From an uncultured Oscillospiraceae bacterium (GTDB lineage Bacteria > Bacillota > Clostridia > Oscillospirales > Oscillospiraceae): a stretch of DNA of 55,161 nucleotides. Shown one piece after another: positions 1 through 55,161 of this stretch. The stretch is taken from NCBI GenBank assembly GCA_944385405.1, contig CALWXB010000010.1, forward strand, positions 1-55,161. The letters run 5' to 3'. A model generated the notes under the pieces. The model saw nothing but the letters and a program-made list of their open reading frames with translations, was not told the DNA's origin and made no database searches. The translations under genes were made by a program, and so were the position numbers. How positions within the stretch are numbered: the first letter of the stretch is position 1; each line of letters begins with the position of its first letter.

Positions 1-1
1 C

Positions 2-688
2 AAGATAAAGGGCGGGATGTTCGCCGCCGCGCCCCGGTTCGCCATTCTGGACCCGGAGTACACCATGAGCCTGCCGGACAGCCAGGTGCTGTCCGGGGCC
101 TTCGATACCTTGAGCCACGCCATGGAGACCTACTTCGGCCGCTCCGACCGTGACAATGTCTCCGACGAGGTGGCCCTGGCCGTCATGGTCAGCACTGTCA
201 CCAATATGCGGACGCTCCTGAAGGACATCCATGACTACACCACCCGGAGCAATCTGATGTGGACCTCCGCCATGGCGGAGAACGGCATCCTGAAAGTGGG
301 CCGCCTCACCGATTTCGAGGCCCACCAGATCGAGCACCAGCTGGGGGCCTACACCGACTGCAACCACGGCCAGGGCCTGGCGGTGATCCATCCGGCCTAC
401 TACCGGCGCCTTGTGGGGAGCGCCGTACCCAAGTTTGCCAAGTTCGCCCGGACGGTGTGGGGCGTGGAGGACACCGATGACGCCCAGGCGGCCAAGAAGG
501 GCATCCTGGCTCTGGAGGCCTTTATCCAGGAGTGCGGCCTACCCACCAAGCTGACCCAACTGCGCTCCAAGGCGGAGATCACCCCTGAGCTGCTGCGCCA
601 AGTGGCTGACAGCACGAACCTGTTGCCCAACGGCTACAAGCAGCTCACTCATGACGAGGTGTATGAGATCTTGATGGAGTGCCTATAA
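2..688 (+). CDS. Iron-containing alcohol dehydrogenase, C-terminal part (5' end outside window)
   Basis: This is the C-terminal two thirds of a group III (Fe-dependent) alcohol dehydrogenase, which reduces aldehydes or ketones with NAD(P)H in the cytoplasm. The frame is open from the window edge, so the true start is missing. Metal-ligand signatures are visible: SGAFDTLSHAMETYF (Asp-x3-His) and HQIEHQLGAYTDCNHG (two further His). The sequence resembles butanol dehydrogenases and is clearly related to the complete gene at 5875-7059, with the same ligand blocks. The substrate cannot be told from sequence. The gene is followed by a long gap without a credible gene. Confidence 0.9.
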   Translation, partial: KIKGGMFAAAPRFAILDPEYTMSLPDSQVLSGAFDTLSHAMETYFGRSDRDNVSDEVALAVMVSTVTNMRTLLKDIHDYTTRSNLMWTSAMAENGILKVGRLTDFEAHQIEHQLGAYTDCNHGQGLAVIHPAYYRRLVGSAVPKFAKFARTVWGVEDTDDAQAAKKGILALEAFIQECGLPTKLTQLRSKAEITPELLRQVADSTNLLPNGYKQLTHDEVYEILMECL

Positions 689-800
689 GCTCCGACTGGA
701 GCAAGGGAGGCGAGAAGAGGAAAACGAGGCTACAAAGATGACGTTGGATGAAATCAATGATGTACAGCCTGATTGAATTGGATGTAAAAAAATGTAATCA

Positions 801-830
801 GCCCGCCGGTTCCTTTCGGAACCGGCGGGC
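801..830 (+). terminator. Strong hairpin, possible terminator
   Basis: A perfect 13-bp stem (GCCCGCCGGTTCC and its complement) closes a TTTC loop. An A-run lies just before it (786-792), but the 3' side on the plus strand is not T-rich. It could end transcription of the upstream dehydrogenase inefficiently, or act on the minus strand, where a T-run follows. Confidence 0.5.
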
Positions 831-845
831 CGATTATCTATCGGT

Positions 846-1028
846 CTATTTGTGGTCCGTGCTCTGCTGCATGGCGCTCTTTTGCCCGTTGTGCATCGTT
901 TTTACTGTACCATTACTGTACCATTTTGGCGGGGAGATCCAGAAGCCTATATGGAGCTCTATGAGCTCCGATTTTCGTAATCGCCTGCGCCCGTAGGTTT
1001 TTATGGAACAGTGTTGATGTTTGAAGAC
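846..1028 (-). pseudogene. Possible remnant reading frame without start codon
   Basis: A 60-codon minus-strand frame runs open from just after a TAA (1029-1031) to a TAG (846-848) and has no ATG, GTG or TTG with a ribosome binding site at its head. The translation starts VFKHQHCSIKTYGRRRLRKS and later contains the block KWYSNGTVKTM. The basic, then aromatic composition is not what random G+C-rich sequence gives, so it may be the tail of a lost gene such as an integrase-like protein. No family can be named. Confidence 0.2.
904..925 (+). repeat. Tandem 11-bp direct repeat
   Basis: ACTGTACCATT occurs twice head to tail (904-914 and 915-925). It lies inside the candidate remnant frame. Confidence 0.7.
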
Positions 1029-1202
1029 TTATGAAATCAGGCCGCTGTCTTACGATACCCAATTTCATAAAAGCAAAACTCCTTTGCCGTATTTTCAGCA
1101 ATGTATTGTATCATCCCCGGACGCAAAGTGCAAGGGCGAAGCGCTCCGGCGGCCCCCTCCGGGAGCATGGTGGGAGTCCACAAAATTTTTTTCCAAACCC
1201 CC

Positions 1203-1231
1203 TTGCTTTTTGGGAAATTGTTCGCTATACT
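1203..1231 (+). promoter_or_regulatory. Sigma-A type promoter of the small membrane peptide gene
   Basis: TTGCTT (1203-1208) and TATACT (1226-1231) are separated by 17 bp. The predicted transcript has a leader of about 70 nt before the gene at 1306. Confidence 0.6.
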
Positions 1232-1305
1232 CTAGATGTAAAGAATCAGTTAAGAAAATAAACAACGCCGATAAAGATGCGTTAATCAAAGAAGGAGGTT
1301 CCCCT

Positions 1306-1404
1306 ATGAGCACTGGTGGTATCGTCATCGTCGCGTTCATCGTCATCATGGTCATCGCGTCTGTTGCCAGCCGGAAGAAGGGCAACGACAGCGAGAACAA
1401 GTAA
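1306..1404 (+). CDS. 32-residue single-pass membrane peptide
   Basis: This short gene encodes one hydrophobic segment (residues about 5-21, GIVIVAFIVIMVIASVA) followed by a basic, charged tail SRKKGNDSENK. That is the layout of a single membrane helix with a cytoplasmic C-terminus by the positive-inside rule. The ribosome binding site GAAGGAGGTT (1291-1300) is nearly perfect and 5 nt from the ATG. A promoter lies upstream and a strong terminator follows, so it forms its own transcription unit. Function is unknown; such peptides often bind membrane complexes or act as toxins, but nothing here decides between these. Confidence 0.7.
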   Translation: MSTGGIVIVAFIVIMVIASVASRKKGNDSENK

Positions 1405-1412
1405 CGCACCGA

Positions 1413-1443
1413 AAAAAAGCGCGCCCCGGGGGCGCGCTTTTTT
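1413..1443 (+). terminator. Rho-independent terminator of the small peptide gene
   Basis: A G+C-rich stem (GCGCGCC with GGCGCGC) is flanked by an A-run on the left and followed by TTTTTT. Confidence 0.85.
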
Positions 1444-1461
1444 ATATCCGACCGCACAAAA

Positions 1462-1488
1462 GCGCACCGCGGGTCTCCCGCGGTGCGC
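1462..1488 (-). terminator. Hairpin downstream of htrA
   Basis: A 12-bp perfect stem (GCGCACCGCGGG) with a TCT loop is followed by TTTT on the minus strand. It lies about 100 nt past the protease stop codon. Confidence 0.55.
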
Positions 1489-1591
1489 TCTCTCGTTTTG
1501 TGTTTCCTGCTATCATGGGTGTCCGCCGCATGGCGGGGGTGCCTTTCCGCAGCTTCTGCCGCGAGCCGCCGTCGGACACGGGGAAAGGGGG

Positions 1592-2980
1592 TCAGGCAGC
1601 GCTCTGGGCGCTGGAGCCGCTGTATCCGTAGAAGTAGCGGAAAAAGTCCTCAAAGGGGTTGTAGCCGCCGTAGTACTGGCCGTCCTGGGAGGAATCGGTC
1701 TGGGCGTCCTCCTGGGCGCTCTGCTGGTCGGCGGGCACGGCGTCCCAGGTGACCTCCACGGTGATCTCCTCGCCGCCGCGGTAGACAGTGAAGGCGGCGG
1801 TGTCCCCGGCGGAGTACTGCTTCTTGGCCGCCGTCAGGTCCTCCATGCTGGTGATGTCGGTGTCGCCCACCTTGACGATGACGTCGCCCATCTGCAGCCC
1901 CGCCTTTTCGGCGGCGCCGCCCTCCTCCACGGAGTAGATGAACACGCCCTCGGTGACGTCATAGCGGTACTGGGCGGCCATCTGCTCGGTCATGGTGCCG
2001 GCGGTGACGGCCAGATAGGGCTTGTTGGTGACATAGCCGTTGGTCATGATGTCCTCGATCATGGCCACCACGTCGTTGATGGGGATGGCGAAGCCCAGGC
2101 CCTCCACGGACTCGCTGGAGTAGCTGGAGTACTTGGCGGAGACGATGCCCACCACCTCGCCGTAGCTGTTGAGCAGGGGGCCGCCGGAGTTGCCGGGGTT
2201 GATGGAGGCGGTGACCTGGATCATGTTGAAGGGGGTGCCGTCCACGTTGATGGCCCGGTTGACGGAGGAGGCGATGCCCTCGCTCATGGAGAAGGTCAGC
2301 TCGCCCAGGGGGTTGCCGATGGCCAGCACGTGGTCGCCCACGTTGAGCTTGTCGCTGTCGCCCAGGGTGACGGCCTGGAGATCGGCGGCGTCGATCTTGA
2401 TGACGGCGATGTCGTAGTCCTCGTCGCCGCCGATATACCTGGCGTCGTAGGTGTCGCCGTTGTAGAGGGTGACCTTGACGGTGTTGGCGTCCTTGACCAC
2501 GTGGTAGTTGGTGACGATATAGCCGTCGGTGGTGAGGATGAAGCCGGAGCCGGAGGAGGCGGTCTCCACCGTCTGGCCGAAGAAGTTGGTGCCGCTGCTG
2601 CCGGTGACGTTGATGGACACCACGCTGTTGACGTTGGCGGCGTAGACCTCGGCGTCGGTCATCAGCGTCTTGCCGTCCACGCTCTGGAGGGTGACCTCCG
2701 CCACGGGACGGGAGCTGACCTGGATGCCGGTCCCGCTGCCGGAGCCGTTCAGGCCGTACACCACGCCGCCGCCCACGGCGCCGCCCAGCAGGGCCGCGCA
2801 CAGCATCAGCGCCGCGGTGCGGACGCCCGCTCTGCTCTTCTTCACAGGCTTCATCTCCTGGACCGGCTCCTGAGGGCCGGGCTGATAGCCGCCGGAGGCG
2901 TACGCGCCGGCATTGCCGGCGGTCTCGCTGCCGTCCTTGCGGTATGTGTAATGATACAGATTCTCTTCGTCGCGATACAT
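1592..2980 (-). CDS. htrA: HtrA/DegP-family membrane-anchored serine protease with PDZ domain
   Basis: This is an envelope quality-control protease (family S1C) that degrades misfolded exported proteins. The order is: a cytoplasmic Tyr/Gly-rich N-terminus (about 1-50), one membrane helix (about 54-76), a trypsin-like domain with the triad His in NYHVV, Asp in DYDIAVIK and Ser in GNSGGPLL, then one PDZ domain (about 325-415, GLQMGDVIVKVGD) and a Tyr/Phe-rich C-terminal tail. At 462 residues it has the usual length for a one-PDZ HtrA. The start is supported by AGGAGG about 6 nt upstream. It is divergent from the FAD oxidoreductase gene and appears monocistronic. Confidence 0.95.
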   Translation of the reverse strand: MYRDEENLYHYTYRKDGSETAGNAGAYASGGYQPGPQEPVQEMKPVKKSRAGVRTAALMLCAALLGGAVGGGVVYGLNGSGSGTGIQVSSRPVAEVTLQSVDGKTLMTDAEVYAANVNSVVSINVTGSSGTNFFGQTVETASSGSGFILTTDGYIVTNYHVVKDANTVKVTLYNGDTYDARYIGGDEDYDIAVIKIDAADLQAVTLGDSDKLNVGDHVLAIGNPLGELTFSMSEGIASSVNRAINVDGTPFNMIQVTASINPGNSGGPLLNSYGEVVGIVSAKYSSYSSESVEGLGFAIPINDVVAMIEDIMTNGYVTNKPYLAVTAGTMTEQMAAQYRYDVTEGVFIYSVEEGGAAEKAGLQMGDVIVKVGDTDITSMEDLTAAKKQYSAGDTAAFTVYRGGEEITVEVTWDAVPADQQSAQEDAQTDSSQDGQYYGGYNPFEDFFRYFYGYSGSSAQSAA

Positions 2981-3039
2981 AACGGGTTCCTCCTATCTTA
3001 TGCACGGTCTTCCGTTTTCAAACCAAATCGTAACAACTG

Positions 3040-3068
3040 ATTATGACGAATCCGTGAAGAAACTGCAA
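3040..3068 (-). promoter_or_regulatory. Candidate htrA promoter
   Basis: On the minus strand TTGCAG (3063-3068) and CATAAT (3040-3045) are 17 bp apart, about 60 nt before the htrA start. Confidence 0.5.
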
Positions 3069-3192
3069 GGGTTTTCTGAACTCTGTCCGTTCCTCCCTGA
3101 CTCTGGTGTCAGTATAGCCGGGGTAACTTAAATTTGTCTGAAAGAGTTTTAAAGCATTTGTGAACCCGGTGTTGAAAATTTTTGAAATCCGT

Positions 3193-3220
3193 TTGCAGGG
3201 ACGGCTTTGTGTGCTATGAT
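3193..3220 (+). promoter_or_regulatory. Candidate promoter of the FAD oxidoreductase operon
   Basis: TTGCAG (3193-3198) and TATGAT (3215-3220) are separated by 16 bp. The leader to the TTG start is about 28 nt. Confidence 0.5.
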
Positions 3221-3255
3221 GAAGGGGACGACTCCCCTGGGAAAGGACGAATGCT

Positions 3256-4863
3256 TTGCTCAAGATCGAATCCATCAAGCTCCCCCCCGGCGCCGGCATG
3301 GCGGAGCTGGCCGCGGAAACCGCACGGCTGCTCCGCGTCCGGGAAAAGGAGATCACCTCGCTGCGGGTACTGCGCCGCAGCATCGACGCCCGGGAAGATG
3401 TCCGGGCGGTGTACACCGTGGAGGCCGCCGTCAAGGACGAGGCCGCCGTTTTGAAGCGCTGCCGCAGCAAGAAGGTCTCCCGGCTGATCCGCCGGCCGGG
3501 CTATCTGCTGCCGCTGCCCCTGCCCGCCCCGGCACAGCCGCCGGTGGTGGCGGGGGCGGGCCCCGCGGGCCTCTTCGCCGCCCTGGTGCTGGCAAAGGCG
3601 GGCCTGCGGCCCATTTTGCTGGAGCGGGGCCGCCCCGTGGAGCAGCGCCGGGCGGACGTGGCGCGCTTCTGGGAAAGCGGCGCTCTGGACCCCGCCTCCA
3701 ACGTCCAGTTCGGGGAGGGCGGCGCCGGGGCCTTCTCCGACGGCAAGCTCAACACCGGCACCCGGGACATCCGCCACCGCTTCATCCTGGAGACCTTCGT
3801 CGCCTGCGGCGCGCCGGAGGACATCCTGGTGGACGCCAAGCCCCACATCGGCACGGACTACCTCTTCCGCACCCTCCAGGGCCTGCGGAACAAGCTCCTG
3901 GAGCTGGGGGCGGACATCCGCTTTGAAAGCCGCCTCACCGACGCGGAGATCGCGGACGGCCGCCTCCAAAGCGTCACCGTGGCCGGGCCGGAGGGGACCT
4001 ACGTCCTGCCCTGCCGCCGCCTGGTGCTCTGCCCCGGCCACTCCGCCCGGGACACCTTTGAAATGCTCCACCGCCGGGGCGTGCCCATGGAGCCCAAGCC
4101 CTTCGCCGTGGGCGTGCGCATCGAGCAGCGCCAGGCGGACTGCGACGCCGCCCAGTACCGGCACTGCGCCGGACACCCGGGGCTCCCCGCCTCCACCTAT
4201 CAATTATCCTGCCACCTGCCCTCCGGCCGCTCCGCCTTCTCCTTCTGCGTCTGCCCCGGCGGGGAGGTGGTGGCCGCCGCGTCCGAGGAGGGCCAGGTGG
4301 TCACCAACGGCATGAGCGAATTCGCCCGGGACAAGGAGAACATCAACGGCGCTTTGCTGGTGAACGTCACGCCGGAGGACTTCGGCGGGGATTCCCCCCT
4401 GGCGGGCGTGGAATTCCAGCGGCAGCTGGAGCGGTCCGCCTACGCCCTGGGGGGCGGCGGCTACCGGGCCCCCGCCCAGCGGGTGGAGGATTTCCTGGCC
4501 GGCCGCCCCTCCGCGGGCCCCGGCCGCATCCGTCCCAGCTACCGTCCCGGCGTCACCTGGACGGATCTGCACCGGTGCCTGCCGCCGTTTGTCTGCGAGA
4601 CCCTGGCCCAGGCCCTGCCCATCCTGGGCGGGAAGCTCAGGGGCTACGACCAGCCCGACGCCGTGCTCACCGCGGTGGAGAGCCGCAGCTCCTCCCCCGT
4701 GCGCATCCCCCGGGACGAGAGCGGCCAGTCCGCCGTCCGGGGCCTGTATCCCTGCGGCGAGGGGGCCGGCTACGCCGGGGGCATCCTCTCCGCCGCCGCC
4801 GACGGCATGCGCGCCGCCGAACACATCTGTGAATCCATCTCCAAGGAGGTCAATCATCCATGA
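3256..4863 (+). CDS. FAD-dependent oxidoreductase (uncharacterised dehydrogenase, COG2509-like)
   Basis: This is a 535-residue cytoplasmic flavoprotein. An N-terminal 90-residue region with a ferredoxin-like feel (LRVLRRSIDAREDVRAVYTV) precedes an FAD-binding Rossmann motif at about 96-110 (VVAGAGPAGLFAALVLAKAG). A second conserved glycine-rich block near the C-terminus, GLYPCGEGAGYAGGI, is typical of this family. The start is a TTG preceded by AAAGGA at 8 nt; the ATG five bases upstream is out of frame. It overlaps the next gene by 4 nt (ATGA), so the two are co-transcribed. The substrate of this widespread Firmicutes family is not known. Confidence 0.85.
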   Translation: MLKIESIKLPPGAGMAELAAETARLLRVREKEITSLRVLRRSIDAREDVRAVYTVEAAVKDEAAVLKRCRSKKVSRLIRRPGYLLPLPLPAPAQPPVVAGAGPAGLFAALVLAKAGLRPILLERGRPVEQRRADVARFWESGALDPASNVQFGEGGAGAFSDGKLNTGTRDIRHRFILETFVACGAPEDILVDAKPHIGTDYLFRTLQGLRNKLLELGADIRFESRLTDAEIADGRLQSVTVAGPEGTYVLPCRRLVLCPGHSARDTFEMLHRRGVPMEPKPFAVGVRIEQRQADCDAAQYRHCAGHPGLPASTYQLSCHLPSGRSAFSFCVCPGGEVVAAASEEGQVVTNGMSEFARDKENINGALLVNVTPEDFGGDSPLAGVEFQRQLERSAYALGGGGYRAPAQRVEDFLAGRPSAGPGRIRPSYRPGVTWTDLHRCLPPFVCETLAQALPILGGKLRGYDQPDAVLTAVESRSSSPVRIPRDESGQSAVRGLYPCGEGAGYAGGILSAAADGMRAAEHICESISKEVNHP

Positions 4864-5834
4864 GCCGCGACATCTGCATCTTCCAGGATTTCCTCACCGA
4901 CGACTACCGCGCCCAGATCCAGCGCGCCGCCCGGGAGGCGGGCTTCGTGCCCCACTTCTTCACGGAGAGCCAGTTCGAGGAGGCCAAGGCGTGCCTGCAG
5001 CACTGCGAGGTGCTCTACGCCCAGTCCCCCGCCCTGCTGCGCACCGCCCCCGAGACGCTGAAGTGGTACTGCGCCTCCTCCGCCGGCGTGGACGTCTACT
5101 GCCAGAACGACGGCATCTTCGCCAATCCCGACTGCCTGCTCTCCAACTCCAACGGCTACGGCGTCACCATCGCCGAGTACGTGGTGATGGTGACGCTGCT
5201 GCTGCTGCGCCGGATGCCGGAGTACGCCGCTCCCCTGATGGCCCGCCAGTGGCCCGCTCCCATGCCCATCCGGTCCATCCGGGACAGCGAGATCACCATC
5301 CTGGGCGCCGGCAACATCGGCAGCAACGTGGCCCAGCGGATGCGGGGCATGGGCGCCGGGAAGATCATCGGCATCAGCCGCAGCGGCAGGGCCCGGGAGG
5401 ACGTGTACGACGAGATGCACCCCATCAGCGCCCTGGACGATCTGCTGCCCAAGGTGCAGATCCTGGTGATGGCCCTGCCCGGCACGGCGGAGACCGCCGG
5501 CATCCTCAGCCGGGAGCGCATCGCCCTGCTGCCCCGGGACGCCATCGTGGTGAACGTGGGCCGGGGCACCGCCATCGACCAGCCCGCCCTGGTGGAGGCC
5601 CTCAACGCCGGGCGCATCGCCGGCGCGGCCCTGGACGTGATGATGCCGGAGCCCCTGCCGGCGGACGATCCCCTCTGGAGCGCCAAAAACGTGGTGCTGA
5701 CGCCCCACATCTCCGGCAACCTCACCCTGGGCCACACCTGCCAGGCCAACGTGGACATGTTCTGCGAGGATCTGGCCAACTACGCCGCGGGCCGGAAGCT
5801 GGCCCATCTGGTGGACCGCACCCGGGGCTACTGA
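4860..5834 (+). CDS. D-isomer-specific 2-hydroxyacid dehydrogenase
   Basis: This is an NAD(P)-dependent enzyme interconverting a 2-keto acid and a D-2-hydroxy acid. It has the family's two-lobe build at 324 residues. The cofactor-binding lobe carries GAGNIGSNVAQRM (about 148-160). The catalytic Arg lies in VNVGRGTAI and the catalytic His in LTPHISG. It is translationally coupled to the FAD oxidoreductase by a 4-nt overlap and sits 40 nt before an alcohol dehydrogenase, suggesting a small keto-acid/aldehyde reduction cluster. The substrate (glyoxylate, hydroxypyruvate or branched keto acid) is not evident. Confidence 0.9.
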   Translation: MSRDICIFQDFLTDDYRAQIQRAAREAGFVPHFFTESQFEEAKACLQHCEVLYAQSPALLRTAPETLKWYCASSAGVDVYCQNDGIFANPDCLLSNSNGYGVTIAEYVVMVTLLLLRRMPEYAAPLMARQWPAPMPIRSIRDSEITILGAGNIGSNVAQRMRGMGAGKIIGISRSGRAREDVYDEMHPISALDDLLPKVQILVMALPGTAETAGILSRERIALLPRDAIVVNVGRGTAIDQPALVEALNAGRIAGAALDVMMPEPLPADDPLWSAKNVVLTPHISGNLTLGHTCQANVDMFCEDLANYAAGRKLAHLVDRTRGY

Positions 5835-5874
5835 TACATCCGTACCAAATTTTCAGAAAGAAGGGTATTGATTT

Positions 5875-7059
5875 ATGGATCGTTTCGTGTTCTACTCCCC
5901 CACGCTCTTCGCCTTCGGTGACGGCGAGGAGGAAAACACCGGCGCCCTGGTGCGCCGGTTCGGCGGCAGCAAGGTCCTGCTGGTGTACGGCGGCGGCTCC
6001 ATCAAGCGCAACGGCGCCTATGACGCCGTCACCGCCTCCCTGACGGCGTCCGGCATCCCCTACCTGGAGCTCTCCGGCGTCCAGGCCAACCCCCGCAGCG
6101 GCAAGGTGTACGAGGGCATCGAGCTCTGCCGCCGGGAGGGCGTGGACTTCCTGCTGGCGGTGGGCGGCGGCTCCGTCATCGACACCGCCAAGGCCATCGC
6201 CTTCGGCGTGCCCTACGACGGGGACTTCTGGGACTTCTTCACCGGCAAGGCCAGGATCGAGACCACGCTGCCCGTGGGCACCGTGCTGACCATCTCCGCC
6301 GCCGGCAGCGAGGGCAGCGACAGCTGCGTCATCACGCTGGAGGAGGGGAACCTGAAGTGGGGCTGCCCCAAGACCGACGTGATCCGCCCCAAGTTCTCCG
6401 TCCTGAACCCCCGCTACACCTGCTCCCTGCCCGCCTACCAGACCGCCAGCGGCGCGGCGGACATGATCGCCCACATCTGCGAGCGGTACTTCACCAACAC
6501 CCCCGACGTGAACCTGACGGACCGTCTGTGCCACGCCCTGCTGAAAACCATCCTGGAAGCCGCCCCCAAGGCCATCGCCGACCCCAACGACTACGCCGCC
6601 CGGGCGGACCTCATGTGGGCGGGCATGCTGGCCCACAACAACAGCTGCGGCATCGGCCGGGTCCAGGACTGGGCCAGCCACCAGATCGAGCACGAGCTCT
6701 CCGCCTTCTATGACTGCGCCCACGGCGCGGGACTGGCGGTGGTGATGCCCGCGTGGATGGAGTTCGTCATGGACCACGACGTGATGCGCTTTGCCAAATT
6801 CGCCGTGGAGGTGTTCGGCTGCGAGATGGACTTCGCCCACCCCGAGAACACCGCCAGGGCCGGCATCGCCCGGCTGCGGGAATTCTTCCGCTCCCTGGGC
6901 CTGCCCGTGACCCTCTCCGAGATCGGCGCCAAGGAAGAGGACATCCCCGCCATGGTGGCCCACCGGGCGGAAAAGCCCGCGGGCTTCCCCTACGGCGGCT
7001 TCGTCAAGATCGGTCCGGAGGAGATGGAGGCCATTTTGCGCCTGTGCGCCAAGGCCTGA
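5875..7059 (+). CDS. Iron-containing alcohol dehydrogenase (butanol dehydrogenase-like)
   Basis: This is a complete 394-residue group III alcohol dehydrogenase, probably NADPH-dependent. The nucleotide-binding glycines are in VYGGGSIKRNG and VGGGSVIDTAKAI. Metal ligands are Asp and His in SGAADMIAHICERYF and two His in HQIEHELSAFYDCAHG. The beginning (FYSPTLFAFGDGEEENTG) matches the butanol-dehydrogenase subgroup (BdhA/YqdH type). It is a paralogue of the truncated gene at the window start. It is the last gene of the oxidoreductase cluster, with a terminator just downstream. Confidence 0.92.
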   Translation: MDRFVFYSPTLFAFGDGEEENTGALVRRFGGSKVLLVYGGGSIKRNGAYDAVTASLTASGIPYLELSGVQANPRSGKVYEGIELCRREGVDFLLAVGGGSVIDTAKAIAFGVPYDGDFWDFFTGKARIETTLPVGTVLTISAAGSEGSDSCVITLEEGNLKWGCPKTDVIRPKFSVLNPRYTCSLPAYQTASGAADMIAHICERYFTNTPDVNLTDRLCHALLKTILEAAPKAIADPNDYAARADLMWAGMLAHNNSCGIGRVQDWASHQIEHELSAFYDCAHGAGLAVVMPAWMEFVMDHDVMRFAKFAVEVFGCEMDFAHPENTARAGIARLREFFRSLGLPVTLSEIGAKEEDIPAMVAHRAEKPAGFPYGGFVKIGPEEMEAILRLCAKA

Positions 7060-7076
7060 GCCCCGGAATAAAAACG

Positions 7077-7110
7077 CCCGCCGGAGAGCTGCTCTCCGGC
7101 GGGTCTTTTT
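7077..7110 (+). terminator. Rho-independent terminator
   Basis: A CCCGCCGGAGA stem with its complement is followed by TCTTTTT. It closes the dehydrogenase cluster and faces the convergent AraC-type gene. Confidence 0.85.
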
Positions 7111-7131
7111 GCGCAAGCCGCGCCTTGTGCC

Positions 7132-7977
7132 TCAGCGGAACTCCCCGGGCCGCATGCGGAAGGTGGCCTGGAAGGCCCGAAGGAAGGTGGAGTACTCCCG
7201 GAAGCCCGCCTGCTCCGCCGCCTTCATCACCGGCACCCCCTCCCGGATCAGCTCCCCCGCCCGCAGCAGCCGCTTCTGGGTGACGTACTGGTGGACGGTG
7301 TAGCCGGTGACGGCCTTGAACCGGTGCATGAGGTAGTAGCGGCTGAGGTAGAACCGCCCCGCCAGGGCGTCCACCGAGAGGTCCGCCGTAAGGTGGGAGG
7401 CGATGTAGCGCAGCATCTCCTCCAGCTTGGGGTCCACCCGGTAGCTGTCCCGCTCCTCCTGGGCGGTGCGGGAGCGCAGCAGATCCCGGTTGACGGTGAT
7501 GAGCAGCTGCTGGCACAGGGTGTCCGCCATCCGCGCCGCCCCGAACTCCGACGAGCGCAGGGCCTGCTCCATCTGCTGAAAGACCTGCATATACGCAAGC
7601 CGGGCCTCCCCGTCGGTGCGCAGCAGGTGGAACCCCCGCTGCCCCGCCGAGCGGAAGCAGGTGTCCAGCGGCTCCCCGGGGTCGCTGCGCTCCGCCAGCC
7701 ACTGCCGGTCCAGCCACACCACGATGCGCTCATAGGGCTCCGCCGGGTCGATGACGGGCCTGTGGATCAGGCTCCGGGGCACCAGCAGCAGGTCCCAGGG
7801 CCGGAGGAAATACGTCACGCCCTCCACGACGTAGGTGACCCTGCCCCCCAGCAGCAAAATCAGCTTGTGGAAGTCGTGATAGTGGAACTCCAGCCGCTGG
7901 GCCCGGCTGTCCTTGAGATGGAACAGCCGGAACCCCTCCTTCAGATAGCCACGCCGGTCCGCGCCGCCTTCGCTCAT
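7132..7977 (-). CDS. AraC-family transcriptional regulator
   Basis: This is a one-component regulator of about 281 residues. The N-terminal half is a cupin-type effector domain (EFHYHDFHKLILLLGG, WDLLLVPRSLIHRPV). The C-terminal 100 residues hold the two helix-turn-helix motifs (LSVDALAGRFYLSRYYLMHRF; later AAEQAGFREYSTFLRAFQ). The chosen ATG has AAGGGGG about 7 nt upstream; two in-frame ATGs further upstream (8004, 8031) lack a comparable site. It is convergent with the alcohol dehydrogenase and divergent from thyA. Its target is unknown; the neighbouring dehydrogenase genes are candidates. Confidence 0.9.
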   Translation of the reverse strand: MSEGGADRRGYLKEGFRLFHLKDSRAQRLEFHYHDFHKLILLLGGRVTYVVEGVTYFLRPWDLLLVPRSLIHRPVIDPAEPYERIVVWLDRQWLAERSDPGEPLDTCFRSAGQRGFHLLRTDGEARLAYMQVFQQMEQALRSSEFGAARMADTLCQQLLITVNRDLLRSRTAQEERDSYRVDPKLEEMLRYIASHLTADLSVDALAGRFYLSRYYLMHRFKAVTGYTVHQYVTQKRLLRAGELIREGVPVMKAAEQAGFREYSTFLRAFQATFRMRPGEFR

Positions 7978-8067
7978 GCCGTCCGCCCCCTTTCTCCCGT
8001 CCATCTTACCGCACTTTTCCCCCCGGCGCAAGGTGCGTCCCGCCGGCGGAAAAAGGCGGGGAGCGTC

Positions 8068-8096
8068 TTGTTTTTTTCCCGCCGCCTTGCTATACT
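8068..8096 (+). promoter_or_regulatory. thyA-folA promoter
   Basis: TTGTTT (8068-8073) and TATACT (8091-8096) are 17 bp apart, with about 30 nt to the thyA start. Confidence 0.6.
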
Positions 8097-8131
8097 GTGA
8101 GGTTGAAAGACCATGGCAAAGGAGGCCATCT

Positions 8132-8962
8132 ATGAGCTACGCCGACACGCTGTTCCTGCAGAACTGCCGGGACATCCTGGAAAACGGTGTCTGGGACACC
8201 GACCAGGCCGTCCGCCCCCGGTGGGACGACGGCGCCCCCGCCCACACCATCAAGAAATTCGGCATCGTCAACCGCTACGACCTGCGGCAGGAATTCCCCA
8301 TCCTCACCCTGCGCCGGACCTACTGGAAGACCGCCGTGGACGAGCTTTTGTGGATCTGGCAGAAGAAGTCCAACAACATCCGCGACTTAAACGCCCACAT
8401 CTGGGACCAGTGGGCCGACGAGACCGGCTCCATCGGCAAGGCCTACGGCTACCAGCTGGGCATCAAGCACATCTATCCGGAAGGCGAGATGGACCAGGTG
8501 GACCGGGTGCTCTACGATCTCAAGCACAACCCCGCCTCCCGCCGGATCATGACGAACCTCTACAACTTCCGGGACCTCCACGAGATGCACCTCTACCCCT
8601 GCGCCTACTCCATGACCTTCAACGTCTCCGGGAACGTCCTCAACGCCATTTTGAACCAGCGCAGCCAGGACATGCTGGCCGCCAACAACTGGAACGTGGT
8701 GCAGTACGCCGTACTGGTGCACATGTTCGCCCAGGTCAGCGGCCTGGTGGCGGGGGAGCTGGTCCACGTCATCGCCGACGCCCACATCTACGACCGCCAC
8801 GTGCCCATCGTGGAGAAGATGCTCGCCCAGACCCCCGCCCCGGCCCCCACATTCAAAATGGATCCCGCCGTCACAGACTTTTACGCCTTCACCCGGGACA
8901 GCTTCTCCCTGGAGGGCTATGCCCCCGCCCCCTTTGACGACAAGATCCCCATTGCCATTTGA
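8132..8962 (+). CDS. thyA: Thymidylate synthase
   Basis: ThyA makes dTMP from dUMP with methylenetetrahydrofolate, yielding dihydrofolate. The protein has 276 residues. The catalytic Cys is in LYPCAYSMTFNV, the Clostridia version of the PCH motif in which Ala replaces His. The dUMP-binding blocks NQRSQDM and HIYDRH are intact. The start is set by AAAGGAGG (8118-8125), 6 nt before ATG. The next gene, folA, recycles the dihydrofolate, and the two are 12 nt apart, a classic functional pair. Confidence 0.96.
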   Translation: MSYADTLFLQNCRDILENGVWDTDQAVRPRWDDGAPAHTIKKFGIVNRYDLRQEFPILTLRRTYWKTAVDELLWIWQKKSNNIRDLNAHIWDQWADETGSIGKAYGYQLGIKHIYPEGEMDQVDRVLYDLKHNPASRRIMTNLYNFRDLHEMHLYPCAYSMTFNVSGNVLNAILNQRSQDMLAANNWNVVQYAVLVHMFAQVSGLVAGELVHVIADAHIYDRHVPIVEKMLAQTPAPAPTFKMDPAVTDFYAFTRDSFSLEGYAPAPFDDKIPIAI

Positions 8963-8974
8963 GGTGAGAATCGT

Positions 8975-9472
8975 ATGAATGCCATCGTGATCGTGGACAA
9001 GAACTGGGCCATCGGCCGGGAGGGAGGGCTCCTTTTCTCCCTGCCCGGCGACATGAAGCGCTTCCGCGCCCTGACACTGGACGGCACGGTGATCCTGGGC
9101 CGCAAGACCCTGGACACCTTCCCCGGCGGCAGGCCCCTGCCCCGGCGGCGGAACCTGGTGGTGACCCGGAACCCGGAGTTTGCCCGGGAGGGGGCGGAGG
9201 TGTTCCCCAGCACCCAGGCCGCCCTGGAGGCCGCCGCAGGCGAGGACGGCGACAAGCTCTGGGTCATCGGCGGCGGCAGCATCTATACCGCGCTGCTGCG
9301 CCAGTGCAAACGGGCCTATGTCACCAAGGTGGACGCCGCCGCTCCGGACGCCGACACCTTCTTCCCCAACCTGGACAAGCTCCCGGGCTGGGAGGTGGCG
9401 TCCGTCAGCGAGCCGGTGGAGGAAAACGACCTCACCTACCGCTTCGTGGACTACATCAACACCGCCGTCTGA
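8975..9472 (+). CDS. folA: Dihydrofolate reductase
   Basis: FolA reduces dihydrofolate to tetrahydrofolate with NADPH. At 165 residues it is of normal length. Recognisable parts are the N-terminal strand MNAIVIVDKNWAIGREGGLLF, the LPGDMKRFRALT helix carrying the substrate-binding acidic residue, the NADPH loop GRKTLDTFPGGRPLP and the WVIGGGSIY motif. It is co-transcribed with thyA and followed by a terminator. Confidence 0.96.
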   Translation: MNAIVIVDKNWAIGREGGLLFSLPGDMKRFRALTLDGTVILGRKTLDTFPGGRPLPRRRNLVVTRNPEFAREGAEVFPSTQAALEAAAGEDGDKLWVIGGGSIYTALLRQCKRAYVTKVDAAAPDADTFFPNLDKLPGWEVASVSEPVEENDLTYRFVDYINTAV

Positions 9473-9483
9473 CGCACAAAAAA

Positions 9484-9511
9484 GGCCCGCCGGATAACCG
9501 GCGGGCCTTTT
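9484..9511 (+). terminator. Terminator after thyA-folA
   Basis: A 10-bp perfect stem GGCCCGCCGG with an ATAA loop, an A-run before it and TTTT after it. Confidence 0.85.
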
Positions 9512-9538
9512 CCCGTGTCCCGGGGCGGAAATGCCGCA

Positions 9539-9567
9539 TTGTAATTTCCGCCGGGACCGTGTATAAT
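9539..9567 (+). promoter_or_regulatory. recG promoter
   Basis: TTGTAA (9539-9544) and TATAAT (9562-9567) are 17 bp apart, directly upstream of recG. Confidence 0.65.
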
Positions 9568-9600
9568 GGAACAAACGTACCACATGAGAGGAGGCGCGCC

Positions 9601-11646
9601 ATGGCGGATCTGTCCACCGACATCCAGTACATCAAAGGCATCGGTCCCCAGCGGGCCAAGGCCCTGGGAAAGCTGGGCATCGCCACGCTGCAGGACCTCA
9701 TCTCCTGGTTCCCCCGGCGCTACGAGGACCGCACGGCGCTGCGGACCATCGCCCAGCTCCAGCCCGGGGAGACCGCCTGCGTGGCCGCCATGGTGGCCGC
9801 GCCGCCCGCCCTCTCTCACATCCGCCGGGGGCTGGATCTGGTGAAGCTCCGGGCGGTGGATGAAACCGGCGTGCTGGAGGTGACCTTCTTCAACCAGACG
9901 TGGCTGAAAAACCAGCTGCGCCAGGGGGAGACCTATGTGTTCTGCGGCCGGGCGGAGGGCAGCCTCCTGCACCGGCGGATGGCCTCCCCCATCGTGGAGC
10001 CCCTGGGCCGCCGGGAGGCCACCTGCCGCATCGTGCCCATCTATCCCCTCACCGCCGGGGTGAGCCAGCTGCTGCTGTCCCGGTCCGTCCGCCAGGGGCT
10101 GGACGCCTGCACCGGCATCCTGCCCGACGTGCTGCCGGACGAGGTGCGGCAGGCCCACCAGCTCTGCCGCATCCAGTACGCCTATGAGAACATCCACTTC
10201 CCCGAGAGTCCCGAGGCGCTGGACCTGGCCCGGCGGCGGCTGGCCTTCGAGGAGCTGTTCCTCTTCACCATCGGCCTGGGGCGGCTGCGCCGCCGCCGGG
10301 AGGTGGTCCATACGGCCCCCATGGCCGATGCGGACATGGAGGTCTTTTACCGCGCCCTGCCCTTCGCCCTGACCCAGGCCCAGCGGCGGTGCATCGACGA
10401 GGCCCTCACCGATATGCGCTCCGGCGTGCCCATGAACCGCCTGTGCCAGGGGGACGTGGGCTCCGGCAAGACCATGGTGGCCGCCGCCTGCGCCTACTTC
10501 TGCGTGCGCAATCGCCGCCAGGCGGCGCTGATGGCCCCCACGGAGATCCTGGCCCGGCAGCACTATGCCGGGCTCTCCGCCCTGCTGGAGCCGCTGGGGG
10601 TGCGCTGCGCCCTGCTCACCGGCTCCACCCCCGCCGGGGAGAAGCGGACGATCTCGGCGGGCCTTGCCTCCGGGGAGATCTCCTTCGTCATCGGCACCCA
10701 CGCCCTGCTCACCGGCGCCGTGGCCTGGGCGGACCTGGGCCTGGTGGTGACGGACGAGCAGCACCGCTTCGGCGTGGCCCAGCGGGCGGCCCTGGCGGCC
10801 AAGGGGTCCCATCCCCACACCCTGGTGATGTCCGCCACCCCCATCCCCCGGACGCTGGCCCTGATCCTTTACGGCGATCTGGACGTGTCCGTCATCGACC
10901 AGCTGCCCCCCGGCCGCCGCAGCGTCAAGACCTACGCCGTCCCCGGCAGCTACCGCCCCCGGATCTACGACTTTATCCGCAGGCAGCGCCTGGAGGGACG
11001 GCAGACGTACATCGTCTGCCCCATGGTGGAAGAGAGCGAGGACGAGGCCGCGGGCGAGCGCAAGGCGGTGACGGAGTACGCCGGGATGCTGCAGCGGGAG
11101 GTATTTCCGGACCTGAAGGTATCCTTCGTCCACGGCCGGATGAAGCCCCGGGAGAAGGACGCCGTCATGGCAGCCTTTGCCGCCGGGGAGACGGACATCC
11201 TGGTGTCCACCACCGTCATCGAGGTGGGGGTGGACGTGCCCAACGCCTCCGTGATGGTCATCGAGAACGCCGAGCGCTTCGGCCTCAGCCAGCTCCACCA
11301 GCTCCGGGGCCGGGTGGGCCGGGGGAGCCACCAGTCCTACTGCATCCTGATCTCCGACAACCGCAGCGAGGAGACCCGGCAGCGGCTGGAGGTGATGACC
11401 CGCACCACCGACGGCTTCCGCATCGCCGAGGAGGATCTGCGCCTCCGGGGGCCGGGGGACTTTTTCGGTCAGCGCCAGCACGGATTGCCGGGCCTGCGGG
11501 TGGCGGACATCGGCTGCGACACCCTGCTTTTGAAGGAGGCCCAGGCGGCGGCGGAGGACCTGCTGGCCCGGGACCCGGACCTTGCCACCTGTCCCGCCGC
11601 GGCAGAGCGGGTGGCGGCGCTGTTCGCCAGAACGCCGACGCCATGA
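9601..11646 (+). CDS. recG: ATP-dependent DNA helicase RecG
   Basis: RecG is a branch-migration helicase that rescues stalled replication forks and processes recombination intermediates. The 681 residues start with the wedge/OB region (IKGIGPQRAKALGKLGI; FNQTWLKNQL). The helicase motor follows with Walker A GDVGSGKTM (about 285), motif II DEQHRFGV, motif III MSATPIPRTLAL and motif VI QLRGRVGRG. The start ATG follows GAGAGGAGG. It has its own promoter and is monocistronic. Confidence 0.97.
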   Translation: MADLSTDIQYIKGIGPQRAKALGKLGIATLQDLISWFPRRYEDRTALRTIAQLQPGETACVAAMVAAPPALSHIRRGLDLVKLRAVDETGVLEVTFFNQTWLKNQLRQGETYVFCGRAEGSLLHRRMASPIVEPLGRREATCRIVPIYPLTAGVSQLLLSRSVRQGLDACTGILPDVLPDEVRQAHQLCRIQYAYENIHFPESPEALDLARRRLAFEELFLFTIGLGRLRRRREVVHTAPMADADMEVFYRALPFALTQAQRRCIDEALTDMRSGVPMNRLCQGDVGSGKTMVAAACAYFCVRNRRQAALMAPTEILARQHYAGLSALLEPLGVRCALLTGSTPAGEKRTISAGLASGEISFVIGTHALLTGAVAWADLGLVVTDEQHRFGVAQRAALAAKGSHPHTLVMSATPIPRTLALILYGDLDVSVIDQLPPGRRSVKTYAVPGSYRPRIYDFIRRQRLEGRQTYIVCPMVEESEDEAAGERKAVTEYAGMLQREVFPDLKVSFVHGRMKPREKDAVMAAFAAGETDILVSTTVIEVGVDVPNASVMVIENAERFGLSQLHQLRGRVGRGSHQSYCILISDNRSEETRQRLEVMTRTTDGFRIAEEDLRLRGPGDFFGQRQHGLPGLRVADIGCDTLLLKEAQAAAEDLLARDPDLATCPAAAERVAALFARTPTP

Positions 11647-11661
11647 ACTGAGGGCGCGCCC

Positions 11662-11690
11662 TTGTCAATGAGGCCCCCGTATGCTATCCT
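11662..11690 (+). promoter_or_regulatory. Promoter of the 157-residue membrane protein gene
   Basis: TTGTCA (11662-11667) and TATCCT (11685-11690) are 17 bp apart. Confidence 0.5.
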
Positions 11691-11736
11691 GAAAAAAAGG
11701 GCGCGCTGCGCGTCCCCCACGAAGGAGGGGTCCTCT

Positions 11737-12210
11737 ATGCGCATCCGTCCCAACACGCTCTGGCGCGTGCCGGTGTTCTGCGCCGCGGCCGGCGCCGCCG
11801 TCTTTTACCTCACGGTGTACCTGGGCAGATTCTTCGTGATCGTGGAGACCACCGGGGCCGACGGGACCACAACGGTCTCCGCCGATCCCCTGCGCTCCGC
11901 GATCCTGAATGGCGTATTCTTTATTCTGGTGCTGCTGGCAGGCACGCTGTGGGCCTTCCGGTCCATGACCCGCCGGGAGATCGCCGCCGGCGCCGCCATC
12001 TTCGCCGCCGCGGACGCGGCGGTGTGCCTGCTGCAGATCTTGGCGCCGCAGCTGCTCCTCCCGCTCTCCTTTCCGGTCACCCTGCTCCAGAGCTGGACCG
12101 CCATTGCCACCTCTGCCCTGTTCCGTCTCACCGGTCATCTGGAGGTCTCGGCGTTCCTGGCGTGCCTGGCCCCCTTCCTCTTCGTCCCCTTCGGGAGACG
12201 GTCCCTGTGA
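11737..12210 (+). CDS. Small polytopic membrane protein, function unknown
   Basis: This 157-residue protein has about four hydrophobic helices (roughly 10-35, 58-74, 82-106 and 135-150). A short polar loop after the first helix, TTGADGTTTVSADP, probably lies outside. No family motif is recognised. The ATG is preceded by GAAGGAGGGG at a good distance. It stands alone with its own promoter and a bidirectional terminator. Confidence 0.75.
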   Translation: MRIRPNTLWRVPVFCAAAGAAVFYLTVYLGRFFVIVETTGADGTTTVSADPLRSAILNGVFFILVLLAGTLWAFRSMTRREIAAGAAIFAAADAAVCLLQILAPQLLLPLSFPVTLLQSWTAIATSALFRLTGHLEVSAFLACLAPFLFVPFGRRSL

Positions 12211-12220
12211 CAAAAAATCA

Positions 12221-12250
12221 CGCGGCAGCCTTTCCGGCTGCCGCGTTTTT
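12221..12250. terminator. Bidirectional terminator between convergent genes
   Basis: A 10-bp perfect stem (CGCGGCAGCC) with a TTTCC loop has AAAAAA on the left and TTTTT on the right, so it can serve both the membrane protein gene and the yfbR-like gene. Confidence 0.85.
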
Positions 12251-12824
12251 ATTTCAGCTCGTCCAGGGTCAGGGAGAAGCTCTCCAGGAACGTCTCCAGG
12301 AAATAGGAGACCTCCGGCAGTCCGTACCCCTCCAGGGCCGCCCGGGTCTGGGCCGCCGCCTCCCGGAACTCCATGTTCCCGGCCTTCAGCTCCTCCACGC
12401 ACTTGATATACGCCGAGAGCTTGTCCGCCGCCTTCACCAGCCGGGCGGTCTCTTCGTCCCGGATGGTGAGGATGGGGGCGTACACCGGCTGCAGGTCCTC
12501 CGGCAGCATGGCCAGGAGCTTCTGCTCCGCCACCGCCTCCACATCCTTGTACGCCTCCCGGATGGCGGGGTTGTGGTACTTGATGGGGGTGGGCATGTCG
12601 CCGGTGAGGATCTCCCCGGCGTCGTGGTACAGCGCCGCCACCGCCACCGCCCCGGGGTCTGTGTGGCCGCCGAAGCGCTGGTTGCGGATCACCGCCAGGG
12701 CGTGGGCCAGCACCGCCACCTGATGGCTGTGCTCCTGGACGTTTTCCTGGGCGGTGTTGCGCATCAGCGCCCAGCGCTGGATGAAGCGCATCCGGGAAAT
12801 GTAGGCGAAAAAGTGACTTCTCAT
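12249..12824 (-). CDS. HD-domain 5'-nucleotidase, YfbR-like
   Basis: This is a 191-residue HD phosphohydrolase matching the YfbR family, which hydrolyses deoxyribonucleoside 5'-monophosphates. Metal ligands are His in EHSHQVAVLAH and the HD pair in YHDAGEILTGDMPTPIKY. The ATG at 12824 overlaps the stop codon of mtaB (ATGA) and has GGAGGAG upstream inside mtaB, so it is translationally coupled. The dNMP-hydrolysing role is inferred from family resemblance. Confidence 0.85.
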   Translation of the reverse strand: MRSHFFAYISRMRFIQRWALMRNTAQENVQEHSHQVAVLAHALAVIRNQRFGGHTDPGAVAVAALYHDAGEILTGDMPTPIKYHNPAIREAYKDVEAVAEQKLLAMLPEDLQPVYAPILTIRDEETARLVKAADKLSAYIKCVEELKAGNMEFREAAAQTRAALEGYGLPEVSYFLETFLESFSLTLDELK

Positions 12825-14116
12825 ACCGTCTCCTCCAGGATCTCCCCGTGCAGCGCCTGGCCGTCGGTGCCGGTGATGCGCACGGAGCGGATGGCATTGT
12901 GCAGCCCCTCCCCGGGAGCCAGCACCTCCATGTAGTTGGGAGCGTGGCCGAAGAAGGCGCCGTCCCGGGGCTGCTCGAAGAGCACCGGGTACACCTGTCC
13001 CACGCACCCCTCCAGATACTTCCGCCGCAGCCGGGCGGCCGTCTCCGAGGCCCGGGCGGCCCGCTCCTCCTTCACCGCCTTGGGGACCTGCTCCATGTCT
13101 GCCGCCGGAGTGCCGGGGCGGACGGAGTAGGGGAAGATGTGCATCTGGGCAAAGCCGCACTGCTCCAGGAAGCGGAGCGTCTGGGCAAACTCCGCCTCCG
13201 TCTCCCCAGGAAAGCCGGTGATGAGGTCCGTGGTGATGGCGGGACGGTCAAAATATTGGTTCAAAAGCGCAACAGAGTGCGCATACCGGGCGGTGTCGTA
13301 CTTGCGGTTCATCCGCTGGAGGGTCTCGTCGCACCCGCTTTGCAGGGACAGGTGGAACTGGGGGCAGAGGTTCGGCAGCGCCGACGCCCGGCGGCAGAAG
13401 TCCTCCGTGATGGTCCGGGGCTCCAGGCTCCCCAGGCGGATCCGCAGGTCCGGCACGGCGGCGCACACCGCCTCCATGAGGTCGATGAGGGTCCGGCCGT
13501 CCCTGAAGTCCCGGCCCCAGGAGGAGATCTCGATGCCGGTGAGGACGATCTCCCGGTATCCCGCCCCCGCCAGCTGCCGGGCCTGGTCCGCCGCCGTCTC
13601 CAGCGGCGCCGAGCGCACCGGTCCCCTGGCGTAGGGGATGATGCAGTAGGAGCAGAAATTGACGCAGCCGTCCTCCACCTTCAGCATGGCCCGCGTCCGC
13701 TCCCCCATGCCGCCGGGGGGCAGCACCTCGAAGTCCCGGCGGCGCAGGGAGTCCCCGATGGACTCCAGACGGCGCCGCTCCCGCACCGTCTCCTCCAGCA
13801 GATCCAGGAAGGCCATGCGGTCCCCGGTGCCGGCGATGAGGTCCGCGTCCAGCCGCCGTGCCTCGTCGGCGTGGGTCTGGGAGTAGCAGCCGCACACCGC
13901 CACCACCGCTCCCGGATGGGTCCGCCGGGCCCGGTGGATCACCTGCCGGGACTTCTGGTCGCTGACGGCGGTGACGGAGCAGGTGTTCACCACATAGGCG
14001 TCCGCCGCCTGGGAAAAGGGCACCACCTCATGTCCCCGGGCCCGCAGCGCCTGCTCCATGGCCTGGGTCTCGTACTGGTTGACCTTGCAGCCCAGGGTGT
14101 AAATCGCAACTTTCAT
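12821..14116 (-). CDS. mtaB: tRNA t6A37 methylthiotransferase MtaB
   Basis: MtaB is a radical-SAM enzyme that adds the 2-methylthio group to t6A at position 37 of ANN-decoding tRNAs. It has 431 residues: the N-terminal methylthiotransferase domain (YTLGCKVNQYET with a cluster Cys, then NTCSVT), the radical SAM triad CVNFCSYC (Cx3Cx2C), and a C-terminal TRAM region. The start at 14116 has AAGGAG 5 nt upstream; an ATG eight codons earlier has no such site. The order mtaB then yfbR-like suggests co-transcription. Confidence 0.95.
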   Translation of the reverse strand: MKVAIYTLGCKVNQYETQAMEQALRARGHEVVPFSQAADAYVVNTCSVTAVSDQKSRQVIHRARRTHPGAVVAVCGCYSQTHADEARRLDADLIAGTGDRMAFLDLLEETVRERRRLESIGDSLRRRDFEVLPPGGMGERTRAMLKVEDGCVNFCSYCIIPYARGPVRSAPLETAADQARQLAGAGYREIVLTGIEISSWGRDFRDGRTLIDLMEAVCAAVPDLRIRLGSLEPRTITEDFCRRASALPNLCPQFHLSLQSGCDETLQRMNRKYDTARYAHSVALLNQYFDRPAITTDLITGFPGETEAEFAQTLRFLEQCGFAQMHIFPYSVRPGTPAADMEQVPKAVKEERAARASETAARLRRKYLEGCVGQVYPVLFEQPRDGAFFGHAPNYMEVLAPGEGLHNAIRSVRITGTDGQALHGEILEETV

Positions 14117-14125
14117 GGTTTCTCC

Positions 14126-14154
14126 TTGCGCTTTTCGCAAATTCTCTATATAAT
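14126..14154 (+). promoter_or_regulatory. Promoter of the cysteine desulfurase cluster
   Basis: TTGCGC (14126-14131) and TATAAT (14149-14154) are 17 bp apart. The -35 box overlaps the ribosome binding site region of the divergent mtaB. Confidence 0.55.
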
Positions 14155-14222
14155 AGTTAGGCTTTCCTGATTATACTTGGATTTTCTCCAATGAGCAAGC
14201 CCCAAGAAAAGGAGTTATGGAC

Positions 14223-15353
14223 ATGATCTATCTGGACCACGCCGCCACCACCCCGGTGCCCCGGGCGGTGGCGGACGCCATGTACGCCGTGCTGACGGAG
14301 CAATTCGGCAATCCCAGCGCCCAGTATCCCCTGGGCCTGGAGATGAAGCATCAGGTGTCCGCCTGGCGCAGGACCGTGGCGGAGGCCGCGGGCTGCGGGG
14401 AGCGGGAGCTGTTTTTCACCTCCTGCGGCACCGAGGGGGACAACTGGGCCATCCAGGCGGCCCTGTGGCAGAACCGCCGCCTGGGCCGCCACATCGTCAC
14501 CACCGCCGTGGAGCACAGCGCCGTGCTGGAGTGCTGCCGGTGGATGGAGCGCCAGGGCTGCGAGGTGACGTACCTCCAGCCCGACGGGCAGGGGAACATC
14601 ACCGCCCAGCAGGTGCTGGAGGCGGTGCGGCCGGACACGGCGGTGGTCAGCGTCATGATGGTGAACAACGAGCTGGGCAACGTCTACCCCATCCCGGACA
14701 TCGCCCGGGGCCTGGCCCAGCGCAACCCCAAGACGCTGCTCCACACCGACGCCGTCCAGGGCTTTTTGAAGGTGCCCTTCGCCTTCCGCACCCTGGGGGC
14801 GGACTTCGTCACCCTCTCCGCCCACAAGATCGGCGGCCCCAAGGGCATCGGCGCGCTGTGCATCGGCCCCCGGGTCCGCAATCCCCGGCCCCTGCTGCCC
14901 GGCGGCGGCCAGGAGCAGGGCCTGCGGCCCGGCACGGAGGCCACCGCCCAGATCGCAGGCTTCGCCAGGGCCGTGGAGCTGCGGACGCAGGACCTCCCCG
15001 CCGCGCTGGAGGCAATGGCGGCCCTCCGGGCCTATGCCGCAGAGCAGCTGTCCCGGATCCCGGACGTGCAGATCCTGGGGGGCGGCGCGCCCCACATCCT
15101 GGCGCTGTCCCTGGCGGGCTGGCCCAGCCAGAACATCGTCAACGACCTGGGCAGCCAGGGCATCTGCATCTCCGCCGGGTCCGCCTGCCACCAGGGCAAG
15201 CCCAGCCACGTGGTGGCGGCGCTGAAGCTTTCCAAGCGGGTCTCCGGCGGCACCATCCGCCTGAGCTTCGGCCCGGAGACCACCCGGGCGGACATCGACG
15301 CCTGCGCCGACGCCCTGCGGCGCCACCACGACACCCGGATGCCCATGCTGTAA
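14223..15353 (+). CDS. Cysteine desulfurase (NifS/IscS family)
   Basis: This PLP enzyme mobilises sulfur from cysteine for Fe-S clusters or tRNA thiolation. Key parts are the start motif YLDHAATTP, the cofactor-binding HTDAVQ, the Schiff-base Lys in SAHKIGGPKG and the active-site loop ISAGSACHQGKPSH with the persulfide Cys. I chose the second ATG because GGAG (14211-14214) is 8 nt from it and only 2 nt from the ATG at 14217. No scaffold gene (iscU/nifU) follows; a MATE transporter and rlmA follow instead. A role in tRNA or Fe-S sulfur supply is the family default. Confidence 0.93.
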   Translation: MIYLDHAATTPVPRAVADAMYAVLTEQFGNPSAQYPLGLEMKHQVSAWRRTVAEAAGCGERELFFTSCGTEGDNWAIQAALWQNRRLGRHIVTTAVEHSAVLECCRWMERQGCEVTYLQPDGQGNITAQQVLEAVRPDTAVVSVMMVNNELGNVYPIPDIARGLAQRNPKTLLHTDAVQGFLKVPFAFRTLGADFVTLSAHKIGGPKGIGALCIGPRVRNPRPLLPGGGQEQGLRPGTEATAQIAGFARAVELRTQDLPAALEAMAALRAYAAEQLSRIPDVQILGGGAPHILALSLAGWPSQNIVNDLGSQGICISAGSACHQGKPSHVVAALKLSKRVSGGTIRLSFGPETTRADIDACADALRRHHDTRMPML

Positions 15354-15383
15354 CTTTCCCACTCAAGGAGCTTTGAAACCGTC

Positions 15384-16769
15384 ATGCTGTACTATCTGCG
15401 CCGGGAACCCGGCTTTTACAAGCGGCTGACCATGCTGGCACTGCCGCTGGTGCTGCAGAACCTCATCACCACCTCCCTGGGCTTTGTGGACACCTTCATG
15501 GTGGGCCTGCTGGGCGACTACGAGCTCTCCGCCGTCACCGCCGCCAACGCCCCCATCTTTTTGATCCAGGTCATCATCTTCGGCCTCATGAGCGGGCTGA
15601 CCATCCTGGTGAGCCAGTACTGGGGCAAACAGGACATGGCCGCCATCAACCGCTGCATGGGCTTTGCCATGTACGTGGGGCTGCTGATCACCGTCCTCAC
15701 TGCCCTGGTGCTCTATGTGTTCCCCCATCAGGTCCTCTCCCTGGTGACCAACAACGCCGTGCTGGTGGAGATGGGCGCGCCGTACCTGAAGATCGTGGGC
15801 ATCTCCTACGTGTTCAACGCGGTGAGCAGCGTGTATGTGAGCATGCAGCGCAGCGCGGAGAATCCCTCCCTGGGCATGAAGATCTTCGCCTGCTCCATGC
15901 TCCTCAACACCTTTTTGAACTACTGCCTGATCTTCGGCAAGTTCGGCGCCCCGGCCCTGGGCATCACCGGCGCCGCCATTGCCACCCTCACCGCCCGCAT
16001 CGCGGAGTTCGCGCTGGTGGCGCTGTACGCCGCCTTCAGCCGCCGGGTGCCCCTGATGCCGGGGCTGCTGCTGCGCCCCGGCACCGCCACCGCCCGCAGC
16101 TTCATCCGCTACGCCACGCCGGTGCTGGTGAACGAATCCCTCTGGGGCCTGGGCACCACGGTGATGACCGCCATCCTGGGCCATATGGCCGACAGCGCCG
16201 ACATGCTGGCGGCCTACACCATCATGGGCAACATCGACAAATTCACCACCGTCTCCTGCTTCGGCCTGGCGGGGGCCACCGCCGTGATCCTGGGCAAATC
16301 CATCGGGGAGGGCCTGCCCAAGCAGCGGATCTACGATCTGAGCTGGTGTTTGCTGCTGGTGTCCTTCCTGCTGGGCGTGGGACTGGCGGCGGTGCTGGCC
16401 GCGGCGCTGCCCACGCTGTTCATCCCCTACCTCTATCCCCTCTTCAGCCTCTCCCCCCTGGCCACGGAGGCCGCCGCCACGCTGTGCGTGGTGTATCTGG
16501 TGCTGCTGCCCCTGAAGTCCTTCGACATCTCCAACATCACCGGCGTGCTGCGCTCCGGCGGCGACGTGCGGATGGCCACCATCATCGACCTGGTGCCGCT
16601 GTGGGGCGTGGCGGTGCCTCTGACGGCGCTGTGCGCCCTGGTGCTGGAGGCACCGCTGCCCCTGGTGTGCATCGGCATCTACTCGGAGAACCTGTGCAAG
16701 ATGCCCTGGGGCGTATGCCGCCTGCGCAGCCGCAAGTGGATCAACGACGTCACGGGAGGCGCGTCATGA
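15384..16769 (+). CDS. MATE-family multidrug/cation efflux transporter
   Basis: This is a 461-residue membrane protein of the MATE family (NorM/DinF type), an antiporter driven by Na+ or H+. About twelve hydrophobic segments are visible in two similar halves; the first begins LALPLVLQNLITTSLGFVDT, the typical family opening, and contains the substrate-pathway acidic residue in VDTFMVGLLGDYEL. AAGGAG lies 13 nt before the ATG, a long spacing. The gene overlaps rlmA by 4 nt. The substrate is unknown. Confidence 0.93.
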   Translation: MLYYLRREPGFYKRLTMLALPLVLQNLITTSLGFVDTFMVGLLGDYELSAVTAANAPIFLIQVIIFGLMSGLTILVSQYWGKQDMAAINRCMGFAMYVGLLITVLTALVLYVFPHQVLSLVTNNAVLVEMGAPYLKIVGISYVFNAVSSVYVSMQRSAENPSLGMKIFACSMLLNTFLNYCLIFGKFGAPALGITGAAIATLTARIAEFALVALYAAFSRRVPLMPGLLLRPGTATARSFIRYATPVLVNESLWGLGTTVMTAILGHMADSADMLAAYTIMGNIDKFTTVSCFGLAGATAVILGKSIGEGLPKQRIYDLSWCLLLVSFLLGVGLAAVLAAALPTLFIPYLYPLFSLSPLATEAAATLCVVYLVLLPLKSFDISNITGVLRSGGDVRMATIIDLVPLWGVAVPLTALCALVLEAPLPLVCIGIYSENLCKMPWGVCRLRSRKWINDVTGGAS

Positions 16770-17587
16770 GCCTCTTCCGCTGCCCCGTCTGCGGCGCGCC
16801 CCTGACCCGGGAGGCCGCCGCCTACCGCTGCCCCGCCCGGCACAGCTTCGACATCGCCCGGGAGGGCTACACCTACCTGCTGCCCCCCAACCAGAAGCAC
16901 TCCGCCGCCCCCGGCGACGACAAGGGCATGGCCGCCGCCCGGCGGGAATTCCTCTCCAAAGGGTATTACGCCCCGCTTTTGAATACCCTTTGTAGTCGAG
17001 TTTTGGCGCTTACCGGCGAAGCCCCGGCGATCCTGGACGCCGGCTGCGGGGAGGGCTACTACACCAGCGGCATCTGTCAGGCGCTGCTGGCGGCGGGCCG
17101 GTCCCCCCGCATGGCGGGCACCGACATCTCCAAGTCCATCCTCCGCTACGCCGCCCGGCGGGAAAAGGCGGCGGAGTTCGCCGTGGCCTCGTCCTATCAC
17201 CTGCCCCTGGCGGACGGCTGCCTGGACCTGCTGCTGGACTGCTTTTCCCCCCTGGCGCTGGAGGAATTCCGGCGGGTGCTGCGGCCCGGCGGCCACTTCC
17301 TCTACGTGGTGCCCGGACCGGAGCACCTGTGGCAGCTCAAGGAGGTGCTCTACGACCATCCCTACCCCAACGAGGAGCAGGAGACGCCCTACGAGGGCTT
17401 TGCCTACCGGGAGATCGCGGCGGTGGAGGACACCGTTGCCCTGACCTCCCAGGCCGACATCCACGCCCTGTTCCAGATGACCCCCTACTACTGGAAAACG
17501 CCCCGGGCCGGGGCGGAACGGCTGGCGGCGCTGGAGACGCTCTCGTGCCGCATCTCCTTCCGCGTCCACATCTTCCAAAAGCTGTAA
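16766..17587 (+). CDS. rlmA: 23S rRNA (guanine-N1)-methyltransferase, RlmA family
   Basis: This SAM-dependent methyltransferase belongs to the RlmA family (G745 in E. coli, G748 in Gram-positives, the latter giving tylosin resistance in some species). The N-terminus has a zinc site of the family type, FRCPVCGAPL then YRCPARHSF (Cys6, Cys9, Cys22, His26). The SAM motif is ILDAGCGEGYYTSG. Length is 273 residues, near E. coli RlmA (269). The ATG overlaps the MATE stop. An efflux pump coupled to an rRNA methylase is a plausible antibiotic-tolerance pair, but housekeeping use is equally possible. Confidence 0.88.
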   Translation: MSLFRCPVCGAPLTREAAAYRCPARHSFDIAREGYTYLLPPNQKHSAAPGDDKGMAAARREFLSKGYYAPLLNTLCSRVLALTGEAPAILDAGCGEGYYTSGICQALLAAGRSPRMAGTDISKSILRYAARREKAAEFAVASSYHLPLADGCLDLLLDCFSPLALEEFRRVLRPGGHFLYVVPGPEHLWQLKEVLYDHPYPNEEQETPYEGFAYREIAAVEDTVALTSQADIHALFQMTPYYWKTPRAGAERLAALETLSCRISFRVHIFQKL

Positions 17588-17590
17588 AGA

Positions 17591-17629
17591 AAAAAGCCTT
17601 GTCCCCACGGAATGGGGACAAGGCTTTTT
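17591..17629. terminator. Bidirectional terminator
   Basis: A 17-bp perfect stem from AAAAAGCC onward with a CGGAA loop lies between convergent rlmA and the MBL-fold gene. Confidence 0.9.
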
Positions 17630-17635
17630 CGTTCC

Positions 17636-18244
17636 TCATGCAAAGCGCGGCACCAGCACGCCGGCGGTGTCCGCCGCCGCGGTAAAGCCGCTGCCCTTCA
17701 AACGGTGCACCGCCTCCGCCGGCCAAAGGGCCAGAAACGGCTCCACGCCGCCTACGTTGGGCAGTCCATAGGGGGCGTGGCGGTAATGCATGGGCACCGC
17801 GAACCGGGGGGCAAGGGCATCGCACGCCGCCTTGGCCCCGGCGGCGTCCACGGTGTACACGCCGCCCACCGGCACCAGTACGCCGTCCACCGCGCCGATG
17901 TCCGCCAGCTGCTCCGGGGAGAGCGGATGGCCCAGATCCCCCAGGTGGGCCACGGTGGCGCCCCCGGCGGTGAGCACGTGGATGGTGTTGGGCCCCCGCA
18001 GGGCGCCGCCGGCGTCGTCGTGGAAGCACGGCACCGTGCGGACGGTAAAGGGACTCTCCCGCCCGGGCAGCAGGCGCACCCGGTCCGCGGCGGCGTGGTC
18101 GAAATGCCCGTGGCTGCACAGCACCGCATGGGCCTCCGCATCCAGCTCCGGATAGCCCTCCACCCCGGTGTAGGGGTCCAGCACGATCCGGTATCCGTCC
18201 TCCTCCAGCATGAAACAGGCGTGGCCCAGCCAAGTGATCTTCAT
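17636..18244 (-). CDS. MBL-fold metal-dependent hydrolase (UPF0173-like)
   Basis: This 202-residue metallo-beta-lactamase-fold protein starts MKITWLGHACFMLE, typical of the UPF0173/UlaG-like group. Metal ligands are in CSHGHFDH (HxHxDH type), a later His in HLGDLGH and one in MHYRHAP. AGGAGG is 7 nt from the chosen ATG and only 1 nt from the next ATG upstream, which decides the start. The substrate is unknown. Confidence 0.88.
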   Translation of the reverse strand: MKITWLGHACFMLEEDGYRIVLDPYTGVEGYPELDAEAHAVLCSHGHFDHAAADRVRLLPGRESPFTVRTVPCFHDDAGGALRGPNTIHVLTAGGATVAHLGDLGHPLSPEQLADIGAVDGVLVPVGGVYTVDAAGAKAACDALAPRFAVPMHYRHAPYGLPNVGGVEPFLALWPAEAVHRLKGSGFTAAADTAGVLVPRFA

Positions 18245-18261
18245 CGCCATTCCTCCTGACC

Positions 18262-18294
18262 GTGAGATTCCGGGGCCCATGCCCCGTTTCTCAC
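18262..18294 (-). terminator. Bipartite hairpin after the DUF4349 gene
   Basis: An outer GTGAGA/TCTCAC stem surrounds an inner CGGGGC/GCCCCG stem with a CCAT loop. It lies just downstream of the DUF4349 gene and upstream of the MBL gene. There is no clear T-run, so it may be a weak terminator. Confidence 0.3.
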
Positions 18295-18300
18295 AGTATA

Positions 18301-19191
18301 TCAGACTTTGGGCGGATTGTCATGCCTGTCCTGCGCATCCCGGCGCGCCCTGCGCCGCACCTGGCGCACCGCCACTGCGGCGATCACCGCCAGCAGCACC
18401 AGCCAGATCCAGCCGTAGGCCACCGCCAGGGCCAATCCCTCCAGCACGTCCCCGAAGCTCCGCAGTCCGCCGGAGAAGGCCGCGCCCAGCCGCTGGCCGA
18501 AGCCGCCGGGGGCCTGCTTCTCGCCGGAGAGCTGGTAGACCTCGGAGAGGGTGAGGTACACCGTGGCGTAATCCACCAGGGCGTCGTAGTGCTGCAGCGT
18601 GCCGGAGAGGTCGTCGATCTGCTGCTCCGTCTCGGAGATGGCGGACTCGATGGTGATGATGTCCTCCATGTTCTCCGCCTGCTGCAAAAGGCTCTGGAGC
18701 CGCTCCAGCTTGATCTGCTGGGTCCTGAGCCGTCCCTCCGTGTCGTAGTAGGCCTCGGAGACGTCCTCCTTGGCGCTGTTGCTCCACAGGACGCTGCACA
18801 GTTCCCCGGTCTGGTCCAGGAAGGTCTGGTACTGTTCCGCGGGCACCCGGACGGTGTACTCCGCCCAGCGGTAGTCCCCGCTGCGGTTGTCCACGCTGCT
18901 GGACTCGAAGTAGCCCCCCAGCTCCTCCGTCAGCGACGCCAGGCGCTGCGCCGTCTCGTCGAAGGCGGTGGTCTCCAGCTCCATCCGGGCCGTCAGGATC
19001 AGCTTCTGCTCCCGCAGCGCCGTCCCCGCGTCGGTGCCGCCGCTGCTGCTGAGGGCCTCCTCCGGCGCGGCGTCCATCACCGCGTCGTTGGCCGCGGCGC
19101 TCTCCGACGTCCCTCCGGCGGCGCCGCAGCCCGCCAGGGCCAGCAGCAGCACCAGGGCCAATACCATGGCAAAAAGCTTCCTTCCGTTCAT
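18301..19191 (-). CDS. DUF4349 lipoprotein
   Basis: This 296-residue protein has a lipoprotein signal with lipobox LALAGC (Cys about 22). A low-complexity Ala/Ser linker and the DUF4349 region follow, with a long coiled-coil (about 140-190, RLRTQQIKLERLQSLLQQ). Near the C-terminus is a membrane helix (WIWLVLLAVIAAVAV) with a basic tail. So it is anchored at both ends and exposed outside. AAGGAGGAA precedes the ATG. Its function is not established; related proteins often sit near sigma/anti-sigma or envelope genes. Confidence 0.88.
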   Translation of the reverse strand: MNGRKLFAMVLALVLLLALAGCGAAGGTSESAAANDAVMDAAPEEALSSSGGTDAGTALREQKLILTARMELETTAFDETAQRLASLTEELGGYFESSSVDNRSGDYRWAEYTVRVPAEQYQTFLDQTGELCSVLWSNSAKEDVSEAYYDTEGRLRTQQIKLERLQSLLQQAENMEDIITIESAISETEQQIDDLSGTLQHYDALVDYATVYLTLSEVYQLSGEKQAPGGFGQRLGAAFSGGLRSFGDVLEGLALAVAYGWIWLVLLAVIAAVAVRQVRRRARRDAQDRHDNPPKV

Positions 19192-19305
19192 CGTCCTTCC
19201 TCCTTTTTGTGCCTCCGGGGGAGGTCATTTGTCCGTTTAGACGCGACAGCGGAGAAAAAGTTCCCTGCTTTTCCCGCCCGGCCAGGGGAGTTTTTCCGCC
19301 CTCCC

Positions 19306-19334
19306 TTGCCTTTTGCGCCCGGGCGCGGTACAAT
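19306..19334 (+). promoter_or_regulatory. Promoter of the FMN-dependent oxidase gene
   Basis: TTGCCT (19306-19311) and TACAAT (19329-19334) are 17 bp apart. Confidence 0.5.
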
Positions 19335-19391
19335 GGGTTCTGGCTTTTGCTGGAAGCCGCTTACATATGAGAATCGAGGGGGAACCGTATC

Positions 19392-20411
19392 ATGACCTAT
19401 GAGGAAGTGCTGGCCCAGGCCAGGACCTGCATGGGACCGTACTGCAAGTCCTGCCCGGTGTGCAACGGCCTGGCCTGCCGCAACACCATCCCCGGCCCCG
19501 GCGCCAAGGGGCTGGGCACCGGCTTCATCCGCAACTATCAGAAGTGGCAGGAGCTGTGCGTCAACATGGACACCATCTGCGAGAACAAGCCCGCGGACAC
19601 GTCCTTCACGCTCTTCGGCCAGCAGGTGGACCTGCCGGTGTTCGCCGCTCCCGTGGGCGCCATGACGCTGCACTACGGCGACAAGTATGACGACCTGGCC
19701 TACAACGACATTCTGGTGCCCGCCTGCGCCCAGGCCGGCATCGCCGCCTTCACCGGCGACGGCACCAACCCCGCCGTGATGGAGGGCGCGGCGGCGGCGC
19801 TGAAGAAGGCCGGCGGCCGGGGCGTGCCCACCATCAAGCCCTGGAACATGGACACCGTCCGGGAAAAGCTGGAGCTGGTGAAGGCGGCCGATCCCTTCGC
19901 CATCGCCATGGACATCGACGCCGCAGGCCTGCCCTTCCTGAAGAACATGACGCCGCCTGCCGGCAGCAAGACCGTGGAGGAGCTGCGGCAGATCGTATCC
20001 TGGGCGGAAAAGCCCTTCATCCTCAAGGGCATCATGACGGTGGAGGGCGCCAGAAAGGCCCTGGAGGCCGGCGCCAGCGGCATCGTGGTGTCCAACCATG
20101 GCGGCCGGGTGCTGGACCAGTGCCCCGCCACCGCCGAAGTGCTGCCTGCCATCGCCGACGCCGTGGGCGGCAAGATGACCATCCTGGTGGACGGCGGCAT
20201 CCGCACCGGCATGGACGTGTTCAAGGCCCTGGCCCTGGGCGCCGACGCGGTGCTCATCGGCCGTCCCTTCGTGAACATGGTCTACGGCGGCGGCGCCCAG
20301 GGCGTGGCGGTGCTGGTCGCGAAGCTCAAGGCGGAGCTGGCCGACACCATGGCCATGTGCGGCGCCCACTCCCTGGCGGAGATCCGGCGCTCCATGCTCT
20401 TCGGATTCTGA
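19392..20411 (+). CDS. FMN-dependent alpha-hydroxy-acid oxidising protein with N-terminal Cys cluster
   Basis: This is a 339-residue TIM-barrel flavoprotein of the lactate/glycolate oxidase and IPP-isomerase-2-like group. FMN-binding motifs are VVSNHGGRVLD (with the catalytic His) and DGGIRTGMDVFKALALGADA. Unlike classical lactate oxidases, the N-terminus carries a Cys-rich motif, CKSCPVCNGLAC (Cys18, 21, 24, 29), plus Cys13, which could bind an Fe-S cluster or zinc. The gene has its own promoter and terminator. The substrate, perhaps lactate or another 2-hydroxy acid, is not decided by the sequence. Confidence 0.85.
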   Translation: MTYEEVLAQARTCMGPYCKSCPVCNGLACRNTIPGPGAKGLGTGFIRNYQKWQELCVNMDTICENKPADTSFTLFGQQVDLPVFAAPVGAMTLHYGDKYDDLAYNDILVPACAQAGIAAFTGDGTNPAVMEGAAAALKKAGGRGVPTIKPWNMDTVREKLELVKAADPFAIAMDIDAAGLPFLKNMTPPAGSKTVEELRQIVSWAEKPFILKGIMTVEGARKALEAGASGIVVSNHGGRVLDQCPATAEVLPAIADAVGGKMTILVDGGIRTGMDVFKALALGADAVLIGRPFVNMVYGGGAQGVAVLVAKLKAELADTMAMCGAHSLAEIRRSMLFGF

Positions 20412-20422
20412 ACCCATGCAAA

Positions 20423-20454
20423 AAAGCGGGAAGGACAGCCGTCCTTCCCGCTTT
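20423..20454. terminator. Bidirectional terminator
   Basis: A 14-bp perfect stem (AAAGCGGGAAGGAC) with an AGCC loop lies between the convergent FMN oxidase and desulfoferrodoxin genes. Confidence 0.85.
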
Positions 20455-20464
20455 GCTTTTGGTG

Positions 20465-20839
20465 TCACAGCTCGGTCTTCCACAGGCCGTGGAGGTTGCA
20501 GTAGGCGTACACCGCCGCTGCCTTCTCGCCCTCCGCCAGGACGAAGGCCGCCTCCGGCGCCTGGCCGGGCTTGAGATGGCGCACCTGGAAGCCGTTTTCC
20601 GTCTCCAGCAGCACCCAGGCGATGTGGTGCTCCTCCGTCATGGGATGGGCCACGGAACCCACCGCCGCACGGATCACGCTGCCCTCCGCCGTCACGGCGG
20701 GGACGTGCTTTTCCACGGCGGCGTCCTTCACGCCGGCCTCCAGCAGCTGCATGGGCTTGCCGCAGCACACCATGGGCACGCCGCTGTCCGTCAGCTTCAC
20801 CGCAATGTTTCCGCAGGTCTCGCAAATATAGATCTTCAT
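20465..20839 (-). CDS. dfx: Desulfoferrodoxin (superoxide reductase)
   Basis: This is a two-iron superoxide reductase of 124 residues that reduces superoxide to peroxide in the cytoplasm of anaerobes, taking electrons from rubredoxin. The N-terminal desulforedoxin domain has ICETCGN (CxxC) and MVCCGKPM (CC), which bind the Fe(Cys)4 centre I. The catalytic centre II ligands are EKHVP (His), HPMTEEHHIAW (His residues) and YCNLHGLW (Cys and His). It is transcribed alone. Upstream lies an inverted repeat and -10 layout identical to that of the rubredoxin gene at 44195-44353. Confidence 0.95.
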   Translation of the reverse strand: MKIYICETCGNIAVKLTDSGVPMVCCGKPMQLLEAGVKDAAVEKHVPAVTAEGSVIRAAVGSVAHPMTEEHHIAWVLLETENGFQVRHLKPGQAPEAAFVLAEGEKAAAVYAYCNLHGLWKTEL

Positions 20840-20908
20840 GGATGATCCTCCCTTTCATGCAGATGCGGGCGGCTCCCCCGCATCGGAGAAGCCCCGTTCA
20901 CTGCTGTC

Positions 20909-20937
20909 ATTCTATCCCCGGCGGCGGGAAAAATCAG
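20909..20937 (-). promoter_or_regulatory. dfx promoter with weak -35
   Basis: On the minus strand the -10 box TAGAAT (20909-20914) has only CTGATT at the -35 position (20932-20937, 17-bp spacer). A poor -35 next to an operator suggests activator dependence. Confidence 0.45.
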
Positions 20938-20950
20938 TTGCATCCGCAAC
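20937..20950 (-). promoter_or_regulatory. Inverted-repeat operator upstream of dfx
   Basis: GTTGC-ATCC-GCAAC is a perfect 5-4-5 inverted repeat. It begins 23 nt from the upper edge of the -10 box, so its centre is at about -41.5. The rubredoxin promoter has a matching site (11 of 14 bases) at the same distance. Confidence 0.6.
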
Positions 20951-20980
20951 ATTTCTCAGATCTTTCCGGTCCTTGCAGGC

Positions 20981-21014
20981 AAGCGCCTCCGGACGGAAAG
21001 GTCCGGAGGCGCTT
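20981..21014 (-). terminator. Hairpin after the uxaA-like operon
   Basis: A 14-bp perfect stem (AAGCGCCTCCGGAC) with a GGAAAG loop lies just past the stop of the last gene. The 3' side is only weakly T-rich. Confidence 0.5.
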
Positions 21015-21022
21015 TGGATGTT

Positions 21023-22183
21023 TTACACGTAGTTGCAGACCCGGGCGATGGCCATTTCGGTATAGCCCAGGGACTCGGCCTTGGTCTGCTTGCCGCTGGC
21101 CACGTCCACCACCAGCTTCAGCAGTTCCTCGCCCATCTCCTGGAGGTCGCCGCCGTAGATCAGGGGAGAGGCGTCCACGTCCATGTTGTCGATCATGTTG
21201 GCGTAGGTGATGCGGTTGCCGGTGATCTTGATGACCGGCGCGATGGGGTTGCCGGTGGGGGTGCCCCGGCCGCTGGAGAACACCACGATCTGGGCGCCGC
21301 CGGCCACCATGGCCGCCACGGAGGAGGGATCGTGGCCCGGCGTGTCCATGATCACCAGGCCCTTGTTGGGCTCCACCTGCTTGGCGTAGTCGTAGACCTC
21401 CATGACGGGGGAGTGGCCGCCCTTGTGGATGCAGCCCAGGGACTTCTCCTCCAGGGTGGTGATGCCGCCGGCCTTGTTGCCGGGAGAGGGATTGCCCTTG
21501 CGGACCTCCTCGCCCACCATGGCCAGGGCCTTTTCATAGCGGTGCACGATGTCGAAGATGCGGTCCCGCACCTCGGGGGTGGCGGCGCGGCGGGCCAGGA
21601 TGTGCTCGGCGCCGATGAACTCGGTGGTCTCGGAGAGGATGGAGGTGGCGCCCGCCTCCACCAGCATGTCGGACAGCTGGCCGATGAGGACGTTGGCGGC
21701 CAGGCCGCTGGTGGGATCGGAGCCGCCGCACTCGGTGCCCAGGATCAGCTCGGACAGGGGGAACTTCTCCTTCTGGAGCATGGAGGCCTCCTCCACCATC
21801 TCCTTGGCATAGCGCACGGCCATGTCGATGGCCTTCAGGGTGCCGCCGGCCTCCTGGATGATGACCTGCTTGAGGGGCTTGTTGGTGCGCTCCTGGATGG
21901 CCTTCACCACCAGATCCATCTGGCAGTTCTCACAGCCCAGGGACACCACCACGGTGCCGTAGATGTTGGGGTTGGCGGCATAGCCTGCCATGACGTCCAT
22001 GGTCAGCTGCTGGTCCGGCGCCACCTGGGCGCAGCCCTGCTGGTTGTTGAAGGTGACGGAGCCCACCACCTGCTGGGAGATGATGCGGGTGGTGTCAGAG
22101 GCGCAGATGCTGGCGGGCAGGATCAGGACCTTGTTGCGAATGCCCACGCGCCCGTCCGGGCGGCGATAACCGTAGAATTCCAT
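21023..22183 (-). CDS. UxaA-family dehydratase, large (C-terminal) subunit
   Basis: This 386-residue protein matches the C-terminal catalytic part of altronate/galactarate dehydratases, metal-dependent enzymes that remove water from sugar acids. Family features are GYRRPDGRVGIRN at the start, SLGCENCQMD, LGTECGGSDPTSGLAAN and the late FSSGRGTPTGNPIAPVIKI. It lies 15 nt after the gene for the small SAF-domain subunit; in E. coli UxaA these two parts are one chain. With the upstream LarA-like gene it forms a three-gene operon. The substrate is not known. Confidence 0.88.
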   Translation of the reverse strand: MEFYGYRRPDGRVGIRNKVLILPASICASDTTRIISQQVVGSVTFNNQQGCAQVAPDQQLTMDVMAGYAANPNIYGTVVVSLGCENCQMDLVVKAIQERTNKPLKQVIIQEAGGTLKAIDMAVRYAKEMVEEASMLQKEKFPLSELILGTECGGSDPTSGLAANVLIGQLSDMLVEAGATSILSETTEFIGAEHILARRAATPEVRDRIFDIVHRYEKALAMVGEEVRKGNPSPGNKAGGITTLEEKSLGCIHKGGHSPVMEVYDYAKQVEPNKGLVIMDTPGHDPSSVAAMVAGGAQIVVFSSGRGTPTGNPIAPVIKITGNRITYANMIDNMDVDASPLIYGGDLQEMGEELLKLVVDVASGKQTKAESLGYTEMAIARVCNYV

Positions 22184-22198
22184 ATCGTTCCCTCTCTT

Positions 22199-22489
22199 TC
22201 AGACTTTTTCTTCCAGATTTTCCCGGTGGCCTTCCACATTGTGGGTGTGGACGTGCTCGCCGGTCTTGATGTCCTGGGAGGCGATGCCGATGTGCTCGCC
22301 GTACTTGACCACAGGCTCGCCCTTGGCAATGTCCCGGATGGCGATCTTGTGGTAGATGATGACATCCTGGACGGCGGTGATGGTGACATCCTTGCCGTCC
22401 ACGGCATAGGTGACGGCATCGCCCTTGGCGATGGGCTCGATGGCGACGGCCACGTTGTCCTTGCCGTCGATGATCATGGCGTTGCGCAT
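22199..22489 (-). CDS. UxaA-family dehydratase, small SAF-domain subunit
   Basis: A 96-residue SAF-domain protein corresponding to the N-terminal domain of UxaA/GarD dehydratases. It contains VAVAIEPIAKGDAVTYAV and the central IYHKIAIRDIAKGEPVVKYGE, and ends TGEHVHTHNVEG, the usual linker to the large domain. It would pair with the large subunit encoded 15 nt downstream. AAGGAG lies 11 nt before the ATG. Confidence 0.88.
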   Translation of the reverse strand: MRNAMIIDGKDNVAVAIEPIAKGDAVTYAVDGKDVTITAVQDVIIYHKIAIRDIAKGEPVVKYGEHIGIASQDIKTGEHVHTHNVEGHRENLEEKV

Positions 22490-22542
22490 GATGATGTACG
22501 CTCCTTTTTCAGTAATTTGGAATCGGTGAAAGCCGGGGCCTC

Positions 22543-23826
22543 TCAGAAGAGGTTGCCGTTTTCATCGAAAGCCAGCGGATAGGGGTCGGAGAGGATCTCG
22601 ATGTTGGGGTTGGCCTTGGCCAGGGGCAGCATGCCCTCGGAGATCTCGATGACGTCGATGTGGGCGGTGTTGGGGATGCGGATCATCTTCATGTTGTCGT
22701 GATCCTCGGCATCCGGGCAGCAGCACAGGGCCAGCTGCAGCGCCTCACGGTCGTTGTCCATGATCATGGGGATCTTCATCAGGTGCAGGAAGGTATTGGT
22801 GACGCCGGTGGGATAGGTCATCTCCAGCTTCATCTTGTTGAACAGCCGCCGGGTGGTGACCTCCGCCAGGCCGATGCCCTGGGCGTTGCCGTGGGTCTCG
22901 TCGCTGAGGTCCAGGATCACCACCTTCTCGGCGTCGATGCCGCCGGAGCAGTACTTGGGCTGGACGAAGCGGCCGGAGATGTTGGGGTCCATGCCGTCGC
23001 CGGAGAAGTTCTTGCCGATCTTGTCCACCACCAGCACGTCGCACTTGTCGAAGAGCAGGTGGGCGATGGTCTCATAGGACTTGTCCCGGAGCTTGGGCTC
23101 CTCGGTGATGATCTCCTCCGGGCTCAGGCCCTGGATGAGGTACGTCTCGTCGTAGGCGTTTTCGATGATGGCGATGCCGCCCAGGATGGGGCAGTTGTCC
23201 ATGATGGCCCGGCCGTACTCCTCCACCAGCTCGTGCATGATGCCGGGGCTCTGGTGGTGGATGTTCTCGGCGCCGTGCTGCTTGCCCAGGCCGATGGCCA
23301 TCATCTTCATGAGGCCGCTTTCATACCGGCCCCGGAAGGAGGTGTGGGGCTTGACCCGGTTGAAAAGGAGGATGCCGTCGGCCTCGGAGGCATACTTGTC
23401 GATGCGCACCGGCTGATGGCGCACACCGGAAAGGCCGATCTCCACGGTCTCCATGGAGCTTTTGATGGGGCAGCCCATGGCCTCCTCGGTGATGCCGTAA
23501 TCCCGGAGGATCTGGCTCTGGCCTTCGGCGGTGGCGCCGCCGTGGCTGCCCATGGCGGCCACGATGTAGGGCTCGGCCCCCTTGGACTTGACGAAATCCA
23601 CCATGGCTTTGGCCATGACGGCATAGTGGTTGATGCCGCGGCTGCCGCAGGTGATGGCGATCTTCTGTCCCGGCAGGATCTTGCCGCCGATCTCCGGGCG
23701 GTCCAGCTCCCGGGTCACCGTGGCGGCCAGGTCCTCTGCGGGGATGTGGCTTTTGTCGAAATTCTGGCGGATCCTGACCATTCTGGGGATGGGTACATCT
23801 TTGATAAGGTCCGTGATGGTTTCCAT
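22543..23826 (-). CDS. LarA-like (DUF2088) nickel-pincer racemase/epimerase family protein
   Basis: This is a 427-residue homologue of lactate racemase LarA. The N-terminal domain has ITCGSRGINHY. The cofactor-lysine/His block RVKPHTSFRGRYESGLMKMM with GLGKQHG matches the position of the LarA ligands. LarA needs a nickel-pincer nucleotide made by LarB, LarC and LarE, whose genes are not in this window. The protein is co-transcribed with two UxaA-type dehydratase subunits, so a sugar-acid or hydroxy-acid epimerase feeding a dehydratase is a reasonable inference. GGGAGG 6 nt upstream supports the start. Confidence 0.82.
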   Translation of the reverse strand: METITDLIKDVPIPRMVRIRQNFDKSHIPAEDLAATVTRELDRPEIGGKILPGQKIAITCGSRGINHYAVMAKAMVDFVKSKGAEPYIVAAMGSHGGATAEGQSQILRDYGITEEAMGCPIKSSMETVEIGLSGVRHQPVRIDKYASEADGILLFNRVKPHTSFRGRYESGLMKMMAIGLGKQHGAENIHHQSPGIMHELVEEYGRAIMDNCPILGGIAIIENAYDETYLIQGLSPEEIITEEPKLRDKSYETIAHLLFDKCDVLVVDKIGKNFSGDGMDPNISGRFVQPKYCSGGIDAEKVVILDLSDETHGNAQGIGLAEVTTRRLFNKMKLEMTYPTGVTNTFLHLMKIPMIMDNDREALQLALCCCPDAEDHDNMKMIRIPNTAHIDVIEISEGMLPLAKANPNIEILSDPYPLAFDENGNLF

Positions 23827-23967
23827 ATGATTCCTCCCTTCGCGGGCGCCCGGCCGGCCCCGGGCCCTCCGTCCCGCGCATCTGCGGTGCCGGTCCTCAA
23901 CCTCTAGTTTACGGGCCGCCGCCCCGGATGTCAAGGCCTTCCGTGCGTCCTTGCCCGAAACGAAACA

Positions 23968-23993
23968 CGCCCGGTGCCTTCCGGCACCGGGCG
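23968..23993 (-). terminator. Hairpin after the SGNH hydrolase gene
   Basis: An 11-bp perfect stem CGCCCGGTGCC with a TTCC loop. On the minus strand it is followed by a moderately T-rich tract. Confidence 0.55.
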
Positions 23994-24006
23994 CGGGCGT
24001 TTGTCC

Positions 24007-24882
24007 TCAGACGGGATGTGTCCGCAGGCAGTCCAGCCAGATCCTGCAGCCGGCGGTATTGAGGTGGACGCCGTCGGAGGTCAGCTCCGGCCGCAGGCAG
24101 CCGTCCTCACCGGTGACGGCCTCCGCCACGTTCACGTACGCGCAGTCCTTTTCCTCCGCCAGGGCCAGGATGGCCTCATTGAAGGTGCGGATGCGCTGGT
24201 TGTTGACATACGTCCCCTTGGCGTCCTGCGCCGCGCTCACCGGCAGGATGGACTGGATCACCACCTCCGCGTCCGGGTGGTCCTCCCGGAGGCGGTCGAT
24301 GACCTTGGCATACTGGTTCGTGAAGGTCTCCACCTTGTTCCAGCCCAGCTCGTTGACGCCCAGCATCACGTAGATCTTCCCGCAGGAGACATCGGCCGCC
24401 GCGTCCAGCAGCGGCACCTTGCCCCCCTCCTGCTCCCACACGGCCTTGGTGAACACCGACTCCACCGTGGCGCCCACGGCGTAGAAGTACGTGCCCTCCC
24501 TGAGGCCGCTGTACAGATGGAAGCCCTCCGTCCGGGAATCTCCCAGGAACACCGCGTCGGCGAAATATGTATCCTCCTGCGCCTCGCCCTCCGGCACCGG
24601 CGCCCATTCCGGCTCCGGCTCCGCCACGGGCACCTCCGGCATCCTGGCCTCCGGCATCCTGGCCTCCGGCGCCCGGACCGGCTGCGCCGTCCGGGCCGGC
24701 GTCTGCGCCGGCGCAGGAGACGGCACCGCGTGCTCTGCGGTGCGCACCGCGGCGGGCTGCTCCACCGGGGAGTTGGCCGCGTCGGCGGGCCCCGGCGACA
24801 TCAGCACCGCCAGCACGCACACCAGCGCCGCCAGCCCCGGCAGGCGGCTCCTTCTTCGTTTGTTTTCCCGTTTTCCGCTCAT
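24007..24882 (-). CDS. Secreted SGNH/GDSL-family hydrolase
   Basis: This 291-residue protein has a basic N-terminus and a hydrophobic signal or anchor (about 15-35, LAALVCVLAVLMSPGPADA). A Pro/Ala-rich linker (about 38-100) contains a duplicated EARMP unit. An SGNH hydrolase domain follows: block I FLGDSRTEG (nucleophile Ser), block III GVNELG (Asn), block V DGVHLN (Asp and His). It probably acts outside the membrane, for example as a de-O-acetylase of wall polymers; the substrate is unknown. A possible -10 TATAAT lies about 40 nt upstream. Confidence 0.88.
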   Translation of the reverse strand: MSGKRENKRRRSRLPGLAALVCVLAVLMSPGPADAANSPVEQPAAVRTAEHAVPSPAPAQTPARTAQPVRAPEARMPEARMPEVPVAEPEPEWAPVPEGEAQEDTYFADAVFLGDSRTEGFHLYSGLREGTYFYAVGATVESVFTKAVWEQEGGKVPLLDAAADVSCGKIYVMLGVNELGWNKVETFTNQYAKVIDRLREDHPDAEVVIQSILPVSAAQDAKGTYVNNQRIRTFNEAILALAEEKDCAYVNVAEAVTGEDGCLRPELTSDGVHLNTAGCRIWLDCLRTHPV

Positions 24883-24999
24883 GTGTCTCTACCTCTTGGC
24901 CGTGGGTTTCTTTTCTTCTACTATTATAGACGGTCTCCGGCGGAAAAAGTCGAAACAAAACAGTTAAAAAAGAGTATCAATTTGGCACAGCTCCCCGGC

Positions 25000-25917
25000 T
25001 CACGCCCGGAGGCTGGCGGGATAGACCCCCTGGTCGTGGCGGCGGCGCACCGCCTGCTGCACGATCTCCCGCTCCTCCCGGTAGGTCATGCCGAACCACT
25101 TGTCCTCGGAGTGGAGCACCTCCACCTCCAGCTCGCCGGCGCGCATCTGGTGGTCCACCATCACCGGCAGCAGGCACTCGGCCTTGATGTTGTCCCCGGC
25201 CTCATTGCGCAAAAACGCCTCGAAATACGCCTTCAGCGCCGGGAAGATGCTGGGGGCGAAGCCCCAAAAGTTCATGGACACCACGGTGTCCGGGTCCAGG
25301 GGCTGGTCCTCCGCCAGATCCCGCAGGGTGCCGTCGGGATAGAGCTGGATCTTCAGCGCCTCCCGCACCCGCTGCAGCCTGCCGCCGTCCACGGTGCACA
25401 CGCCCCGGGACACGGTGCCGTGGAGGCTGGCGGTGTTCTTGAGCAGATACCCCACCATCAGCGCCTGCCCCTTCTCCGGGAGCTTCGTCAGCGCCTCGTA
25501 CATGGTGCGGTAGGCGTCGATGCCGTAGTAGTCGTCCGCGTTGATGACGCAGCAGGGCTCGTGCACCGCCTCCGCCGCGCACAGCAGGGCGTGGACCGTG
25601 CCGAAGGGCTTGGTCCGCTCCGCCGGGATCTTGTAGAAGTCCGGCACGGAGGAGAAGTCCTGGAACACATACGCCACCTCCACGGGGCTGCCGTCCAGGG
25701 CGGTCTTTTTGGCCAGATAGTCCCCGCACAGCCGGCGCATCATCTCCTCCATCTCCGGTTTGATGATGAACACCACTTTATTGAAGCCCGCCCGCAGGGC
25801 GTCGTGGATGGAGTATTCCATCAGGATCTCCCCGTTGGGGCCGATCCCGTCCACCTGCTTGCTGCCGCCGTACCGGGAGCCCAGTCCCGCGGCCATGATC
25901 ACCAATGAAGCCTTCAT
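25000..25917 (-). CDS. NTP-transferase family sugar nucleotidyltransferase
   Basis: This 305-residue nucleotidyltransferase starts MKASLVIMAAGLGSRYGGSK, the nucleotide-binding signature G-x-G-x-R-x-G of the family. The metal-binding Asp pair is in VINADDYYG. It probably activates a sugar phosphate as an NDP-sugar for glycan synthesis, though no sugar pathway genes lie next to it. The ATG at 25917 follows AAGGAGAG; an ATG twelve codons earlier sits before this site and is rejected. Confidence 0.85.
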   Translation of the reverse strand: MKASLVIMAAGLGSRYGGSKQVDGIGPNGEILMEYSIHDALRAGFNKVVFIIKPEMEEMMRRLCGDYLAKKTALDGSPVEVAYVFQDFSSVPDFYKIPAERTKPFGTVHALLCAAEAVHEPCCVINADDYYGIDAYRTMYEALTKLPEKGQALMVGYLLKNTASLHGTVSRGVCTVDGGRLQRVREALKIQLYPDGTLRDLAEDQPLDPDTVVSMNFWGFAPSIFPALKAYFEAFLRNEAGDNIKAECLLPVMVDHQMRAGELEVEVLHSEDKWFGMTYREEREIVQQAVRRRHDQGVYPASLRA

Positions 25918-25964
25918 GTCTCTCTCCTTCTTTTTTTGCGCATGATTACGCAAGCCTTGTTCTT

Positions 25965-25993
25965 ACCATACCCCATTCCCCGGTTTTTTGCAA
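25965..25993 (-). promoter_or_regulatory. Promoter of the nucleotidyltransferase gene
   Basis: On the minus strand TTGCAA (25988-25993) and TATGGT (25965-25970) are 17 bp apart. It is back-to-back with the zur promoter. Confidence 0.45.
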
Positions 25994-25999
25994 CCGGTC

Positions 26000-26027
26000 T
26001 TGACATTTTTTACGGATCGCATATAAT
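26000..26027 (+). promoter_or_regulatory. zur-znuCB promoter
   Basis: TTGACA (26000-26005) and TATAAT (26022-26027) are both perfect sigma-A hexamers with a 16-bp spacer. Confidence 0.75.
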
Positions 26028-26028
26028 A

Positions 26029-26043
26029 TGAAAACGATTTTCA
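26029..26043. promoter_or_regulatory. Fur/Zur-type operator over the transcription start
   Basis: TGAAAA-CGA-TTTTCA is a perfect inverted repeat starting one base after the -10 box. It also reads as a 7-1-7 site (TGAAAAC-G-ATTTTCA) with one mismatch. Its place over the start point fits repression, most simply autoregulation by the Fur-family protein encoded next. Confidence 0.65.
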
Positions 26044-26065
26044 AATTCACATGGGAGGCATCGCC

Positions 26066-26485
26066 ATGTCATACAGTACGAAACAGCAGCAGGCGGTGCT
26101 GCAGTGCCTGGCGGAGCGCGGCGGGGAGTGCCTCACCGCCGCCGCGCTGACGGCGCAGCTGCGGCAAAGCGGCAGCCCGGTGGGGCTGGCCACGGTGTAC
26201 CGCCAGCTGGAGAAGCTGGAGCAGGCGGGGCTGGTGCACAAGGTCCACACGGAGGAGGGGGCGTTCTACCAGTACTGCCCCCTGCAATCCGGTGAGCACC
26301 GGGACTGCTTTTTGCTGCGGTGCGAGCGCTGCGGCCGGATGGTCCATCTGGACTGCGGCCATCTGCGGGGCCTGTGCGACCATCTGGAGTCGGAGCACCG
26401 CTTCCGCATCGACCCCCGGCGCACGGTGCTCACCGGCGTGTGCAGCGCCTGCGCGGAACAGGAGGAACGCCATGAAGCCACGTGA
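26066..26485 (+). CDS. zur: Fur-family metalloregulator, probably zinc-responsive
   Basis: This 139-residue regulator has the Fur winged helix (PVGLATVYRQLEKLEQAGLVHKV, recognition helix) and the structural zinc site from CERCG and CSAC. Sensor-region residues include HLDCGHLRGLCDHL. It opens an operon with ABC transporter genes of the zinc-uptake type, which points to zinc (Zur) rather than iron or peroxide sensing; this is inference from context. GGGAGG lies upstream of the chosen ATG; the ATG five codons earlier precedes that site. Confidence 0.85.
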   Translation: MSYSTKQQQAVLQCLAERGGECLTAAALTAQLRQSGSPVGLATVYRQLEKLEQAGLVHKVHTEEGAFYQYCPLQSGEHRDCFLLRCERCGRMVHLDCGHLRGLCDHLESEHRFRIDPRRTVLTGVCSACAEQEERHEAT

Positions 26486-27185
26486 ACTCATCGTCTGCCG
26501 GGACGTGTCCCTGGGCTACGAGGGCCAGAGCGTCCTCACCCACCTGGACCTCACCGTCCGGGCGGGGGACTACCTTTGCATCGTGGGGGACAACGGCTCC
26601 GGCAAGTCCACGCTGCTGCGGGGCCTGCTGGGCCTGCTGGCTCCCCAGCAGGGGGAGATCTGGCGGGCCGGGGAGCTGCGCCGGGGCGCGGTGGGGTATC
26701 TGCCCCAGCAGACCCGGGCCCAGCGGGATTTCCCCGCCACGGTGTTCGAGGTGGTGCTCTCCGGCTGCCTCAACGGCAGGGGGATGCGCTTTTTCTACTC
26801 CGGCGCCCAGCGGTCCCGGGCGCTGATGAACATGGGCAAGCTGGGGATCCTGGAGCTGAAGGACCAGTGCTACCGGGACCTGTCCGGCGGCCAGCAGCAG
26901 CGGGTGCTGCTGGCCCGGGCGCTGTGCGCCGCCAGCTCCCTGCTGATCCTGGATGAGCCCATCACCGGCCTGGACCCCGCCGCCGCCCAGGACCTCTACA
27001 AGATCCTCGCCTACCTCAATGAAAAGGAGGGCATGGCGGTGGTGATGGTCACCCACGATCTCAAAGCCGCCCTGCGGGGCGCCCGCACGGTGCTGCACAT
27101 CGGCCGCAGCAGCGTGTTTCTGGGCACTGCGGCGGAATATCTCGCCTCCCCCCAGGGGCGGCGGTTCCGGGAGGAGGAAGCATGA
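26472..27185 (+). CDS. znuC: Zinc/manganese-type ABC transporter ATP-binding protein
   Basis: This is the ATPase subunit of a metal importer, 237 residues. It has Walker A GDNGSGKST, the Q-loop in YLPQQTR, the signature LSGGQQQRVLLARAL, Walker B LLILDEP and the H-loop THD. The start overlaps zur by 14 nt and has GGAGGAA upstream. It pairs with the permease that follows. No substrate-binding protein (znuA) is encoded in the operon. Confidence 0.9.
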   Translation: MKPRELIVCRDVSLGYEGQSVLTHLDLTVRAGDYLCIVGDNGSGKSTLLRGLLGLLAPQQGEIWRAGELRRGAVGYLPQQTRAQRDFPATVFEVVLSGCLNGRGMRFFYSGAQRSRALMNMGKLGILELKDQCYRDLSGGQQQRVLLARALCAASSLLILDEPITGLDPAAAQDLYKILAYLNEKEGMAVVMVTHDLKAALRGARTVLHIGRSSVFLGTAAEYLASPQGRRFREEEA

Positions 27186-27994
27186 GCATTCTCGAGATGT
27201 TGTCCTGGCCCTTCATGCAGCGGGCCCTCATCGCCGGCGTGCTGGTGAGCCTGTGCGCGGCGCTTCTGGGGGTGTCCCTGGTGCTCAAGCGCTACTCCAT
27301 GATCGGCGACGGACTGTCCCACGTGTCCTTCGGGGCCCTGGCGGTGGCGGTGGCCCTGGGGGCGGCGCCGCTGTACTTCTCCATCCCCGTGGTGATCCTG
27401 GCGGCCTTTTTGCTGCTGCGCATGGCCAGTCACCCCCACTGGAACAGCGACGCCGCCATCGCCGCCACCAGCGCCTCCGCCCTGGCCCTGGGCATCCTGG
27501 TGATCTCCCGCACCACCGGCATGACCACCGACGTGGACAACTACATGTTCGGCAGCGTGCTGGCCATGACGGACGCGGACGTGTACCTCTCCGCCGGGGT
27601 GTGCGCGGCGGTGCTGGTGCTGTTCATCCTCTTTTACCACAAGCTCTTCGCCGTCACCTTCGACGAGAGCTTCTCCCGGGCCACAGGGCTGCGGGTGGAC
27701 CGGTACAACACGCTGCTGGCTGTGCTGACTGCGCTGACCATCGTGCTGGGCATGCGGATGATGGGCGCCATGCTGATCTCCTCTCTGGTGATCTTCCCCG
27801 CCCTGACGGCCATGCGGCTGTTCAAGAGCTTCCGGGGCGTGGTGGTGTGCGCGGCGGTGACGGCGGTGGTGTGCTTCTGCGCGGGGCTCACCGCCTCCTG
27901 GGTGTGGTCCACGCCGGTGGGGGCGTCCGTGGTGGCGGCCAATCTGGCGCTGTTTTTGTGCGCGTGCCTGCTGCGGGCGCTGCGCCGGCGGTGA
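27182..27994 (+). CDS. znuB: Zinc/manganese-type ABC transporter permease (ABC-3 family)
   Basis: This 270-residue membrane protein has about eight hydrophobic segments and matches the ABC-3 permease family. The early motif SLVLKRYSMIGDGLSHVSFG and the late GAMLISSLVIFPALTAM are characteristic. It overlaps znuC by 4 nt (ATGA). The protein would form the membrane channel for zinc or manganese uptake. Confidence 0.93.
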   Translation: MSILEMLSWPFMQRALIAGVLVSLCAALLGVSLVLKRYSMIGDGLSHVSFGALAVAVALGAAPLYFSIPVVILAAFLLLRMASHPHWNSDAAIAATSASALALGILVISRTTGMTTDVDNYMFGSVLAMTDADVYLSAGVCAAVLVLFILFYHKLFAVTFDESFSRATGLRVDRYNTLLAVLTALTIVLGMRMMGAMLISSLVIFPALTAMRLFKSFRGVVVCAAVTAVVCFCAGLTASWVWSTPVGASVVAANLALFLCACLLRALRRR

Positions 27995-28020
27995 AAAGGG
28001 GGCCGGACGGCCCCCCTTTT
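27994..28020 (+). terminator. Terminator after zur-znuCB
   Basis: AAAAGGGGGCC pairs with GGCCCCCCTTTT, overlapping the stop codon, and is followed by further C/T tracts. Confidence 0.8.
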
Positions 28021-28085
28021 CCCCTTTTCGTGCAGGATCACTGGGAAAAAGTCGGAAAATTCTTCATTTTTATGGAGCAAAAGCC

Positions 28086-28114
28086 TTGCGCTCTCTCATA
28101 TTCTGTGGTATATT
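28086..28114 (+). promoter_or_regulatory. Promoter of the rimP-nusA-infB operon
   Basis: TTGCGC (28086-28091) and TATATT (28109-28114) are 17 bp apart. The leader to rimP is about 105 nt. Confidence 0.5.
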
Positions 28115-28226
28115 TGCATATGTTAGAACGTGTAAGCAGTGGAGTGGACCCATGGTCCGCTCTTTTTATTGGCCTTTTTCCATAGGTCAAACCTGTAAAC
28201 ACCGCAACGGAAGGGAGGGAATTTCC

Positions 28227-28688
28227 ATGAAAAAGATCACGGAACTCACTGCCGAGCTGGCCGCTCCCGCCATCGCGGAGGCCGGATGCACCCTCTGGGA
28301 CGTGGAATACGTCAAGGAGGCGGGCACCTGGTATCTGCGGGTGCTGCTGGACAAGGAGGGCGGCGTGGACATCCTGGACTGCGAGGCCGTCTCCCGCAAG
28401 CTCAGCGACCTGCTGGACGAGGCGGACCCCATCGAGGGCAGCTACACCCTGGAGGTGGGCTCTGCCGGGGCGGAGCGGGCGCTGAAGCGTCCCGGCGACT
28501 TTGCCCGCTACCTGGGCAGCCCCGTGCTGGTGAAGCTCTACCGCAACCTGGACGGCCGCAAGGAGTTTGCCGGCCACCTGAAGGGGTACGACGAGGCCAC
28601 CGGCGCCGTCACCGTCACGGTGGGCAGCCGGGAGCTGACCTTTGAGAAAAAAGACGTGGCGCTGGTGCGCCTGCGCGTGGAATTCTGA
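28227..28688 (+). CDS. rimP: Ribosome maturation factor RimP
   Basis: RimP assists assembly of the 30S subunit. The 153-residue protein begins MKKITELTAELAAPAIAEAG and has the conserved LWDVEYVKEAGTWYLRV and the SAGAERAL block (family consensus SPGLxRPL). The ATG follows AAGGGAGGG. It heads the conserved nusA-infB operon, as in most bacteria. Confidence 0.95.
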   Translation: MKKITELTAELAAPAIAEAGCTLWDVEYVKEAGTWYLRVLLDKEGGVDILDCEAVSRKLSDLLDEADPIEGSYTLEVGSAGAERALKRPGDFARYLGSPVLVKLYRNLDGRKEFAGHLKGYDEATGAVTVTVGSRELTFEKKDVALVRLRVEF

Positions 28689-28750
28689 AAGCCCGCCGCC
28701 CTGCGGGGCGCCTGCGGGCAAGCTGTATTTTATAATAAGGAGAATCACTG

Positions 28751-29911
28751 ATGAAAGGCAAAAAGCAGAAGGAGCCCGCGGGCATGAATCCTGCGGAGAT
28801 CTTCGCCGCCGTGGCAATGCTGGAAAAGGAGCGGGGCATCCCCCAGTCCTTCATGATGGGCAAAATCATCCAGGCGGTGACCACCGCCTACAAGCGGGAC
28901 CACGAGGGCGTGGAGAACGTCATCGTGGAGGCCGACGAGGAGCATCAGACGCTGAAGATGTTCGTCCAGAAAACCGTGGTGGACGAGGAGGACTATGTGG
29001 ACCCCGGCAACGAGATGACATTGGCCGAGGCCAAGGCCCTCTCCGCCAAGTATGAGATCGGCGACATCGTCAACATCCCCGTGGACAACGTGGAGTTCGG
29101 CCGCATCGCCGCCGGCAACGGCAAGCAGGTCATCATCCAGGGCCTGCGGGAGGCCGAGCGGGGCATGGTCTACGACGAGTTCAACTCCAAGCAGCACGAG
29201 ATCCTCACCGGCGTGGTCACCCGCATCGACCCCCGCAACGGAAACGTCTCCCTGCGCATCGGCACCGGCACCGAGTCCACCGAGGCGCTGCTGATGGCCG
29301 GCGAGCAGGTCCCCGGCGAGGTGCTGGAAGAGGGCATGCACATCAAGGTCTACGTGGTGGATGTCCGCCGCCTGACCCGGGGCCCCCAGGTGCTGATCTC
29401 CCGGACCCACCCGGGCCTTGTGAAGCGGCTTTTCGAGCTGGAGGTCCCCGAGATCTACGACGGCACCGTGGAGGTCAAGTCCATCGCCCGGGAGGCCGGC
29501 AGCCGCACCAAGATGGCCGTGTGGTCCAACGACGAGAACGTGGACCCCATCGGCGCGTGCGTGGGCCCCAAGGGCGCCCGTGTGGCCGCCATCGTGGATG
29601 AGCTCCGGGGCGAGAAGATCGACATCATCAAGTACAGCGAGGACCCCGCGCAGTTCATCGCCGCCGCCCTGGCTCCCGCGGACGTGACGGACGTGTGGAT
29701 GGCCGACGAGGGCAAGGCCTGCCGCGTGCTGGTGCCGGACGATCAGCTGTCCCTGGCCATCGGCAAGGAGGGCCAGAACGCCCGCCTGGCGGCCCGGCTC
29801 ACCGGCTACAAGATCGACATCAAGCCCCAGAGCTACCAGGAGGCGGACGACGCCCTCCCGGAGGGCGAGGCGGAAGTGACGAAGGACGCCCCTTCCGCGG
29901 ACGGGGAATAA
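28751..29911 (+). CDS. nusA: Transcription termination/antitermination factor NusA
   Basis: NusA binds RNA polymerase and nascent RNA to control pausing and termination. The 386 residues hold the N-terminal polymerase-binding domain (about 15-130), an S1 domain (about 135-200) and two KH domains (first around DPIGACVGPKGARV, second around LAIGKEGQNARLAARLTG). The acidic repeats of E. coli NusA are absent, as usual in Firmicutes. TAAGGAG precedes the ATG. Confidence 0.97.
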   Translation: MKGKKQKEPAGMNPAEIFAAVAMLEKERGIPQSFMMGKIIQAVTTAYKRDHEGVENVIVEADEEHQTLKMFVQKTVVDEEDYVDPGNEMTLAEAKALSAKYEIGDIVNIPVDNVEFGRIAAGNGKQVIIQGLREAERGMVYDEFNSKQHEILTGVVTRIDPRNGNVSLRIGTGTESTEALLMAGEQVPGEVLEEGMHIKVYVVDVRRLTRGPQVLISRTHPGLVKRLFELEVPEIYDGTVEVKSIAREAGSRTKMAVWSNDENVDPIGACVGPKGARVAAIVDELRGEKIDIIKYSEDPAQFIAAALAPADVTDVWMADEGKACRVLVPDDQLSLAIGKEGQNARLAARLTGYKIDIKPQSYQEADDALPEGEAEVTKDAPSADGE

Positions 29912-29933
29912 CTTTGGAAAGGCGGCCTGTGAC

Positions 29934-30212
29934 ATGCCGAAAGTGAAGAAGATCCCCCAGCGGCAGTGCGTGGGCTGCCGGGAAATGAAGGACAAAAAGG
30001 CGCTTTTGCGGGTGGTGAAGTCCCCGGAGGGGACGGTCAGCCTGGATTTCGGCGGGAAGAAGCCCGGCCGGGGCGCCTATGTGTGCCACGACGTGGCCTG
30101 CCTCCAGAAGGCCCGGAAGTCCCGGGCCCTGGAACGGGCCTTTGAGACCGCCATCCCGGCGGAGGTGTACGACGCCATGGAGGCAGAGCTGCGGGGTGAG
30201 GACCATGTCTGA
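29934..30212 (+). CDS. rnpM: YlxR family RNase P modulator RnpM
   Basis: This is a 92-residue basic RNA-binding protein of the YlxR family. It opens with PQRQCVGCREMKDKKALLRV, the signature of the family. YlxR has been described as a modulator of RNase P in Bacillus. It sits between nusA and ylxQ as in other Firmicutes and overlaps ylxQ by 8 nt. Confidence 0.93.
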   Translation: MPKVKKIPQRQCVGCREMKDKKALLRVVKSPEGTVSLDFGGKKPGRGAYVCHDVACLQKARKSRALERAFETAIPAEVYDAMEAELRGEDHV

Positions 30213-30816
30213 CGACCGCATCCTCTCCCTCATCGGCCTTTGCCTGCGGGGCGGCCGCCTGGCGGTGGGCGAGGAGCCGGTGGAGGCGGTGGCCCGCGCC
30301 CGGGACGCCCGGGTGCTGCTGCTGGCCGCCGACGCCTCGGACAACACCCGCCGGCGGGTAGCGCACTTTGCGGACGCAGGCCAGTGCCTGTGGATCCGCG
30401 TGCCCTACTCCAAGGACGTGCTGGGCCGGGCGGTGGGCCGGACCTCCGTGGCCGTGGCCGCCGTCACCGACGTGGGGCTGGCCGCCGCCCTGGTACAGCG
30501 CCTGGCGGAGGCGGACCCGGATACGTATGCGGAAAGCGCCCGGCGCCTGGAGCTCAAGGCCCGCCGCGCGGCGGAGCGCCGGCAGGAGCAGCTGGCCCAT
30601 GAAAAGAACGTCCGCCGCGGCAAACGCAAGCCCGCCTCCCCCCCTCCCCAGCCGGAGGAACCCCGGAAACAGCCCCGGAAATCCTCCCAGGGGCCCCGCC
30701 CGCCCCGGACAGACCGCGCAGCCCCCAAAAAGGCTTCGCCATACGCCCGCAGCCGCCCTGTGAAAAAGGGCAAGGGCTCCTTCCGGAAGAAGCGGACGGG
30801 TCCGGCGGATGCATAA
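30205..30816 (+). CDS. ylxQ: YlxQ, L7Ae-family RNA-binding protein with a long basic tail
   Basis: The first 100 or so residues are an L7Ae/L30e kink-turn RNA-binding domain (MSDDRILSLIGLCLRGGRLAVG, VLLLAADASDNTRRRV). The remaining part of the 203 residues is a Lys/Arg/Pro-rich, probably disordered tail (KARRAAERRQEQLAHEKNV, then proline-basic repeats to KKGKGSFRKKR). The usual family length is near 100 residues, so the tail doubles the protein. It overlaps rnpM by 8 nt and precedes infB by 44 nt. Confidence 0.9.
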   Translation: MSDDRILSLIGLCLRGGRLAVGEEPVEAVARARDARVLLLAADASDNTRRRVAHFADAGQCLWIRVPYSKDVLGRAVGRTSVAVAAVTDVGLAAALVQRLAEADPDTYAESARRLELKARRAAERRQEQLAHEKNVRRGKRKPASPPPQPEEPRKQPRKSSQGPRPPRTDRAAPKKASPYARSRPVKKGKGSFRKKRTGPADA

Positions 30817-30860
30817 AAATTTTCCCCAGCCTCCGGGTTGGAGCATAAGAGGTGTTTTGA

Positions 30861-33200
30861 TTGGGTATTGAAAAATACAGGGTCCATGAGGTGGCCAAGG
30901 ACTTCGGCCTTCCCACCAAGACCATCACGGAAATTCTCACCAAGTATGTGGCCGCGCCGAAGAACCACATGCAGGTCCTCAGCGACCACGAGCTGTCCGT
31001 CATCTTCGACTATCTGACGCAGCACAACCAGGTCTCCGGCATCCAGGCCATCTACGCCGAGGCCGCCCAGGCCAAGGCGGAGGCCAAGCCCGCTCCCGCC
31101 AAGGCGGACGGCAAGCCCGCCCAGCAGCCCGCCGCCCAGGGCGGCGCCAAGCCGGCGGCCCAGCAGTCCCAGCAGCAGGCCGGCGCGTCCAAGCCCGCCC
31201 AGCCCGCCACCCGGGTGCCCCAGAAAAAGATCGTGGACACCCGCAAGGGCGGCGACGTGAACCTTGCCAAGTACGACGAGCGCCTGGAGACCCTGGGCGG
31301 CGAGCGGGCGGCCCGGATGCAGCAAAAGGGCGGCAAGGAAAAGTTCCGCAGCAACAACCAGCGCCGGGGCGCCCCCACCTTCTCCAACAAGCGCAAGCAG
31401 GACGAGGCCGAGCGGATGCGCCGCCTCCAGCTGGAGATCGCCAAGAAGGCCCCCGTCAAGGTCCAGATCCCCGACGAGATCTCCGTGGGCGAGCTGGCCA
31501 GCCGGATGAAAAAGACCGGCGCCGAGGTGGTCAAGTGCCTGATGAAAAACGGCGTCATGGCCTCTTTGAGCCAGCTCATCGACTTCGACACCGCCGCCAT
31601 CATCGCCGAGGAGATGGGCTGCAAGGTGGAAAAGGAAGTCGTTGTGACCATCGAGGAAAAGCTCATCGACGTCCATGAGGATAAGCCGGAGGACCTGGTG
31701 CCCCGGGCCCCCGTGGTGGTGGTCATGGGCCACGTGGACCACGGCAAGACCTCCCTGCTGGACACCATCCGCAATACCTCCGTGGCGGCCGGCGAGGCCG
31801 GCGGCATCACCCAGCACATCGGCGCCTACCAGGTCCAGGTGAACGGCAAGCCCATCACCTTCCTGGACACCCCCGGCCACGAGGCCTTCACCTCCATGCG
31901 CGCCCGGGGCGCCATGATCACGGACATCGCCATCCTCATGGTGGCGGCGGACGACGGCATCATGCCCCAGACCGTGGAGTCCATCAACCACGCCAAGGCG
32001 GCGGGCATCCCCATCATCGTGGCCGTCAACAAGATCGACAAGGAAAACGCCAACCCCGACCGGGTGATGCAGCAGCTCACCGAATACGGCCTGGTGCCCG
32101 AGGAGTGGGGCGGCGAGACCATCTGCTGCAAGATCTCCGCCAAGAAGCACATCGGCATCGAGAACCTCTTGGAGATGGTCACCCTCACCGCCGAGATGGA
32201 GGAGCTCAAGGCCAATCCCAACCGCGCCGGCCAGGGCACCGTCATCGAGGCCCGGCTGGACAAGGGCCGGGGCCCCGTGGCCACCCTCCTGGTGCAAAAC
32301 GGCACCCTGAAGCAGGGCGACATCATCATTGCCGGCACCGCCGTGGGCCGCGTGCGCACCATGACCGACTACAAGGGCGCCCGCCTGACCCAGGCCGGCC
32401 CCTCTGTCCCCGTGGAGATCGCGGGCCTCAGCGAGGCCCCCTCCGCCGGCAGCCCCTTCTTCGCCGTGGCCGACGAGCGCATGGCCCGGGAGCTGGTGGA
32501 GCAGCGCAAGGCCGAGGAGAAGGCCAAGGCGGCCGCGCCGGTGCAGAAGGTGTCTTTGGAGAACCTGTTCGACCAGATCCAGGCCGGCGAGCGCAAGGAG
32601 CTGGCCCTGATCGTCAAGGCCGACGTCCAGGGCAGCGTGGAGGCCGTGAAGGCCTCTTTGGAGAAGCTCTCCAACGACGAGGTCAACGTCCGGGTGATCC
32701 ACGGCGGCGTGGGCGCCATCAACGAGTCCGACGTCATGCTGGCCGCCTCCTCCAACGCCATCATCGTGGGCTTCAACGTCCGCCCCGACGCCGCCGCCCG
32801 GGACGGCGCCATCCGGCAGAACGTGGATATGCGGATGTACCGCGTGATCTACGACTGCATCGACGAGATCGAAGCCGCCATGAAGGGCATGCTGGCTCCC
32901 AAGTTCCGGGAAGTGGTGCTGGGCCATGCGGAGGTCCGCCAGACCTACAAGGTCTCCGGCGTGGGCACCGTGGCCGGCTGCTACGTCCAGGACGGCAAGA
33001 TCGTCCGGGCCTGCTCCGTCCGGGTGGTCCGGGACGGCATCGTCATCCACGAGGGCCAGCTGGCGTCCCTGAAGCGCTTCAAGGACGACGCCAAGGAGGT
33101 GGCGGAGAACTACGAGTGCGGCATGACCGTGGAGAAGTTCAACGACATCAAGGAAGGCGACATCATCGAGGGCTACACCATGGAGGAGATCCCCCGCTAA
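30861..33200 (+). CDS. infB: Translation initiation factor IF-2
   Basis: IF-2 is the GTPase that brings initiator tRNA to the 30S subunit and helps join the subunits. It has 779 residues: an IF2-N module ([15 protein letters not shown]), an Ala/Lys/Gln-rich linker (about 70-175), a second IF2-N module ([18 protein letters not shown]), then the G domain with G1 [10 protein letters not shown] (about 290), G3 DTPGHEAF and G4 NKID, and C-terminal domains ending [14 protein letters not shown]. The start is TTG, preceded by AAGAGGTG. Its last 46 bases are repeated 219 bp downstream. Confidence 0.97.
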
Positions 33201-33419
33201 CGGGAAGGGCCTTCCCGTTTGATCCCGCCTCCGCCGCCTTCCTGCGCCGTACATGCGGCGCCGCGCGGCAGCGCTCCAAGCGGTCAGACTTGTCTGACCC
33301 TTGCCGCAGGCAGGCTCCGCCTGCCGAGGATCGTGGCCGCCGGGGTCCTCCGGAAAGCACCGCTTTCCGGGGCAGGCGACATCATCCAGGGCTACACCAT
33401 GGAGGAGATCCCCCGGTAA
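33155..33419 (+). repeat. Direct repeat of the infB 3' end flanking a hairpin-rich insert
   Basis: The last 46 bases of infB (33155-33200) recur at 33374-33419 with two mismatches, offset by exactly 219 bp, including the stop codon. The next bases match too (CGGGAAG versus GGGAAG). The 173 bp between the copies contain several perfect hairpins: CGGGAAG (33201-33217), GGTCAGA (33282-33299), GGCAGGC (33309-33325) and CCGGAAAGC (33350-33370). It looks like a small repeat element inserted with duplication of the gene end. Confidence 0.8.
33201..33220 (+). terminator. Short hairpin directly after infB
   Basis: CGGGAAG and CTTCCCG with a 3-nt loop are followed by TTT. It is probably at most a partial terminator, since rbfA and later genes normally belong to the same operon. 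Confidence 0.35.
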
Positions 33420-33449
33420 GGGAAGTCCTTCTGCAAGACACAACGACAC

Positions 33450-33476
33450 CAGGGGCGGGCAATTCGCCCGCCCCTG
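33450..33476 (+). terminator. Hairpin between the infB repeat and rbfA
   Basis: An 11-bp perfect stem CAGGGGCGGGC with an AATTC loop lies about 60 nt before rbfA. It has no T-run, so termination is uncertain; it may be an RNA-processing or stability element. Confidence 0.3.
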
Positions 33477-33535
33477 TCTGCTTGGACGCCGTTTTCCGGC
33501 GTCCCCATCTCACTCCCTAGAAAGGAGGCCCATTC

Positions 33536-33922
33536 ATGCCCAGCAATCGAATCGGCCGCATCAACGAGGAAATCCAGCGGGAGCTCAGCGATCAGCTCCG
33601 CCGCCTGAAGGACCCCCGGGTCTCTCAGGTGGGCATGGTCTCCATCACCCGGGTGGATACCACCGGCGACCTGCGCTATGCCCGGGTCTATGTCAGCGTT
33701 CTGGACAAGACCCGGGAAAAGGACGCGCTGAAGGGACTGAAATCCGCCGCCGGCTTTCTGCGCCGGGAGCTGGGACAGGCCCTGCAGCTGCGCTACACCC
33801 CGGAGCTGCAGTTCCTGCCCGACGACTCCATCCAGCACGGCGCCCACATCCTGGAGGTGCTGCGGCAGGTGGAGCGGGCCGACGAGGCCCGGGGCGGCAC
33901 GGAGGAGGACGGCGCATGCTGA
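33536..33922 (+). CDS. rbfA: Ribosome-binding factor A
   Basis: RbfA is a 30S maturation factor that binds near the 16S rRNA 5' helix. The 128-residue protein has the family KH-like fold with N-terminal RIGRINEEIQRELSDQLRRL, the LRYARVYVSVL strand and RYTPELQFLPDDS. AAAGGAGG precedes the ATG. It overlaps the following phosphoesterase gene by 7 nt. Confidence 0.96.
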   Translation: MPSNRIGRINEEIQRELSDQLRRLKDPRVSQVGMVSITRVDTTGDLRYARVYVSVLDKTREKDALKGLKSAAGFLRRELGQALQLRYTPELQFLPDDSIQHGAHILEVLRQVERADEARGGTEEDGAC

Positions 33923-34872
33923 CGGTGGGAGAGACTGCCGCCCTGCTGCGGACCTTTGACAACGTGCTGATCCTGACCCATATCCGGCCCGACGGGGACA
34001 CCGTGGGCTGCGCGGCGGCGCTGTGCGCGGGGCTGCGGGCCCTGGGCAAGACGGCGTACCTCCTGCCCAACCCCGGCCTCACGGAGACCACCGCGCCCTA
34101 CGCCGCCCCCTATGCCGCGCCGGAGGACTTCCGGCCGGAGGCGGTGGTGTCCACCGACATCGCCACCACCTCCCTGTTCCCGGAAAACGCCCTGCCCTAC
34201 CAGGACCGGGTGGACCTGGCCATCGACCACCACCCCTCCTTCGAGCACTTCGGCAAGGCCAACATCGTCCGGCCGGAGGCCGCTGCCTGCGGCGAGCTGA
34301 TCTACGACATCCTGGCCCGGCTGGGCCCCATCACCGCGGAGACGGCGCTGCCCCTCTACGTGGCGGTATCCACGGACACCGGGTGCTTCGCCTACGCCAA
34401 CACCACTCCCCACACCCACGCCGTGGCGGCGGCGCTGATGCGCACCGGCATCGACTACCAGTCCGTCAACAAGGTGTTCTTCCGCACCAAGAGCCGCAAG
34501 CGGATGCAGCTGGAGGGCGCCATGATGGACCAGGCGGAGTTTTACGACGGCGGCCGCATCGCGGTGCTGTCCGTGCCCCAGTCCCTGATGGAGCGGTTCC
34601 AGGCCACGGAGAGCGACGCCGAGGACCTCTCCTCCCTGGGCCCCCAGATCCAGGGCGTGGACTGCGCCGTCACCATGCGGGAGCTGCAAAGCGGGGTCTG
34701 GAAGCTGTCTTTGCGCACCGGCGCGCGGGTCAACGCCACGGAGGTCTGCCGCCTTCTGGGCGGCGGCGGGCATGCCGCCGCCGCCGGGTGCACCGTGCTG
34801 GGCAGCCGGGAGGCCGCCCGGGCCCAGATCCTGGAGGCCATCGGCCGCATCGTGCCGGACTGCCGGCTGTAA
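33916..34872 (+). CDS. nrnA: DHH-family phosphoesterase, NrnA type (oligoribonuclease/pAp phosphatase)
   Basis: This 318-residue DHH/DHHA1 protein matches NrnA, which degrades very short RNAs and dephosphorylates pAp. Metal-site motifs are HIRPDGDTVG, the DHH box AIDHHPS and VSTDTGCFAYANT. The C-terminal DHHA1 substrate motif is GGGGHAAAAG. It overlaps rbfA by 7 nt and precedes truB by 9 nt, the typical Firmicutes order. Confidence 0.93.
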   Translation: MLTVGETAALLRTFDNVLILTHIRPDGDTVGCAAALCAGLRALGKTAYLLPNPGLTETTAPYAAPYAAPEDFRPEAVVSTDIATTSLFPENALPYQDRVDLAIDHHPSFEHFGKANIVRPEAAACGELIYDILARLGPITAETALPLYVAVSTDTGCFAYANTTPHTHAVAAALMRTGIDYQSVNKVFFRTKSRKRMQLEGAMMDQAEFYDGGRIAVLSVPQSLMERFQATESDAEDLSSLGPQIQGVDCAVTMRELQSGVWKLSLRTGARVNATEVCRLLGGGGHAAAAGCTVLGSREAARAQILEAIGRIVPDCRL

Positions 34873-34881
34873 GGAGACGCC

Positions 34882-35748
34882 ATGCCCAACGGAATCCTCA
34901 TCATCGACAAGCCCGCCGGCTGGACCAGCATGGACGTGTGCGCCAAGCTCCGGGGCATCCTGGGGGAGCGGCGCATCGGCCACGGCGGCACATTGGATCC
35001 CATGGCCACCGGCGTGCTGCCGGTGTTCGTGGGACAGGCAACCCGGGCGGTGGAATTCGCGGAGAACGGGGAAAAGGAGTATGTGGCCGGGCTGCGGCTG
35101 GGCCAGGTGACGGACACCCAGGACACCACCGGCCGCGTGCTGGAGGCTCATCCGGTGACCGTCTCCCGGGGATCCCTGGAGGCCCTGCTGCCCCGGTTCA
35201 CCGGCCCCCTGGAGCAGATCCCGCCCATGTATTCCGCCATCAAGATCCAGGGCCAGAAGCTCTACGAGCTGGCCCGGAAGGGCCGGGAGGTGGAGCGCAG
35301 GCCCCGTCCCGTCACGATCCACGCCCTGGAGCTTCTGGAGCAGGTCAGCGAAACCGACTTCCTCCTGCGCTGCCGCTGCTCCAAGGGCACCTACATCCGG
35401 ACCCTCTGCCACGACATCGGGCAGGCCCTGGGCTGCGGCGGCGCCATGTACAGCCTGCGGCGCACCATGGCCGCCGGGTTCACCGAAAGCCAGGCGGTGA
35501 CGCTGGAGGAGGTGCAGTCCCGGGGCGCAGAACTGCTGCTGCCCACGGACAGTCTCTTCGCAGACGCCCCCATCCTGCTTTTGAAGTCGGACAAGGCGGA
35601 AAAGCGGGTGCGCTGCGGCAATCCCGTCACCATGCCGGAGATCCCCGACGGCGTCTACCGCATCTACAGTCAGGACCGGACGTTTCTGTGCCTCTCCCGC
35701 GCCGCGGGGGGCACGCTGACATCCATCAAGAATTTCTTTGGAGCGTAA
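34882..35748 (+). CDS. truB: tRNA pseudouridine-55 synthase
   Basis: TruB makes pseudouridine 55 in the T-loop of tRNAs. The 288-residue enzyme has the start motif GILIIDKPAGWTSMDV and the catalytic Asp in GHGGTLDPMATGVLPV. The block PPMYSAIKIQGQKLYELAR and the late KGTYIRTLCHDIG complete the family pattern. The start follows AAGGAGA. Confidence 0.97.
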   Translation: MPNGILIIDKPAGWTSMDVCAKLRGILGERRIGHGGTLDPMATGVLPVFVGQATRAVEFAENGEKEYVAGLRLGQVTDTQDTTGRVLEAHPVTVSRGSLEALLPRFTGPLEQIPPMYSAIKIQGQKLYELARKGREVERRPRPVTIHALELLEQVSETDFLLRCRCSKGTYIRTLCHDIGQALGCGGAMYSLRRTMAAGFTESQAVTLEEVQSRGAELLLPTDSLFADAPILLLKSDKAEKRVRCGNPVTMPEIPDGVYRIYSQDRTFLCLSRAAGGTLTSIKNFFGA

Positions 35749-35754
35749 TGTACC

Positions 35755-36666
35755 ATGTCCATCAAGGAAAAAGTCATCGCCCTGGGCTTCTTCGACGGCG
35801 TCCACCTGGGCCACGCCGCGCTGCTGCGCCGCACGGCGGAGGAGGCCGCCGCCCGGGGCGTCACCCCCGCGGTATTCACCTTTGACCGCCCGCCCAAGGA
35901 GGTCATCACCGGCCAGCCCTGCCCCCTCATCAACTCCCCCGAGGACCGGAGGGAGCTGGTGCGGCGGCTCTACGGCATCCGGGAGGTCATCATGGTCCCC
36001 TTCGACCACGAGATGATGACCACCGCCTGGGACGAGTTCGTCACCCGCATCCTGGTGGGCCGCTACCGGGCCGTACACCTGGTGGCGGGCCACGACCATC
36101 ACTTCGGCCACAAGAACCAGGGCTCTCCGGAGCGGCTGATGGAAAAGTGCCGGGAGCTGGGGCTGGGCTGCGACATCATCCCCAAGGTGGAGGTAGGCGG
36201 CATCACCGTCAGCTCCACCTACATCCGCCGCCTGGTGGAGCTGGGGCAGATCGACCGGGCCAACCGCTTCCTGGGCCACCCCCACATGCTGACGGGCACC
36301 GTCCGCCACGGCCGGGGCATCGGCTCTTCCCGCCTGTTCCCCACCGCCAACCTGGTGATCCCGCCCCACGTGCTGGTGCCCAGTCACGGCGTCTACGCCA
36401 CCCGGGTGACATTGGAGGACGGCGCGTCCTACGCCGCCGTCACCAACGTGGGCACCCGGCCCACGGTGAACAACGGCGCCGACGTGACGGTGGAAGCCTG
36501 CCTCCTGGACTTCCAGGGGGACCTGTACGGCAGGCAGCTGCGTCTGGAGTTTTTCGATCATCTCCGGGACGAGGTCCGCTTCGACTCTCTGGACGCCCTG
36601 AAGGCCCAGATCGCCGCCGACGCGGAGGCCACCCGCCGCTATTTCTCCGCCTCCCAGCAGGCATAA
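35755..36666 (+). CDS. ribF: Bifunctional riboflavin kinase/FAD synthetase
   Basis: RibF converts riboflavin to FMN and FMN to FAD. The N-terminal adenylyltransferase domain has GFFDGVHLGHAALLRR (HxGH type) and the late SSTYIRRLVELGQ. The C-terminal kinase domain has GIGSSRLFPTANL and TNVGTRPTVN. Length is 303 residues, as expected. It is the last gene of the operon, followed by a strong terminator. Confidence 0.96.
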   Translation: MSIKEKVIALGFFDGVHLGHAALLRRTAEEAAARGVTPAVFTFDRPPKEVITGQPCPLINSPEDRRELVRRLYGIREVIMVPFDHEMMTTAWDEFVTRILVGRYRAVHLVAGHDHHFGHKNQGSPERLMEKCRELGLGCDIIPKVEVGGITVSSTYIRRLVELGQIDRANRFLGHPHMLTGTVRHGRGIGSSRLFPTANLVIPPHVLVPSHGVYATRVTLEDGASYAAVTNVGTRPTVNNGADVTVEACLLDFQGDLYGRQLRLEFFDHLRDEVRFDSLDALKAQIAADAEATRRYFSASQQA

Positions 36667-36700
36667 AAAAATGTCCGGCCAAAAGGCCGGACATTTTTTT
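36665..36700. terminator. Strong bidirectional terminator
   Basis: A 16-bp perfect stem (A-run, then ATGTCCGGCC) with an AAAA loop and TTTTTTT lies between convergent ribF and the siroheme reductase gene. Confidence 0.95.
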
Positions 36701-36705
36701 GTCCC

Positions 36706-38253
36706 TTACATATACCGCAGCGCCAGCGCCTCCAGGGCGCCGGGATTGGCCCGGTTCCAGGCGGCAAAGTCCCCGCCGCCGGCCGCCACGGTGCGGCCCA
36801 GGTCCACCAGGAAGGAGGGGATCTTCTCTTCCAGCATGGCCCCCACTTCCCGGCCCATGACCTCGCAGCCCTGACGGCTCTCGCCGTCCAGGAACAGGGC
36901 GAAGGCCGCCCGGGGCTTGCCGTCCACCACTCTGGTGGTGCCCCGGAAGCCCATGGCACCGGTCTGGTGGGTGCCGCAGGAGGAGGGGCAGCCGGAGATG
37001 TGGATCTGAGGCAGAGCGCCGTCGGGCACGCCGGCCTCCCGCACCGCCGTCACGCAGGCCCGCAGCAGGCCCTGGGAATCCCGCATGCCCACCTGGCAGG
37101 TGGCGCCGCCGATGCAGCTGACGGAGGTCTCGAACAGGGTCCGGGCGCCGTCCGCCGTCAGCTCCAGGATCTTCCGGGCCTCGGCGCCGGTGAGGTTGAT
37201 GACATAGACCGCCTCGTCGGGGGTGAGCCGCAGCTCCGCTGCCGGCATGTCGGCGATGGCATCGCTGAGAGCGCAGAGGGTCTGCAGATCCGGCTGGCCG
37301 CCGATGGGATGCCACAGCACGGCGTGCAGCCCCGGCTGCTTCTGATGCACCACCCGGGGATCCTCCACCCTGGTGCCGTCACCGGGCTTGTCCACCGTCC
37401 GGGGCTCCACGGTGAGGTCCAGGTCCTCGCCGGAGGCCAGCACCTCCGCCAGCTTTTCGTTGTAGGCCCGGGCGTAGCCCTCCGGCCCGCCGCAGGCCTC
37501 CTGCATGTAGCGGGTGCGGGCCCTGCCCCGGTTTTCATAGTTGCCGTAGGCGCGGAAGGTCAGCCACATGGCCTTGATGTAGTACAGGATCCGGGACGGC
37601 TCCACGCCCTCGGCCACCTTTACGCCGAAGCGGGGGTTATTGCCCAGGCCGCCGGCGCTGTACACGTCGAAGGTGCCGTCGGGCCGGGCCACGAAGCCCA
37701 GGTCCCGGTAGGTGGCGTGGGTGACGTTGGCGGGGGAGTTGGAGAAGCACACCTTCAGCTTCCGGGGCATTTTCTCGGCCTTGATGAAGTGCATCAGGTA
37801 CTCGCCCGCGGCCTCCGCCCAGGGCATCACGTCGAAATACTCGCCCTCCTCCACGCCGGACAGCGGCGGGCACATGATGTTGCGGGGGAAGTCTCCGCCG
37901 CCGCCCATGGTGACGATGCCCGCATCCAGGGCCTGCTCCATGACAGCACACACCGTCTCCTGGTCCAGATCGTGGAACTGGACGGTCTGGCAGGTGGTGA
38001 AGTGGGCCCGGGGCACCGGGTAGGTGCGGATGGCCTTGGCCACGAAGGCCAGCTTCTCCCGGGTGAGCCGCCCCGCGGTCATCCGCAGGCGCAGCATGCT
38101 GGCCTTGCCGCCCTTCTGGGCATAGCTGCCGTACAGGCCGGAAAAGCCCTTGTAGGCCGCCTTGTCCAGCTCTCCGGCGTAAAACGCCGCGGTCTTTTCC
38201 CGGAACGCGGGCAGGTCCTGCTTCCAGCTCTCCGGCGCGATGGTGTTCCTCAT
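36706..38253 (-). CDS. Siroheme-dependent nitrite/sulfite reductase
   Basis: This 515-residue enzyme of the ferredoxin-type nitrite/sulfite reductase family carries a siroheme coupled to a 4Fe-4S cluster. The cluster ligands are CIGGATC (C-x5-C, about 377) and CPSSC (C-x3-C, about 421). The two ferrite-like repeats (FTTCQTVQFHDL; LGNNPRFGV) are present. I cannot separate nitrite from sulfite as substrate. No siroheme synthesis or assimilation genes lie nearby. The start at 38253 is set by GAGAGGA about 8 nt upstream. Confidence 0.9.
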   Translation of the reverse strand: MRNTIAPESWKQDLPAFREKTAAFYAGELDKAAYKGFSGLYGSYAQKGGKASMLRLRMTAGRLTREKLAFVAKAIRTYPVPRAHFTTCQTVQFHDLDQETVCAVMEQALDAGIVTMGGGGDFPRNIMCPPLSGVEEGEYFDVMPWAEAAGEYLMHFIKAEKMPRKLKVCFSNSPANVTHATYRDLGFVARPDGTFDVYSAGGLGNNPRFGVKVAEGVEPSRILYYIKAMWLTFRAYGNYENRGRARTRYMQEACGGPEGYARAYNEKLAEVLASGEDLDLTVEPRTVDKPGDGTRVEDPRVVHQKQPGLHAVLWHPIGGQPDLQTLCALSDAIADMPAAELRLTPDEAVYVINLTGAEARKILELTADGARTLFETSVSCIGGATCQVGMRDSQGLLRACVTAVREAGVPDGALPQIHISGCPSSCGTHQTGAMGFRGTTRVVDGKPRAAFALFLDGESRQGCEVMGREVGAMLEEKIPSFLVDLGRTVAAGGGDFAAWNRANPGALEALALRYM

Positions 38254-38302
38254 AAACCGATCCTCTCCCTCACACAAAATGTGGGCCACGCAAATTCATG
38301 CT

Positions 38303-38331
38303 ATTTTATCACGGTGCCCGCCCATGTGCAA
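38303..38331 (-). promoter_or_regulatory. Promoter of the siroheme reductase gene
   Basis: On the minus strand TTGCAC (38326-38331) and TAAAAT (38303-38308) are 17 bp apart, about 50 nt before the start codon. Confidence 0.55.
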
Positions 38332-38366
38332 GCGCCTGGAAAGATTTTATCACCTTTGCTGTAAAT

Positions 38367-38400
38367 GGGGAAGCGCGGCCGCTCTGGGCCGCGCTTCCCC
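38367..38400 (-). terminator. Hairpin after the spoIIE gene pair
   Basis: A 14-bp perfect stem (GGGGAAGCGCGGCC) lies just past the stop of the 90-residue protein gene. The T-run is weak (ATTTA). Confidence 0.5.
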
Positions 38401-38406
38401 CGTCCG

Positions 38407-38679
38407 CTATACCAGCGTCACCGCCAGCCAAATGAGGCCGATGCCGCCGGCTCCCAGCAGGGTGTACGCCGCCGGATACAGCGCCCGCCACATCCGGCCC
38501 ACCGGGCCCCGCCGGACCCCCGCGCAGCTGCGGGCCACCCGGCGGGCCTCCGCCACCAGCTGCCGGGCAGTGACGCCCTCCCCGGCGGCATCGTTGCGCA
38601 CGATGAAGATCGCCTGTTCAAACAGCCGCCGGTCCGGGGAGTCCACCACTACCACTCTTCTGGAAATACCTTTCACCAT
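38407..38679 (-). CDS. 90-residue protein with C-terminal membrane helix, function unknown
   Basis: The N-terminal half is soluble and basic (MVKGISRRVVVVDSPDRRLF; RQLVAEARRVARSC). The last 25 residues form one membrane helix (AAYTLLGAGGIGLIWLAVTLV) with no tail, so it is probably tail-anchored. AAGGAGG stands 9 nt before the ATG. It lies 52 nt downstream of spoIIE on the same strand, and so may be a sporulation-linked gene, but there is no motif to support a function. Confidence 0.7.
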   Translation of the reverse strand: MVKGISRRVVVVDSPDRRLFEQAIFIVRNDAAGEGVTARQLVAEARRVARSCAGVRRGPVGRMWRALYPAAYTLLGAGGIGLIWLAVTLV

Positions 38680-38731
38680 CCGTCTTGCGCCTCCTTGTCC
38701 ATATCCCCATTGTGCCGCGCCGCCGGGAAAA

Positions 38732-40786
38732 TTATACCGCCGTCGGCCCGTTTTTTTCCGTGCGCTCCCGGTAGAGCACCTGGATGCCGCAGTCGTCCTG
38801 CAGGTGCTCCCGCCGGATGCTCTCCGAGAGGATCAGACCGGCCAGGGCCTGGGGATCCTCCCCGTCCCAGCCCGCCAGAAGGTTTTCCAGCCACTCGTCC
38901 CGGCCCGGGTCCGCCACGCCGTCGCTGATCATCACCGCGAAGCTCCCCGGCTCCAGGGCGGCCCGGGTCACGTCCGGCGCCGCCGGACCCCCCCGCAGCC
39001 CCGCAGGCAGGCTCCCGCCGCTGACCCGCCGCACCGTGCCCCCCTTTTTCAGATAGCTGGGGGCGGCGCCGAATTTATAGAAGGCGATCTCCCCCGTCTC
39101 GGCCCGGCAGGTGCAAAGGTCGATGGTGGTGAAGCTGCCGGTGTCCGCCCCCCGCAGCGCCATGGCGGAGTTGAGGGTCTTGAGGGCGGCCTCCGGCTCG
39201 ATCCCGGCCTCCAGGAACTGGCGCAGCAGCCGGCAGGTGAGGGCGGACTCCTTCCGGGCCGCCTCCCCGCTGCCCATGCCGTCGGCCAGCAGCAGGCACC
39301 ACAGCCCGTCGGGAGTCTGGAAGGACGTCACCGTGTCCCCGCACACCGTCTCCCCCTCCTTGGGCCGCAGCGCCGCCCCCACCCGGCAGGCAAAGGTCCC
39401 CTGGAAGGCGGCGGGGACCGCCTCTCCCAGTCCGGCGGCGGTGGCGGTGAGGAGCTCCGAGAGCTGGGCATACTGGCCCCGGGCGCTGCGCCGGGTCTCC
39501 TCCAGCTGGCGGCGGTACTGCCGCCGCAGCAGGAACGCAGACAGCTCCCCGTTCACCGCCGCGATGAAGTCCTGAAGATGGATGCAGCGGTCGGCGAAGT
39601 AGCCGGGGAAATCCTTGGCCATGGCCCGTCCCCGCTCCAGCAGCAGCGGCGTGGCGTCATTGAGGGCGTTGAAGGTGCCGGTGTACTCCCGCTGCCAGCA
39701 AAGGTCGCACAGCGCGCAGCCCCGGCACACCTTCTCCGCCGCCCGGTCAAAGACGATGGCGGGGTTCTCCTCCGTGGAGTACACCGGTCCCCGGTTCATG
39801 CACTCGTAGAGATCCCGCAGCGCGCCCGCGGCCCGGGTGAGCTGCTCCCGCAGCCGCGCCCCCATCTGGGACGGCTGCTCCGGCGGCGGTGGCCGGCGCA
39901 CCCGCTTGCCTCCGAAGAGCCGCCCCGGCAGCAGCAGGAAAAGGCCCGCTCCCGCCAGGCTCTCCAGCACCAGCGGCTGGGCCAGGGGCTCCCGCACCGG
40001 CAGCAGCGCCGCCAGGGCCGCCGCCGCAAAGGCAACCGCCGCCTCCCCCCGCCGCCGTCCTGACCGGCTGCCTGCCGCCAGACCCGCCAGGCCGAAGCCC
40101 GCGGTGAAGATCCCGCTGCCCGTGCCGGCGCACAGGTCCGCCGTCAATCCCAGGCCCAGTCCGGCGGAGGCCCCGGCCACGGCCCCCCGGTCGTAGGCCG
40201 TGTAGGCCAGGAGGGTGCAAAGCAGCACCCGGCCCAGAGACAGTCCCAAAAGCGCCACGTCCTGCACCGCCAGCAGGCACGACGCCGCCAGAAACAGCAG
40301 CCCGTCCGCCGGGGACTCCCCCTCTCCGGGCTGGAGCAGCGGCCGGAAGAACCACGCCGCCGCCCCCGCCAGGGCCGCCGCGGCCACGCAGGGCGTCAGC
40401 CCTTCCAGGGGGGAGAGGGACTGCGCCACGTAGATGCCTCCCACCGCCATGGAGAAGCCCGCCGCGGCGGCGGGCGCCACCCACCGCTCCGTCAGGGGCC
40501 GCAGGCCCTGGAAGGCGGTGGAGGCGGTGAGGATCAAAATGGCGGAGGCCAGAAAGGGCAGCGCGTCGGCAAAGGGCAGGAACAGCAGCGTCCCCACGAA
40601 GGCCCCCGCCAAAGCGGCGCCGCCGTCCCGTCCCGGGCCCGCGGCGGCCACCGCTCCCAGGGCAAAGGGGGCATAGCCCCCCGGCGTCCGGCTGGCCGTC
40701 AGCGCCGCCGCCAGGAAAAAGCGGATGCCCCAGCCCAGCAGCCGCGCCGACTGCTCCCGTCCCAACATGATCTGACCGTGTCCCAC
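38732..40786 (-). CDS. spoIIE: Stage II sporulation protein E (SpoIIE) phosphatase
   Basis: SpoIIE is the membrane PP2C phosphatase that dephosphorylates SpoIIAA at the asymmetric septum, releasing sigma F. The N-terminal 300 residues contain about ten membrane helices. A Cys-bearing central region (CRGCALCDLCWQ, about 360) and the C-terminal PP2C domain follow (LLLADGMGSGEAARKES; FAVMISDGVADPG, metal Asp residues). Length is about 684 residues, shorter than the roughly 800 of Bacillus. A GTG start with GGAGGGA 8 nt upstream is chosen; an ATG six codons later (40768) has a poor site. It indicates a spore-forming lineage. Confidence 0.92.
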   Translation of the reverse strand: MGHGQIMLGREQSARLLGWGIRFFLAAALTASRTPGGYAPFALGAVAAAGPGRDGGAALAGAFVGTLLFLPFADALPFLASAILILTASTAFQGLRPLTERWVAPAAAAGFSMAVGGIYVAQSLSPLEGLTPCVAAAALAGAAAWFFRPLLQPGEGESPADGLLFLAASCLLAVQDVALLGLSLGRVLLCTLLAYTAYDRGAVAGASAGLGLGLTADLCAGTGSGIFTAGFGLAGLAAGSRSGRRRGEAAVAFAAAALAALLPVREPLAQPLVLESLAGAGLFLLLPGRLFGGKRVRRPPPPEQPSQMGARLREQLTRAAGALRDLYECMNRGPVYSTEENPAIVFDRAAEKVCRGCALCDLCWQREYTGTFNALNDATPLLLERGRAMAKDFPGYFADRCIHLQDFIAAVNGELSAFLLRRQYRRQLEETRRSARGQYAQLSELLTATAAGLGEAVPAAFQGTFACRVGAALRPKEGETVCGDTVTSFQTPDGLWCLLLADGMGSGEAARKESALTCRLLRQFLEAGIEPEAALKTLNSAMALRGADTGSFTTIDLCTCRAETGEIAFYKFGAAPSYLKKGGTVRRVSGGSLPAGLRGGPAAPDVTRAALEPGSFAVMISDGVADPGRDEWLENLLAGWDGEDPQALAGLILSESIRREHLQDDCGIQVLYRERTEKNGPTAV

Positions 40787-40881
40787 AGCCTGTCCCTCCA
40801 AATCCCGTGTTTTCTCCCATCTTATTCCTCCCGGCACGAAAAGAACGTCGGGAAAAGCAGCGGCGCCTTTCCCCGTGGAGG

Positions 40882-40910
40882 TGGACTTTTCCCAGGCGTC
40901 ATGGTATGAT
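40882..40910 (+). promoter_or_regulatory. dusB-sigma factor operon promoter
   Basis: TGGACT (40882-40887) and TATGAT (40905-40910) are 17 bp apart, just upstream of dusB. Confidence 0.5.
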
Positions 40911-40946
40911 GGAGCCAATCTGTCCCCCCACGAAAGGATGAAGCCT

Positions 40947-41915
40947 ATGCAAATCGGAACCGTTGCCATCCCCTCCCGCCTGGCCCTGGCCCCTATGGCC
41001 GGGGTGACGGACGTGGCCTTCCGCCAGATCTGCTCCGAGCTGGGAGCGGGGCTGACCTGCACGGAGCTGATCTCCTCCAAGGCCCTGTGCTACCGGGACA
41101 AAAAGACCTTCTCCCTGCTCCAGCAGTTCCCGGGAGAGCATCCCGCCGCCGTGCAGATCTTCGGCCACGACCCGGTGTGCATGGCGGAGGCGGCCCAGAT
41201 CGCCATCGAGCACACCGGTGCCGACATCCTGGACATCAACATGGGCTGCCCCATGGGAAAGATCGTGAACAACGGCGACGGCGCTGCGCTGATGAAGGAC
41301 CCGGAGCTGGCCGGGCGCGTGGTGGAAGCGGTGGTGAAGGCGGTATCCGTCCCGGTGACGGCCAAATTCCGCCGGGGCTGGGACATGGGCAGCTGCAACT
41401 GCGTCGAGTTCGCCCGGGTGCTGGAGCAGGCGGGCGCGGCGGCGGTGGCGGTCCACGGCCGCACCCGGGCCCAGGTCTACGGCGGCCAGGCGGACTGGAC
41501 CTGCATCCGGGCGGTGAAGGAGGCGGTGTCCATCCCGGTGATCGCCAACGGCGACATCTGGAAGCCGGAGGACGCCCCCCGGATCCTGCAGCACACGAAA
41601 GCGGACATGGCCATGATCGGCCGGGGCTGCTTCGGGAACCCCTGGCTGTTCCAGCAGGCCGCCGCGGCCCTGGAGGGCCGTCCCGTCCCGCCGCTGCCGC
41701 CTCTGGCCCAGCGGTGCGACACCGCCGTGCGGCAGTTCGAGCTGGCGGCCAAGGCCAAGGGGGAGCGGGTGGCCGTGCTGGAGGCCCGGCGGCACTACTG
41801 CTGGTATCTCAAGGGCGTGCCCCACTCCGGCTATTACAAGGAACAGATCGTGCAGATGAACACCCTGGAGGACGTCTACCGGGTGACGAAGGGGATCAAA
41901 AGGGATTTGACATGA
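40947..41915 (+). CDS. dusB: tRNA-dihydrouridine synthase (DusB type)
   Basis: DusB is an FMN enzyme that reduces uridines in the tRNA D-loop. The 322-residue TIM barrel opens LALAPMAGVTDVAFRQIC. The catalytic region is ILDINMGCPMGKIVNNGDG (Cys), and FMN contacts are in AVHGRTRAQVYGG and IANGDIWKPEDA. The second ATG is preferred because AAGGA lies about 8 nt before it. It overlaps the sigma factor gene by 4 nt. Confidence 0.95.
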   Translation: MQIGTVAIPSRLALAPMAGVTDVAFRQICSELGAGLTCTELISSKALCYRDKKTFSLLQQFPGEHPAAVQIFGHDPVCMAEAAQIAIEHTGADILDINMGCPMGKIVNNGDGAALMKDPELAGRVVEAVVKAVSVPVTAKFRRGWDMGSCNCVEFARVLEQAGAAAVAVHGRTRAQVYGGQADWTCIRAVKEAVSIPVIANGDIWKPEDAPRILQHTKADMAMIGRGCFGNPWLFQQAAAALEGRPVPPLPPLAQRCDTAVRQFELAAKAKGERVAVLEARRHYCWYLKGVPHSGYYKEQIVQMNTLEDVYRVTKGIKRDLT

Positions 41916-42520
41916 TACAGGAAGCACAATGGATCGACAAAGCGCGGCAGGGCGACCAGGAGGCCTTCGCCCACCTGGTGCAGCTGTATGAAAAGCGGGT
42001 GCTGGCGCTGACCATACGGATGTGCCGGGACCGCGAGGACGCCGCCGAGGCGGCCCAGGAGGCCTTTCTGGCCGCCTGGCAGGGGCTGCCCTTTTTCCGG
42101 GGCGAGGCCCAGTTCTCCACGTGGCTGTACCGCCTGGCCTCCAATGCCTGCGTGGACCTTCTGCGGCGGGAGGGCCGCCACCGGAGCGCGGCGGGTCCCT
42201 CCCTGGACGATGCGGACGCCCGGCTGGACGCGCCGGACCCCGCCCCCTCCCCCCAGGAGGCGGCGGAGCGCCGGGAGCTGCGGGAGCAGGTGGCGGCAGG
42301 CCTGGAGCAGCTGACGCCGGAGCACCGGCAGGTGCTGGTGCTCCGGGAGATCCACCAGCTCTCCTACGACGAGATCGCCCAGGTGCTGTCCCTGGACGTG
42401 GGGACGGTGAAGTCCCGCATCAGCCGGGGCCGGCGGCAGCTGCGAAAAATCCTGGTGGAAAGCGGGAACTTTTCCGCCGTGGCTGCGTCCAAAGATACAG
42501 GAAAGGAGGGCTGCACATGA
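41912..42520 (+). CDS. ECF-type RNA polymerase sigma factor
   Basis: This 202-residue sigma-70 family factor has region 2 (QEAFAHLVQLYEKRVLALTI, then FRGEAQFSTWLYRLASNACVD) and region 4 (LTPEHRQVLVLREIHQLSYDEIAQVLSL, VGTVKSRISRGR). It resembles the SigW/RpoE-like group that answers envelope stress. It is coupled to dusB upstream and to a zinc-finger anti-sigma factor downstream (both 4-nt overlaps), the usual sigma/anti-sigma layout. Confidence 0.93.
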   Translation: MIQEAQWIDKARQGDQEAFAHLVQLYEKRVLALTIRMCRDREDAAEAAQEAFLAAWQGLPFFRGEAQFSTWLYRLASNACVDLLRREGRHRSAAGPSLDDADARLDAPDPAPSPQEAAERRELREQVAAGLEQLTPEHRQVLVLREIHQLSYDEIAQVLSLDVGTVKSRISRGRRQLRKILVESGNFSAVAASKDTGKEGCT

Positions 42521-43356
42521 ATCCCTGCCCTGAATACGCGGCCCTGCTGGATCTGTATGCGGACGGCGAGCTGACGGCGGAGGAGACGGCCCGGGTGGCC
42601 GACCATCTGACCCGCTGCCCCGGCTGCGCCGCCTACGTGGACGATATCCTGGCCATCCGGGCCGCCTTCCCCGACGTGGAGGACACCCCCGTGCCGGAGG
42701 ACTTCTCCCGGCGCGTCATGGAGGCGGTGGCGGCCCATCCCCGCACCGCCCCCAAAAAGCGGACGCCCTGGCTCCGGGCGGCGCTGCCCCTGGCGGCGTG
42801 CCTGGCCGTGGCCATCCTGCTGCAAAGCGGCACGCTGCAGCGCCTGATCCCCGCCGGGGCCGGCAGCGGCAGCGACGCCGCCCCCTCCGCCGGCACGGCC
42901 ATGACGGAAAGCAGCGCCGCGGCAGATACCAACGGCGCCGCGGACACGTCGGACGGCGCCGCCGCAGAGGAGAGCGCCCCGCTGCCCCGGCTGTCCAACG
43001 ACGCCGACGGCGCCGCGCCGGAGGAGACCGCGCCGGCAGAGGTACCGGAGGTGACCGCAGAAAAAGCCCCGGAGGAAGCGGAGGCCTCGGAAGCACCTGC
43101 TGCGCAAGACGGTGCGGCAGGCCCCCAGCTCTTCACCGCAGCCGCCGCACCGGCGGACCTGACCCTCACCGCCCGGGAGGCGGGCACGCTGCTGGAGGGA
43201 TATGTGCTGGTGTCGGAGACGGATGCCCAGCTCCTCTATCAGCTCACCGCCCCGGAGTACGCCGCGCTGCTGGCAGCGCTGGACGACGCGGGCATCGCCT
43301 GGACCGGTCCTGCGCCGGACACGGCGGAGACCTTCCTGGTGGCGGTGACGCCCTGA
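42517..43356 (+). CDS. Anti-sigma factor with zf-HC2 domain and membrane anchor
   Basis: This 279-residue protein has an N-terminal zinc-binding anti-sigma domain (DGELTAEETARVADHLTRC, with HxxxCxxC in HLTRCPGC). A single membrane helix follows (about 88-104, LPLAACLAVAILLQS). An Ala/Glu-rich extracytoplasmic linker (about 120-200) and a C-terminal domain of about 65 residues (REAGTLLEGYVLVSETDA) complete it. It should hold the upstream sigma factor inactive until an envelope signal leads to release. Confidence 0.88.
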   Translation: MNPCPEYAALLDLYADGELTAEETARVADHLTRCPGCAAYVDDILAIRAAFPDVEDTPVPEDFSRRVMEAVAAHPRTAPKKRTPWLRAALPLAACLAVAILLQSGTLQRLIPAGAGSGSDAAPSAGTAMTESSAAADTNGAADTSDGAAAEESAPLPRLSNDADGAAPEETAPAEVPEVTAEKAPEEAEASEAPAAQDGAAGPQLFTAAAAPADLTLTAREAGTLLEGYVLVSETDAQLLYQLTAPEYAALLAALDDAGIAWTGPAPDTAETFLVAVTP

Positions 43357-43376
43357 CAGATATCCGGCAGGACCGC

Positions 43377-43409
43377 GGGACCCCGGCCTTTCGGCCGGGG
43401 TCCCGTTTC
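43377..43409 (+). terminator. Terminator after the dusB-sigma operon
   Basis: A 12-bp perfect stem GGGACCCCGGCC with a TTTC loop, followed by GTTTCG. Confidence 0.7.
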
Positions 43410-43448
43410 GTCCTCCGGAGATTTTCCCCGTCCGGCCGCAGATTTTTC

Positions 43449-43477
43449 TTGCGCCGGACGGCGCGGTGTGGTATAGT
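43449..43477 (+). promoter_or_regulatory. queT promoter
   Basis: TTGCGC (43449-43454) and TATAGT (43472-43477) are 17 bp apart. The transcript would start near 43484 and have a leader of about 170 nt. Confidence 0.6.
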
Positions 43478-43483
43478 ACCTCC

Positions 43484-43653
43484 TGACAGGTGCCATCTCC
43501 CTGTCCAAGCGCCCGCTTCCGGGCGTTCGTTCGGCGGGTCTCCCGCCGTTCTCTAAACAAAAAAATGGGGGCTGCGCAGGGCCTTTTGCCTGCGTTTTTT
43601 GCTGCGCATGTGCGTTTCATGGCCTCCACACCACGTCAAGGAGGTCTTTTTTC
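43484..43653 (+). promoter_or_regulatory. Structured leader of queT, candidate riboswitch/attenuator
   Basis: The leader contains hairpins CGCCCG/CGGGCG (around 43519-43535) and GGCGGG/CCCGCC (around 43537-43555), an A-rich segment AAACAAAAAAA, and an intrinsic terminator (43575-43600). After this come AAGGAGG and the queT ATG. The 5' segment CCTCCTGACAGG could pair with the ribosome binding site. queT genes are often under preQ1 riboswitches, and a preQ1-III class occurs in Faecalibacterium-type relatives, but I could not match the class consensus by eye. Confidence 0.5.
43575..43600 (+). terminator. Intrinsic terminator inside the queT leader
   Basis: CGCAGG and CCTGCG close a loop and are followed by TTTTTT. 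It lies 53 nt before the queT start, as in transcription attenuation. Confidence 0.65.
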
Positions 43654-44151
43654 ATGTCCAATTCCCGCTTCACTTCCCGCCAGATGGCCACCGCCGCCAT
43701 CATCGCCGCCATTTACGCCGGTCTCACGCTGCTGCTGCCCGTCCCCCAGTACGGCGGCATCCAGCTGCGGGTGGCGGAGGCCATGACGGTGCTGCCCTTC
43801 CTGCTCCCCGAGGCCATCCCCGGCCTGACCCTGGGCTGCTTTCTGGCCAACCTGCTGGGCTCTCCCATGCCGGTGGACTGGATCTTCGGCACCGCCGCCA
43901 CGCTGCTGGCCGCCATCTGGACCTCCCGGCTCCACAACCGGTATCTGGCCCCCCTGCCGCCGGTGATCTGCAACGCCGTCATCGTGGGCGCGGAGATCGC
44001 CCTGTTCTTCATGCCGGAGGGCTCCGCCTTCCTGCCCGCCTTCGCCCTCAACGCCCTGACGGTGGGCGCGGGAGAGGCCGTGGCCTGCTTCGTGCTGGGA
44101 CTGCCGCTGCTGCACTGGGTGTCCGCCACCCCGGCCCTGCGCCGCTCCTGA
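43654..44151 (+). CDS. queT: QueT-family transporter (ECF S-component for queuosine precursor)
   Basis: This 165-residue membrane protein has five to six hydrophobic segments. It matches QueT, the substrate-binding subunit of an energy-coupling-factor importer for preQ0/preQ1-type queuosine precursors. Family parts are the opening TAAIIAAIYAGLTLLL, the QLRVAEAMTVLPFLLPEAIPGLTLGC block and LANLLGSPMPVDWIFGTAATL. CAAGGAGG precedes the ATG. The shared ECF module genes are not here. Confidence 0.93.
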   Translation: MSNSRFTSRQMATAAIIAAIYAGLTLLLPVPQYGGIQLRVAEAMTVLPFLLPEAIPGLTLGCFLANLLGSPMPVDWIFGTAATLLAAIWTSRLHNRYLAPLPPVICNAVIVGAEIALFFMPEGSAFLPAFALNALTVGAGEAVACFVLGLPLLHWVSATPALRRS

Positions 44152-44154
44152 TGA

Positions 44155-44192
44155 AAAAAAGCCCCCGCTCCATCTGGAGCGGGGGCTTTTTT
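44155..44192. terminator. Bidirectional terminator between queT and rubredoxin
   Basis: An 18-bp perfect stem including A- and T-runs (GCCCCCGCTCCA core) has a TC turn. Confidence 0.92.
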
Positions 44193-44194
44193 CA

Positions 44195-44353
44195 TCACTG
44201 GGCCTCGAACTCTTCCTTGCCGGCGCCGCACAGGGGGCACACCCAATCCGCGGGGAGATCCTCCCACTTGGTACCGGGGGCCACGCCGTTGTCGGGATCG
44301 CCGGCGGCCTCGTCGTAAATATAGCCGCAGGGCTTGCACTCGTACTGCTTCAT
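44195..44353 (-). CDS. Rubredoxin
   Basis: This 52-residue protein binds one iron through four cysteines, in [11 protein letters not shown] (CxxCG) and [13 protein letters not shown] (CxxCG), the standard rubredoxin pattern. It shuttles electrons, for example to superoxide reductase (desulfoferrodoxin, encoded at 20465-20839). AGGAGGA lies about 9 nt before the ATG. It has its own promoter and terminator. The promoter layout and operator mirror those of the desulfoferrodoxin gene. Confidence 0.96.
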
Positions 44354-44418
44354 ATCAAAAAATCCTCCTGTTGATTTTTTTGAGATCCCCGTGGGTACGG
44401 GGTCGTTTCCTGCTTCGT

Positions 44419-44447
44419 AGTATACCCCGATCTCCCCGGGGTGTCTG
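44419..44447 (-). promoter_or_regulatory. Rubredoxin promoter with weak -35
   Basis: On the minus strand the -10 box TATACT (44419-44424) has CAGACA at the -35 position (44442-44447, 17-bp spacer). The poor -35 abuts an inverted repeat. Confidence 0.5.
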
Positions 44448-44460
44448 TTGTATCTACAAC
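44447..44460 (-). promoter_or_regulatory. Inverted-repeat operator upstream of rubredoxin
   Basis: GTTGTA-TC-TACAAC is a perfect 14-bp inverted repeat. It starts 23 nt from the upper edge of the -10 box, exactly as in the dfx promoter, so its centre is at about -41.5. It touches the stop codon of the upstream fusion gene. Confidence 0.6.
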
Positions 44461-46754
44461 TATTTCCCCATTTTTTTGCGAAGTTTTGCCTTCACCTCCG
44501 GAGACAGCAGCCGGGACGCCGCCCGCACCGGCAGGGACGGCAGCGTGAAAAAGCGCCGGCGCACCTGCTGGAAGGGCTCCACCGCGTAGGCGGCGAAGAA
44601 GGCGGAGCGGTCCGGAGAGGGGGAGATGGGCGAGGCCAGCCGGGGATTGCCCGCGATGGCCCGCTCCGGCGGGAACGCCTTGCGGGCAAGGGGCAGCTGG
44701 TCGAAGATATGGCTGGCGTGGGGGGTGTTCACCATCAGCAGGCTGATGCCCCGGGTCTGCTGCTCCGCCAGCTCGTCGGGCTTCAATCCCCAGAAGTCCC
44801 CCAGGGTGAAGTCCCCGGGGCGGGTCATGGAGGTGTAGGGACAGCGGTGGCAGCTGGGCCGCAGGAACAGCGCCCGGCCGAAGGCCCGGCCGTACTCCGT
44901 GGCCATCAGCGGCGCGGAGTCCACCGTGCCGTCGTCATAAACCGTTGTAAAGTGGCTGTCCTTCCAGCCGGTGACCTTGTTGCGGAAGCGCACCGCCTGC
45001 ACCCCTTTGCGGCGCCGGGTCTCGATGGAGCGGACCATGTCCTCCCACACGCCGGGGGAGGGCACGCCGTGGCACACCAGGTCGCAGGTGATGAGATTGT
45101 CCGGCCGGCCGCCCAGGAAGTGGTACAGGCCGTCCACCTGGCAGGGGGTGCCGGAAAACAGCACCGGCCGGGTCTTCAGGGCGGTGCGGATCTCCCGGAA
45201 GGTGTCCCCCAGGTCGCTTTGCACATATTTGGCGCCCCGGAGCCGCCACAGGTCCTCCCGGCGGAAGCAGGCCACATGGCGCAGGTGCTGCCGCCCGTCC
45301 AGGGCCGCGCCGTACACCACGCCGCCGCCCTCCAGCACGTACTCGGCGATGGCCGTGAACGCGCCGCCGGAGGTGGAGTCCTTCCGGATGTCCTCGTCCC
45401 GGTTCCAGGCGGCATACACGGCGGGCAGCGGCCCCGTCAGCCGGCCGTGGAGCACCGGACACACGGAGGTGCACCGGCCGCACCGGACGCACAGCTCCTC
45501 CCGCACCGCCGGGTAGGAAAAGCCCTCCCGGTCCCGCTCCATGACGATGGCGTCCCTGGGGCAGATGCTCATGCAGGCGCTGCAGCCGGTGCAGCGGATG
45601 CGGGAGGCCAGCATGGGCTTCTCCCCCTCCTCCGCCTCCGGCGCATAGGGACGGTCTTCCAGGGCACAGCGGAGATACGCCTGCGAGCTGCGGCGGGCTT
45701 TTGTCAAGGCCACGTCCACCGCCGCCCAGTCCACGCCGTCGTCCAGCCCCGCCGTGTCGCCCTTGCCCACGATCCGGTCCGTCAGGCCCAGGCCGGCCAG
45801 GAGGCTGAAGGTGCGGGAGCTCTCCGGCTCCGTCAGCTCCTTGGGGGCCACGGCGGTGAAGAAGGGCTTTTGGAACTGCACGGAGAACACCGTGCCGTGG
45901 AAGGAGTTGGTGCACACCGCGGCGGCGCCCCGGAACCAGCCCAGAAACTCCGCCGGACCCGCGTCCAGCACGCACCGGGCCGTGGGCACCACCTTGCGGC
46001 GGATGCCGCAAAGCTGCACCACCGGCAGCCCCGTCCGCTCCGACAGCGCCCGGACATAGGGGGCCACCGCGCCGGGGGCGCTGATGCAGTAGCAGAGGAT
46101 GTAGCCCCCCGCCGGGGCGTTTTCCGGTGCCCGGGCCATGGCGCTCCATTGCTCCGCCGTCAAAAGCAGCGTGGGGTCCAGCACCACCGGGGCCTCCCGT
46201 CCCGCCGCGGCCCGGACGATGGCCTGGCCCTGGCGCTCCCGGACGGAGAGGTGGGAAAACTGCTCCAGATACCCCCGCAGCTCCGCCTCCATCCGCTCCG
46301 GGATGTGGGGCGTGCCGAAGGAGGGGGCGTAGGCGATCTTCCGCCGGGGGGAGAAGGCCCCGAAAAACACCGGGTCGAACCGCCCGTCGGGGAAGATGCC
46401 CGGGTTCCAGATCTGGTCGCTGCCCGAGAGGATCACGTCGTAGGGCAGCTCCGCCGACTTCAGCTCCTCCAGGCTCTCGAACCGGTGGCCGCTGATGCGC
46501 AGGTGCTCCCGGGCAAAGGCCTCAAAGCGCTGGTAGCGGCGGCTGAGGGCCTGATAGTGCAGCGCCGTGTGGACGTCCGCCGCGGCGCTGCCCACGCCGG
46601 TGGGCCGGCGGAAGAGGGCGTTGTTCTGGTTGACGTAGTAGTCGATGATCTCGCACTCCGCGCCCAGCTGCTCCACCGCCCGCTCCGTGGCGGCGGCCTG
46701 GAGCAGGGCCCCGTAGTGATGGATATGGTAAAAGGTCACAAGTCCCGCTTTCAA
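44460..46754 (-). CDS. Fusion protein: polysaccharide pyruvyl transferase, 2x[4Fe-4S] ferredoxin and FrhB/FdhB-like domains
   Basis: This is a 764-residue three-part protein. The N-terminal part (1 to about 340) is of the polysaccharide pyruvyl transferase family ([43 protein letters not shown]). Next is a bacterial ferredoxin region with two clusters, [12 protein letters not shown] (about 387) and [12 protein letters not shown] (about 425). The rest (about 445-740) is a coenzyme F420 hydrogenase beta-subunit-like domain ([40 protein letters not shown]). Such domains usually occur as separate neighbouring proteins in surface polysaccharide loci. No sugar biosynthesis genes lie beside it. It is 18 nt downstream of the dCMP deaminase gene. 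Confidence 0.85.
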
Positions 46755-46772
46755 TCCGGTGTCATCCTTTCC

Positions 46773-47264
46773 TTAAGGCTGTTCCCCCAGGGGGGCGAGC
46801 AGATCGTCCTCCTGGACCCACTCCTCCACGGGCACCACCTGGAACTCCGTCTCGGTGCGGCGGATCACCACCTTCTCCAGCCCCGCGTTGATCACCAGCC
46901 GCCGGCACATGGAGCAGGAGGTGGCGTCGGGCAGCAGCGCGCCGGTGCGGGCGTCCCGCCCCACCAGATACAGCGTGCCCCCCACCATGTCCCGCCGGGA
47001 GGCGGAGATGATGGCGTTGGCCTCGGCGTGGACGCTGCGGCACAGCTCGTACCGCTCCCCCCGGGGCACCCGCATGGCCTCCCGGGAGCAGTACCCCATG
47101 TCCGAGCAGTTGGCCCGGCCCCGGGGCGCGCCGTTGTAGCCGGTGGAGATGATCTCGTCGTTTTTCACGATGATGGCGCCGTACACCCGCCGCAGACAGG
47201 TGGCCCGCTCCAGCACGGTCTCCGCGATGTCCAGATAGTAATTCTCTTTACTGATGCGGTCCAT
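46773..47264 (-). CDS. dCMP deaminase family protein (ComEB-like)
   Basis: This zinc deaminase of 163 residues converts dCMP to dUMP, the substrate of ThyA. Motifs are CSVHAEANAI shifted to CRSVHAEANAIISASR (zinc His and proton-shuttle Glu) and TSCSMCRRLVINAGL (PCxxC-type zinc ligands, here SCSMC). The start at 47264 follows GGAGGAC. It is upstream of the pyruvyl transferase fusion gene on the same strand. Confidence 0.9.
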   Translation of the reverse strand: MDRISKENYYLDIAETVLERATCLRRVYGAIIVKNDEIISTGYNGAPRGRANCSDMGYCSREAMRVPRGERYELCRSVHAEANAIISASRRDMVGGTLYLVGRDARTGALLPDATSCSMCRRLVINAGLEKVVIRRTETEFQVVPVEEWVQEDDLLAPLGEQP

Positions 47265-47297
47265 AGGGTCCTCCTCCAGATCTTCCGGTTTTTCTGC

Positions 47298-47327
47298 ATT
47301 GTAGCATGGGCCGGCGGGCCTTGTCCA
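47298..47327 (-). promoter_or_regulatory. Promoter of the dCMP deaminase gene
   Basis: On the minus strand TGGACA (47322-47327) and TACAAT (47298-47303) are 18 bp apart. Confidence 0.45.
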
Positions 47328-47337
47328 GCCAAACGGC

Positions 47338-48675
47338 TCAGCCAATGCCGCCCAGGACGGCGCCCACCACCAGCACCACCACGGTGACGCCGCAGAAGCC
47401 GTACCGGGCCAAGGGATAGAACCACGGCCCCAGGGGCCGCCGCCGGGCCAGGTTCACCTGCTCCAGGCACCACTCCCTCCGGCAGATCCAGAAGAAGCAC
47501 ACCCCCGCCAGCAGCGCGCCGATGGGACAGGCGTAGATGGAGCACACGTTCATCCAGTCCGAGACGATGCCCTGGATGGCCAGGCCCACCCCCAGGCCCG
47601 CCGCGCCCACCAGGCACACCGCCGTGCCCCGGCGGAGACGGAACTTCTCCTGCAGCGTGGCGGTGGGGGCCTCGAAGAGGTTGATGAGGGAGGTGAGACC
47701 GGCGAAGAGGGCCGCGGTGAAGAACACCGGCATGATGAGCCGCCCGCCGGGCATGGTCTGGAAGAGGTTGGGCAGGAAGATGAACATCAGTCCCGGCCCG
47801 CTCTGGTCCAGCTGCTGCCCCGCCGTGGCCATGGCCGGGATGATGACCATGGACGCCAGCAGCGCCGCCGCGGAGTCGAACACCGCCACCGTCCGGGCGG
47901 CGGCGGGCACATCCTCCGTGGCAGGCAGGTAGGACCCGTAGATCAAGGTGCCGTTGCCGGCGATGGACAGCGAGAAGAACGCCTGCCCCAGGGCATAGAC
48001 CCACACGAAGGGATCCAGCAGCCCCTCCGGCCGGAGGACGAAGAGGTAGCGGTAGCCCTCCGCCGCCCCGGGCAGGGTGCAGATGTACACCGCAAGCCCC
48101 GCGAACAGCAGGAAAAAGAGGGGCATGAGCACCTTGTTGGCCCGCTCGATCCCCCCGGCGATGCCCAGGGCCATGATGACCAGCGTGACGGCCATGGCGG
48201 CGGTCTGCCAGAGGGTGTTGCCCCAGGCGGAGGCGGTGGCGTTGAAAAAGGCGGTGAAGCCCTCCACCCCCTCGTGCGCCAGCACCGCGCCGGTGAAGCT
48301 GCCGGCGGCGTACTTCAAAAGCCAGCCCACCACCACGGAATAGCCGATGGCCATGGCCAGGGAGCCCAGCACCGGCACCAGTCCCAGCACCTGGCCCCAG
48401 GTCCGGCTCCCGGTGCGCTGCTGCGCCGCCGCGCCGAAGGCCACGATGGGCCCGCCGCCGGTGGCCCGGCCGAAGGCCATCTCCCCGATGACGCCGGTGG
48501 CGGCGATGAGGGCCACGAACAGCAGATAAGGGATCAGGAAGGTGGCGCCGCCGTACTGGGACATCCGGGACGGGAAGAGCCAGATGTTCCCCATGCCCAC
48601 GGCGGACCCGATGCATGCCAGCTTGAAGCCCCATTTGGACCGGAACGCGTCCCGGGGGCGGTTGTTCTCGTTCAT
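47338..48675 (-). CDS. Neurotransmitter:sodium symporter (NSS) family transporter
   Basis: This is a 445-residue Na+-coupled amino-acid or amine transporter of the LeuT/NSS fold. The first helix holds the signature FKLACIGSAVGMGNIWLFP with the sodium and substrate-binding unwound segment. About 11-12 membrane helices are visible, as in bacterial NSS members such as MhsT. The start at 48675 has GGGAGA about 8 nt upstream. The substrate is unknown (LeuT-like proteins carry hydrophobic or aromatic amino acids). Confidence 0.93.
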   Translation of the reverse strand: MNENNRPRDAFRSKWGFKLACIGSAVGMGNIWLFPSRMSQYGGATFLIPYLLFVALIAATGVIGEMAFGRATGGGPIVAFGAAAQQRTGSRTWGQVLGLVPVLGSLAMAIGYSVVVGWLLKYAAGSFTGAVLAHEGVEGFTAFFNATASAWGNTLWQTAAMAVTLVIMALGIAGGIERANKVLMPLFFLLFAGLAVYICTLPGAAEGYRYLFVLRPEGLLDPFVWVYALGQAFFSLSIAGNGTLIYGSYLPATEDVPAAARTVAVFDSAAALLASMVIIPAMATAGQQLDQSGPGLMFIFLPNLFQTMPGGRLIMPVFFTAALFAGLTSLINLFEAPTATLQEKFRLRRGTAVCLVGAAGLGVGLAIQGIVSDWMNVCSIYACPIGALLAGVCFFWICRREWCLEQVNLARRRPLGPWFYPLARYGFCGVTVVVLVVGAVLGGIG

Positions 48676-48854
48676 GTGTGTTCTCCCGTTTTCCGGCGGA
48701 GCCTGTCCGCCCGTGATCGGGGATATTGTATCATATCCTTCCGCCAGATGGAAGAGCCGGGGCGGAACGTGAAAAAATTTACGGCCGGGTGAAGAAATCC
48801 CGCCGCCTGCATCGTATGATGGGTGACGGAACAAGAGAGGAGGCGGTGGACGGC

Positions 48855-49394
48855 TTGACGAGCAAGGAACAGTTTTCCCGGCTGGTGGCCCAATATGAGC
48901 GTCTGGTGTACACCGTCTGCTTTCAGCTGGCGCGGGACGCCGGGGCGGCGGAGGATCTGACCCAGGAGACCTTCCTGGCCGCCTACCTGCACCGGGACAG
49001 CTGCCCGGCGGGCTATGAGCGCCAGTGGCTGTGCCGCATCGCCGCCAACAAGGCCAAGGACTTTCTGCAAAGCGCCTGGAACCGGCACACGGTGCTGCCC
49101 GGAGACGAGGGGATGCCCCCCGGGCTCTCCCCGCCCACGGAGGAGGTGGCCCTGGCCCGGTCCGGCGCGGCGGACATCGCCGGAGCCGTGGCATCGCTGC
49201 GGGAGCCGTACCGCCCGGTGTGTCGGCTGTGCCTGCTGGAGGAGCGCACGCCGGAGGAAGCGGCCCTGGCCCTGGGCAGACCGGTCAAAACGATCCATAC
49301 CCAGCTCAGCCGCGGCAAGAAGCTGCTGCGGCAGCAATTGGAAAGGAGGGGATACCATGGAGATCTTCCGCGCGGACGGTCATCTGACGGATGA
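48855..49394 (+). CDS. ECF-type RNA polymerase sigma factor (second module)
   Basis: This 179-residue factor opens MTSKEQFSRLVAQYERLVYT from a TTG start. AGAGGAGG (48836-48843) is 11 nt before it. Region 2 (AAEDLTQETFLAAYLH) and region 4 (LREPYRPVCRLCLLEERTPEEAALALG, TIHTQLSRGKKLLRQQL) are clear. No normal -35 is present; TGAAGAAATCC and CGTATGAT about 14 nt apart upstream may be an ECF-type autoregulated promoter. It overlaps the next gene by 38 nt. Confidence 0.88.
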   Translation: MTSKEQFSRLVAQYERLVYTVCFQLARDAGAAEDLTQETFLAAYLHRDSCPAGYERQWLCRIAANKAKDFLQSAWNRHTVLPGDEGMPPGLSPPTEEVALARSGAADIAGAVASLREPYRPVCRLCLLEERTPEEAALALGRPVKTIHTQLSRGKKLLRQQLERRGYHGDLPRGRSSDG

Positions 49395-49827
49395 GGCCCT
49401 GTCCGCTCTGACGGAGGGACGGCCCCTGGAGGAGCTGGCCCGCCTGGAGATGGCGGAGCATCTGGCCTTCTGCGACCTGTGCCTCCAGCGCTACACCGAC
49501 GCCCTGGCGGGCACGGAGCTGGCGGCGCCACCCGCCTCCTGCCGGGAGGGGCTGTGGCGCCGGGTCCGGGCCCGGGCCATCCGCCTTGTCACCAGCCGCT
49601 ACGCCACCGCCGCGGCGGCGGTGCTCCTGGCGCTGACACTGGTCTGGAGCGATATCGGACGCCCCACGGACCTCTCCCCCGACCCGCCCGCCGTCTCCCA
49701 CCGCATCCAGTCCCACCTGGCGTGGTGGAACGACTCCCTGGACCGGGCGGTATCCGGCCTGGCCGATCTGCTGGACGCCGTGGGCGGCCGGCTCTCTGAA
49801 TCCACACAAGGAGGAATCCACTCATGA
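49357..49827 (+). CDS. Putative anti-sigma factor with membrane helix
   Basis: This 156-residue protein has an N-terminal zf-HC2-like block (LARLEMAEHLAFCDLCLQRYTD, HxxxCxxC). A membrane helix follows (about 91-105, ATAAAAVLLALTLVW) and then an outer region with Trp residues. It directly follows the sigma gene with its own AAAGGAGGGG, overlapping the sigma 3' end by 38 nt, and overlaps the next gene by 4 nt. Position and zinc motif argue for an anti-sigma role. Confidence 0.8.
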   Translation: MEIFRADGHLTDEALSALTEGRPLEELARLEMAEHLAFCDLCLQRYTDALAGTELAAPPASCREGLWRRVRARAIRLVTSRYATAAAAVLLALTLVWSDIGRPTDLSPDPPAVSHRIQSHLAWWNDSLDRAVSGLADLLDAVGGRLSESTQGGIHS

Positions 49828-50402
49828 GACCCAAACACGGACTGCTGTTTTTTCTCTCTTCCTGCGTCCCCGGCTGCGGCCAGATGCACCAGGGCTACAT
49901 GAAGCGGGGCGTCTCCATCCTCACCGCCTTCTGCATCCTGTTCGCCCTGGCGGTGTTTCTGGAGATCGGCGCGGTGGCGGTGCTGATGCTGCCGGTGTGG
50001 CTCTATTCCTTTTTTGACAGCTACAACCTCCGCGCCCGGATGCTGGACGGCACCGCCGAGCCGGACGCCTACCTCTTCGGCCTTTCGGACATGGACTCCC
50101 GGAAGCTGGCGGCGCTCTGCCGCAAACGCCACAGCCTCATCGGCTGGGCCCTGGTGGCCATCGGCGTCTACGCCCTGTATGAGCGCCTGGCCGGACGGGT
50201 GCTGTCCCAGCTGCTGTGGCGGATCGAGGGCCTGGACTGGCTCTATTCCCTGCTGGTCTACGACCTGCCCCGGCTGGCGGTGACGGTGCTCATCATCGCC
50301 CTGGGCGTGTGGTTCATCCGGGGCCCCCGCGCATCCGCCCCCGACGACATCCCGCCCTTCACCCCGCCTGCCGGAGAGGAGGACCGCCATGACCAGCTTT
50401 GA
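49824..50402 (+). CDS. TM2-like membrane protein
   Basis: This 192-residue protein opens with a TM2-domain-like motif (VPGCGQMHQGYMKRGVSILTAF, G-x-G-Q-x2-x-G-Y pattern). About four membrane helices and a Pro-rich C-terminal tail follow. It is translationally coupled to the putative anti-sigma gene and to the next membrane protein. Function is unknown; together they look like an envelope-stress operon. Confidence 0.78.
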   Translation: MRPKHGLLFFLSSCVPGCGQMHQGYMKRGVSILTAFCILFALAVFLEIGAVAVLMLPVWLYSFFDSYNLRARMLDGTAEPDAYLFGLSDMDSRKLAALCRKRHSLIGWALVAIGVYALYERLAGRVLSQLLWRIEGLDWLYSLLVYDLPRLAVTVLIIALGVWFIRGPRASAPDDIPPFTPPAGEEDRHDQL

Positions 50403-50721
50403 GGAAACCCGGGCCCCGCAGACGCCGCCCCGGCGCCGGGCGGGCACCTTTACCCTGGGCATCGTGCTGATCGCCGCCGGCACACTGATGGCCCTGTCCC
50501 TCTTCTTCCCGGAGCTGGATCTCCGCTGGGCGCTGAAGGCCTCCCCGCTGATCCTCATCTCCCTGGGCGCGGAGGTGCTGCTGGCCGCCCGGGGCGGCGC
50601 CCGGGTGAAATACGACTGGGCGGCCATGGTGCTGTGCTTCCTGCTCACCGGCGGGGCGCTGTGCCTGTACGCGGCGGCCTGGATGCTGCTGCACGTCCCG
50701 GACTGGTATCTCTATTGGTAA
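50389..50721 (+). CDS. Three-helix membrane protein, LiaF/DUF5668-like
   Basis: This 110-residue protein has three hydrophobic segments (about 20-40, 48-66 and 76-100). GIVLIAAGTLMALSLFF and the pattern LKASPLILISLGAEVLL resemble the membrane half of LiaF-type proteins. It overlaps the upstream gene by 14 nt and is the last gene of the second sigma operon. Confidence 0.72.
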   Translation: MTSFEETRAPQTPPRRRAGTFTLGIVLIAAGTLMALSLFFPELDLRWALKASPLILISLGAEVLLAARGGARVKYDWAAMVLCFLLTGGALCLYAAAWMLLHVPDWYLYW

Positions 50722-50726
50722 AAAGA

Positions 50727-50768
50727 AGCAGTCCCCCGGCTCTTCAGGAGCCGGGGGACTGCTTTTTC
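50727..50768. terminator. Strong terminator between the sigma operon and tex
   Basis: A 16-bp perfect stem (AGCAGTCCCCCGGCTC) with a TTCAG loop and TTTTT is usable in both directions. Confidence 0.92.
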
Positions 50769-50771
50769 TGT

Positions 50772-52937
<2,166 letters not shown>

Positions 52938-52971
52938 GCTTCCTTCCTTTCTGCATCCTGATAAGCAGAGC

Positions 52972-53001
52972 GGACGGGGACCGGATGCGCGGTCCCCGTC
53001 C
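52972..53001 (-). terminator. Hairpin between the DUF1846 gene and tex
   Basis: An 11-bp perfect stem GGACGGGGACC with a short loop. A second small stem (GCGGTCC/GGACCGC, around 53007) lies beside it. No T-run is seen, so termination is uncertain. Confidence 0.4.
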
Positions 53002-53030
53002 TGCCGGCGGTCCCGCAGGACCGCTTGTCC

Positions 53031-54515
53031 TTATTTATGATAGAGCCGCTTCGTCTCGTACCGCGGCTCGCAGCTGACGTTGATGCCCAGCCGCTTGAGG
53101 AGCTTTTCGTCCACGTCGCTGAGGATCACGGTGAAGTGGGCGTCGCAGCCCCGGAGCTTTGGCAGCTGCTGCTGGGCCAGCTCCGCCAGGGGATTGGTCA
53201 GGGCGGAGATGGTCAGCGCCATCAGCACCTCGTCGGTGTGGAGCCGGGGGTTCTTGTGGCCCAGATACTCCGTTTTCAGCCGGCACACCGGCTCCAGCAC
53301 CTGGGCGGAGATCAGCTCGAACTGGTCGGCGATGCCCCCCAGGGCCTTCAGCGCGTTGAGCAGCATGGCCGAGGCCGCGCCCAGGGTGTCGGAGGTCCGG
53401 CCGGTGACCACCCGTCCGTCCGGCAGCACCATGGCGCCGGCGGGGCCGCCGGTGGTCTCCGCCTTCAAAAGGGCCGCGGACACCGCCGGGCAGATCTCCG
53501 GCGTCACGTCCGCCTGCTGCATCACCAGCTCCAGCTTCCGCACCACTTCCTCGTCACACTTGCCCTGGACCCGCTCCACGCAGGCGGTGTAGTACCGCCG
53601 CAGGATCTCCATGCGGCTGGCGGCGCGGCAGGCCTCGTCGTCCACGATGCATTTGCCCGCCATGTTGACGCCCATGTCCGTGGGGGACTTGTAGGGAGAC
53701 TCCCCCTGGATCTTCTTGAAAATGGCGTTGAGCACCGGGAAGATCTCCACGTCCCGGTTGTAGTTGACGGCGGTGGTGCCGTAGGCCTCCAGGTGGAAGG
53801 GGTCGATCATGTTCACGTCGTCCAGGTCCGCGGTGGCGGCCTCGTAGGCCAGATTCACCGGGTGCTTGAGGGGCAGGTTCCAGACGGGGAACGTCTCATA
53901 CTTGGCATACCCGGCGGTGATGCCCCGGCGGTAGTCGTGGTAGAGCTGGCTGAGGCAGGTGGCCATCTTGCCGCTGCCGGGGCCGGGGGCCGTCACCACC
54001 ACCAGGGACCGGGTGGTCTCCACATAGTCGTTCTTTCCCAGGCCCTCATCGCTGACGATGTGGGGCACGTCGGAGGGGTAGCCCGCGATGGGATAATGCC
54101 GGCAGCACCGGATGCCCAGGGCGCCCAGCCGCTTCAAAAAGGCGTCGGCGGCGCTCTGGTGGCGGTACTGGGTCACCACCACGCTGCCCACGTACAGGTC
54201 CAGGCTGCGGAAGATGTCGATGAGGCGCAGCACGTCCTCGTCGTAGGTGATGCCCAGGTCCCCCCGGATCTTGTTCTTCTCGATGTCCGAGGCATTGATG
54301 GCGATGAGGATCTCCACGTCCTCCTTGAGCTGCTGGAGCATCCGGATCTTGCTGTCCGGCTCGAAGCCCGGCAGCACCCGGGAGGCGTGGTAATCGTCGA
54401 AGAGCTTGCCGCCGAACTCCAGATACAGCTTCCCGCCGAACTGGGCGATGCGGTTTTTGATCTGCTGGGACTGGGTCACCAGGTACTTTTGATTGTCAAA
54501 TCCAATGGCTGCCAT
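53031..54515 (-). CDS. DUF1846 family protein
   Basis: This 494-residue protein belongs to DUF1846, a family common in Firmicutes without a firm function. It begins MAAIGFDNQKYLVTQSQQI and contains a nucleotide-loop-like GPGSGKMATCLSQLYHDY. Other blocks are DPFHLEAYGTTAVNYNRDVE and MVLPDGRVVTGRTSDTLGA. The start at 54515 is chosen because a weak AAAGGGG lies upstream and family members begin at this point. A TATACT box lies about 50 nt upstream. It is divergent from purA. Confidence 0.88.
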   Translation of the reverse strand: MAAIGFDNQKYLVTQSQQIKNRIAQFGGKLYLEFGGKLFDDYHASRVLPGFEPDSKIRMLQQLKEDVEILIAINASDIEKNKIRGDLGITYDEDVLRLIDIFRSLDLYVGSVVVTQYRHQSAADAFLKRLGALGIRCCRHYPIAGYPSDVPHIVSDEGLGKNDYVETTRSLVVVTAPGPGSGKMATCLSQLYHDYRRGITAGYAKYETFPVWNLPLKHPVNLAYEAATADLDDVNMIDPFHLEAYGTTAVNYNRDVEIFPVLNAIFKKIQGESPYKSPTDMGVNMAGKCIVDDEACRAASRMEILRRYYTACVERVQGKCDEEVVRKLELVMQQADVTPEICPAVSAALLKAETTGGPAGAMVLPDGRVVTGRTSDTLGAASAMLLNALKALGGIADQFELISAQVLEPVCRLKTEYLGHKNPRLHTDEVLMALTISALTNPLAELAQQQLPKLRGCDAHFTVILSDVDEKLLKRLGINVSCEPRYETKRLYHK

Positions 54516-54596
54516 TTTATGAAACGCCCCTTTGCTGTTGTTGAACTCAAATCGCGTTTCAGTATACCACAACTCCCCTCCTTTGGGAAGAGCCGG

Positions 54597-54612
54597 AATA
54601 GGTCGACCTATT
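54597..54612. promoter_or_regulatory. 16-bp perfect palindrome, candidate operator
   Basis: AATAGGTCGACCTATT is perfectly self-complementary over 16 bp. It lies between the divergent DUF1846 and purA genes, about 35 bp upstream of the purA -35 box. Confidence 0.5.
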
Positions 54613-54646
54613 AGGGAAACTGATTGCCGCCATCACAAGTTGATGC

Positions 54647-54675
54647 TTTACTATTGGCCGGGAGGCCGGTATAAT
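54647..54675 (+). promoter_or_regulatory. purA promoter
   Basis: TTTACT (54647-54652) and TATAAT (54670-54675) are 17 bp apart, about 60 nt before purA. Confidence 0.55.
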
Positions 54676-54736
54676 ATCTTATGCTGGGTTTTTATGGCCA
54701 GCCGGATCGAATTCAAAACCGGGAGGTTTTTGCATT

Positions 54737-55161
54737 ATGTCAAATTGCGCCATTGTAGGCATCAACTGGGGCGACGAGGGCAAGGGCCGCATGGTAGACC
54801 TGCTCACCGGGGACTACGATGTGGTGGTCCGCTACCAGGGCGGCGGCAACGCCGGCCACACCGTCGTCAACGACCTGGGCAAGTTCGCCCTGCACCTGCT
54901 GCCCTCGGGCATCTTCCGCCCCGGCGTGGTGAACATCCTGGGCAACGGCGTGGCCCTGGACTGCGAGAACCTCTGGAGCGAGATGCAGGACGTCATGGCA
55001 AAGGGCGTGTCCATCACCCCGGAGAACCTGAAGATCAGCGACCGGGCCTCTTTGCTCCTGCCCTGGCACCGGGATCTGGACGCGCTGGAGGAGGCCCGCC
55101 TGGCGGACAAGAAGTACGGCTCCACCAAGCAGGGCATCGCCCCCTTCTACTCCGACAAGTA
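54737..55161 (+). CDS. purA: Adenylosuccinate synthetase, N-terminal part (3' end outside window)
   Basis: PurA joins IMP and aspartate with GTP, the first committed step to AMP. The visible 141 residues carry the GTP-binding NWGDEGKGRMVDLL (catalytic Asp and Lys), the RYQGGGNAGHTVV block (catalytic His) and LLPSGIFRPGVVNILGNG. A Leu-rich DRASLLLPWHRDLD follows, as in the family. The ATG follows GGGAGG. The gene is cut by the window end. Confidence 0.97.
   Translation, partial: MSNCAIVGINWGDEGKGRMVDLLTGDYDVVVRYQGGGNAGHTVVNDLGKFALHLLPSGIFRPGVVNILGNGVALDCENLWSEMQDVMAKGVSITPENLKISDRASLLLPWHRDLDALEEARLADKKYGSTKQGIAPFYSDK

Follow-up and report, generated by a model that had tools for sequence, protein, structure and literature searches.

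PerR is a Fur-family repressor, and FNR carries a four-Cys ligand set, recognizes the half site TTGAT and binds a class II site centered at −41.5. Clostridium is known to control superoxide reductase, rubredoxin and reverse rubrerythrin through repression by PerR: according to the available excerpts of the respective reports, the genes that this protein represses in C. acetobutylicum are those of reverse rubrerythrins and rubredoxin together with dfx, nror and fprA (PMC3828012), and a perR mutation in C. difficile derepresses the rbr operon, which holds sor (PMC11980386); superoxide reductases usually take their electrons from rubredoxin (PMC11980386). Another described system is HcpR, which governs frdX-hcp on NO in C. 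difficile (PMC12915319, available part) and for which heme-based NO sensing has been reported in P. gingivalis (PMC12750200, available part). In the accessible portion of the work of Rodionov and others (PMC1274295), R180 is associated with a G in third position of the motif and the common HcpR2 sites are GTAACnnnnGTTAC, with HcpR2 proteins that carry Ser181, in C. difficile and C. thermocellum, having a different motif. A search of the open-access literature, over titles and the starts of abstracts, brought up no report from Firmicutes in which a CRP/FNR protein regulates dfx, rubredoxin or reverse rubrerythrin.

The window analyzed here, a stretch of 55,161 nucleotides (contig CALWXB010000010.1, assembly GCA_944385405.1) from an uncultured Oscillospiraceae bacterium, comes from a gut-type anaerobe in which a promoter palindrome occupies the same position at a gene for superoxide removal and at the gene of the likely electron donor. 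The first, dfx, encodes a desulfoferrodoxin (superoxide reductase) of 124 aa (20465–20839, minus strand) whose best NCBIfam match is dfx_rbo (E-value 4.5e-37; 127 bits, below the curated cut-off of 146.9); the second encodes a rubredoxin of 52 aa (44195–44353, minus strand) whose best match is RubredRD (E-value 9.2e-28; 96 bits, above the cut-off of 90), and both matches agree with the gene identities initially given. Palindrome GTTGCATCCGCAAC lies at 20937–20950 and palindrome GTTGTATCTACAAC at 44447–44460; both are perfect over 14 bases, 11 of which are identical between them, and both contain GTTG-N6-CAAC. On the coding (minus) strand, they read GTTGCGGATGCAAC (class GTTGC-N4-GCAAC) at dfx and GTTGTAGATACAAC (class GTTGT-N4-ACAAC) at rubredoxin, followed after exactly 22 nt by a −10 box, TAGAAT at 20909–20914 and TATACT at 44419–44424 (both minus strand), respectively; with this box at −12 to −7, the palindromes are centered at −41.5 in both promoters. 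Repeats, identity, shared core, gap and center had all been described in the initial annotation and were read again in the sequence. Upstream of rubredoxin, a 764-aa gene (44460–46754, minus strand) ends in a stop codon that overlaps the rubredoxin operator by one base, the last of the codon and the first of the operator, and a similar coding end is found upstream of rubredoxin in several relatives.

The reading favored here, which we regard as likely on sequence grounds, is that both palindromes are CRP/FNR activator operators of a redox-stress regulon, the dfx site acting in class II fashion through a candidate regulator termed E. By frequency, these palindromes do not stand out: the window contains two copies of GTTG-N6-CAAC where 0.45 would be expected, 5 of 100 shuffles reach at least two, and the whole genome has seven against 11 for a reversed control. 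Counts so near chance at both scales, which favor an account of chance palindromes beside chance −10 boxes, mean that the letters alone prove nothing. What sets the sites apart is position, not motif frequency: four of the seven genomic sites are intergenic, at dfx, rubredoxin, hcp and frdX (an FrdX-like ferredoxin gene), and each of the four is followed after 22 nt by a −10-like box (TAGAAT, TATACT, TATGCT and GATACT, respectively), the other three being inside ORFs that by eye resemble cas1, a phage tail gene and ccdA.

Conservation of this arrangement was assessed in 61 genomes of the same genus, several of them incomplete, with sites scored out of 10 against GTTGCNNNNGCAAC and a threshold of at least 8. 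At dfx, 13 of 15 close orthologs (at least 57% identity) have a site at or above the threshold, with the best-scoring −10 box at 22 nt in eight of the 13, 21 nt in one and 25 or 27 nt in four; at three loci with their best box at 25–27 nt (L049, L058 and L062), TANNNT is present at 22 nt too. Locus L052, below the threshold and left out of the 13, reads GTTGCATATATCAC by eye, and no site was seen at the close ortholog L061. Among more distant dfx genes of the genus (50–55% identity; eight loci, of which L067 is cut by a contig end), the site occurs in none of the seven loci counted, and six further dfx-like matches (48–55%) were left out of the dfx counts. Among the best 80 named dfx loci of 574 relatives, a perfect GTTGN6CAAC is found in three (L108, L129 and L143), each with a −10 box 21–22 nt past the site. 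Present in close orthologs and rare in distant or named ones, the arrangement thus belongs to this lineage and not to dfx generally.

Rubredoxin promoters were compared at the best 30 loci, 25 from genomes with E and five from genomes without it. A site scoring at least 8 is present in 17 of the 25 (19 when L190 and L206 are added by eye) and no site in six (L196–L200 and L202); of the 17 loci, 12 have their best −10 box 22 nt past the site, one has it at 21 nt, one at 23 nt and three at 25 nt. On the side of the genomes without E, the site of L215 scores 8 and stands without a −10 box near 22 nt, a degenerate site lies 22 nt before TACACT at L210 (genome G051, 60% complete), and nothing site-like was seen at the remaining three of the five loci; the four clear loci of this set have a different upstream sequence and may therefore represent another locus. 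Where relatives have a site at dfx or rubredoxin, the repeat is hence mostly kept together with a spacing of 21–23 nt, and this conservation at −41.5 supports well the class II CRP/FNR interpretation first put forward for the pair.

The cleanest case of site conservation is a third promoter, that of reverse rubrerythrin. In 49 genomes (50 loci, of which L358 was cut and dropped, with matches in G026, G036 and G058 left out), a site scoring at least 8 is present in 40 of 40 genomes with E, always 22–23 nt before TATACT or TATAAT, against four of nine genomes without E (Fisher tests, which ignore the relatedness of the genomes: p = 6.6e-5 at score 8, 3.7e-4 at score 9 and 0.13 for a perfect 10). 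The site is kept with no E in G013 (95% complete) and in G012, G035 and G039 (71–82% complete); a search of the genome of the window, itself 88% complete, turned up no close reverse rubrerythrin. A spacing that stays nearly fixed in dozens of genomes, together with co-occurrence with E, leaves coincidental palindromes beside coincidental −10 boxes extremely improbable, and this explanation was rejected on the promoter comparisons at dfx, rubredoxin and reverse rubrerythrin.

A scan of the 61 genomes for the site plus a −10 box gave 156 matches, against 76 for the reversed control, and loci without a sensible downstream gene are probably due to chance. Genes 3′ of the site in two sets of fetched loci include reverse rubrerythrin, dfx, rubredoxin, hcp, frdX, moaA, a modA-like gene (named by eye) and others; in single relatives, further such genes encode a thioredoxin-reductase-like flavoprotein, a SufC-like ABC ATPase, a FeoB-associated-like small protein and FrdX, the SufC, thioredoxin reductase and FeoB-associated family matches being below their curated cut-offs. 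One genome has, at locus L264, a gene for the gamma subunit of a 2-oxoacid:acceptor oxidoreductase (position 2026, minus strand) with GTTGCACAAGCAAC plus a −10 box in front of it. An activator dedicated to dfx and rubredoxin, as originally proposed, does not survive these data: because the same site precedes other genes (reverse rubrerythrin in every one of the 40 genomes with E, others in single relatives), a single dedicated activator is rejected. The pattern indicates that the palindrome is a real predicted operator of CRP/FNR-family regulators, which seem to run a wider set of oxygen-defense genes.

The best candidate for the regulator of the GTTGC-class sites is E, a 220-aa protein encoded outside the window on contig C29 of the same genome (likely 16980–17639, minus strand), just upstream of nfnA and nfnB. 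Its assignment to the CRP/FNR family follows from matches to PF00027 (E-value 4.1e-9) and PF13545 (E-value 6.3e-8), both over the cut-off, and it is present at 65–100% identity in 48 of the 61 same-genus genomes. The leader of E has GTGAT-N4-GCAAC in 26 of 30 genus loci and a close form in the other four, right before the ribosome-binding site and, in 21 of the 30, 6–7 nt past the −10 box of E; in the genome of the window, this site (C29:17654–17667) lies just after that box, a position that points to autorepression. In a named Oscillibacter genome, the leader of the E ortholog (L319, 68%) is without the site, and among E-like proteins outside the genus the site is found in five leaders (L289, L290, L291, L292 and L295) and in none of three others (L288, L293 and L294). 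The recognition helix, ATDRSAMMRE, is identical in 30 of 30 sequences and contains R180 and S181 (CRP numbering by our own alignment); R180, taken with the R180–G pairing described in the accessible part of PMC1274295, supports E on the G of the motif. Since C27, C119, C123 and H126 are invariant in 40 E and E-like sequences, we infer at these residues an iron-sulfur, metal or heme center that would act as a redox or gas sensor. In a sequence search for the nearest solved relative, 9day was found for E alone and Lmo0753 (7t8o) for the E profile; 9day is mentioned once in the available text of the P. gingivalis HcpR structure paper (PMC12750200).

The same genome encodes several CRP/FNR proteins, one of which, A (C6:47717–48379), is divergent from hcp. 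The intergenic region between them contains a GTTGT-N4-ACAAC site located 15 nt before the start codon of A and 22 nt before the −10 box of hcp, so that A, like E, has a matching site in front of its own gene; a CRP/FNR gene of this kind is what the initial annotation had suggested looking for. With its hcp linkage and with sites at hcp and at a frdX-like gene on contig C39, A is probably HcpR (hcp was named by NCBIfam in a relative, L019, and hcp and frdX of this genome by sequence likeness). Among PDB chains, A matches 9day with an E-value of 1.7e-8, behind Lmo0753 at 2e-13; its recognition helix, VDRSALSAEL, has R180 and S181 as in E (CRP numbering by our own alignment). It is present in 13 of the 61 genus genomes, and A-like proteins elsewhere in the family have GTTGN6CAAC in 13 of 15 leaders (L296, L299–L301 and L305–L315). 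E and A are 30% identical and each forms one clade with 99% SH-aLRT support in a quick tree built without any described clostridial HcpR sequence. The C-x3-C-x2-H element is kept in 12 full-length A and three C-group sequences and lost in 12 of 13 B-group sequences.

Across the genus, the letters of the operator sort with these paralogs. In tests on 150 of the 156 matches, which cover 61 genomes of which several are incomplete, ignore relatedness and rely on groups A, C and D assigned from identity bands and gene neighbors, GTTGC..GCAAC sites are associated with E (39 of the 48 genomes that encode it, five of the 13 that do not; p = 0.0046), GTTGT..ACAAC sites with A or D (15 of the 22 genomes encoding either, four of the 39 others; p = 5e-6) and GTTGA..TCAAC sites with group C (three of five genomes against two of 56; p = 0.0026). 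GTTGT sites lean to genomes with E too (18 of 48 against one of 13, p = 0.047), and no association with A was seen for GTTGC sites (p = 0.32). At the rubredoxin promoter, the letters are of the HcpR class in the genome of the window and likewise in G032 and G044; most other relatives in which the site is present show GTTGC, the promoter-proximal half being weaker. In the near relative G017, the A gene contains an internal stop codon and the rubredoxin site is GTTGC. At four loci (L275, L276, L277 and L278), frdX-like genes are divergent from C-group CRP/FNR genes and carry GTTGAAATTTCAAC or GTTGGAAATCCAAC sites, which appear from their letters to be further classes of the same operator. At three others (L033, L039 and L046), moaA has GTTGT-type sites beside D-group CRP/FNR genes, hinting that another CRP/FNR paralog may control molybdenum cofactor genes.

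These distributions bear on whether HcpR, that is A, could alone bind all four intergenic sites of this genome, with dfx and rubredoxin as additional nitrosative-stress targets. Such an arrangement would fit the GTTG-N6-CAAC core and 22-nt spacing common to the four sites, the site that A shares with hcp in front of its own start codon, and the description of HcpR as a regulator of hcp and frdX in the available parts of PMC1274295 and PMC12915319; it is nonetheless improbable, as sites at dfx, rubredoxin and reverse rubrerythrin are found in many genomes that do not encode A, the GTTGC sites follow E instead, and the hcpR mutant of C. difficile is not sensitive to reactive oxygen species (PMC12915319, available part). 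HcpR as sole regulator was rejected, the GTTGC sites showing no tracking of it. Somewhat less unlikely, but still doubtful, is that E and A both bind both operators and thereby pass on two signals, E favoring GTTGC and A favoring GTTGT. R180 and S181 in similar helices, mixed sites (C in one half, T in the other) at thioredoxin-reductase-like genes, and the lean of GTTGT sites to genomes with E are compatible with such overlap, as is frdX, whose site is GTTGC in G006 and G052, where E is the sole close CRP/FNR protein found, and GTTGT in the genome of the window; against it, each letter class still goes with its own regulator when genomes are compared.

In the preferred reading, that of a redox-stress regulon with dfx under E, the GTTGC-N4-GCAAC site of dfx would most likely be bound by an E dimer centered at −41.5, which, placed over a poor −35 box, would activate dfx as a class II regulator; activation is here deduced from position, and a CRP/FNR protein at −41.5 could instead repress. 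From C29:17654–17667, E would repress its own promoter, as the location of that site suggests. The GTTGT-N4-ACAAC site of rubredoxin would fit the HcpR-like A, with its sites at hcp and frdX. With an E-class site at dfx and an HcpR-class site at rubredoxin, the two genes have the same type of operator and may in this genome answer to two paralogous proteins.

Compared with HcpR and HcpR2, the proteins described here belong to the same CRP/FNR family and share the 5-4-5 palindromic operator and R180; A is moreover divergent from hcp, with sites at hcp and frdX, and the Ser181 found here is that of the HcpR2 proteins of C. difficile and C. thermocellum (PMC1274295, accessible part). The statement in the initial annotation that no described regulator has this site holds loosely, the deviating motif of Ser181 HcpR2 having already been noted there (PMC1274295). 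The operator differs, being GTTGY-N4-RCAAC here and GTAACnnnnGTTAC for common HcpR2 (PMC1274295, accessible part). E is unlike HcpR2 in several respects: it adjoins nfnAB and not hcp, forms a clade of its own apart from A, has as operator GTTGC-N4-GCAAC and variants instead of GTAACnnnnGTTAC, and has oxygen-defense genes as its best-supported targets. With FNR, E shares family and class II geometry, but its half site is GTTGC and not TTGAT, and in place of an FNR Cys cluster it has one invariant N-terminal Cys (C27), plus C119, C123 and H126.

There is also an overlap in genes with the PerR regulon of C. acetobutylicum, which likewise includes reverse rubrerythrins, dfx and rubredoxin (PMC3828012, available part); given that PerR represses these genes there, the arrangement seen here looks like a rewired oxygen-defense regulon. 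FUR-family genes are still present in this genome, two of them, at L316 (contig C41) and L317 (contig C18), beside genes that by eye are rubrerythrin-like and rubredoxin-rubrerythrin-like, and with such neighbors PerR-type control of other peroxidases may persist. Within the window, a FUR-family gene (26075–26410, plus strand), whose NCBIfam matches to Fur, PerR and Zur are all below cut-off, lies beside an ABC transporter pair resembling znuCB by eye and is thus possibly Zur.

In summary, another large group of anaerobes now has a candidate for the regulator, a precisely defined operator, a list of targets and a pattern of co-occurrence, and paralogous CRP/FNR proteins here seem to divide one type of operator among themselves by a single base per half site. 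A broader proposal, made tentatively and with somewhat more doubt than belief, is that E represents a new CRP/FNR subfamily with C27 and C-x3-C-x2-H as a metal or iron-sulfur switch, which, in a large gut genus, would have taken the place of PerR and act as master activator of the genes for reverse rubrerythrin, rubredoxin and superoxide reductase, with HcpR and other paralogs dividing the operators by one base in each half site. Despite this overlap in target genes, the difference from the PerR regulon would be one of mechanism, PerR acting by repression and the system described here relying on a predicted CRP/FNR protein at an activator-type site.
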